IMG/VR virus record: IMGVR_UViG_3300037010_001390
Coordinates: 1-34,146 of that record
Length of the DNA: 34,146 nt
DNA from: a virus
Reading direction: 5' to 3' (one strand)
Shown: positions 1 to 34,146 of the stretch, piece after piece
Position numbering within the stretch: position 1 is the stretch's first letter
How the letters are laid out: every line of letters starts with the position of its first letter
Notes under the pieces: model-generated
The model's input: only the letters and a program-made list of their open reading frames with translations
Told to the model about the DNA's origin: nothing
The model's database searches: none
Position numbers and translations under genes: made by a program

Positions 1-309
1 GCGCTCAACACCTGGCAGGCGATTTCCTACGGCGGCCAGCAGGAGACGTTCACCACTGGCAGCTGCTCGTTCTACGATGGCCACGGTTCGACCTACTTCA
101 TGAAAGAGGCCACTGGGCGGTTCTTCAAATTCGACATCGATCGGAACACGTTGCATGGACTGGCCGTCAATCCCTACCCGCAATCGACGACGCTGGCAGC
201 TGACATGTTCTGGATTGACACCTACACCGACCCAGGTGGCGGCAGTCTGGATTTCCTGTACCAGTTCCAGCACAGCCGTGTTGAGCTGCTGCGCATGCTG
301 CTGGTGTGA
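1..309 (+). CDS. Kelch-like virion protein, C-terminal fragment
   Basis: The frame is open from base 1 to a TGA at 307-309, so this is the last 102 residues of a longer protein cut by the window edge. It opens with a stretch resembling the end of a kelch/beta-propeller blade (NTW...SYGG) and continues with aromatic- and Gly-rich sequence containing KEATGRFFKFD. The gene truncated at the other end of the window (33560 onward) has the same style, including YDRATNAWTAK, a typical kelch signature. I infer that the two are the ends of one gene on a circular map. Joining the last base directly to base 1 does not keep frame, so some sequence is missing between them. It probably acts in the virion, as it sits among head genes just upstream of the portal. 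The function is inferred only. Confidence 0.75.
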   Translation, partial: ALNTWQAISYGGQQETFTTGSCSFYDGHGSTYFMKEATGRFFKFDIDRNTLHGLAVNPYPQSTTLAADMFWIDTYTDPGGGSLDFLYQFQHSRVELLRMLLV

Positions 310-315
310 TCCGCC

Positions 316-552
316 GTGCTGCTGACACTTCAGCTGCTGCTGGACACGCGAGATACTTTTACGGCCGATGGCGTATCCAGAATAGGAATAACTCCGGCCA
401 TCGATATGAAAGACAGGATTGGCGCAGTATCTGCGGCCGCCATGCTTAGACAGATCAGAGTGGAATCGCCAGCCGCTGATGCTGGCCGTGTTGGAAACAT
501 TACCGCTGCAGCCGGTATTTCCCGCATCGGCGAGCGACATTTTAGGGCCTAG
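316..552 (+). CDS. small phage protein with repeated SRIG/GRVG motifs, unknown function
   Basis: This 78-residue protein starts at a GTG six bases after the upstream stop. The second half repeats a short pattern: VSRIG, DRIGAVSAAA, GRVGNITAAAG, ISRIG. Such Ala/Gly/Ile-rich repetition suggests a small beta-rich or virion-associated protein. It lies between the kelch-like gene and the gene before the portal, in one tightly packed late transcription unit, so a structural role is likely. I do not recognise the family. An opposite-strand frame across the same bases looks like a shadow. Confidence 0.55.
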   Translation: MLLTLQLLLDTRDTFTADGVSRIGITPAIDMKDRIGAVSAAAMLRQIRVESPAADAGRVGNITAAAGISRIGERHFRA

Positions 553-576
553 AAATGTCGCGCCACTCCTGCGCCA

Positions 577-1131
577 ATGCTGTTCATGCAACAGCAGCTC
601 ATTGCCGGCGACACCCTGAACTTCGCGACCGCCGTCGCGCAGTACCCACCCACAGATGGGTGGGTGCTGAAGTTCCGGCTGGTGCCGCGCACCACTGGTG
701 GCGTCGCCATCACCCTGACCAGCGCGGCCGACGGCACTGACCACCGTGTCCAGGCTGCCGCCTCGACTACCAGCGGCTGGGCCGCTGGGCCTTACAGCTG
801 GTCGAGCTGGGTCGAGAAGGCAGGCGAGTCCTACACCGTCGAGTCCGGCCAGATCACCATCCTGCCGGATCCGCGCCAGGTGGCCGCAGGCCTCGACTCA
901 CGCAGTCAGGCCGAGCAAGCCCTTGATGCCATCAATGCCAAGCTGGCAGGCAAGGCCAGCGATGCCATCGAGCGCTACACGATCAACGGCCGCGAGATCC
1001 GCTACTACCCGCTGGCTGATCTGATCAAGCTGCGCAGCCACTTCGTGCAGCAGGTCGCCATCGACCGCAAGGCAGCCGGCCTTGAGAAATCGACCGGTGC
1101 CGTGCGCCGCATCCTGGTGAGGACCGCATGA
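577..1131 (+). CDS. pre-portal virion protein, unknown family (gpW position)
   Basis: This 184-residue protein overlaps the portal start by four bases (ATGA at 1128-1131). Residues 1-95 look like a beta-sandwich (FRLVPRTTGGVAITLTSA and a Trp/Ser-rich stretch), as in small phage decoration domains. The C-terminal third is helical and carries INGREIRYYPLADLIKLR, like the short head-tail connectors found beside portal genes (inference from pattern). In lambda-order genomes this slot is held by the head-tail joining protein W. This protein is much longer, so it may be a decoration domain joined to a gpW-like helical tail. A second in-frame ATG lies at 586; no strong ribosome-binding site separates the two. 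Confidence 0.7.
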   Translation: MLFMQQQLIAGDTLNFATAVAQYPPTDGWVLKFRLVPRTTGGVAITLTSAADGTDHRVQAAASTTSGWAAGPYSWSSWVEKAGESYTVESGQITILPDPRQVAAGLDSRSQAEQALDAINAKLAGKASDAIERYTINGREIRYYPLADLIKLRSHFVQQVAIDRKAAGLEKSTGAVRRILVRTA

Positions 1132-2822
1132 CGCGCGGCCTCGACTACGGCAAGCTGGCCACACCAGGCAGCCCGATCCTGACCGCCTGGAAGGCTGACC
1201 GCGAACGCCAGCGCCGCGAGGAGGCTTCACAGGCTGAACTTCGCAAGGCCATGGCTGCCATGCGTGGCCATGCACTGCGCTCCGCACCGCGCCGCGCCAA
1301 GGCAGCGCCGACATATATCCCTGAACCGGCGTTCGGCATCGTCAGCGGCGAGCGGGCCTTCACAGCAGGCGAGTCCGATCGCATCACCTCAGGTTGGACC
1401 AGCTACAGCACCGGCATCAATGCCGACCTGGAGCGCGCACTGCCGACGCTGCGCGCCCGCAGTCGCGACTGGGCGGTGAACACCGACTCCGGCCGGCGTT
1501 ATGTGCAGCTGGTCAAAGACAACGTCATCGGATCCAAGGCGCCACGCCTGCAGGTCCGCGCCACGCTGGCCAACAGCGACACGCTCGACGAGATCGCCAA
1601 CACCGCCATCGAAACCCACTGGGAGCGCTGGTGTGAGCGCGGCTTGTGCGATGTCAGCGGGATGCTCAGCTTCACGGACCTGTGCCGGACAAATGTGGCC
1701 GCAGCCGGCCGCGACGGCGAGTTCCTCGGCCGCCATGTACGCGATCGCAATCTGCCCTACGGCTACGCGCTGCAGGCGCTCGACGTCGATCGCCTCTACC
1801 CTGGCAACGGCGCGCTGTCGCAGGCGCAGGGTGACAACCTGATCCGCCTGGGCGTAGAGATCAACAAGTATGGTCGCCCGCAGGCCTACCACCTGTACAG
1901 CGCCCATCCTGGCGACGGTGCTGCCGGCCTGGCGCCGAAGCCCATGGCCGAGCGTGTCCCGGCGAGCGAAATCTGGCACGGCTACGTCGTTGAGCGGCCA
2001 GAGCAGGTGCGCGGCTACCCGTGGACTGCATCGATCCTCAAGAGCGCCAACATCCTCGACAAGTACAAGGAATATGCCCTGGTCGCGGCCAAGATCGGCG
2101 CAGGCAAGATGGGCTTCTACATCACCGACAAGGATGCCCCCAGCGGCGAGCCGCCCGACTTCGAAGACTACAAGGACGCCACCGGCGCGCTGGTCCAGGA
2201 CGTCGAAGCCGGCATGCTCGAAGCGCTTCCGCCTGGCGTCACCTTTGAGACCTTCGATCCGGATTACCCGCACCAGAACTTCGGCAGCTTCGTCACCACG
2301 GGCCAGCACGGTATTGCCGCCGGCCTGAACGTCGCCCATCACAACCTGACCGGCGACATGACCGGCGTGAACTACAGCTCGGCGCGCATCGCTGAACTGG
2401 CTGAACGCGAGCACTGGCGCGGCCTGCAGCTGTGGTTCATCGAAGTGTTCGTACGTCCGGTGTTCCTGGAGTGGCTGCGCATGGCTCTGCTGACCCGCAG
2501 CATCACGCTGCCCAGCGGCGCAGCCCTGCCGGCCGATCGCTTCGACAAGTTCGCTCAAGCGGCCAGCTTCCAGCCACGTGGCTGGGCCTGGGTGGACCCG
2601 GAAGCCGACATCAAGGCCAGCTCGATGGCCATCGCCAACAACCTGCGCAGCCATCGCCAGATCACTGACGAACAGGGCGTAGATCTGGACACCGTCCTGA
2701 CCGACGAAGCCGCGTTCTATGCCCGCCGCAAGGCGTTGGGGCTACCCGACTTGGCCACCCAGACGCATGTGCTCAACACCCCTGCCGCAGCGCCCGCACC
2801 GGCACCGAAAGAAGCCCCATGA
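1128..2822 (+). CDS. portal protein (lambda portal family)
   Basis: This 564-residue protein matches the lambda portal family in length and in running motifs: RSRDWAVNTDSGRRYVQLVKDNVIG early, AGRDGEFLGRHV in the wing, GVEINKYGRPQAYHLY mid-protein, and NVAHHNLTGDMTGVNYSSARIAEL followed by HWRGLQLWFIEVFVRPVFLEWL near the end, which is diagnostic. It forms the dodecameric ring at the capsid vertex through which DNA enters. It also nucleates head assembly and docks the terminase and connector. It overlaps its upstream neighbour and the protease-capsid gene by four bases each (ATGA), so translation is coupled. The C-terminus ends in an Ala/Pro-rich tail. Confidence 0.95.
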   Translation: MTRGLDYGKLATPGSPILTAWKADRERQRREEASQAELRKAMAAMRGHALRSAPRRAKAAPTYIPEPAFGIVSGERAFTAGESDRITSGWTSYSTGINADLERALPTLRARSRDWAVNTDSGRRYVQLVKDNVIGSKAPRLQVRATLANSDTLDEIANTAIETHWERWCERGLCDVSGMLSFTDLCRTNVAAAGRDGEFLGRHVRDRNLPYGYALQALDVDRLYPGNGALSQAQGDNLIRLGVEINKYGRPQAYHLYSAHPGDGAAGLAPKPMAERVPASEIWHGYVVERPEQVRGYPWTASILKSANILDKYKEYALVAAKIGAGKMGFYITDKDAPSGEPPDFEDYKDATGALVQDVEAGMLEALPPGVTFETFDPDYPHQNFGSFVTTGQHGIAAGLNVAHHNLTGDMTGVNYSSARIAELAEREHWRGLQLWFIEVFVRPVFLEWLRMALLTRSITLPSGAALPADRFDKFAQAASFQPRGWAWVDPEADIKASSMAIANNLRSHRQITDEQGVDLDTVLTDEAAFYARRKALGLPDLATQTHVLNTPAAAPAPAPKEAP

Positions 2823-4828
2823 GCATCTTCTCCCGATCGCACACGTACTGGTCGCGCTCCGATGCCCGTGGCCGCACTGAGCTAAGCACCGCACTTGCTG
2901 GCCTCAAGGTCGGCCAGCGCCTGCGTGTGGCCGATGTGCTCGGCCAGCTGCCGCCCCAGGTGGCCGCAGGCGCTGAGCGCGCCGACTTGCCCCCACCGCT
3001 GGTCGGATCGATCAGCACAGCCATCCGTGCCGGCAGCATCGATACCGAGACCCGCGAGTGCCAGCTGAGCTTCAGCAGCGAGGAACCCTACGAACGCTGG
3101 TGGGGGATCGAGATCCTCGGTCATGACCCTGGCGAGGTGGACATGTCCTGGATCGCTTCCGGACGCGCGCCATTCCTGTCCGACCACGATACCTGCGAAC
3201 AGATCGGCGTCGTCACCCGTGCTTGGATCAAGAACAAGCGCGGGTGCTCCGTGGTCCGGTTCAGCCGCAGCGACGAAGGCGAAGAAGAGATGCAGGACGT
3301 CATTGACGGCATCCGCGTCAACGTCAGCGTCGGCTATGAGATCCGAGAACTTGAGCTCGTCAAGAGGGACGGTGATCAGAGCACCTACCGAGTCACTGAC
3401 TGGATGCCGTTGGAAAACAGCCTGGTCGCCATCCCTGCCGACATGACTGTTGGCGTCGGCCGCAGCGCAGCGGCATCCATCCCAGCAACCCCGAAGGCCA
3501 AGGAGCCACCCATGCCCACCGCTACCGCAGAGCCGAAGACCGGCGATCAAGCCTACCGCGACAACGTCGCGGCCATCATGACCTTGGCAACCAGCTACAG
3601 CCAGTTCATCAAGCCCGCCGATGTCGCGCGCGCTGTCAGCGAAGGGGCTGACGCCTTCAAGTTCCAGGAGCTGATCCTGCAGCGCATGCAGTCTGGCAGC
3701 ACCGACGTGACCACTACCGCCGCACTGGGCGCCTCCCGCAAGGAGACTTCCCGCTACAGCTTCATGCGCGCGCTGCAGTCGATGATCCCCGGCAGCGGTG
3801 TCGATGGTGGCCTGGAGCGCGAGATGTCGCAGCAGATCGCAGGCACGCTCGGCCGCTCGGCCGAAGGCATCTTCATCCCGAGTGACATCTTCGCAGGCCG
3901 TCAGGTCAGCGCCGGGCCGGCCGATGCCAGCGGCCGCCGCGATTTCACAGTTGGCACCTCGACCGAAGCCGGCAACCTGGTGCAGACCGATGTCGCTGGC
4001 CAGCTCTTCACCGACGTGCTGCGCCCGGCGCTGGTGCTCGGCCGCCTCGGCATCACCATCCTGCCGGGTCTGCGCAGCAACCTGCTCATCCCGCGTAAGT
4101 CGGTCGCCGGCACGCTGGCGATGCTGACTGAAGTAGCGGCCGCGACCGAGACGCAACCCAATACCACGCAGGTCACGATGTCGCCCAAGCGCATCAGCGC
4201 CTTCGTCGATCCGAGCAAGCAAGCCATCATCCAGTCCGAGATTGGCATCGAAGGGATGATCCGCGATGACCTGCTCAGCGGCGCCGCAGTACTGATCGAG
4301 AGCCAAGGCATCAACGGCTCAGGAACCAGCCCGAATACGCGCGGCATCCGCAACGTCAGCGGCGTCGGCTCAGTGGTCGGCGGCGCCAACGGCGCCAATC
4401 TGGTCTGGTCGCACGTCACGGGCCTGGAAGCGGCCTGCGCCAATGCCAATGCGGCCAGTACCGATCGCGCGGGTTACCTGATCAATACCAAGGCCGTCAA
4501 TACCAGCAAGAACACCCAGAAGGCAGCCAACCTGCCGTTCATCTGGGACAACGGCGCGGCCCCCCTGAACGGCTACCGCGCAGGCATCTCCAACAACGTG
4601 CCGAGCAACTTGACAAAAGGCACCAGCTCGGGCGTGTGCTCGTCGGCCATCTTCAGCTCGGACTGGTCCATGTTTGTGCTGGGCCTGTTCGGTGGCCTCG
4701 ACATCACGGTTGACCCGTACACCCTGGCCACAACCGGCCAGATCCGCATCACGTTGAACCAGTTCATCGACTTCGCTTGCCGCCAGCCCGGTGCCTTTGC
4801 GGTGATGGATGACGCGCTCACGCCGTGA
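2819..4828 (+). CDS. prohead protease fused to HK97-fold major capsid protein
   Basis: One 669-residue frame combines two head functions. Residues about 60-215 form an S78/U35 prohead protease: catalytic His123 in FLSDHDTCEQIG, catalytic Ser170 in VNVSVGYE, and the closing signature WMPLENSLVAIPAD. Residues about 300-669 are an HK97-type capsid protein (LGRLGITILPGLRSNLLIP, then QAIIQSEIGIEGMIRDDLL, GTSPNTRGIRN). The linker from about 232 to 310 is helical and could act as the delta/scaffold segment. In most related phages these are two genes. Here an in-frame ATG at 3512 preceded by AAGGAG (3500-3505) could give separate capsid subunits of 438 residues, comparable in logic to lambda C/Nu3. 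After assembly the protease would free the capsid domain. It overlaps the portal stop by four bases. Confidence 0.92.
   Translation: MSIFSRSHTYWSRSDARGRTELSTALAGLKVGQRLRVADVLGQLPPQVAAGAERADLPPPLVGSISTAIRAGSIDTETRECQLSFSSEEPYERWWGIEILGHDPGEVDMSWIASGRAPFLSDHDTCEQIGVVTRAWIKNKRGCSVVRFSRSDEGEEEMQDVIDGIRVNVSVGYEIRELELVKRDGDQSTYRVTDWMPLENSLVAIPADMTVGVGRSAAASIPATPKAKEPPMPTATAEPKTGDQAYRDNVAAIMTLATSYSQFIKPADVARAVSEGADAFKFQELILQRMQSGSTDVTTTAALGASRKETSRYSFMRALQSMIPGSGVDGGLEREMSQQIAGTLGRSAEGIFIPSDIFAGRQVSAGPADASGRRDFTVGTSTEAGNLVQTDVAGQLFTDVLRPALVLGRLGITILPGLRSNLLIPRKSVAGTLAMLTEVAAATETQPNTTQVTMSPKRISAFVDPSKQAIIQSEIGIEGMIRDDLLSGAAVLIESQGINGSGTSPNTRGIRNVSGVGSVVGGANGANLVWSHVTGLEAACANANAASTDRAGYLINTKAVNTSKNTQKAANLPFIWDNGAAPLNGYRAGISNNVPSNLTKGTSSGVCSSAIFSSDWSMFVLGLFGGLDITVDPYTLATTGQIRITLNQFIDFACRQPGAFAVMDDALTP
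3500..3514 (+). promoter_or_regulatory. internal ribosome-binding site and in-frame start in the capsid fusion gene
   Basis: AAGGAG at 3500-3505 stands six bases before an ATG at 3512-3514. That ATG is Met232 of the fusion frame (offset 693 = 231 codons). It falls exactly in the linker between the protease and capsid domains. This arrangement would let the cell make many free capsid subunits and few protease fusions. It is a prediction from spacing and position only. Confidence 0.6.
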
Positions 4829-4882
4829 ACCATCAGCTGAGCTGATCCAGACGTCCACACCAGCCCAATCGAGGAACTTGCA

Positions 4883-5074
4883 ATGTCCGATCCCAAAACT
4901 GTCAACCTGCTGGTCATCAATGCCTGCAAGGTTGAAGGCCAGCACATCGCCGTCGGCGAGATCCTGACCGATGTCGAGGCCGAACTGGCCATGGAACTGA
5001 CCGGCGCCGGCCGCACCCGCGTTGCGACCGACGAAGAGATCAAGGCCGCCATCGACAAGCAAGCCAAGAAGTAA
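4883..5074 (+). CDS. small head-region protein, unknown function
   Basis: This 63-residue acidic protein follows the capsid gene. GAGGA lies upstream of the ATG. It reads NLLVINACKVEGQHIAVGEILTDVEAELAMELTGAGRTRVATDEEIKAAI, a compact beta segment followed by helices, ending in a Lys-rich tail. Small genes of this type between the capsid and head-tail joining genes are common in lambda-like phages, where the FI packaging-aid protein sits. The resemblance is positional. It may be a DNA-packaging helper or a minor head protein. Confidence 0.7.
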   Translation: MSDPKTVNLLVINACKVEGQHIAVGEILTDVEAELAMELTGAGRTRVATDEEIKAAIDKQAKK

Positions 5075-5083
5075 GGCGCGGCG

Positions 5084-5365
5084 ATGTTCACCGAGGATCT
5101 CAGCGTGTTCTTCGCCGAATTCGGCGACGATGCCCAGCTCGCCGGCCAGCCGGTGCGCGGGTATTACTCCGACGCCTACAGCCATGCCCAGCTGGGCTAT
5201 CTGTCCGTGTCGGGCGCTGCGGCCTCGTTCGAGCTGCCGACGGCAGCGGTACCAGCTGAGCCCATCGGTGCAGCTATCCATATTGCTGGGAAGGGCGCGT
5301 TCTCAGTCCAAGAGCACCGCCCGGATGGCAGCGGCATCAGCGCATTGATCCTGGAGCGCACATGA
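5084..5365 (+). CDS. head-tail joining protein (lambda FII-like)
   Basis: This 93-residue protein has the opening typical of FII/phage-attachment proteins (MFTEDLSVFFAEFGDDAQLAG) and a beta-rich body that ends in VQEHRPDGSGISALILER. Family members cap the connector below the portal and give the surface on which the pre-assembled tail docks. Its length, its position after the capsid genes and a four-base overlap with the tail terminator candidate all fit. The assignment rests on pattern and order, not on a computed alignment. Confidence 0.75.
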   Translation: MFTEDLSVFFAEFGDDAQLAGQPVRGYYSDAYSHAQLGYLSVSGAAASFELPTAAVPAEPIGAAIHIAGKGAFSVQEHRPDGSGISALILERT

Positions 5366-5805
5366 CCCTGCACACCCAGCTGCTCGACCTGGTGCAGTCT
5401 GCGTTGGCATCAGTTCCAGCCGTGGCGCCCGTCATCCACCGGCACCGCACCCGGCCCATGCCACCCCAGGTCGCCCAGATGCTCACGCTGCGCCTGGTGC
5501 GCAGCCTGGGCGAGCCGATCTACTTGTCCGGCCCAGATGCACTGCAGTGGACCAGCATCGTTGCCATCGAGTACCTGGCGCGCGTTCCGGTCGGCGTCGA
5601 AACCGATGCCGCCGTGGCCGACATGCTCAGCACCGGCCACCAGCGCCTGCTGTCCGACGCGGTCCTGCAGGCGGCCGGCGTGCGCATCGAGCCGCGCTAC
5701 CAGCTCGACTGGGACCAGGACGAGCTCGATGAGCGCATCGGCGCCGTCACCGCCCTCTACACCATGCGCCACCAGGGCGACCTCACCACTCTCTCATCCA
5801 CCTGA
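5362..5805 (+). CDS. tail terminator / tail completion protein
   Basis: This 147-residue protein starts in an ATGA overlap with the head-tail joiner. It reads as a small alpha/beta protein (LLDLVQSALASVP, LTLRLVRSLGEPIYLSGPDALQWTSIVAIEYLARV, and a C-terminal DQDELDERIGAVTALYTMRHQ). In this slot, between the FII-like gene and the tail tube, lambda-type phages carry the terminator (gpZ/gpU-like) that stops tube growth and joins the tail to the head. No catalytic motif is visible. Confidence 0.7.
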   Translation: MTLHTQLLDLVQSALASVPAVAPVIHRHRTRPMPPQVAQMLTLRLVRSLGEPIYLSGPDALQWTSIVAIEYLARVPVGVETDAAVADMLSTGHQRLLSDAVLQAAGVRIEPRYQLDWDQDELDERIGAVTALYTMRHQGDLTTLSST

Positions 5806-5816
5806 CTGGAGCCACC

Positions 5817-6467
5817 ATGTCCATCACCCTCGCTGTCGGCACCGCCGTTGCCATTGCCAGCACCTACGGCACCTCGGTCACGATGACCGCCATCACCAAC
5901 GCGGCCGAGGCCGTCGCCACGCTGGCAGCCGGCCATGCCTGCGCTGTGGGCGATTACCTAGAGGTGACATCCGGCTGGGATCTGCTCAACAGCCGCATCG
6001 TGCGCGTCAAGACGGTCGTGACCAACGACGTGACGTTCGAAGGCATCATCACCAGCAGCACCACGCAATATCCGACTGGCACCGGTGCTGGCAGCATTCG
6101 CCGCATCACGGCCTGGACCAATCTCTCGCAGCTCACGGCTGACATCAACGTCAGCGGCGGCGACCAGCAATACGCCGACGTCACCGGCCTGGCCGACAAA
6201 ACCCAGAAGCAGATCCCGACCCGCCGCAGCCCTGTCCAGACCACGCTGGGTGTTTTTGACGATCCATCGCTGTCCTGGGTGCCGATCGTCCAGGCTGCCT
6301 CGGATAGTGCCGTAGCCACTGCCGTGCGGTTCACCTACCCGAATGGTTCCAAGAGCGTCGGCAATGCGTTCTGGTCGATCGGCGATCTGCCGACCATCAA
6401 CGACAGCACGCTGCGCAACTCGATCTCGCTGAGCTACGTCGCCAAGTCCACCCGCTACGCGACCTGA
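5817..6467 (+). CDS. major tail tube protein
   Basis: This 216-residue protein has a GGAG ribosome-binding site before the ATG. The C-terminal two thirds is a classic siphovirus tube pattern: QKQIPTRRSPVQTTLGVFDD, then SWVPIVQAASDSAVATAVRFTYPNG and a last NSISLSYVAKSTRYAT strand. Hexamers stack around the tape measure to form the tube. The N-terminal third is Ala/Thr-rich and beta-like. It lies directly upstream of the tail chaperone pair, which is the normal order. Confidence 0.88.
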   Translation: MSITLAVGTAVAIASTYGTSVTMTAITNAAEAVATLAAGHACAVGDYLEVTSGWDLLNSRIVRVKTVVTNDVTFEGIITSSTTQYPTGTGAGSIRRITAWTNLSQLTADINVSGGDQQYADVTGLADKTQKQIPTRRSPVQTTLGVFDDPSLSWVPIVQAASDSAVATAVRFTYPNGSKSVGNAFWSIGDLPTINDSTLRNSISLSYVAKSTRYAT

Positions 6468-6506
6468 TCCTGATCAGCCGCCAGCACCACCCACTGAGCC
6501 AGCTCC

Positions 6507-6860
6507 ATGACCATCCGCATCAACATCAACCCGGCGCCCACGTTCACCGTCCCGGTACTCATCTCCGTGCCGGGCGCTGAGCCTGCCAAGATCAGCGTCA
6601 CGTTCCGCCACAAGGGCCGTAAGGCGTTGGATGCCTGGATCAAGCGCCCGGCCGAAGCCAAGACAGCCGGCACCGAGATCGCCGATGCCGACTACCTGGG
6701 CGAAATCATCGCCGACTGGGCCGACATCGGCGCCGACGATCGCCCGGTGCCGTACTCGCGCGATGCGCTGGCTGACCTGCTCGATGCCTACCCGACCTCA
6801 GGCACTGAACTGTTCAACGCCTATCTGAAAGCGTTGACTGAGGCCCGCGAAAAAAACTGA
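6507..6860 (+). CDS. tail assembly chaperone, short form (gpG-like)
   Basis: This 117-residue protein lies between the tail tube and tape measure genes, the invariant place of the tail chaperone. It begins with short beta strands (TFTVPVLISVPGAEPAKISVTFRHKG) and goes on with acidic helices (YLGEIIADWADIG, DALADLLDAYP). Its last codons are GAA AAA AAC TGA. They contain the heptamer A AAA AAC, so a fraction of ribosomes should slip to -1 and enter the next frame, giving a 230-residue extended form. In lambda, gpG and gpGT coat the tape measure before tube assembly. Confidence 0.85.
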   Translation: MTIRININPAPTFTVPVLISVPGAEPAKISVTFRHKGRKALDAWIKRPAEAKTAGTEIADADYLGEIIADWADIGADDRPVPYSRDALADLLDAYPTSGTELFNAYLKALTEAREKN

Positions 6861-6898
6861 CTGCGGCGGTCCAGGCGCTCATGTCCGGGCCGCCGCAG
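6851..6898 (+). promoter_or_regulatory. programmed -1 frameshift signal (slippery heptamer and stem-loop)
   Basis: A AAA AAC occupies 6851-6857 in the correct phase (zero-frame codons AAA AAC, then TGA). Three bases after the heptamer a perfect 9-bp stem pairs 6861-6869 (CTGCGGCGG) with 6890-6898, around a 20-base loop. A -1 slip continues as CTG ACT GCG and reaches, in frame, the ATG at 6881 of the downstream ORF. Both elements of the G-GT type switch are therefore present. The 3-base spacer is shorter than usual. Confidence 0.85.
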
Positions 6899-7198
6899 CT
6901 GACGCAGCAGGACCGCGAGAACATGGAATTCCTCGGCCTCACTCAGGCCGACCTGGCGCCCCCCGTCAGCGTCATCGATCTGTGGCCCTGCCTGGCCCCG
7001 GCCTTTGCCCTCTACCGCGCCATGCAGACGCAGTGGCGCATGGGGTTCAGTGGCCCGACCGGGCTTGATTACAACGCGCTGCCCGTCGTCGAGCAGCGCC
7101 TCGGCATCAGTCCCGATGACGCAGCCGAGCTTTTTGGCGACGTGCAGGCCATGGAAGCCGCAGCGCTACTGCATCTGTCTACCAGCAGGCCCAAATGA
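6881..7198 (+). CDS. tail chaperone extension (gpT-like, DUF1799 type)
   Basis: The frame is open upstream to the slippery site, so the main product is probably the fusion that starts at 6507 and shifts at 6857 (117 + 113 residues). Read from its own ATG it gives 105 residues, with GLTQADLAPPVSVIDLWPCLAPAFALYRAMQTQWR and GPTGLDYNALPVVEQRLGI. This is the pattern of small phage proteins before the tape measure (DUF1799). Its stop overlaps the tape measure ATG (ATGA at 7195-7198). The domain would recruit tube subunits to the tape measure. Confidence 0.82.
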   Translation: MSGPPQLTQQDRENMEFLGLTQADLAPPVSVIDLWPCLAPAFALYRAMQTQWRMGFSGPTGLDYNALPVVEQRLGISPDDAAELFGDVQAMEAAALLHLSTSRPK

Positions 7199-10100
7199 CC
7201 CAGCAGCTCACTTTCGCCCTCGGTCTCGACAGCAGCCAGTACGATGAAGCGCTGGGGCGCGCCGAGCGCAGCACACGTGCATTCGGGGCTACCGCACAGC
7301 AAGCTGGCGCAGGCGCTGAGCGCTCGATGGCCGGCATCGGCCCGGCAGCCCAGCAAGCGGCCGATGCACAGCAGCGCTTCATGCGGTCGCTGCAAGACCA
7401 GCTGACCACGCTCACCATGGGCGACACGCAGCTGCTGCGCTACAAGGCCAGCCAGCTCGGCATCGCCTACTCGGCCGGCACGCTGATCGACAAGCTATCC
7501 CAAGCTCGCGAGGCAGTGCAAGCCAAGGCGGCAGCCGATTCCATCGCTGCCACTGCGGCGCGCCAGCAGGCTGCGGCCGCTGAACAGCAGGCGTCTGCAC
7601 AGCAGCGCTTCCTTGCTGCGCTGCGCGAGCAGTCGGCTACGCAGGGCATGTCGCCCGACCAGCTGCTGCGCTACCGTGCGGCGCAGCTCGGGGTCGGCGA
7701 GCAAGCTGAGCACCTGATCACCCAGCTGCATGCGCAGGGCAAAGCCGGTACCGCATCTGCTGCACAGATCAATGCCGCCATGCGCACCGTACCGGCGCAG
7801 TTCACCGACATTGTGACCAGCTTGCAGGGAGGGCAAAACCCGCTCACAGTGTTGCTGCAGCAGGGAGGACAGCTCAAGGACCAGTTCGGGGGCGTCGGCA
7901 CCGCAGCCAAGGCGCTCGGCGGGTATGTGCTGGGGCTCATCAACCCTGTGACTGTTGCAGCCGCCGCTGTGGCCGCCCTTGGCGTTGCCTACGCCAGTGG
8001 TGCAGCCGAAGCGACCGGCTACAGCCGCGCATTGATCATGAGCGGCAACGCTGCCGGCCTCACTGCATCGCAGATGGGCGACATGGCGGCGCGCATTGAC
8101 GGCGTTGCCGGCACGCAAGCCAAAGCCGCCGAGGTGCTCACGCTGCTGGCTGGGCAGGCCGGCACATCAGCAGCTGGCATCGAGCGCATGGCGCAGGCAG
8201 CCATCCTGCTGGAGCGCTCCGGCGGCCCGGCCGTTGAAGAGACCGCTGCCGCATTTGCCCAACTGGGCAAAGAGCCGCTACAAGCCTCGATCAAGCTCAA
8301 CGAGGCGACCGGCTACCTCACCATGTCGGTCTACCAGCAGATCAAAGCGCTGGAAGACCAAGGCCGCACGGTTGAAGCCGCTGCGCTGGCGCAGGAATCC
8401 TATGCCAGCGCAATGACCCAGCGCGCGATGCAGCTGGAAGGCCAGCTCGGCCTGCTGCAGCGCGCCTGGCGCGGCATCAAAGATGGTGCCGCCGAGGGCT
8501 GGGATGCCATGCTCAGCATTGGCCGGGCCGACACCGCGACCGACAAGATCAAGAAGCTCAGCGAGCAAATCGAGCACCTGCAGCTCGTGCAGTCCAAGGG
8601 GCTCGGTGGGCAGTACGGCAACTCATCATCAGCCTCGATCGATCGCCAGCTGGCTGCGCTACAAACCCAGCGCGCCGCCGCCGAAGAAACTGACCGCCTT
8701 GCACAGCGCTCGGCCAATGCGCTGGCTGAACAGGCGCGCCAGGTCAAGGCCCGCGTCGAGTGGGACAAGACCGGCACCGAGTTCATGAGCAAGCAGGCCA
8801 AGATGGCCCAGGAGATTGCCAAGGCCCAAAATATCGGCTCGGCGGCGGGCGCCTCGCAAGCCGAGATCGATGCCCGCCTGGCCGAGATCCGCGCCAAGTA
8901 CACCGAGAAGAAGACCGAAAAGAAAGACCCGCGAGACGAAGCCGGCCAGCGGCTGCTCGAACAAGTGCGTGACCGCCTGGATGCGGCCCGCATGGAGGCC
9001 GACCAGGAAGTCAAGCTGACCGATGTGCAGCGCCTGAGCCTGAAAATCATGGAGCAGCTGCGTGATGGCAAGGCCAAGCTCAGTGAAGCGCAGCGCACGC
9101 TGATCGGTACCCAGCTCGAAGAAATCTCGGCTGCTGAAAAGCTGGCCGCTCAGCGTGCGGCTGACGCGGCCTGGATGCTCGAATCAGCCACCGCCAACAG
9201 CGCGGCACAAGATGCTGCAGCCAAGCGTGTCACCGATCTGCAAGCCCAGGTCCAGGCCCAGCAAGATGCCAATGCACAGGCACGCCTTGGGGCGGCCGCG
9301 CTGGCTGACCTGCAGGCGGCCCGGCTTGACGAAGCGGCTGCCACAGCCGAGCAGCGCGCACGGTGGGCCGAAGAGTCGCTGCTCAGCACCGACATCGTCG
9401 AGACCTACCGCGCGCAAGCTCAGGCGCTGCGCGACCTGGCCATTGCCAAAACAGATGGCGCGAACATCAAGCTCGACCAGGACAACCAGAAAGCCCGTGA
9501 CAAAACCGTCGAGGACTACCTCAAGTCCGGCAGCAAGATCGACCTCACGGCCGGGTTTGACAGTGCAAGCCAAAGCCTCGGCAAGTTCGTGCAGACATTC
9601 TCGATGCTGGTCGAGCAGCAGCAGGCCTACAACAAGGCCCGCGCTGACGCCATCGGCAACGCGGAAAAACTGGCCTCAGTCGAAGCCACGCACGTAGCCC
9701 AGCAGCTGGAAGGCTACGCTGGCCTGATCGGTGCCGCCAAGAGCTACGCCAAGTCGGGCAGCAAGGATTACAAAGCGCTGGAGGCAGCGGAGAAGGCCTT
9801 TCGGGCGGTTGAACTTGGCATTGCCATCATGACTGCAGCGCGCAAGATTGGGCTGATTGGGTCTGTCACTGCCGCCACAGTCGCCGGCTCCGCGCAGCAG
9901 GCTGCAGCGGCCACCGCAAGCATCGGCCCGCAGCTGGCAGCCGATGCTGTCAAGGGATCCAGCGCTGCGGCTGTGGGCGTGGCTGAACAGGCTCAAGGGG
10001 ATCCATACACCGCTTTGCCGCGCATGGCGGCAATGGCTGCCGTCATGGCCGCGCTGGGCTTTGCCACAGGCGCATTTGGTGGCGGCGGCCATACTGTAGA

Positions 10101-12087
10101 TCCCGGAAACACCGGCACCGGCACGGTCCTTGGTGACAGCGGCGCCCAAAGCGCGAGTATCAGCAAGGCCATTGAAGACCTTGGCCGCGTGGACACGATG
10201 ACCATGCGCTACTCAGCGCAAATGCTTAACAGCTTGCGCTCAATCGAAGACAGCATGTCCGGCCTGGCAAATATTGTCGCGCGGTCCACAGGGGTTGATG
10301 TCGCAGCGCTTGGAATCGACACCAGCACAAAACTCAGCAATGTCGCCGAGTTCGTCAAGAAGTTTGACCTGATTGGCAATATCGCCAGCTCGGTTCCGCT
10401 GATCGGTGGCATTCTGGGCCGTGATGCTGACCGCCTGGCAAGCTTGCTTGGCAGCAGCTCCACCAGCATTGACGCATCCGGCCTGTATGCAGCCAGCCAA
10501 AAAGCTGGCGACATCATTGCTCGTGGCATACAAGTGCAGCAGTATGCTGACACGACTACCACTGAAAAAACATTCGGAATCAAAACCGGTAGCAGCAGCG
10601 ATACTGTTTACGGTGCAGCCTCTGCTGAAATAAAGCAGCAGTTCACAACCATCATCAGGGGGTTTGCGGATTCCATCGGTGCCGCTGGTCAAGCACTTGG
10701 CTTGACTGCTCAGGATGTGAGCCAGCGGATTGCTGGTGTCGGCATTGATCTTGGCAAGATCAACCTGCAAGGGCTCAGCGGCGCCGACATCCAGGACCGG
10801 CTGTCGGCCGTCTTCAGCTCCGCCGGCGACCGGCTGGCCGCTGCCGCGCTGGGTGGCCTTGAGCGGTTCCAAAAAGTCGGTGAAGGCTATTACCAAACGC
10901 TGGTCCGTGTTGCCAGCGGCACTGAGGAAGCGCAGGTTGCACTGGACCGCCTCGGCGTTGCCGCGATCAGCTACACCCAGATCACGCGGGCGCAAAGCGA
11001 CGTCGCAGCCGAGATCGTGCGCCAGAGCATCCAAGCCCGTGAAGGGCTCAGCGGCATTGCCGACATCATCAGCACGCTTGGCGGCAGCGCAGCTGACCTG
11101 GGATCGGCCTACAGCATGCTGACCGGCATCAGGACGCAGCTGCAGGCCATCGGTATCCAGGGTGATGCTGTAGGCCGCTCGCTGATCACTGGAGCCGGCG
11201 GTCTGCAGGAACTGCAAGATGCGGCAGCTGCATTTGCAGACCGGTTCGGGTCAGCACAAGGCCAGTTGCGCGGCCAGGTCAGCACACTGACGGCGCAGTT
11301 CGGTGCACTGGGCTACGCCCTCCCGAGCAGCGCCAATGATTTCCGCAGCCTGGTCTCGGGCATCGATACCAGCACCGAAGCGGGCCAGAAACTGCTCGGC
11401 CAGGTGCTGCGGTTGAGCAGCGGGTTTGGTGACCTGCTCGATGCCATTCAAGCCGCCACGGGCGGCCTCACAGCCGAAATTGAACGTATCCGTGCGCTGC
11501 AGGCCGGCGGCGCAGATCAAAGCACAGCGGCTCTGCAGGCCCGGTTCGCGGTGCAGACAGCCGCAGCCCGGGCCGGCGACCAGACAGCACTGGACGCGCT
11601 GCCACAGATCAGCCAGGCGCTGCTCAGCGCGGCTGAGAGCAGCGCAAGCAGCGCGTTGGAATTGGCCCGCATCCGCGCCTCGACGCTCACGAGCCTGCAG
11701 GCTACGCTGGACACCATCACGACCACTGCGGGTCTGCCCAAGACATCGATCCCCGGCTACGCCGCCGGAGGCAACTTCCCGGGCGGCCTGCGCATCGTCG
11801 GCGAGCGAGGCGCCGAACTGGAAGCCACAGGGCCGGCCCGCATCTACCCGGCGGCACAGACGGCAGCCATGCTGCGCGGCGGTGGCGGGCAAGACCAGAT
11901 GCTGGACGAACTGCGTGCCCTGCGCCTTGAACTGGCTGCGCTGCGTGCTGACCAGATTTCCGCCAGCGTCCAGATCGCCACCAACACCGGCCGCATGCAA
12001 CGCACGTTGGATCGCGTTGCGCCCGAGGGCGATGCGCTGCAGATCCGGCAGATCTCCGGCGAAACCATCGCCACGGTAGCGGGGTGA
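7195..12087 (+). CDS. tail tape measure protein
   Basis: This is the longest gene, at 1630 residues. It opens with LTFALGLDSSQYDEALGRAER, typical of tape measures. Residues about 59-110 and 136-187 are a duplicated unit (QQRF...LLRYKASQLGI and QQRF...LLRYRAAQLGV). Residues about 197-280 match the lambda-type N-terminal domain (VPAQFTDIVTSLQGGQNPLT). A long Ala/Gln/Glu-rich coiled-coil body follows. Hydrophobic segments lie around 855-960. The end has the usual GGLRIVGERGAELEATGPA motif and a closing coiled coil. The protein sets tail length: at roughly 0.15 nm per residue a tail of about 240 nm is expected (inference). The rare-base drift around 10.3-10.7 kb is mild. Confidence 0.95.
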   Translation: MTQQLTFALGLDSSQYDEALGRAERSTRAFGATAQQAGAGAERSMAGIGPAAQQAADAQQRFMRSLQDQLTTLTMGDTQLLRYKASQLGIAYSAGTLIDKLSQAREAVQAKAAADSIAATAARQQAAAAEQQASAQQRFLAALREQSATQGMSPDQLLRYRAAQLGVGEQAEHLITQLHAQGKAGTASAAQINAAMRTVPAQFTDIVTSLQGGQNPLTVLLQQGGQLKDQFGGVGTAAKALGGYVLGLINPVTVAAAAVAALGVAYASGAAEATGYSRALIMSGNAAGLTASQMGDMAARIDGVAGTQAKAAEVLTLLAGQAGTSAAGIERMAQAAILLERSGGPAVEETAAAFAQLGKEPLQASIKLNEATGYLTMSVYQQIKALEDQGRTVEAAALAQESYASAMTQRAMQLEGQLGLLQRAWRGIKDGAAEGWDAMLSIGRADTATDKIKKLSEQIEHLQLVQSKGLGGQYGNSSSASIDRQLAALQTQRAAAEETDRLAQRSANALAEQARQVKARVEWDKTGTEFMSKQAKMAQEIAKAQNIGSAAGASQAEIDARLAEIRAKYTEKKTEKKDPRDEAGQRLLEQVRDRLDAARMEADQEVKLTDVQRLSLKIMEQLRDGKAKLSEAQRTLIGTQLEEISAAEKLAAQRAADAAWMLESATANSAAQDAAAKRVTDLQAQVQAQQDANAQARLGAAALADLQAARLDEAAATAEQRARWAEESLLSTDIVETYRAQAQALRDLAIAKTDGANIKLDQDNQKARDKTVEDYLKSGSKIDLTAGFDSASQSLGKFVQTFSMLVEQQQAYNKARADAIGNAEKLASVEATHVAQQLEGYAGLIGAAKSYAKSGSKDYKALEAAEKAFRAVELGIAIMTAARKIGLIGSVTAATVAGSAQQAAAATASIGPQLAADAVKGSSAAAVGVAEQAQGDPYTALPRMAAMAAVMAALGFATGAFGGGGHTVDPGNTGTGTVLGDSGAQSASISKAIEDLGRVDTMTMRYSAQMLNSLRSIEDSMSGLANIVARSTGVDVAALGIDTSTKLSNVAEFVKKFDLIGNIASSVPLIGGILGRDADRLASLLGSSSTSIDASGLYAASQKAGDIIARGIQVQQYADTTTTEKTFGIKTGSSSDTVYGAASAEIKQQFTTIIRGFADSIGAAGQALGLTAQDVSQRIAGVGIDLGKINLQGLSGADIQDRLSAVFSSAGDRLAAAALGGLERFQKVGEGYYQTLVRVASGTEEAQVALDRLGVAAISYTQITRAQSDVAAEIVRQSIQAREGLSGIADIISTLGGSAADLGSAYSMLTGIRTQLQAIGIQGDAVGRSLITGAGGLQELQDAAAAFADRFGSAQGQLRGQVSTLTAQFGALGYALPSSANDFRSLVSGIDTSTEAGQKLLGQVLRLSSGFGDLLDAIQAATGGLTAEIERIRALQAGGADQSTAALQARFAVQTAAARAGDQTALDALPQISQALLSAAESSASSALELARIRASTLTSLQATLDTITTTAGLPKTSIPGYAAGGNFPGGLRIVGERGAELEATGPARIYPAAQTAAMLRGGGGQDQMLDELRALRLELAALRADQISASVQIATNTGRMQRTLDRVAPEGDALQIRQISGETIATVAG

Positions 12088-12088
12088 C

Positions 12089-12988
12089 ATGATGCTGTTC
12101 GGCTACATCCGCCCGATCGAAATCACCGATGCCATGCTGGTTTCGCACAGCGTGCCTGAAAACGATTACCCGGCCTGGTCGGTCGGGACCACGTATGCCA
12201 TTGGGGCCAGGGTCATCCTGGTATCCACTCACAGCGTCTACGAATCGCTCGTCGGGAGCAACATCGGCAACAACCCTGCCACCGCCACACAGTGGCAACA
12301 GGTCGGCCCAACCAACCGATGGGCCGCTTTTGACAAAGCGCGCGGCACGGTCACGACCTCGGCGGCCGACACAATGACCATTGTGCTGACCATTCCTGAC
12401 CTCGTCAGTGGCATCGGTTTGATCGATATGGATTGCGAGTCGCTGCATGTCACCATGACAGTGGACGGCGCCACGGTGTATGACAAGGATTTCCCAGCGA
12501 CATATTCGGCCGCCAACGTGATCGACTACTGGAGCTGGTGTTTCGAGAGCATCGAGCCACAGGGCATGGCCATCATGACCGACGTGCCGCCGTTTCGCGG
12601 AGCACAGATCACGATCACACTCACAAAAACTGGTGGCCCATCAGTCGGGACAGTAGTCATTGGTCCTAAATATGATTTGGGGATACTGATGTCACGGGTA
12701 TCAGTTGGATTCGTCAACAAATCCAAAAAAACAGAAAACGCCTGGGGCGCATTAAGCATCCGAAAAAGCGGGGTTGTTGACACGATGCGCGGTACGCTGG
12801 CTATTGAAAATGCTACAGTCGATATCGTCAAGCGCCGCATGCAAGAAGTCAAAGACATTCCAGTGCTTTTCTACTCTGTCGGCAACTTCGAGTCAATGAA
12901 TGTGTATGGATTTCCATTTGATGCGGAAATAGAGATTGCTACGCCAGTTGTTTCGTACATGTCTTTTCGGATTGATAGCTTGATTTGA
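12089..12988 (+). CDS. distal tail protein with CBM5/12-like segment
   Basis: This 299-residue protein immediately follows the tape measure, where distal tail genes lie. Residues 28-73 (YPAWSVGTTYAIGARV, then VYES, NNP and QWQQVG) have the Trp/Tyr/Gly spacing of a small carbohydrate-binding module of CBM5/12 type. Residues 85-200 are beta-rich. The C-terminal part (SRVSVGFVNKSKKTENAWGALSIRKSG) resembles tail tip adaptor regions. From about 12650 the base composition falls sharply towards AT, although the frame continues. This suggests a recombination joint inside the gene. It could be a distal tail hub, an adaptor for the tailspike, or both. No homologue of the lambda M/L/K/I/J genes lies nearby. 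Confidence 0.65.
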   Translation: MMLFGYIRPIEITDAMLVSHSVPENDYPAWSVGTTYAIGARVILVSTHSVYESLVGSNIGNNPATATQWQQVGPTNRWAAFDKARGTVTTSAADTMTIVLTIPDLVSGIGLIDMDCESLHVTMTVDGATVYDKDFPATYSAANVIDYWSWCFESIEPQGMAIMTDVPPFRGAQITITLTKTGGPSVGTVVIGPKYDLGILMSRVSVGFVNKSKKTENAWGALSIRKSGVVDTMRGTLAIENATVDIVKRRMQEVKDIPVLFYSVGNFESMNVYGFPFDAEIEIATPVVSYMSFRIDSLI

Positions 12989-12997
12989 GGTTTGTAA

Positions 12998-14692
12998 ATG
13001 ACAATAAGCCATATTACACCAGCACCAAATGCGCCAAACAGGATTACAGGTGTTTCTACATTTAACGCTGACATGTCTGCATTTTTGTTATGGATGCAGA
13101 ATAATTCAGTTGAAATAAATAATTTTATTGATTTGCTTAATGCTGGTGATACGTCAACAGCATTAGCCGGGCGACTGGCATCTGCGGCTACTGGTGATGG
13201 CGCAAATATGGTCGCAGTGCCACCACCAATGACTGATGCTGTTCCAAGAACAGTATATCTAAATCTCCTTCACTGCAAAAACCTAAATAATTGGTGTGAC
13301 GGGAATGGCGCCGACGAAACAGTGCAAATTGCAAAAGCATTTGCAGCCTGCAATGCGGCTGGGGTTCAGGTGCTTGAAGGCAAGACTGATGCAAATTATG
13401 TCTGGACCGGTGTGCAAACGCTGGCTGACCGGCTTAGTATTGCTGGAAATGGCTGCACTTTTACACCGGTAAATGATGGATTCAAAACAATTGGCGGCGC
13501 CAATGACATCGGCAAAACATTTTACCGTGATTTCGCAATGCTGGGTGCCAGCAGCGCGGCCAATAGTGGGATTGCGATTGCACAAAACACGACGCTTGCG
13601 CGCACGCGCGGGATTGAGTTCCGCAATGTGCTGGTTGACAGATTTCTAAATGCAATAACTGCGCGCAGCATGTGGGACGGTGTGATTGACGGGTGCCACA
13701 TCTACCGGAGCAAGTTCGGAGTTTCATTTGTCGGCCAGTGCGTCAGCAATGTCATCCGAAATTCCCATATCCTAAGCACAGTCGCAACGCAAGGGGATGG
13801 GTCCGTAGGTGTGTATGTTGATCAATACACTTATGCCGATGCAACGGCTCGCAGACCGGAAGCAATACTGATCGATGGTGAAACTCGTGTATATGGCTTT
13901 GATACCAATGCGTGGGTTAATCGCTGCCTAAAATTTTCTGCTATTAACTCTGATTTTGATGCGGCGCTGAAGTATGGTATCCGCGCAACAACTGTTGATT
14001 CCAAAATTGTAATTGCAAACAATTACGTTGCATGCATCGGGGGGGCGGTGCCAGGATATGGTATCCACATCGATGATTTAGGGTCTGCAAATTCATCCGC
14101 GCTGCTTGTTGCAGATAATGATATATGGGGTGTCGGTACGATGCCATCGGGTAGCGTAGCGCTGTACGTCGGTACAAACCGCACCGGCAAAAAAGTTATC
14201 TCGCGTAATACTCTTGGAGCTGGCGTGCCATTTGACTATGGACTACAGCTTGCCACGGTCAGCAATGCGGATGTTGAATACAATACAATAAACGGTGTAA
14301 ATGGGTCATTACTTGCGCAAAATGGCGGAAGCAACAAATACACCCGCAATGACTTCAATGTGCCGATCCAGCGCAGCGGGACGCGAACAAAGGATGAGTT
14401 TGATCACAATAGCGGAACTGCCGTCACGTGCTTTCACGGCCTCGTCGTCTATCCGGCTACGGTCACAACAACAACCCTGTCAGATACTACTGACCTCGGC
14501 CTGAGTGCGGCAATTGTGACCGGTGCTCCTGCAAATCTGCTTAAATACTGTAAAGTAACGCAAGTCACTGGCGCAACGAGCATGGGATTTATCCGCGCCA
14601 GAGATAGCGGGGCAGGTGGCGTAATTATCGATCGGACTGTCGCGCTTGGTGGGGCTAGTGCAGATATATGGCTCGACATGGAGTCGTATTGA
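12998..14692 (+). CDS. tailspike / tail fibre with right-handed beta-helix
   Basis: This 564-residue protein is clearly more AT-rich than the rest of the window. Residues 1-65 look like a short adaptor (NAPNRITGVSTFNADMSAFLLWMQNNSVEINNFI). The body resembles pectate-lyase-fold spikes: a DGNGADETVQIAKAFAACNAAG entry motif, then repeated coils such as GIEFRNVLVDRFLNAI, DGVIDGCHIYRSKFGV, SNVIRNSHILST, KIVIANNYVACI and NADVEYNTINGV. The last 90 residues form a separate Thr/Val-rich domain, perhaps for trimerisation. Such proteins bind and often cleave surface polysaccharide. No catalytic triad can be named from sequence alone. GAGG precedes the ATG. A transferred receptor-binding gene is likely. 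Confidence 0.8.
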   Translation: MTISHITPAPNAPNRITGVSTFNADMSAFLLWMQNNSVEINNFIDLLNAGDTSTALAGRLASAATGDGANMVAVPPPMTDAVPRTVYLNLLHCKNLNNWCDGNGADETVQIAKAFAACNAAGVQVLEGKTDANYVWTGVQTLADRLSIAGNGCTFTPVNDGFKTIGGANDIGKTFYRDFAMLGASSAANSGIAIAQNTTLARTRGIEFRNVLVDRFLNAITARSMWDGVIDGCHIYRSKFGVSFVGQCVSNVIRNSHILSTVATQGDGSVGVYVDQYTYADATARRPEAILIDGETRVYGFDTNAWVNRCLKFSAINSDFDAALKYGIRATTVDSKIVIANNYVACIGGAVPGYGIHIDDLGSANSSALLVADNDIWGVGTMPSGSVALYVGTNRTGKKVISRNTLGAGVPFDYGLQLATVSNADVEYNTINGVNGSLLAQNGGSNKYTRNDFNVPIQRSGTRTKDEFDHNSGTAVTCFHGLVVYPATVTTTTLSDTTDLGLSAAIVTGAPANLLKYCKVTQVTGATSMGFIRARDSGAGGVIIDRTVALGGASADIWLDMESY

Positions 14693-14693
14693 C

Positions 14694-15098
14694 ATGGGCA
14701 TGCCACAAATAGACCCCACTACAGCGGCTACAGCAGCGGCTACCATCATCTGGGGACCGGAGCTTGCGGCGCTGGCGGGGCCGTACGCCGTGATCATCTT
14801 CGGTGCTGCAGTCGGTGCAGCGTGGGCGCTGGGGCGCAGCGTGCCGACGTCGCGGCTGTGCGCGGGGCTGACTGTGCTACGGCTGATCGCCACGGCCGTG
14901 CTGCTGGCTGTCGCGGTCGAGCAAGGCCTGGTGCACGTCGGCGCGCTGGCGCCTGATGCTCATTGGGCGCTCGGCCTGATCGCACTGCTGATCGGCGGTA
15001 TCGGCGACGACTGGCCCAGCATCGCGCGCTGGGCGCTTGGCTTGGCGGGGCGAGCCATCGCGCGACGCGTTGGAGATGATGCCGGAGACCGGACATGA
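14694..15098 (+). CDS. putative holin, three membrane segments
   Basis: I chose the ATG at 14694, two bases after the tailspike stop, because upstream starts lie inside that gene; 14700 is an alternative. The 134-residue product has hydrophobic stretches at about 27-47, 59-80 and 88-104, and an Arg-rich C-terminus (AIARRVGDDAGDR). That is the outline of a class I holin, which opens the inner membrane at lysis. Its place at the end of the late genes supports this. The stop overlaps the ATG of the next membrane gene (ATGA at 15095). Confidence 0.6.
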   Translation: MGMPQIDPTTAATAAATIIWGPELAALAGPYAVIIFGAAVGAAWALGRSVPTSRLCAGLTVLRLIATAVLLAVAVEQGLVHVGALAPDAHWALGLIALLIGGIGDDWPSIARWALGLAGRAIARRVGDDAGDRT

Positions 15099-15457
15099 TG
15101 CTGACCCCTCACTTGATCGACGCCGACCAGCTGCGCATTGCGCTGGCCGGCGTGCATGCGCTGCTGTGCCTGGGCATTGCCGGGGCCGTCGTCTGCCGGC
15201 TCAATGTCACGCATCGCGGCACGCGGCCGGACGTCCGTGCGCAGTTCGCGGCGCTTTTCGGCGGCGCAGTGGCGTCCGGGCTGCAGCCGGTGCTGTGGAG
15301 CGAGTGGCCGGGCTGGGGGTCGGTCACGCTGGCAGCAATGCTGCTGGTGTACCTCGTGCTCGGCTGGCAACGCTGGCGCCACGGCGCGCCGCCTGGCACG
15401 GCATCGGACTGGATGGGGCTGTCTGCGCCTGAGCATCCAGCCGAGCCGGCGCCGTAG
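15095..15457 (+). CDS. second holin-like membrane protein
   Basis: This 120-residue protein has likely membrane segments at about 14-34 (LRIALAGVHALLCLGIAGAV), 50-68 and 75-92 (SVTLAAMLLVYLVLGW), and a Pro-rich polar tail. It overlaps the previous membrane gene by four bases, so the two probably work together as a holin/antiholin or paired-holin unit. No endolysin follows. In the same frame, directly after its TAG stop, lies another hydrophobic helix (15461-15556), listed separately. A 141-codon frame over the same bases (15138-15563) is Arg/Cys/Ser-rich and looks like a shadow. Confidence 0.65.
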   Translation: MMLTPHLIDADQLRIALAGVHALLCLGIAGAVVCRLNVTHRGTRPDVRAQFAALFGGAVASGLQPVLWSEWPGWGSVTLAAMLLVYLVLGWQRWRHGAPPGTASDWMGLSAPEHPAEPAP

Positions 15458-15460
15458 CCT

Positions 15461-15556
15461 GTGGGGTGGCGCTGGTGGGTCCGCTACGCGGTGGTGCTGG
15501 TCGTGCAGGGGATCGTGCAGCTGCTCATCGCGTGGGCGCTCGGGCTGTGGCGGTGA
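15461..15556 (+). CDS. 31-residue single-pass membrane peptide
   Basis: One codon (CCT) after the TAG of the preceding gene, a GTG opens a 31-codon frame: GWRWWVRYAVVLVVQGIVQLLIAWALGLWR. It is one strongly hydrophobic helix flanked by Trp and Arg, as in very small holins or lysis regulators. Because it shares frame with the upstream gene, it could also be reached by readthrough of the TAG, extending that protein by 33 residues and adding one membrane helix. There is no clear ribosome-binding site, so translational coupling or readthrough is more likely than independent initiation. Confidence 0.4.
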   Translation: MGWRWWVRYAVVLVVQGIVQLLIAWALGLWR

Positions 15557-15723
15557 TACCTGATCGATACAGGCTAGCCAATCTCCTTATGCGCGCGTCC
15601 CCTTGAACTACGGCGAGCGGGACGTCCCAGACCGGCATTCTAGCCGTGCCATCTCTATGTGAAGCTCATCCCGTTTATGCTGCACTCATGTATTCGGTGA
15701 TACGCGCCGATATGGCGTATCAC
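15553..15723 (+). other. candidate attP region with repeated GTGATAC arm-like sites
   Basis: The gap between the lysis genes and the integrase holds three copies of GTGATAC: 15553-15559 (direct), 15697-15703 (direct) and 15717-15723 (inverted). The last two form a 9-bp inverted repeat, GTGATACGC and GCGTATCAC, around a 9-base spacer (15697-15723). A 10-bp palindrome GGGACGTCCC lies at 15619-15628. Repeated arm sites flanking a core are the normal build of an attP, and phage integrases usually lie next to attP. The core is not identifiable, and the inverted repeat could instead be an operator of the integrase promoter. Confidence 0.4.
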
Positions 15724-15740
15724 TGGCATGAGGAACAAGC

Positions 15741-16778
15741 ATGGCAAGCATCATCAAGGTGGGCAAGGGCTGGCGGGCACTGATCCGGCGCAAGGGGTTC
15801 CCATCCTACTGCAAGACGTTTTCGACCAAGGCGCAGGCTGATGCCTGGGCGCGCCAGGTCGAGACCGACATCGATCGCGGCCGCGCGCCGTCGGCCACGG
15901 CGGTGATGGGGCGGGTGCTGCTGCTGGCGGATGTGATCACGGCCTACCGTGACCTGCGCGACCGCTCCCGGCCGATCAGCGACAGCAGCAACGAGCACTA
16001 CATGCTGCGGCATCTGGCCGATGGCCTGGGCGAGCGCGATGCCATGACGATGACCCCGCACGACCTGGTCGGCTACTGCCAGATGCGCCGCGAGGAAGGC
16101 GCCGGCCCCTACACCTGCAACATGGAGATCAGCAAGCTCGGCACGGCGATGCGCTACGCCGGCGCAGGGCTGAAGGTGACGCTGCCGGACGTGGTGGCCG
16201 CAGCGCGGCCGCTGCTCAACCACCTCGGGCTGATCGGCGGCGGAGGCCGGCGCGAGCGGCGCCCGACCGATGACGAGCTGGTCCAGATCACCGTGTGGAT
16301 GGCCGAGCAGAAGGGCGCGCTGTTCGCTGACATCATCCAGTTCGCGGTGGCCACCGCGATGCGGCGCGGCGAGATCGCGCGCCTGACCTGGGGCGACCTG
16401 GACCAGGAAAAGCGCCTGGTGCTGGTGCGCAACCGCAAGGACCCACGGCGCAAGGCTGGCAACGACCAGTGGGTGCCGCTGCTGGGTACGGCCTGGGAGA
16501 TCGTGCAGCGGCAGCCGCGCCAGGATGACGAGTCGCGGATCTTCCCGATCGGCGAGCAGACGGTCAGCAAGTACTTCACCGAAGGCTGCAAGGTGCTGGC
16601 CATCCCAGACCTGCACTTCCACGACCTGCGCCACGAGGGCACGTCACAGCTGTTCGAGCAGGGCTTCGAGATCCAGCAGGTTGCCCTGGTCACTGGCCAC
16701 AAGGACTGGCGCCATCTGCGACGCTACACGAACCTCAGGCCCGAGGATCTGCATGTAGGGCCCGGCAAGGACCGGTGA
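15741..16778 (+). CDS. int: tyrosine recombinase integrase
   Basis: This 345-residue protein catalyses site-specific recombination between phage and host attachment sites. The N-terminus is an arm-binding-like domain (GKGWRALIRRKGFPSYCKTFSTKAQADAWARQVE). The SAM-like core-binding domain covers about 60-165. The catalytic domain shows Arg209/Arg210 in ATAMRRGEIARLTW, His294-x-x-Arg297 in HDLRHEG, His320 in TGHKDW and the nucleophile Tyr329 in LRRYTNL. AGGAA precedes the ATG. It points toward the leftward operon; its stop and that of the 16782 gene are three bases apart, so the leftward early transcript runs antisense to int. A temperate lifestyle follows. Confidence 0.95.
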   Translation: MASIIKVGKGWRALIRRKGFPSYCKTFSTKAQADAWARQVETDIDRGRAPSATAVMGRVLLLADVITAYRDLRDRSRPISDSSNEHYMLRHLADGLGERDAMTMTPHDLVGYCQMRREEGAGPYTCNMEISKLGTAMRYAGAGLKVTLPDVVAAARPLLNHLGLIGGGGRRERRPTDDELVQITVWMAEQKGALFADIIQFAVATAMRRGEIARLTWGDLDQEKRLVLVRNRKDPRRKAGNDQWVPLLGTAWEIVQRQPRQDDESRIFPIGEQTVSKYFTEGCKVLAIPDLHFHDLRHEGTSQLFEQGFEIQQVALVTGHKDWRHLRRYTNLRPEDLHVGPGKDR

Positions 16779-16781
16779 CGG

Positions 16782-17315
16782 CTAAATTCTGTTGTGCTGC
16801 AAGTCCCGCCATTCGTGGCGCTCCACGCTTTCAGTCCAGCGCACCATCACCTGCTGCGCCTTGCCGCACCACAGACACGCCCGCGTGTCGCCGTCCTGCG
16901 TCCAGCGCGTGTCGTCGCCAACAAAGTATTCGCGGTGCCGCGTGTCAATGGCGCAGCGGCCATCGGCAACGTAGCGCGGCCAGAAGTCGGCCACTTCCAC
17001 CAGGCCGCGCAGGTTCACCCAGCAGCAGCTTTCCGCCTTCGTGCCGTAGCACAGCACGTTCATCAGCCGCGCGCCAATGAGGTCGCCTAAGTCCAGCATG
17101 CCAATCCACAGCGTGCCGCTTTCGTCGCGGTACACGCGGCTCGTCCAGGCGTGGTGCTTCTTGCTGCGCATCGTCAGCCAGCGGTGCAGGTTCGGGCTGT
17201 ACTTCGCGCCGTTGCGCGGGTCCACGGCCCGCACGTCCAGGCCGGTGGGTTGCAGCACAACCCCTCGCTCAAGCCGACCCGCGTCGGCGTTCGGCAGTGT
17301 GGTGTCTTCCATCAT
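16782..17315 (-). CDS. unknown protein with CxxC motif, end of leftward operon
   Basis: This 177-residue protein is the last gene of the leftward operon. It starts at an ATG that overlaps the stop of an upstream frame (ATGA at 17315-17312). It carries a helix-strand mix (YSPNLHRWLTMRSKKHHAWTSRVYRDESGTLWIGMLDLGDL), Cys97/Cys98 and a CLWCGKAQQ segment (Cys147, Cys150), which might bind metal with Cys121. The many Trp/Tyr/His residues suggest a small globular cytoplasmic protein. I do not recognise the family. Its position beside int is typical of accessory early genes. Confidence 0.7.
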   Translation of the reverse strand: MMEDTTLPNADAGRLERGVVLQPTGLDVRAVDPRNGAKYSPNLHRWLTMRSKKHHAWTSRVYRDESGTLWIGMLDLGDLIGARLMNVLCYGTKAESCCWVNLRGLVEVADFWPRYVADGRCAIDTRHREYFVGDDTRWTQDGDTRACLWCGKAQQVMVRWTESVERHEWRDLQHNRI

Positions 17316-17530
17316 GGGGCCGCCTCCTTGGTCGGCTTAGCTCGAACGTTGGGCCTTCCATACACCTCCCAGCAGGGCACCCTGCCGCCGTTGACCAGTG
17401 CAGTCGGCGCCGTCGGCACCAGCCGCGTATAGGCTTCGTAGTGCTCATCACCGGTCCTTTCTGGTTTGCATGCTTTTGTGTATCCACGCCAGCACCTTGA
17501 TTGGGCAGACGGCGTAGTTCTTCGATCCAT
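17312..17530 (-). CDS. small frame with uncertain start, possibly damaged gene
   Basis: The C-terminal half (DEHYEAYTRLVPTAPTALVNG, then CWEVYGRP) looks like real protein. Its stop overlaps the next ATG, as everywhere in this operon. The only in-frame ATG is at 17530, which would overlap the upstream gene by 83 bases. The ATG directly after that gene's stop is in another frame. A small deletion may have removed the original start, or an in-frame GTG is used. Treat the N-terminal third as doubtful. Confidence 0.35.
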   Translation of the reverse strand: MDRRTTPSAQSRCWRGYTKACKPERTGDEHYEAYTRLVPTAPTALVNGGRVPCWEVYGRPNVRAKPTKEAAP

Positions 17531-17681
17531 CTGTGCCGACGCTCAGCAGCTCACCACGGGGAAAGCCTGCGGGCCGATTGCCTCGCGCAGAGATGGTCAT
17601 GGTTTTCTGCCCGCTGATGATGGCATAGCAACTTTGCATTACTAGATCAACCAGGGGTTCAGCGATATGAGCGGTTTTCAT
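17448..17681 (-). CDS. small unknown protein
   Basis: The start at 17681 is set by the ATGA overlap with the upstream HTH gene. The 77-residue product begins MKTAHIAEPLVDLVMQSCYA and continues SGQKTMTISARGNRPAGFPRGELLSVG, then KNYAVCPIKVLAWI. It reads like a compact beta-rich domain with no signal peptide or membrane segment. It is part of the coupled leftward operon. I do not recognise the family. Confidence 0.6.
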   Translation of the reverse strand: MKTAHIAEPLVDLVMQSCYAIISGQKTMTISARGNRPAGFPRGELLSVGTDGSKNYAVCPIKVLAWIHKSMQTRKDR

Positions 17682-17905
17682 GCCGCCCGCGCCTGTTCCC
17701 GGCACTTGTCCAGGTAGTCAGCGACATCGCGGTAATCGGCCCAGCGCTTGCCGGCATCCAGGTAGGTCAGCACCGGGAAGGTGCCGGCGCTGATCTGGTT
17801 GTAGAGGGCACCCTTGGTGAGGCCCATGACCTCGGCGAGCTGCTCGGTGTTGAGGCGCACGCCATAGCGCTCGGCCACGATCATCTGGGTGACGATGCTG
17901 CTCAT
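17678..17905 (-). CDS. small HTH DNA-binding protein, Xis/AlpA-like candidate
   Basis: This 75-residue protein has a clear winged-HTH pattern: LNTEQLAEVMGLTKGALYNQISAGTFPVLTYLDAGKRWADYRDVADYLDKCREQ. The helix-turn-helix covers about 19-37, followed by the wing and the WADYRDVADYLD helix seen in AlpA/excisionase-like proteins. In temperate phages such small proteins direct excision or regulate the integrase. It lies in the leftward operon four genes from int. It overlaps both neighbours by four bases. Confidence 0.7.
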   Translation of the reverse strand: MSSIVTQMIVAERYGVRLNTEQLAEVMGLTKGALYNQISAGTFPVLTYLDAGKRWADYRDVADYLDKCREQARAA

Positions 17906-18447
17906 GGTTGGCTCCGGTACAGCTCAGCGCCGGCGACGTCGCCGGGCTCGGTGGTCTGGGTCTGGATGCGATGGCCAAGCCAATCGGCATCATGGCGCAG
18001 CTCGATGGCCAAGCCGGCATGCGCGCTGACCAGGTCAGCAGCCTCGCCGACAGCTTGCTCGATGGCCATGGCGTAGCGCTCGTTCCAGCGGTAGCCGGTC
18101 AAGGCCATCTGGTGCACGCTGCGCAGCGCGCCGTGCAGGCGACGTGTGAGCAGGTCAGCCGGACCACACAAGCGCATCTGGACACTCGCGCCGAGACCGA
18201 TCTGCCAGGCCAGTTCAGCCAGGTCGCCCGGCACTTTGGCGCCATGCTCCAGGCAGTACACCGCGATGCGGGTAGTGCGCACTTGGCTGCGCATAGCCTC
18301 ATCGACCTCGGCCAGCGTGCGGGCCCGCTGGAGCCACTGCGGGCGTAGATCGGCAGCAGTGACGCCTAGCGGGTAGGGCGATGCAGCAGCTGCGCCCAGG
18401 CAAGCCTGGGCGGCGCTGCTGAGGGGGCTCAGCTGCCGGCGGGTCAT
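17902..18447 (-). CDS. unknown helical protein downstream of ParB-like gene
   Basis: The start at 18447 makes an ATGA overlap with the ParB-like stop; an upstream ATG at 18510 would lie inside that gene. The 181-residue product is mainly helical (AEVDEAMRSQVRTTRIAVYCLEHGAKVPGDLAELAWQIG; YRWNERYAMAIEQAVGEAADLVSAHAGLAIELRHDADWLGHRI). No catalytic motif is visible. Tight coupling to the ParB-like gene suggests a partner or accessory role. The family is not recognised. Confidence 0.65.
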   Translation of the reverse strand: MTRRQLSPLSSAAQACLGAAAASPYPLGVTAADLRPQWLQRARTLAEVDEAMRSQVRTTRIAVYCLEHGAKVPGDLAELAWQIGLGASVQMRLCGPADLLTRRLHGALRSVHQMALTGYRWNERYAMAIEQAVGEAADLVSAHAGLAIELRHDADWLGHRIQTQTTEPGDVAGAELYRSQP

Positions 18448-20216
18448 TTCACCAGCCCCGCGACAAAATCGTTGAGGCTGCCACCGGCATCTATCTCGGC
18501 CCGGAGCCACTTCGGCATCAAGCCCTTGCCGCTCCAGGCCTCACCGGTGTCCGGATGTCGGTACGCGACAGGGCGAGACTGGCTTCCGGCCGTGGCCTGC
18601 GGCCAGCGTAGTTCGATCTGCTGCACGACTTCTTCCAAGTGCCCGCCGTCATCAGTCCAGAGCAAAGCTTGGCTGATGGCGCAAGCCACAGCGATGCGGC
18701 CGAGTTCGTCGGGAGATAGGTCTGCCAGCTGCTCGATGATGTCTTGGCACACCAAGACACCGCCAGTGGTGTCCAGGCCGATGAGTTCCTGGGTACTGCG
18801 GCGCGATGTGCAAGCCAGCGCAGCGCAGACCCAGACCAGATCAACCGTTTCACGGCCATCTCGGCTGCGCAGCACTCTGTGCGCCAGGCGGTCCAGGATG
18901 GCGTTCGTTGCAACGGCTGGATCATCGCCACTGTCGATTTCCCCCGCCCCCCCGTCGTGTTCCTGCGCGTCAGTTTTCTTGCCATCGATGACTGTGACAG
19001 GGCCACTGGATTCCAGACTGTGGTCCCGCGCAAGCGCGGGGTTATCCAGTTCGACACTTCCGGCCTTACGGCCGGATTCAGCCAGGGGTTCGACGTGGGT
19101 TCGGTAAAGTGAAACGAGTTTGTCCGCTTGATCCGTTGAAATCATTTGAATGATCTGCGGGGGCATGAACGGATGCTTGGTATTGTTGATAAGCACATAA
19201 GTCAGCAAATGCTCGTATTCGCTGGCGTCTGCGGACGATGCCATAAGCCGATCGCGCAGCACGTTGTACGAAAGCATGCCGGGCCGGTTGTTCCAGGTGC
19301 GCCAATACCCAGTAGCATCGTTTTCTGATTCAAATTCAAGAATGTCAAACCCTTGGGCGGCATGCTCTCCAAGTTTCCCTCTGAAATGGGCCAGGCGTTT
19401 TTGCTTGAAGCAGTCGATGTTCGTGCAGACGTCTGGATTGCCTCCGGTGTCGGTCGGGTCGTTGCCGCTGCGATACCTGCATGAAAAGCAGTCTCCAGCC
19501 GACTCCAGCAAGGTGGCATCTTTCATATCCCAGCCGGCGTGGCGCTTGAGGTCGGTGGCGTAGTCGGCAGCAATGCGCTGCTGCGCAATGCGGAAGCTCA
19601 CGCCCTGCAAGTCAGCTGCGGCCTTGATCTGCAGCTTGGGGCTGGCGATGCGGGTGATGAGCAGGGCCACTTCAGCATCAAGCTTGCCGCTGCGTTGCAT
19701 GGACTTGACTTCAGGGGTCAGCTCGGCAGCCATGCGCATGCGGCCGTAGACGTAGCTGCGCGTCTTGCCGGTGCGGGCCATGATCTGCTCGGCGGTCATG
19801 CCGTGCTGCTGCTTGAGGTAGAGCATCGCAGCACCTTCGTCCACGGCTGCGACGCCTTCGCGCTCCAGGTTCTCGTGGATTTGAGCCTCAACGACTTCGG
19901 TCTCAGTCATCGCCTTGACCATGCAAGGGATGGTGTCCAGCCCTGCGCGTTTGGCGGCCATCCAGCGGCGGTGGCCGAACACGATTTCATAATCTGGTGC
20001 GGTGTTTACACCAATTTCATCATCTTCCGCATATCTGGCGATATTGATTTGCAGCAGGGGCCGCACCAGGATGGGTTCCATGATGCCCTGGCTCAGGATG
20101 CTGTTGGTCAGCTCGTCAAGCGACTCGTCGCTGCAGGACTGGTGGTCGGGTGAGCGCGGGTTGTACCGCGATGGCGCCAGGCGCTGCGGGTGGATGTAGG
20201 TGATGGTGGTCGTCAT
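18444..20216 (-). CDS. large ParB-like protein (ParB/RepB/Spo0J family)
   Basis: This 590-residue protein has the ParB N-terminal domain: NPRSPDHQSCSDESLDELTNSILSQG, then IMEPILVRP, the arginine box FGHRRWMAAKRAG (80-92) and ENLEREGVAAVDEGAAM. The HTH follows at about 138-165 (MTAEQIMARTGKTRSYVYGRM). Four cysteines at 243, 246, 264 and 269 (CFSC and CTNIDC) probably bind zinc. The long C-terminal half, about 320 residues, is unlike short chromosomal ParB and recalls the large ParB proteins of PRTRC-type plasmid loci (from memory of the family). No ParA gene is present. It may act in DNA binding, transcription control or nuclease activity rather than partition. It overlaps both neighbours by four bases. 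Confidence 0.85.
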   Translation of the reverse strand: MTTTITYIHPQRLAPSRYNPRSPDHQSCSDESLDELTNSILSQGIMEPILVRPLLQINIARYAEDDEIGVNTAPDYEIVFGHRRWMAAKRAGLDTIPCMVKAMTETEVVEAQIHENLEREGVAAVDEGAAMLYLKQQHGMTAEQIMARTGKTRSYVYGRMRMAAELTPEVKSMQRSGKLDAEVALLITRIASPKLQIKAAADLQGVSFRIAQQRIAADYATDLKRHAGWDMKDATLLESAGDCFSCRYRSGNDPTDTGGNPDVCTNIDCFKQKRLAHFRGKLGEHAAQGFDILEFESENDATGYWRTWNNRPGMLSYNVLRDRLMASSADASEYEHLLTYVLINNTKHPFMPPQIIQMISTDQADKLVSLYRTHVEPLAESGRKAGSVELDNPALARDHSLESSGPVTVIDGKKTDAQEHDGGAGEIDSGDDPAVATNAILDRLAHRVLRSRDGRETVDLVWVCAALACTSRRSTQELIGLDTTGGVLVCQDIIEQLADLSPDELGRIAVACAISQALLWTDDGGHLEEVVQQIELRWPQATAGSQSRPVAYRHPDTGEAWSGKGLMPKWLRAEIDAGGSLNDFVAGLVK

Positions 20217-20581
20217 GCAGGGCTCCAGTGCCGCAAGTGGTGCAGCTCGATGTGGTCGGGGTGAATCAGCTCGATGTGGTCACGACGTGTCAGCAGGCCG
20301 GCGCCGTGAACGGTGACCTCGGTACCCTGGCGCAGGCGCAGCATCAGGCTGCGTGCGGCGAAGTGGGCTGCGTTCGTCGCTTCGATGGGCCGGCGCGCGA
20401 GGACTGGGGAGCAGTCCGGTCGCGTGCTGAGCGAGAGCACGAGCCAGCCCGGCGAGCAGTCGGGGTGTTCTCGTGTCGGGGCGCTGATCCGGATCAGCGC
20501 GTCGCGCAGCAGCAGGCCGCGCACGGCGACGCAGCAGCGTGCCGGCGGCGGGGTGGGTCGCAGCGGCATGGGTGGCTCCAT
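20213..20581 (-). CDS. small unknown protein upstream of ParB-like gene
   Basis: This 122-residue protein (start 20581, or Met5 at 20569) ends in an ATGA overlap with the ParB-like ATG. The C-terminal part AARSLMLRLRQGTEVTVHGAGLLTRRDHIELIHPDHIELHHL looks like a genuine beta-rich domain. Third codon positions are strongly GC, unlike the overlapping frame of the membrane gene on the same strand, so I prefer this reading for 20213-20581. The function is unknown. Confidence 0.6.
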   Translation of the reverse strand: MEPPMPLRPTPPPARCCVAVRGLLLRDALIRISAPTREHPDCSPGWLVLSLSTRPDCSPVLARRPIEATNAAHFAARSLMLRLRQGTEVTVHGAGLLTRRDHIELIHPDHIELHHLRHWSPA

Positions 20582-21311
20582 CAGTGCACAGGGCGGTAGT
20601 CCACAGGGTGCAGGCGATCAGCTCGACGAGCACGGCGGTCAGCATGGCTGCGCTGTTCTGCAGCGTCAGCGCAGGCAGGCCAGTCAAGTTCGAGAGCAGG
20701 GCGGCAGCGGGGTCGAGGCCGGCCAGGGCGCGGGCGGTGTCGTGACCGGCGGCGCTACGGGCCAGTTGCTCGCGCAGGGCGTCGGCCTGGCGGGCGGCAG
20801 CGAGCTCGACCTGCAGGGCCTGGATGCTGGCGGCGCTGGCCAGCGTGGCGGCGCGTGGGCCGGCGCAGCGGTCGGGGGTGCGGTGCAGGCAACTGGCCAG
20901 GGCGCGATCAGCGCCGGCCGAGCGGGTTTGTGCGGCAGCCAGGGCTGCTGCAGCTGATGCAGTAGGGCGGGCGCTGATGGCTGCGAGCTGCGCGGCCAGT
21001 GCCAGGTGCTCGGCGGTGTGCGGCACGGCATCGGCCCGGACGGCTCCAGCGCGCGACGCGGCACCAGCGAAGAACGCTGCATGCCCGTAGACGACCACCA
21101 GCAGGCAGGCAGCCCAGACCAGGCGCGCTGCGGCGCCACGGGTGAGCGCTGGCAGCACATGGGCGGCCAGCGTGACGGCTGCGCCGGCAGCAATGATCAA
21201 GGCCCGGTCGATGCCTGTAGCGCCGCGATCGAACGCGGCGACCGCCGACATGGACACGCCGATCACCGATGCCAGTGTGGCACCGGTGATCACCAGGCGC
21301 GAGCGCAGCAT
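20280..21311 (-). CDS. four-segment membrane protein; last ~100 residues doubtful
   Basis: I chose the start at 21311 because it shares an A with the upstream stop (TGATG); 21323 is possible. Hydrophobic stretches occur at about 6-24, 35-55, 62-80 and near 225-245 (MLTAVLVELIACTLWTTAL). An Ala-rich helical region lies between the third and the fourth. This suggests an inner-membrane protein with a long coiled loop. The last ~100 residues (20280-20581) are Arg/Pro-rich, overlap the next gene in another frame and have poor third-position GC. The true end is therefore probably earlier, or a frameshift has extended the frame. The function is unknown. Confidence 0.55.
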   Translation of the reverse strand: MLRSRLVITGATLASVIGVSMSAVAAFDRGATGIDRALIIAAGAAVTLAAHVLPALTRGAAARLVWAACLLVVVYGHAAFFAGAASRAGAVRADAVPHTAEHLALAAQLAAISARPTASAAAALAAAQTRSAGADRALASCLHRTPDRCAGPRAATLASAASIQALQVELAAARQADALREQLARSAAGHDTARALAGLDPAAALLSNLTGLPALTLQNSAAMLTAVLVELIACTLWTTALCTDGATHAAATHPAAGTLLRRRARPAAARRADPDQRPDTRTPRLLAGLARALAQHATGLLPSPRAPAHRSDERSPLRRTQPDAAPAPGYRGHRSRRRPADTS

Positions 21312-21733
21312 CAGCGCGTCCATGAGCCGTGACAGTAGGGGCGCAGCTGGTCGCCGACGCGGCTGGGGTGCTTGGCAAAGTCCATCGCATCCGGGCGTAG
21401 CGCGAGCGGCAGGCCCGTGGCGTATGCGGTGTAGACACGGTCTATTCGGCTCCCCTGCACAGCGCCGGGTGTACTGGATGACTCGACCGGGCCATCCAGC
21501 TTTCGGCATAGCGCGGCACCGCTCAGCGTGATCTCGATGCTGGTGTGGTCGATCTCAATCCAGCCTTCACGGCACAGCGTGCCGATGACCTCAGCTCGGC
21601 GGCGCTGGCTGATGAGCTTGAGCGGGCCGTCTTGCAGCTCACTGAGCTGTACCGGTCGGTGTTTGAGTGCAAGCAGGTACTGCAGGACGCGGTGCGCCGA
21701 CTTGTGCGGGGAGATGGTGGCGATGGATGTCAT
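21311..21733 (-). CDS. winged-helix-like DNA-binding protein
   Basis: The ATG at 21733 follows the upstream stop by 17 bases and has a GAG-type site; a longer start at 21766 lies inside the upstream gene. The 140-residue product opens with an apparent winged helix: HKSAHRVLQYLLALKHRPVQLSELQ, then RRRAEVIGTLCREGWIEIDHTSIEITLSGAALC. Such domains serve as small repressors or activators. The C-terminal half is Arg/Pro-rich without motif. It sits in the leftward operon and may regulate it. Confidence 0.6.
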   Translation of the reverse strand: MTSIATISPHKSAHRVLQYLLALKHRPVQLSELQDGPLKLISQRRRAEVIGTLCREGWIEIDHTSIEITLSGAALCRKLDGPVESSSTPGAVQGSRIDRVYTAYATGLPLALRPDAMDFAKHPSRVGDQLRPYCHGSWTR

Positions 21734-21750
21734 GGTGCTCTCGTGGTAGG

Positions 21751-22086
21751 TCAGGCAGTGAGCCAATGCACCGCAAGCATGGCGGCCATGGGCAGGGCGG
21801 CGGAGATGGCCAGCCAGCGGTACAGCTGGCGGCGCTGCTCACTGCTCATGGTCATGACGATGACGGTACCGTCGGGCTGCGGCGCGCCGCAGGGCAGCGG
21901 TTTGGGCAGCATCACGCGGCGGCCAGCCGGACGACAGGTGACCGGGATCTCGTCGTCATGCAGGCGCTCCGAGCGGTACAAGCGGTCAATCGCGTCCTGG
22001 CCGTCGTCGGCCAGCACAGTCAGGACTCGGCGCACAGTGCCTGGGCCGATCGCGACCACTTCGAACGGGATGAGGGTGCTGCACAT
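21751..22086 (-). CDS. small C-terminally membrane-anchored protein
   Basis: This 111-residue protein starts one base after the upstream stop. Residues 1-80 are soluble (VVAIGPGTVRRVLTVLADDGQDAIDRLYRSER). Residues 89-109 (YRWLAISAALPMAAMLAVHWL) form one membrane helix at the very end, preceded by a basic patch (SSEQRRQLYR). This predicts a tail-anchored inner-membrane protein facing the cytoplasm. The family is not recognised. Its neighbour upstream also has a membrane helix, so the two may interact. Confidence 0.55.
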   Translation of the reverse strand: MCSTLIPFEVVAIGPGTVRRVLTVLADDGQDAIDRLYRSERLHDDEIPVTCRPAGRRVMLPKPLPCGAPQPDGTVIVMTMSSEQRRQLYRWLAISAALPMAAMLAVHWLTA

Positions 22087-22087
22087 G

Positions 22088-22474
22088 TCAGGCCTCCAGC
22101 CGCCGAATGGTCATGCGGCGGCGGTGGGGGTAAGCATGGCTGGCTGCAGCCAGGGCTGACTGTGGGTAGGCCGCTGTGATGTCGAGCGGGATCTCGTCGC
22201 CGAGCAGGTGGGTGACGGTCACGCGCCACCGGGTCGGCGGGAGTGGTGGCGGTGGTGGAGTAGGTGCTGTGCGGACTGCAGCTGGGCGCTGCAGCAGCGT
22301 CAGCACAACGTCGGCCAGCTGGCCCCACATCCAGCCGGCCGCGAAGCCGGCAAGGGCTGCCATGGTGACCACTGTGCGGCGGAACGCAGTCAGGGCAGCC
22401 TCGCGGCGCGGGCAGCTCGATGCGGTGTGGCCTTCGCGGCCGCAGTAGGTGCAAATCTTGTCGGATGCACTCAT
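22088..22474 (-). CDS. zinc-knuckle membrane protein
   Basis: This 128-residue protein begins with a perfect CCHC zinc knuckle, Cys8-x2-Cys11-x4-His16-x4-Cys21 (CTYCGREGHTASSC), the nucleic-acid-binding motif of retroviral nucleocapsids and many RNA-binding proteins. A hydrophobic segment follows at about 35-62 (VVTMAALAGFAAGWMWGQLADVVLTLL). Then comes a Pro-rich linker (PTPPPPPLPP) and a beta-like C-terminal domain. It could hold nucleic acid at the inner membrane. It starts in an ATGA overlap with the first gene of the leftward operon. The role is unknown. Confidence 0.6.
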   Translation of the reverse strand: MSASDKICTYCGREGHTASSCPRREAALTAFRRTVVTMAALAGFAAGWMWGQLADVVLTLLQRPAAVRTAPTPPPPPLPPTRWRVTVTHLLGDEIPLDITAAYPQSALAAASHAYPHRRRMTIRRLEA

Positions 22475-22896
22475 GTCGGGCTCCCGATGTCGTCCATGAC
22501 GGTGTCAGTTGGCACGTACAGGCGAGGGGTGACGTGACCGTGCATCAGGCTGTGCTGGGGGTCAGCCTCTTCGAGCGGGACGTCGTCGCTCTGCAGCGCG
22601 CTTTCGGCCGTCAGACCGCACACGGTCTTTCTGAGGGCGTCTTGCAGGTCGAGCACTGTCTGAGCCAGCTCGGCGCGCTCGGTCTGCAGCTGCGCAATCC
22701 AGGCGCGGTGCTCGGCAAGCTGGTCTTCCATCGCCGCCAGCCGCTCGATCCAAGGCTGGCGGACATCCATGGCAAACGCGTGCACACGCTCGCAAGTCTC
22801 GGTGCCACGCTGAAGGATCAAACAGTGCTTAAACGCCAGATCTAGGTGGAGCTTCCTCAACTCCTCATCGGCCGCAGCCGGCATCGTCGTATCCAT
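22471..22896 (-). CDS. first gene of leftward operon, coiled-coil protein
   Basis: This 141-residue protein follows an operator-covered promoter, with AGGAGG four bases before its ATG, the best ribosome-binding site of the operon. Residues about 50-95 (WIERLAAMEDQLAEHRAWIAQLQTERAELAQTVLDLQDALRKTV) form a clear coiled coil. The acidic C-terminus (DDVPLEEADPQHS) follows. As the first gene of the leftward early operon it would be among the first phage proteins made after infection. Such places often hold antiterminators or host-takeover proteins, but no such motif is visible. Confidence 0.65.
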   Translation of the reverse strand: MDTTMPAAADEELRKLHLDLAFKHCLILQRGTETCERVHAFAMDVRQPWIERLAAMEDQLAEHRAWIAQLQTERAELAQTVLDLQDALRKTVCGLTAESALQSDDVPLEEADPQHSLMHGHVTPRLYVPTDTVMDDIGSPT

Positions 22897-22940
22897 CTCG
22901 CCTCCTGCCCCGGCAGTGCCGTTTTCGTGGGCTCGGATGA

Positions 22941-22969
22941 ATTACACCATTTGATGAATAGCGAGTCAA
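22941..22969 (-). promoter_or_regulatory. leftward early promoter (PL-like)
   Basis: Read on the minus strand, TTGACT (22969-22964) and TGTAAT (22946-22941) are separated by exactly 17 bases, a near-consensus sigma-70 promoter. Transcription would start near 22934, about 38 bases before the first gene of the operon. The -10 lies in operator A and the -35 touches operator B, so the CI-like repressor should shut it off. Confidence 0.8.
22944..22957 (+). promoter_or_regulatory. repressor operator A (ACACC-N4-GATGA)
   Basis: This 14-bp site matches the other four copies of ACACC-N4-GRTGN in the window. It covers the -10 of the leftward promoter. Its centre is 25 bp from that of operator B, the same spacing as between the two sites over the rightward promoter. 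Confidence 0.75.
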
Positions 22970-22982
22970 CACCGTTTGGTGT
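22969..22982 (+). promoter_or_regulatory. repressor operator B (ACACC-N4-GGTGT, perfect palindrome)
   Basis: ACACC and GGTGT form a perfect inverted repeat around GTTT. It is the most symmetric of the five copies and so probably the best guide to the true half-site. It starts at the upstream end of the -35 of the leftward promoter. Confidence 0.75.
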
Positions 22983-22999
22983 ATATTTTTGGTGAAGAA

Positions 23000-23020
23000 A
23001 AGCCCGCATGTCGCGGGCTT
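23000..23020 (-). terminator. intrinsic terminator for leftward orphan transcripts
   Basis: The inverted repeat AAGCCCGC / GCGGGCTT (arms 23000-23007 and 23013-23020) encloses five bases. On the minus strand it is followed by TTTCTT. It would end transcripts from the zinc-ribbon gene just before the leftward promoter. It is weak in the plus direction, where no T-run follows. Confidence 0.6.
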
Positions 23021-23171
23021 CAGCGGCCGAGAGGCCGGAAGGAGATGGAGATGGATCAGATGAACGAAATCGCCGACCTGCGCGCCAGAGCCGAGCGGCT
23101 TGAAAGCATGTTGTTGTCGATGGGGCTTCAGCGGCCGAGAGGCCGGAAGGAGATCGAGATGGATCAGATGA
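23015..23171 (+). repeat. 49-bp direct repeat carrying hairpin, ribosome-binding site and start codon
   Basis: 23015-23063 and 23123-23171 are identical except one base. Each copy holds a short hairpin (CGGCC-GAGA-GGCCG), then GGAAGGAG and an ATG (GATGGATCAGATGA). The copies are 108 bp apart, i.e. 36 codons, so both stay in the same frame. This looks like a tandem duplication of a translation-start cassette. Confidence 0.85.
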
Positions 23172-23395
23172 CCTTGGCGCTCCGGGCCGATACGGCGCCG
23201 ATCGATGGCTTCATACGGCTACTTGAACTGGCCAAGCTTCCCGAGGCGACGTTCCAGATCGGCAATCTGCCGTCGGAATTGGTCCGTATCGAGAATGATC
23301 TTGGTGCCGCAGACACATGTGAACTGACAGTTCGTCTTTACCCATCCGATGCTCTTCTTCGTCACGTGGCGGCAGTTCTGGCACGGGATGTCTAG
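23051..23395 (+). CDS. rightward frame with two start cassettes, doubtful
   Basis: From the first strong start (GGAAGGAG before ATG 23051) the frame gives 115 residues. The first 20 (NEIADLRARAERLESMLLSM) look like a genuine coiled coil. The second cassette at 23159 would give a 78-residue product. From about 23219 on the frame is antisense to the zinc-ribbon gene, which has better codon use, so the distal part is probably not a real protein. A short peptide may be made from the first start. Divergent transcription from the operator region at 22.95 kb would be needed. Confidence 0.3.
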   Translation: MDQMNEIADLRARAERLESMLLSMGLQRPRGRKEIEMDQMTLALRADTAPIDGFIRLLELAKLPEATFQIGNLPSELVRIENDLGAADTCELTVRLYPSDALLRHVAAVLARDV

Positions 23396-23419
23396 GAGTT
23401 GGTTGTCGAGTGGTCCCAT
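23219..23419 (-). CDS. small zinc-ribbon protein beside the lysogeny switch
   Basis: I chose the start at 23419, preceded by AGGAA; a longer frame reaches 23512 but runs through the conserved upstream motif. The 66-residue product has Cys13-x2-Cys16 and Cys31-x3-Cys35-x-Cys37 (CQNCRHVTKKS, then NCQFTCVCG), a zinc ribbon, followed by a helix DQFRRQIADLERRLGKLGQF. It lies in the same orientation as cI but has its own upstream region, which shares a 22-bp motif with the next orphan gene. It may be a small regulator or be expressed in the lysogen. Confidence 0.6.
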   Translation of the reverse strand: MGPLDNQLLDIPCQNCRHVTKKSIGWVKTNCQFTCVCGTKIILDTDQFRRQIADLERRLGKLGQFK

Positions 23420-23492
23420 GGGATGTTCCTGGCATGCCCGGAAGCGCCGGGCGCGCCATGGGATTTCCATCCGCGCGCAGCTTGGTGTCGAT

Positions 23493-23514
23493 CCCCCAAA
23501 GGTGGGAATCACAC
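23493..23514 (-). promoter_or_regulatory. shared upstream motif, copy 1
   Basis: This 22-bp element matches 23931-23952 at 19 of 22 positions. On the minus strand it reads GTGTGATTCC then CACCTTTGGGGG and can fold as a small hairpin around CCTTT. It lies 73 bases before the zinc-ribbon start. It could be a regulator site in DNA or a structure in the 5' leader RNA. Confidence 0.5.
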
Positions 23515-23613
23515 CGGGCTGACCTGCGCAGTGCTGGTGCGCCGAGTGGCAGCCAGCGCACCCGGCCCGAGCAGCGTCACCGGCTGGCAGTGACCGTTCC
23601 TTGAGTTATCGCT

Positions 23614-23871
23614 TCAGTGGTGCTTTGCCAGCGCTACCAAGATTGCGATGAAGACGGCGATGACAACGATTGCCATGCCGAACGAGCCATCTTTGCGGCT
23701 CGCCTCAGCGCAGCCCTTCGGGTATCGAAGGGCCGCCTTCTCTCGGCACCGATTGACGTGCTGGTTGAAGTAGCGAGTGCCACCACGGGATTTGGTCTGG
23801 CTGATCAGGAAAGCTAGGTGCTGGCGATAGGCTTCCGCTGTGTCTTCTTCAGTGCCTGATTCCTGGGTCAT
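23614..23871 (-). CDS. tail-anchored small membrane protein beside cI
   Basis: This 85-residue protein has a charged soluble part (TEEDTAEAYRQHLAFLISQTKSRGGTRYFNQHVNRCREKAALRYP) and a single C-terminal membrane helix at about 64-82 (GMAIVVIAVFIAILVALA). It is directly downstream of cI on the same strand, with 75 bases between them, and has its own copy of the shared motif upstream. Small membrane proteins next to cI are often superinfection-exclusion or lysogenic-conversion factors. That role is only a guess from place and topology. Confidence 0.6.
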   Translation of the reverse strand: MTQESGTEEDTAEAYRQHLAFLISQTKSRGGTRYFNQHVNRCREKAALRYPKGCAEASRKDGSFGMAIVVIAVFIAILVALAKHH

Positions 23872-23930
23872 CTTGTAAGCGCAAACAATGCGCAGGACCA
23901 GTTATGCCAGGGGTGGATCTGGCAGTCACT

Positions 23931-23952
23931 CCCCTAAAGGTAGGAGTCACAC
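23931..23952 (-). promoter_or_regulatory. shared upstream motif, copy 2
   Basis: It differs from copy 1 (23493-23514) at three positions. On the minus strand it contains TCCTACCTTTAGGGG, a short imperfect hairpin. It lies 59 bases before the start of the tail-anchored gene and overlaps the stop codon of the repressor gene (23947-23949). Confidence 0.5.
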
Positions 23953-24534
23953 GGCCTTGTGCACCCAAACGACCCTGAGCACGTGCGTCAGCTGCTCGAA
24001 CGGAATAGGGGCATAGATGCTGGCGTCCTTGGCCGCCGCTTCCAAGCGGCCGCCGCCCAAGTCGCGCACGGTACGGACCCGCCAGGTGCCGGCCTGGTCT
24101 CGGCAGAGGATGGTGCGGCCCGGCTCGATGGGGGCTGCTGGATCGACATGCAACCGATCACCCGGCGCGATTTCTGGCCATAACTCGCGCGACTCAACAG
24201 TGACCAGCATTTCGCCCATGGTGCAACTCTCCAGTGCAGCCCACCCGATCACGGGCAGCTTCATCAGATGTCGGAGCGTTGCGTCTGCGGCTTGATCACC
24301 TTCGAGGGGGATTGACGGAATCACGTCGTTCTGATCTCGGTCTTGATCCAGCCAGCCGGTCGGAAGACCAAGGGACTCCTCAATGCTCCGAGCGACTTTC
24401 TCGCCGATAAATCGTCGGCCGCCAACCCGATCAGACCAAAAGCTGACTGATCGGCCGCACTGCTTGACCAAGTCGGCCAGTTGCCACTGTCGGGTATCCA
24501 GCAGCCGCCGAAGGTTTGAGGAGCGTGTGTCCAT
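23947..24534 (-). CDS. CI-like prophage repressor, possibly non-cleavable
   Basis: The start at 24534 gives 195 residues; a longer frame to 24564 would run through the operators. Residues 1-60 form an HTH (NLRRLLDTRQWQLADLVKQCGRSVSFWSDRVGG). Residues 95-195 are an S24/LexA-like C-terminal domain (LPVIGWAALESC, ESRELWPEIAPGDRLHVDP, GRTILCRDQAGTWRVRTVRDL). A Ser is present in ESREL, but the usual catalytic Lys is replaced by Arg (WRVRTVR), and the Ala-Gly cleavage site is not seen near WAALES. RecA-driven self-cleavage is therefore doubtful. It should bind the five ACACC-N4-GRTGN sites. Its ATG is six bases after TGTAAT, so the mRNA is probably leaderless. Confidence 0.85.
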   Translation of the reverse strand: MDTRSSNLRRLLDTRQWQLADLVKQCGRSVSFWSDRVGGRRFIGEKVARSIEESLGLPTGWLDQDRDQNDVIPSIPLEGDQAADATLRHLMKLPVIGWAALESCTMGEMLVTVESRELWPEIAPGDRLHVDPAAPIEPGRTILCRDQAGTWRVRTVRDLGGGRLEAAAKDASIYAPIPFEQLTHVLRVVWVHKAV

Positions 24535-24540
24535 CCGTTG

Positions 24541-24569
24541 ATTACACCAACTGATGCACATCAAAAGGT
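24541..24569 (-). promoter_or_regulatory. repressor-gene promoter (PRM-like)
   Basis: On the minus strand TGTAAT (24546-24541) is followed by six bases and then the cI ATG (24534), which puts the start of transcription at the start codon. At 17-bp spacing the -35 would be ACCTTT, a poor match, so the promoter is probably weak or needs activation by bound repressor. Confidence 0.6.
24544..24557 (+). promoter_or_regulatory. repressor operator C (ACACC-N4-GATGC)
   Basis: This copy covers the -10 of the repressor's own promoter, so occupancy would repress cI. It directly abuts operator D with no gap (centres 14 bp apart). Confidence 0.7.
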
Positions 24570-24571
24570 GT
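24558..24571 (+). promoter_or_regulatory. repressor operator D (inverted copy)
   Basis: It reads ACATC-AAAA-GGTGT, an inverted copy of the consensus. It ends at the first base of the -35 of the rightward promoter and is 25 bp centre to centre from operator E. Confidence 0.7.
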
Positions 24572-24599
24572 TGCGTGAAAGTTCATCATTTGGTGTAAT
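24571..24599 (+). promoter_or_regulatory. rightward early promoter (PR-like), leaderless
   Basis: TTGCGT (24571-24576) and TGTAAT (24594-24599) are 17 bases apart. The ATG of the Cro-like gene begins at 24606, the expected start of transcription, so no leader remains for a ribosome-binding site. Confidence 0.75.
24583..24596 (+). promoter_or_regulatory. repressor operator E (inverted copy)
   Basis: It reads TCATC-ATTT-GGTGT and overlaps the -10 of the rightward promoter. It mirrors operator A at the leftward promoter. Confidence 0.72.
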
Positions 24600-24605
24600 G
24601 GGCGC

Positions 24606-25040
24606 ATGGAACTGAAACGGCATCTCCAGACACTGTCAGCAGCGGATCGGGCGGACCTATGCCGCCGGATATCAGAGCGGTGCGACGCTACGGTTGGCCA
24701 CATCAACAACGTTTCGTATGGACTACGCCAGTGCCACCCGCTGTTGGCTGCGGTCATTGAGGGCGAGACGGCCAAGGCAGTCAGGCGCTGGGATCTGAGG
24801 CCATCCGACTGGCATCTGATCTGGCCTGAGCTGATTGGCCACCCCGATGCACCTGTTTCGGCACAGACCGCTGCCGATGAAGCAGCGTTACAGATCAATG
24901 AGCAGCCCCCTGCAGTGAGCAGTGGGACGGAGATGGGCTCGGAAGGGCTGCGGGTGGGCTGCTCACCCATGCGTGACGAACTGGCCTTGCGCGTTCAGCC
25001 GCAAGGCGAGTTCACGGACGGCGGGGTGATGCGGCTATGA
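24606..25040 (+). CDS. Cro-like regulator (YdaS type)
   Basis: This 144-residue protein is transcribed divergently from cI. Its first 80 residues hold a YdaS/Cro-type HTH: LCRRISERCDATVGHINNVSYGLRQCHPLLAAVIEGETAKAVRRWDLRPSDWHLIWPEL, whose RRWDLRP-DW-LIWPEL ending is typical of these phage regulators. The C-terminal tail is low-complexity and probably flexible. It should bind the same operators and favour the lytic route by repressing cI. The start codon sits at the predicted transcription start. Its stop overlaps the ATG of a small frame at 25037. Confidence 0.82.
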   Translation: MELKRHLQTLSAADRADLCRRISERCDATVGHINNVSYGLRQCHPLLAAVIEGETAKAVRRWDLRPSDWHLIWPELIGHPDAPVSAQTAADEAALQINEQPPAVSSGTEMGSEGLRVGCSPMRDELALRVQPQGEFTDGGVMRL

Positions 25041-25213
25041 GAAAGACCATCAAGCCGCACCCCACGCTGCCCTGGCGACGGCGCAGGGACAACGCTGCGG
25101 CACTCAGGTCCGTAGCGGCGGCGCTGGAGCATCTCGGTGCGCTGTACGCGAGTGCACGGCACCCAGCCACTCCACCGTGTCCCGCACGACCTGACGCTGA
25201 GCCTCAGTCATGA
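25037..25213 (+). CDS. 58-residue basic peptide after cro-like gene, doubtful
   Basis: The frame begins in an ATGA overlap with the Cro-like stop and encodes a basic N-terminus (RKTIKPHPTLPWRRRRD) followed by a short helix (AALRSVAAALEHLGALYASA) and a Pro-rich end. Its last 110 bases are antisense to the minus-strand gene 25104-25376, which has better coding character. Translational coupling makes a short product possible. An Arg-rich N-terminus is seen in N-type antiterminators, but this is only a loose similarity. Confidence 0.35.
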   Translation: MRKTIKPHPTLPWRRRRDNAAALRSVAAALEHLGALYASARHPATPPCPARPDAEPQS

Positions 25214-25376
25214 AGGCCAGCGATTTTCCGGCCAGCGCAATCTCCAGCGACTGCATCAAGGCCAGCTGCATGCCAGTGTGGTCCGGATGGGTCTGGATCA
25301 GCGCCGAGATGGCGATTTGCTGTGCGGCCTGGATGGCTATGAGCGCATCGAGTCCGTGTCTGGTTTCTGGATCCAT
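25104..25376 (-). CDS. small leftward gene inside the rightward early region
   Basis: This 90-residue protein has AAGGAGGG eight bases before its ATG, one of the best ribosome-binding sites in the window. It reads PETRHGLDALIAIQAAQQIA, then LIQTHPDHTGMQLALMQSLEIALAGKSLAF and MTEAQRQVVRDTVEWL, a set of helices with no membrane segment. It opposes the rightward early transcript and overlaps the 25037 frame tail to tail. A possible promoter lies about 25410-25440 but is weak. The family is unknown. Confidence 0.6.
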   Translation of the reverse strand: MDPETRHGLDALIAIQAAQQIAISALIQTHPDHTGMQLALMQSLEIALAGKSLAFMTEAQRQVVRDTVEWLGAVHSRTAHRDAPAPPLRT

Positions 25377-25539
25377 GGGCGCCCTCCTTGGGCAGGGTTG
25401 TGATGTAGGAACCTCGATTCTGCACAACCAAGCAGGGCGCCCGCCCGCCTCATGGGTGGACACGGGTTCGCATCGCCGAATGGTGGTCCCGCGCGCTGCA
25501 GGCGTCCGTGCGGTACGACACATGACAGACCAGATCCCC

Positions 25540-25571
25540 CCCTGCGCAGGTTCAGACCTTTCCTGCGCAGG
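25540..25571 (+). repeat. pair of CCTGCGCAGG palindromes
   Basis: The 10-bp palindrome occurs at 25540-25549 and 25562-25571, 22 bp apart (about two helical turns), each followed by GTT. They lie just before an intrinsic terminator. They could be a regulator site or stems in the nascent RNA. Confidence 0.45.
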
Positions 25572-25574
25572 TTT

Positions 25575-25613
25575 CCCCGCAGGCCCGGTGATCGGGTCTG
25601 CGGGGCTTTCTAT
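25575..25613 (+). terminator. intrinsic terminator after cro-like region
   Basis: CCCCGCAGGCCCG (25575-25587) pairs with CGGGTCTGCGGGG (25593-25605) through 12 Watson-Crick pairs and one G-T pair, around a five-base loop, followed by CTTTCTATT. It would stop rightward early transcription before the replication genes unless ribosomes or an antiterminator let polymerase pass. Confidence 0.75.
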
Positions 25614-25628
25614 TCAGGGGTTATCGAG

Positions 25629-25862
25629 ATGAACATCATCTTCAACCACCGAGAAGAGGTGATCCATGCAGCCGGCATCAAGGCGATGCTGTGCCGTGCA
25701 CGTGGCCTGGAGCCATCGTGCGCATGCAGGGAGATCCTGGCCAATGTCTCCCCCTCGTGCTGCCCTGCACGACAGTTGCCCACGGTGCTGGATGTCCAGC
25801 CCGTGGGCTCTTTTTTGCTCGGGCCGGATGAGACGGACAGCGAGGGCGGTCACACCGACTGA
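25629..25862 (+). CDS. small Cys-rich protein between two terminators
   Basis: This 77-residue frame has a weak upstream site (GTTATCGAG). It begins NIIFNHREEVIHAAGIKAMLCRARGLEPSCACREILANV, which looks like real coding sequence, with five Cys residues between 24 and 50 that could bind metal. The last third is written over a strong terminator hairpin (25778-25816), which is unusual for a gene and may mean the RNA structure matters more than the peptide. The function is unknown. Confidence 0.45.
   Translation: MNIIFNHREEVIHAAGIKAMLCRARGLEPSCACREILANVSPSCCPARQLPTVLDVQPVGSFLLGPDETDSEGGHTD
25778..25816 (+). terminator. second, very strong intrinsic terminator
   Basis: Nested perfect stems GCCCACGG/CCGTGGGC (25778-25785 with 25801-25808) and GCTGGA/TCCAGC (25787-25792 with 25795-25800) leave one bulged T and a 2-base loop. 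They are followed by TCTTTTTTG. It lies inside the 25629 frame and upstream of the primase gene. Confidence 0.75.
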
Positions 25863-25926
25863 CCTATCTGGCGCTGCCCGGCGTAGATCGGCAGCGCCCC
25901 ACATCAACAGCATGCAGGGCAACGAC

Positions 25927-26280
25927 ATGCACAAAGGTCACACCTACAGCGAGGCATACCGGCACGAATGCGAAGTGGCATACGTGTGCGACCTCCCGAC
26001 TGTGGATCAAAGGCGGGACTACCTGGACTACTGCGACCGCAAGCGCAAACCAGAGCAGGCCGCGCGCCTGCGAAGTGATGTGCGAACGCTCTTCCTGGCG
26101 CGCAGGCAAGGCGGGGGGGCCCCATTTCCCCAGCAGTCAGCGGCAGGCGATGCGCCATCGGTAGGCGTCAACCGCGCAGTGAACGATGGGTCAGGGCCGG
26201 GTTTTGGGTCCTTCCTGGGAACCGCCCATGAGGGTAATTCGAACCCCGATCGGCGTGTAGACAGTGGGGGTACGGCATAG
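25927..26280 (+). CDS. small early protein of unknown function (HECEV/RRDYL type)
   Basis: I prefer the ATG at 25927 (AGGG seven bases upstream) to 25912. The 117-residue product opens with a compact helical domain, HTYSEAYRHECEVAYVCDLPTVDQRRDYLDYCDRKRKPEQAARLRSDV. This type is often found just before phage replication genes; I recall it only as a domain of unknown function. The rest is Gly/Pro-rich and probably disordered. Its TAG shares a G with the GTG of the primase-helicase (26280), so the two are coupled. Confidence 0.65.
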   Translation: MHKGHTYSEAYRHECEVAYVCDLPTVDQRRDYLDYCDRKRKPEQAARLRSDVRTLFLARRQGGGAPFPQQSAAGDAPSVGVNRAVNDGSGPGFGSFLGTAHEGNSNPDRRVDSGGTA

Positions 26281-28745
26281 TGAACTGGGTCAACTATGAC
26301 GACGTCCTCGCCCAGCTGCGCAGCGTGGGCCTGCTGCTCGACACCATCGAAAGCGATGCCATCGGCACACGCAAGCGCTGCCGCATCGAGGGCGACGCTG
26401 AGAAGCGCGGCTGGTACCACCTGCACGAGCTGCGCACCGACTCCGGCGACACCATGCTGGTCGGCAGCTTCGGTGTCTGGCACGGCGCCGACCCCGGCAC
26501 GCAGAAGATCTCCCTGCGCGGGCAGACGCTCACGCGCGAGCAGCAGCAGGCGCTGCGCGACCGCATCCACGCCGACCAGCAGCGCGATGCCGCCAGGCGT
26601 AAAGCTGAAGGCGAGCGGGCTGCGCGGCGCGCTGCCACCATGTGGCAACGGCTGTCCGAGTCCGGTACCTGCGACTACCTGCCGCGCAAGCAGGTCCAGC
26701 CCTTTGGCGTGCGCTTCAGCGAGCGTGGCGCCATGGCCATCCCGCTGCTCGACGTGCACGGTACCGTCCACGGCCTGCAGCTCATCTACCCCAGCACGCA
26801 CGAAAAAGCCAAGCGCCTCGGCCGCGACAAAGATTTCTGGCCGACCGGCCTGGTCAAGCAGGGCCACTTCTTCCTGCTCGGTAGCCCAGCCGCCGCGCGA
26901 GTGCTGCTGCTGGCCGAGGGCTACGCCACCGCCGCGAGCCTGCACATGGCTACCGGCCTGCCGGCAGCAGTCGCCTTCGACGCTGGCAACCTGATGCACG
27001 TCGCCAAGGCGCTGGCCGCCAGGTACCGTGGCCTGAAGATTCTGGTCTGCGCTGACGACGACTACCTGGTCAAGTGCCGCATCTGTCGCAAGCTCACCAG
27101 CACGGCCGGCGAGCCATGCCAGCATTGCGGCGAGGAACACCCCTGCGGCAATGCTGGCGCGATAGGTGCAGATGCTGCCGCGTTGGCAACAGATGGTGCG
27201 TGGTTTTCACCATGGTTTACTGCTGAGCGGCCGACCGACAAGAAAGGCCCGACCGACTTCAACGACCTGCACGCGCTGGAGGGCCTGCACGTCGTGCGCG
27301 CCCAGGTCGAGGCCCGCCTCTCGGCACTGGGTTGGCAAGCAGCCGGCGGCACGCCGGCGCCCAGCACACCACCGCCGGGGGAGGGGGATATCGGCGGTGC
27401 CGATGCTGACCTCACCGTCATCACCAGCATCGATGAATTCCAGCGTCGCTTCTCGCTCGTCTATGAGATGACCGAGACCGTCTTCGACGCGCAGGAACAC
27501 AAACTTGTACCGATCAGCAGCATGCGCAACCTCGGGTCATCGCGGCAGCTGCACCGGCACTGGATGGAATCGACCGACAAGCGCCTCGTGCGCGTCGGCG
27601 AGGTCGGGTTTGATCCGACTGAGCGCGACCCGAAGGTCAAGTGCAACCTGTGGGGCGGCTGGCCGACCACACCGCGCGCTGGCCAGTGCGGCCGCATCCT
27701 GGAGCTGGGCGAGTACCTGTGCAGCAACGATGCGCGCGGCGCTGAGCTGTGGGAATGGATGCTCAAGTGGATCGCGCTGCCGATCCAGCGGCCCGGCACC
27801 AAGATGAAAACCGCGCTCGTCCTGCACGGCCCGCAAGGGACGGGGAAGAACCTGTTCTTCGAGACCGTGATGCGCGTCTACGGCGAGTACGCCCGGGTGA
27901 TCGATCAAGAAGCGCTCGAAGACAAGTTCAACGACACCTTCAGCCGCAAGTTGTTCCTGGTTGCCGACGAAGTGGTTGCCCGGCAAGAGCTGTTCCACAC
28001 CAAGAACAAGCTCAAGGGCTTCGTCACTGGCACCGAGATCCGTATCAATCCGAAGAACGTCGGCGCCTACTTTGAGAAGAACCACCTCAATCTGGTGTTC
28101 CTCAGCAACGAGCCGCAGCCGATGGTGCTGGAGCGCGACGATCGACGCTACTGCATCGTCTGGACGCCTCCCAAGTTGGAGCCTGAGTTCTATAACGAGG
28201 TGCTGGCCGAGATCGATGACGGCGGCGTCGAGGCGCTGCACGACTACCTGCTGCACCTCGATCTCGGCGACTTTGGCCCGGCCTCGCAGCCGCCGATGAC
28301 GCAAGCCAAGCGCGACCTGATTGAGCTCAGCCTGGACAGCTCCGAGCGCTTCTACAACGAGTGGATCGGCCGCGAGCTGCCGCTGCCCGTCGGCCCGGTG
28401 CGCACCGAAGACCTCTATGACGCCTACCGCCATTGGTGCGGCCGCCAAGGTGTGGCCAAGCCAGCGCAGCAAAGCACCCTGATTGGAGCGCTGTCCAAGC
28501 GACCAGGCGTGCACAAAGCGCGTCCACGGCACTACAAGCAGCGATCCCGCACGGTCACCACACAAAGCAATGTGATGTGGCCAGCAGGTGCCGAGCGTGA
28601 GATGCACATGGATCAGCTGTCCGATGCGCTGGCCATCTTCGGCGAGTCCGTCGCCCAGTGGAAAGAGCCCGCGAAAAAGGGCCTTGGCGACACCATCACT
28701 GACCCGCGTGACCAGGCAGAAGGGATCAACGATGTGCCGTTCTGA
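26280..28745 (+). CDS. primase-helicase (Toprim plus SF3/D5-type helicase)
   Basis: This 821-residue protein starts at GTG. Residues 1-190 are a primase-type N-terminal region (GDAEKRGWYHLHEL; GVRFSERGAMAIPLLDVHG). The Toprim domain follows: LLLAEGYATAASL (about 209-221), VCADDD (about 256-261), GPTDFNDLHALEG (about 320). Four Cys (266, 269, 280, 283, with His287/Cys289) form a zinc-ribbon-like insert between the DDD and NAGAIGADAA motifs. The helicase half has Walker A GPQGTGKN (about 517-524), Walker B LFLVADEV, and LVFLSNEPQPM with an arginine-finger-like DDRRYCI. It would start and unwind at the phage origin, as in P4-like replication. It is the only replication enzyme seen, so polymerase must come from the host. 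Confidence 0.9.
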   Translation: MNWVNYDDVLAQLRSVGLLLDTIESDAIGTRKRCRIEGDAEKRGWYHLHELRTDSGDTMLVGSFGVWHGADPGTQKISLRGQTLTREQQQALRDRIHADQQRDAARRKAEGERAARRAATMWQRLSESGTCDYLPRKQVQPFGVRFSERGAMAIPLLDVHGTVHGLQLIYPSTHEKAKRLGRDKDFWPTGLVKQGHFFLLGSPAAARVLLLAEGYATAASLHMATGLPAAVAFDAGNLMHVAKALAARYRGLKILVCADDDYLVKCRICRKLTSTAGEPCQHCGEEHPCGNAGAIGADAAALATDGAWFSPWFTAERPTDKKGPTDFNDLHALEGLHVVRAQVEARLSALGWQAAGGTPAPSTPPPGEGDIGGADADLTVITSIDEFQRRFSLVYEMTETVFDAQEHKLVPISSMRNLGSSRQLHRHWMESTDKRLVRVGEVGFDPTERDPKVKCNLWGGWPTTPRAGQCGRILELGEYLCSNDARGAELWEWMLKWIALPIQRPGTKMKTALVLHGPQGTGKNLFFETVMRVYGEYARVIDQEALEDKFNDTFSRKLFLVADEVVARQELFHTKNKLKGFVTGTEIRINPKNVGAYFEKNHLNLVFLSNEPQPMVLERDDRRYCIVWTPPKLEPEFYNEVLAEIDDGGVEALHDYLLHLDLGDFGPASQPPMTQAKRDLIELSLDSSERFYNEWIGRELPLPVGPVRTEDLYDAYRHWCGRQGVAKPAQQSTLIGALSKRPGVHKARPRHYKQRSRTVTTQSNVMWPAGAEREMHMDQLSDALAIFGESVAQWKEPAKKGLGDTITDPRDQAEGINDVPF

Positions 28746-28752
28746 CACCCTC

Positions 28753-29160
28753 ATGACCATGAAAAAGCGCCTGCACAAGCGCCTGCACAAGCGCCTGCAC
28801 AGCCCCTGCAAAGTGGCTGCACAAGTGCCTGCACAAGCGCCTGCACAAGCGGTCCAGACAGGTATCGGTCAGCCGCAACGCGTGGTCATGCCCTCTGATT
28901 TCAAGGTCTGTGCAGGCGTCTGTGCAGGCGCTTGTGCAGGGTCTGTGCAGGCGCTTAGGATGCCTGCACGCATCGGTAAGTGCTTGTCAGGACTGAGTTT
29001 TTCTGCCTTGTGCAGCCTGTGCGGCCGCCTCGTGCATGCGTGTGAGCGGGCGCGGGCATGCGCAAGCGCAGGCGGGCAGGCGGGCGGGCGCACGCTCACA
29101 CACGTGCGCGCGATTCCCCCCTACGTACGCCTGAAAAAAGCATGTGGAGTAGCAGTATGA
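28753..29160 (+). CDS. low-complexity frame across repeat block, doubtful
   Basis: A 135-codon frame fills the gap between the helicase and the next gene, and its TGA overlaps the next ATG (ATGA at 29157), as for real genes here. The peptide is made mostly of repeat translation (KRLHKRLHKRLH, AQVPAQAPAQA, CAGVCAGACAG) and Cys/Ala/Gly-rich sequence. It may be a chance frame through a non-coding site. I keep it because of the exact fit at both ends. Confidence 0.25.
   Translation: MTMKKRLHKRLHKRLHSPCKVAAQVPAQAPAQAVQTGIGQPQRVVMPSDFKVCAGVCAGACAGSVQALRMPARIGKCLSGLSFSALCSLCGRLVHACERARACASAGGQAGGRTLTHVRAIPPYVRLKKACGVAV
28767..28952 (+). repeat. iterated 12-bp direct and inverted repeats; candidate origin or packaging site
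   Basis: GCGCCTGCACAA-type units follow one another at 28767, 28779, 28791, 28802, 28813, 28825 and 28837, with two 11-bp units and the rest 12 bp. After about 57 bases, inverted units (GTCTGTGCAGGC type) follow at 28906, 28918, 28930 and 28941. The block lies between the replication protein and the terminase genes. Iterated sites in this spot suggest an origin bound by the primase-helicase or a cosB-like terminase site. Further GC-rich inverted repeats (for example GTGTGAGCG at 29040-29048 with CGCTCACAC at 29093-29101) fill the rest of the gap up to 29156. Confidence 0.8.
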
Positions 29161-29987
29161 AAATCACCCTCGACACGTCGGCCCTGGCCTCCCTGCAGTT
29201 GGCTGTTCAGCAGATGAGCGCTCGGCGCCTGAACGCTGCGCTGGCCACGGCGCTGACCCGCACGGCGGTCGAAACCAAGGCGGTTCTGACCGACCGTCTG
29301 GCGCGCGACCTCGACCGTCCCACGCCCTACACGCTGCGCTCGCTCTACACCAAGCCTGCGCGAGCAGACGCACTGCAGGCAGAGGTCTACTTCAAGGATG
29401 ATCTGGCCGGCAGCGGCACTCCCGCGACCAAGTACCTGTTGCCGCAGGTCGAGGGCGGTGCTCGCCACGTCAAGCGCTTTGAACGCGCCCTGCAAGCTGC
29501 TGGCGCGATGCCGGCCGGTTGGCATGCCGTGCCTGGTGCAGCGGCCCGCCTCGATGCCTACGGCAATGTCAGCAAAGGCCAGATCACCCAGATCCTCAGC
29601 CAAGTCGGCACCGAACTCACAGCAGGCTACAACCGCACACTGACCCGAGGCAAAGAAAAGGCTGACCGCACAAAGCAGCGCCGCGCCTATGGCCGGGCTG
29701 GCGGCCAGTTCGTCGCGATTCCTCGGCAGCAGGGCCGGCTCAAGCCAGGCATTTACATCGCCGAAGCGCGCGACTTCGGCGCCAAGCTGGGACTGGGCCG
29801 TACAGGCAAGCTGCGCCCAGTCTTCCTATTCGTCAAATCGACCCAGTACCGCGCCCGCTTCGACTTCCAGGGCATCGCGCAGCGCACCGCCGAGCAGCGC
29901 CTCGGCCCGAACGTTGAGCGCGCCGTCGGCGAGCAGCTGGCCCGCATGAATGCGGCTGGCACACAGCAGTCTTTCGGGGGGTTCTGA
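29157..29987 (+). CDS. minor tail / virion protein, gpZ-like candidate
   Basis: The ATG at 29157 has GGAG seven bases upstream; 29142 is an alternative. The 276-residue product begins with a region like phage minor tail protein Z (LNAALATALTRTAVETKAVLTDRLARDLDRPTPYTLRSLY), then VYFKDD, and a middle with a conserved RHVKRFERALQAAG-MPAGWHAVPG. The C-terminus (LRPVFLFVKSTQYRARFDFQGIAQRTAEQ) recalls tail completion proteins. It precedes TerS instead of lying among the tail genes. I am confident it is a gene; the exact role is less sure. Confidence 0.65.
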   Translation: MKITLDTSALASLQLAVQQMSARRLNAALATALTRTAVETKAVLTDRLARDLDRPTPYTLRSLYTKPARADALQAEVYFKDDLAGSGTPATKYLLPQVEGGARHVKRFERALQAAGAMPAGWHAVPGAAARLDAYGNVSKGQITQILSQVGTELTAGYNRTLTRGKEKADRTKQRRAYGRAGGQFVAIPRQQGRLKPGIYIAEARDFGAKLGLGRTGKLRPVFLFVKSTQYRARFDFQGIAQRTAEQRLGPNVERAVGEQLARMNAAGTQQSFGGF

Positions 29988-29989
29988 CC

Positions 29990-30508
29990 ATGGCTGATTC
30001 CGGACATCTGGACAACCCAAACGTCGTGACGCGCTCCGAGTTTGCGCGCCTCAACGAGTGGAGCAAGTCCTACGTGAGTAAGCTTGGCAGCGAAAGTCGG
30101 CTGGTGCTCACGGACGACGGTAAACACGTGCTGGTGGCCGAGAGCCTGGCGCGCATCAAGGACACCTCTGGCGCGCTTGAGCGTGTCAGCGCACCAGTGG
30201 TAGCACCGCAGGTGCGTGCCGATCGCGACCGCAAGGAGTTCTATGACGCTGAGCAGGCCCGGCTCGACCTGGAGAAGCGCGTCGGCAAGCTGCTCGACAA
30301 GCCCGACGTGCTGTCGGCGGTTGCCGATGCTGCTGCCGCTGTGCGCAGCAAGCTGGAAAATCTGCCACCCCGCCTGGCGCCGCAGCTCGCCGCGCAGGGC
30401 GGCAACGAGCAGCGCATCCGGCTGATCCTGGCCGATCACATCGAGCAGCTGCTGGATGACCTGAGCAGCCGATTCGCCAAGCTAGCCGAGCTTGGCACCG
30501 AGGACTGA
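29990..30508 (+). CDS. terminase small subunit (Nu1-like)
   Basis: This 172-residue protein opens with a winged-HTH (VTRSEFARLNEWSKSYVSKLGSESRLVLTDDGKHVLVAESLARI), as in lambda Nu1, which recognises the packaging site. The rest is helical (ADRDRKEFYDAEQARLDLEKRVGKLLDKPDVLSAVADAAAAVRSKLENL) and ends in LADHIEQLLDDLSSRF, the oligomerisation and TerL-contact part. It starts two bases after the preceding stop and is directly followed by TerL. The repeats at 28.8 kb are candidates for its DNA target. Confidence 0.85.
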   Translation: MADSGHLDNPNVVTRSEFARLNEWSKSYVSKLGSESRLVLTDDGKHVLVAESLARIKDTSGALERVSAPVVAPQVRADRDRKEFYDAEQARLDLEKRVGKLLDKPDVLSAVADAAAAVRSKLENLPPRLAPQLAAQGGNEQRIRLILADHIEQLLDDLSSRFAKLAELGTED

Positions 30509-30512
30509 GCGC

Positions 30513-32621
30513 ATGCAGCCTGACCTGGTTGTTCCTGATCTCGTGCCGGTCACGCTGCCGCCTGCTGGCCCAGTGATCTACAGCGCACTGGCACGTGGCC
30601 TGGCTCGGCGCAAGACCATCTCGGTCAGCGACTGGACCGACCTGCACCGCAAGTTGAGCAGCAAAGGCAGCGCCGAGGCCGGGCAGTGGAGCACTGACCG
30701 CAATCCGCCGACCCGTGAGCCGATGGACTGCTTCAGCACGCGAAGCTCGGTGCATGAAGTAGCGCTCATGTGGCCGATCCAGTTCGCGAAGACCGAGGTG
30801 GCACTGAACGTGATTGGCTATGCGATGTGCGAGAACCCGGGGCCGATCATGGCGTGCCTGCCCGGGGAGGTCACGCTGAACAAGTGGTCAGCCCAGAAGC
30901 TCGGGCCGATGCTGGATGAATCGCCAGCCGTCAAGGAAACGCTCACCAGCGTGGCCAGCCGTGAAGCGGCCAACACCCGCACCTTCAAGGACTTCGCTGG
31001 CGGCCAACTCTTCCTGGAACATGCAGGTAGCCCGAGCCGGCTCAAGAGCACCAGCGTGCGCCTGCTGGTGGTCGATGAGGTGGACGAGTTCGCCGCCAAC
31101 TTTTCCGGCGGTGATGACCCGGTGGCCATGCTCGATGGCCGCACCAGCGCCTTCCCATCCACGTCGCAGCGGCTCTACATCAGCAGCCCGCAGATCAAGG
31201 GCCAGAGCCGCATCGAGGCGAAGTGGGAGATCAGCGACCAGCGCCGCTACTTTGTACCATGCCCGCACTGCGGCCACGAGCAGCATCTGCAGTGGAGCGG
31301 CCTGAAGTGGGCTGCGCACCGCCACCCCGAGCACGGCCGGCGCGCCTGGTACATCTGCCAGGAGTGTGGTGCCGAAATCGAAGAGCATCACAAGACCGAC
31401 ATGATCCGCGCCGGCCGCTGGATCGCCACCAACCCGGCTGGCACGATCCGGGGCTACCACATCAACTGCCTCTACTATCAGATCGGTCTGGGCCCGCGCT
31501 GGTCGGCCCTTGCAGAGATGTGGCTGGATGCCCAGGCCGACCCGGCCAAGCTCAAGGTGTTCGTCAACGACCGCCTGGCCGAGACCTGGGAAGACGAAAC
31601 AACCCGCCGCGTTCAGCACGACAAGATCGCCGACCGTGCCGAGACCTACCCACTGCGCACTGCGCCCGAGGGCGTGCTGTGCATCACCGCCGGCATCGAT
31701 ACCCAGGACAACCGCCTGGCGGTGCAGCTGGTCGGCTGGGGCCGCCGGCAAGCGTTCTGGGTACTCGACTACGTCGAGATCTTCGGCGACCCCGCTGGAG
31801 ATGAAGTTTGGCATGCCCTCACCACGCTGCTGACGCAGCCCATTCAGCACGCCAGCGGCGGCACGCTGTATGTCGAGGGCATGGCGCAGGATGCTGCCGG
31901 GCACAAGACGGAAGACGTCAAGGCCTTCATCCGCCGGGCCCGGCGGCTTGGGGTGCGCCGGCCGCTGTGCATCTTCGGCGCCGTGCCGAACAACGCGCCG
32001 ATTCTCGACAAGGGCAAGCAGGCTGATGTTACCTGGCGCGGCAAGACCGACAAGAACGGCATCGTCATTTACCACGTCGGTACCGTCGAGGCCAAGAAGT
32101 GGCTGTACAGCCGCCTCAGCCTCGACGCCAAGCACGATGAAGAACACCTGCAAACGCTGCAGACCGAGGAGGCCGCTGCGCGCACACAAGGTCGCGCCAC
32201 TGTCCCAGTTCCGCCAGCGCTGCGCCAGTGCCACTTCAGTGCAGAGCTGCCACAGATGTACTTCCCCGGCCTGACCAGCGAAACCTTCGACCCGGCCAAG
32301 AACCGCTACGTCAAGAAGCGCTCAGTGCGCAACGAGCCGCTCGACACCTGGGTGTATGCATTCGCTGCGACACACCATCCAGAACTGCGCCTGCACCGCG
32401 CCACTGAATCGGATTGGGCCCGGCGTGAAACGGAATTGCACGCAAGAGCCAAACAGGCAGCCAATGCAGTGATGGTGTCGATGCCGGAAAGTGACACTGC
32501 CCCAGTCCCCGCTGAAACAGTCATCCCGACCACTCCAGTTCTTCCAGAAACGCCACCGGCCAAGTTTTGGCACAACTACTCTGCCCGCCGCAACAAATTC
32601 AACCGCCTGAGCAACCTATGA
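30513..32621 (+). CDS. terminase large subunit (GpA family)
   Basis: I chose the ATG at 30513; an upstream TTG would run into TerS. The 702-residue motor packages DNA into the prohead and cuts it. The ATPase shows a GpA-type P-loop region LMWPIQFAKTEVALN (about 85-99) and Walker B LLVVDEVDEF (about 185-194). A zinc ribbon follows (CPHCGHEQHLQW at about 250 and CQECGAEI at about 282). The nuclease part has ITAGIDTQDNRLAVQLVGWG (about 391-410) and VEGMAQDAAGHKTEDV. The P-loop lacks a clear GK pair, as in many GpA proteins. The C-terminal 60 residues are variable. GpA-type terminases usually cut at cos. The stop overlaps the next ATG. Confidence 0.95.
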   Translation: MQPDLVVPDLVPVTLPPAGPVIYSALARGLARRKTISVSDWTDLHRKLSSKGSAEAGQWSTDRNPPTREPMDCFSTRSSVHEVALMWPIQFAKTEVALNVIGYAMCENPGPIMACLPGEVTLNKWSAQKLGPMLDESPAVKETLTSVASREAANTRTFKDFAGGQLFLEHAGSPSRLKSTSVRLLVVDEVDEFAANFSGGDDPVAMLDGRTSAFPSTSQRLYISSPQIKGQSRIEAKWEISDQRRYFVPCPHCGHEQHLQWSGLKWAAHRHPEHGRRAWYICQECGAEIEEHHKTDMIRAGRWIATNPAGTIRGYHINCLYYQIGLGPRWSALAEMWLDAQADPAKLKVFVNDRLAETWEDETTRRVQHDKIADRAETYPLRTAPEGVLCITAGIDTQDNRLAVQLVGWGRRQAFWVLDYVEIFGDPAGDEVWHALTTLLTQPIQHASGGTLYVEGMAQDAAGHKTEDVKAFIRRARRLGVRRPLCIFGAVPNNAPILDKGKQADVTWRGKTDKNGIVIYHVGTVEAKKWLYSRLSLDAKHDEEHLQTLQTEEAAARTQGRATVPVPPALRQCHFSAELPQMYFPGLTSETFDPAKNRYVKKRSVRNEPLDTWVYAFAATHHPELRLHRATESDWARRETELHARAKQAANAVMVSMPESDTAPVPAETVIPTTPVLPETPPAKFWHNYSARRNKFNRLSNL

Positions 32622-32971
32622 GCCGAAATTCAACTCTGCTACGGACCATGGCTGAACAAGCCGCCTCGCACCCCCGTATCGAGAAAGCCATTCTCGGGGC
32701 GCTGCGGGCCGAGCTACCGAATCTCATCGAACAGATGCTGTCGCAGATGTGCGGAGGCGAAACGCTACGCATGTATGTGCGCAAGCGGCCGGCGCACGCG
32801 AAGATGGAGAGAAACATGCGTATCCAGGCGGATGCAGCCAGCCAAATCCCGTTGGCAATGATTGCGAAACGCGAGGATCTCACGCTGCGCCAGGTTCAGC
32901 GCATCGTTCGCACGACAAAAGCAGGGCTCGAAATGTCGCTGACCGACGGCTATGGTCACAATCATGAGTGA
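32618..32971 (+). CDS. Mor-family-like transcription regulator
   Basis: The ATG at 32618 overlaps the TerL stop. The 117-residue product matches the outline of Mu Mor/C activators: a helical dimerisation part (NLIEQMLSQMCGGETLRMYVRKRP) followed by an HTH (RNMRIQADAASQIPLAMIAKREDLTLRQVQRIVRTT, about 66-100). Mor-type proteins activate middle or late phage promoters. Its place inside the late operon, behind TerL, is unusual and would make it part of a positive loop or a brake on late expression. The assignment is from motif pattern only. Confidence 0.7.
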   Translation: MSRNSTLLRTMAEQAASHPRIEKAILGALRAELPNLIEQMLSQMCGGETLRMYVRKRPAHAKMERNMRIQADAASQIPLAMIAKREDLTLRQVQRIVRTTKAGLEMSLTDGYGHNHE

Positions 32972-33563
32972 CAACACAACCATGAACCCCGGATCCGGCG
33001 GCGATGTCATCGCCACCGATGAGCTGGCTACGATCAACGGTGCTGCCGCGCCCGCTGGGCTGAAGATCCAGCGCGTCAAGATGGGTTTCGGTGGCGATGG
33101 TGACGCCCAGGATGTGAGTGCAGACCATCCCTTGCCGGTGGTTGTAGCCAGCGGCGCGACCGCAGCTGCGCAGGCCGCTGGCAATGACATCCTGTCCAGC
33201 ATTGAAGCCAAGATGCCGGACTTGATTGGCGGAAAGTTGCCGGTCATCGACCCGTCCGCGCTGCCGCTGCCGGCGGGCGCTGCAACCGCCGTCGGGCAGG
33301 CGGCAGCTGCGGTAGCTCAACTGGCTCAGGATGACCGCATCGATCTGATGCTGTACTTCCTGAGCGCGATCCTCGAAAAAATGCCGACACCGGACAACGC
33401 TGACCGGATGCGGGTCAACCTGGAAAGCAGCACGCAGACCCAGATGGGTATCTCGGGCATTTCCAACCCCTCGACGGGTGCACTCACTCCCATCAACAGC
33501 ATGCCGTTTGACCTGCCCAATATTGGCTCGTCGCGTCTGTACGACCAGGTGGTGTTCTCATGA
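32964..33563 (+). CDS. virion-associated protein, unknown family
   Basis: I chose the ATG at 32964 (in ATGAGTGA, overlapping the upstream stop) over 32952. The 199-residue product is Ala/Gly/Asp-rich. It contains IQRVKMGFGGDGDAQDVSADHPLPVVVASG, a stretch seen near the start of many small phage structural proteins, and a C-terminal segment with MLYFLSAILEKMPTPDNADRMRVNLES and an Asn/Pro/Ser-rich end. It is coupled to both neighbours. A role in the virion is likely; nothing more precise can be said. Confidence 0.65.
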   Translation: MSDNTTMNPGSGGDVIATDELATINGAAAPAGLKIQRVKMGFGGDGDAQDVSADHPLPVVVASGATAAAQAAGNDILSSIEAKMPDLIGGKLPVIDPSALPLPAGAATAVGQAAAAVAQLAQDDRIDLMLYFLSAILEKMPTPDNADRMRVNLESSTQTQMGISGISNPSTGALTPINSMPFDLPNIGSSRLYDQVVFS

Positions 33564-34146
33564 CCATGCTCAGCAAGCTCCGAAAGAAAGTCCACCGCAA
33601 GTCGTGGGAGATGTGCACGGCGCTGCCGTCTGTACCGACCGCTGGCGGTTTTGTGGACTGCCTGTCAGATGCGGTGTTCCCCGATAACGTGTTCATGGTC
33701 AACGGGGTCAACGGCATCTGGTCGTACACCGCGAAGGAAGACTCCTGGGCGCAGTTGCCAAACTCTGGTGTGGCAGGCGCCTACGGATCCGGGTCATGCG
33801 GCGAAGCGCGCGAGATCGGCATGCTCGGAGGGTCGATCACCAACACGCCCACGGCTGGCACGACCAATACCCTGACCACCAGCAGGACGATCGTGCGCAG
33901 CCTCGCAGGCGCTGAATTGCGGGTGGTCAGCGGCACGGGTGTCGGCTACATCGGCACGGTGGCGAGCAACACACTGGGCGCCAACTCGGTCTTCACCGTG
34001 ACGCCGGCCAGTCTCGTGCCGTTCGATACCACCACGACCTTTCAGGTGTTCAGCGGCAGCCTCTGGTTCTTCAACGCGGGCACCAGTGCGGTCGGATTCA
34101 GCGTGTACGACCGGGCCACGAACGCCTGGACGGCCAAGTCCGTGAC
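33560..34146 (+). CDS. Kelch-like virion protein, N-terminal part (cut by window end)
   Basis: The frame starts in an ATGA overlap and stays open to the window end (195 codons). It opens with a basic stretch (LSKLRKKVHRKSW), followed by propeller-like strands: NGIWSYTAKEDSWAQLPNSGV, GYIGTVASNTLGANSVF, GSLWFFNAGTSAVGFSVYDRATNAWTAKSV. SxxW and YDxxTNxW repeats are kelch-like. It looks like the start of the gene whose end lies at 1-309. If so, the whole is a beta-propeller structural or receptor-contact protein placed between terminase and portal. Confidence 0.75.
   Translation, partial: MTMLSKLRKKVHRKSWEMCTALPSVPTAGGFVDCLSDAVFPDNVFMVNGVNGIWSYTAKEDSWAQLPNSGVAGAYGSGSCGEAREIGMLGGSITNTPTAGTTNTLTTSRTIVRSLAGAELRVVSGTGVGYIGTVASNTLGANSVFTVTPASLVPFDTTTTFQVFSGSLWFFNAGTSAVGFSVYDRATNAWTAKSV

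Follow-up and report, generated by a model that had tools for sequence, protein, structure and literature searches.

Facing arrays of short repeats after a phage primase-helicase gene as a probable replication origin

Several described elements have sites made of short repeats located after the gene for a primase or helicase. The pri-rep-ori segment of the Escherichia coli PICI EcCICFT073, which carries two sets of iterons, supports the replication of a plasmid (PMC6092414). Cch2 uses its C-terminal domain to bind iterons located after its own gene, and the Rep protein of SaPIs appears to occupy its origin as a pair of hexamers (PMC7581432). The P4 record annotates crr as a cis region that replication needs; it is found 46 bp downstream of the alpha stop, and its type 1 repeats, which occur in either orientation, are spaced by 9 and 43 bp. 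The annotated origin of replication of P4 is at another site, apart from crr. Here we describe a repeat block in a virus contig that has the position and much of the layout of these sites.

The window analyzed is the whole contig of 34,146 bases (IMGVR_UViG_3300037010_001390), which is without terminal repeats, and the block is flanked by a primase-helicase gene, which ends at 28745, and a minor tail gene, which begins at 29157. The primase-helicase (26280-28745, plus strand; 821 amino acids) combines a Toprim primase, a DUF5906/VapE-type SF3 helicase, and a C-terminal winged helix, and matches Pfam DUF5906 (E=2.6e-20), Toprim_3, and PHROG 2249, DNA primase (E=3e-143). An AlphaFold model of residues 456 to 821 (pLDDT 89) has an AAA+ core followed by the winged helix at approximately residues 705 to 770, and the secondary structure of the model places this domain at about codons 706 to 769 (28394-28586, plus strand) and its recognition helix at residues 731 to 739. 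Foldseek matches of the model (entries 7ola, 7om0, and 7pds) include NrS-1 PrimPol, the ASFV primase-polymerase, and the SaPI5 primase-helicase, and one of the matched entries contains double-stranded DNA. These are features of SF3 or D5-type initiator helicases, which are often fused to a primase, and the protein is presumed to be the initiator that binds the repeats. The genes downstream of the block code for the minor tail protein (PHROG 1924), TerS (PHROG 57), and a GpA-type TerL. We note two other genes in the window: an early-region gene for a ParB-like protein (18447-20216, minus strand; ParB_N and HTH_ParB) that ends in an H-NS C-terminal DNA-binding domain, an unusual combination, and a tailspike-like gene (12998-14692), likely an acquired receptor-binding module, whose GC content is about 47% against 64% for the genome.

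The block opens with seven inverted words, GCCTGCACA (the reverse of TGTGCAGGC), in an array on the minus strand (28769-28847) with 11- to 12-bp spacing; they start at 28769, 28781, 28793, 28804, 28815, 28827, and 28839, the copy at 28804 being degenerate (CCCTGCAAA). A word-free spacer (28848-28908) separates these from four facing TGTGCAGGC words on the plus strand (28909-28952; starts at 28909, 28921, 28933, and 28944), again spaced by 11 to 12 bp. Then come a lone inverted word, GCCTGCACG (28962-28970, minus strand), found at the same place in L006, L018, L019, and other related loci, and a direct pair, TGTGCAGCC and TGTGCGGCC, 9 bp apart (29009-29026, plus strand; starts at 29009 and 29018), which corresponds to the inner left arm of relatives. 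The stretch up to the tail gene (29027-29156) is a GC-rich center and a candidate opening site, with alternating purine/pyrimidine tracts (one of 16 bp at 29097-29112), an imperfect GC-rich inverted repeat (29031-29053 and 29088-29110, 83% complementary), and a short run of A residues ahead of the tail gene.

An earlier note on this DNA had described direct and inverted 12-bp repeats followed by further GC-rich inverted repeats; both are present, with seven copies and four opposite copies across a gap of about 60 bp, and the lone inverted word (28962) and the direct pair (29009 and 29018), which it missed, are placed as in relatives. Its suggestion that the low-complexity reading frame through the block fits a noncoding site also holds: the 190-amino-acid frame (28588-29160, plus strand) was judged not to be a gene and has no sign of being one, and the matching frame of Stenotrophomonas phage S1 is that phage's own repeat block. 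In the S1 record (NC_011589; locus L013), that frame (2454-2804) is annotated as the hypothetical protein "gp2" and is probably not a gene.

The repeat block is real and far above chance. The exact 9-mer TGTGCAGGC is present in eight copies in the block and once in the remaining 33.7 kb, the best 8-mer has 15 non-overlapping copies whereas 500 dinucleotide shuffles gave no more than 8, and the block is the top-scoring 500-bp window of the whole record. No second cluster of the word was found in the 34,146-base window, and an Rfam search of the window gave no match.

Searches with the helicase as the query recovered relatives in viral and bacterial contigs and in phage S1, and then 80 more, from which 64 loci remained as the discovery set after dereplication; the control was a set of 511 windows, and a held-out set comprised 47 new helicases from three further scans. 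Of the 64 discovery loci, 60 have at least 8 words immediately past the helicase stop, versus 27 of the 511 control windows; for at least 10 words the counts are 57 and 1, respectively. A block occupies this position in 46 of the 47 held-out loci as well. These are mismatch word counts, used in place of an automatic EM motif fit that drifted to CG alternation in GC-rich blocks. The facing-repeat arrangement recurs in about a hundred related phages. The modal arm has six words (6+6), the arms face each other across a center with a median length of 82 bp, and word spacing peaks at 9 and 12 bp and then at 31 to 33 and 43 bp. The words themselves differ by lineage among the relatives and include TGTGCGGCA, TGTGCGGG, TGTGAAGGG, TGTTACTCA, ATGGAACA, and TATACCGG, as well as GGTTGCAGGC in L006. 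In L027 the helicase frame is longer and seems to extend through the left arm of the block.

The centers are mostly GC-rich. Alternating purine/pyrimidine runs of at least 12 bp are present in 40 of 50 canonical centers and in 3% of other windows, and the mean alternating run in the 50 centers is 16.4 versus 6.6 when shuffled. Tracts of the CGCGTGCG type lie between the arms at levels far above chance, for example in L020, L051, and L013, and a few centers, such as that of L020, have AT-rich stretches. It is possible that the alternating tract is a Z-DNA-prone opening site.

The window conforms to the general plan, with two iteron sets directly 3' of the helicase gene, but in a rearranged form. 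The four-word array (28909-28952), which is the outer left arm of relatives, together with the lone word and the inner pair, corresponds to the left arm in L005, L006, and L018; the center matches the one in L005. Unlike in nearly all relatives, the seven inverted words (28765-28850) precede this left arm, and the right arm that lies between the center and the tail gene in L005 and L018 is missing. This order has no other clear case in the set of 64 loci; it could reflect a rearrangement that left the origin working, or misassembly of identical repeats.

The relatives also separate the two genes that the block could serve. The terminase genes lie 6.8 kb from the helicase gene in Marinobacter phage PS3 and 2.7 kb from it in Pseudomonas phage Turba, PG1 has a P27-family TerS, and H4907 and Mcat1 are further cases; in all five the block follows the helicase, with a score reached by none of 100 shuffles. 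In Haddon and LPPA36 it lies after one small frame past the helicase. No block was found upstream of TerS in Turba, H4907, PG1, Haddon, Mcat1, or F10, the last of which has related tail and terminase genes and an initiator/DnaC/DnaB-type replication module, and the score upstream of TerS in PS3 is slightly elevated (reached by 3 of 100 shuffles). Across 60 loci, word sharing follows the identity of the helicase C terminus (partial rank r of 0.37; Mantel p of 0.0005), a measure inflated by the relatedness of the loci, and similarity of the helicase core (0.009) or of TerS (-0.15) adds nothing.

Of the 30 alignment columns that best track the word, 17 are in the C-terminal domain, against a background of 95 of 512 (Fisher p of 1.5e-6), and wing residue 750 (about 28527-28529 in the window) ranks first. 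Arginine at this residue goes with G at word position 4, with counts of 52/0/1/9 in the discovery table, a rule that came from a scan of 512 columns and has a p of 0.06 in a tree-based sign test; the held-out table is 28/3/7/8 (Fisher p of 0.002), and the exceptions among held-out loci include an Asp/Glu subgroup. P4, Turba, PG1, and others were left out of this test, as their C-terminal domains are not reliably alignable. We regard the Arg750-G4 association as a tendency with exceptions and as a lead on specificity rather than a proven code; the sequence covariation is in line with recognition of the iteron word by the C-terminal domain.

Sequence comparison establishes that the block keeps its place behind the helicase stop codon, that its words keep their spacing and covary with the winged helix, and that it is independent of the terminase; these results argue that the block is very probably the phage replication origin, of the kind used by a self-loading SF3 helicase, or a cis site licensing replication. 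We include the second wording, rather than a start point alone, because in P4 crr is needed and the origin is separate. The earlier note had left the choice between an origin and a terminase site, or both, and the origin is the part that has gained support, since the block follows the helicase across terminase types and its word covaries with that protein. From the homology of the helicase type and the similarity of layout, we infer that the primase-helicase would use its C-terminal winged helix to grip the 9-bp words and that one ring would load on each arm, the approximately six words per arm being equal to the number of subunits in an SF3 helicase ring. The center would then be opened between the rings, which would depart in opposite directions as the Toprim part primes, and synthesis would presumably start at the block. 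The GC-skew check that had been proposed was uninformative as evidence for an origin, as cumulative skew has no sharp turn at the block.

Of the other explanations, the strongest is a composite one, in which the repeats (28769-29026) are the origin and the GC-rich/A-run stretch before the late genes (29027-29156) holds cosN. This stretch occupies the expected place of a lambda-type cos, the tail gene and terS (29987/29990) leave no space for cos between them, and L005 and L016 have a similar stretch although the flanking word arms move. However, alternating tracts of the same kind are present in the centers of phages with their terminase genes elsewhere, and the close relatives are without any mapped ends; we consider this explanation unlikely, though it merits attention. 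VarioGold, which has mapped cos ends, was considered as a carrier of this helicase, but its homolog is distant and no recognizable block was found after it, such that it decides nothing.

It is also conceivable that the block resembles crr: the helicase would bind it and replication would depend on it, but would actually start elsewhere. P4 has crr after alpha and a separate ori, with the same repeats in both. We consider this improbable, given that no second word cluster is present in the window and that PICI and SaPI origins function as single sites after rep (PMC6092414).

A more remote explanation is that TerS binds the repeats, which would then be a cosB or pac site in front of the late operon. 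Phages with GpA-type terminases are lambda-type cos packagers with cos upstream of terS, and the terminase genes do follow the block in the window and in many relatives. The block nevertheless remains at the helicase when the terminase lies 2 to 7 kb away or is of another type, TerS similarity does not explain word sharing, and the GpA-type relative RcDormio, whose cluster has mapped 11-base 5' cos ends, has these ends 2.1 kb upstream of terS. A site tied to TerS, as expected of a lambda-type cosB, is thus not what is seen, and we reject this role for the repeats as highly improbable; that half of the earlier proposal is not borne out. We note that the joined record ends of RcDormio (L104) carry a repeated word, CCCGGTCG, in 10 copies (1 of 100 shuffles as high), which is perhaps its own cosB. 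Finally, a low-complexity or coding repeat without function, as the open frame spanning the block might suggest, is in practice refuted by the conservation of position, spacing, and orientation while the word changes.

Returning to the block as an origin, its scale, the stereotyped 6+6 layout, the alternating purine/pyrimidine center, and the covariation of the word with a wing residue are new here. More tentatively, and leaning slightly against rather than for it, we propose that these phages may share a large and undescribed class of origin, with 6+6 words each taken by one subunit of two opposing SF3 rings, a Z-DNA-prone tract replacing the AT-rich melting site, and a word that diversifies with the winged helix (Arg750/G4) to give private lineage origins. 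A primase-helicase with an adjoining iteron block is common in lambda-like temperate phages, such that satellites and helper-type phages would share one replication machinery. The word varies while its spacing stays constant, a natural experiment in how an initiator and its origin evolve together; the 6+6 layout makes a double-hexamer loading model directly testable, and origins in many unannotated prophages should be findable just past the helicase stop codon.

Among the known systems, the putative SCCmec Cch2 origin likewise has iterons after the helicase gene that are bound by a C-terminal domain, but these are only three 5-nucleotide iterons and the primase-polymerase is separate. Stenotrophomonas phage S1, the nearest cultured phage, has a homologous helicase (51%) and TerL (58%) and a canonical block of TGTGCGGG words; unlike the window it has the canonical arm order, and its block is not recognized as an origin in the record. 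P4 shares the Toprim-type primase fused to a helicase, a site directly after the gene, and repeats in both orientations at spacings of 9 and 43 bp, but it has a duplicated 120-bp crr, a separate ori, and the word GGTGAACA, in contrast to the single cluster of TGTGCAGGC here, and its C-terminal domain is not reliably alignable with that of the phage helicase. The SaPI and PICI pri-rep-ori segments (SaPIbov1, SaPI5, and EcCICFT073) differ in that the phages described here are self-sufficient and tailed, with GpA-type terminases and a Toprim primase, in that the helicase families are related only distantly, and in that their centers are AT-rich melting sites, whereas those here are mostly GC-rich and alternating. 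They nonetheless share the plan of a primase-helicase gene followed by two sets of short iterons flanking a center, together with a C-terminal DNA-binding domain and a helicase whose model resembles the SaPI5 primase-helicase.
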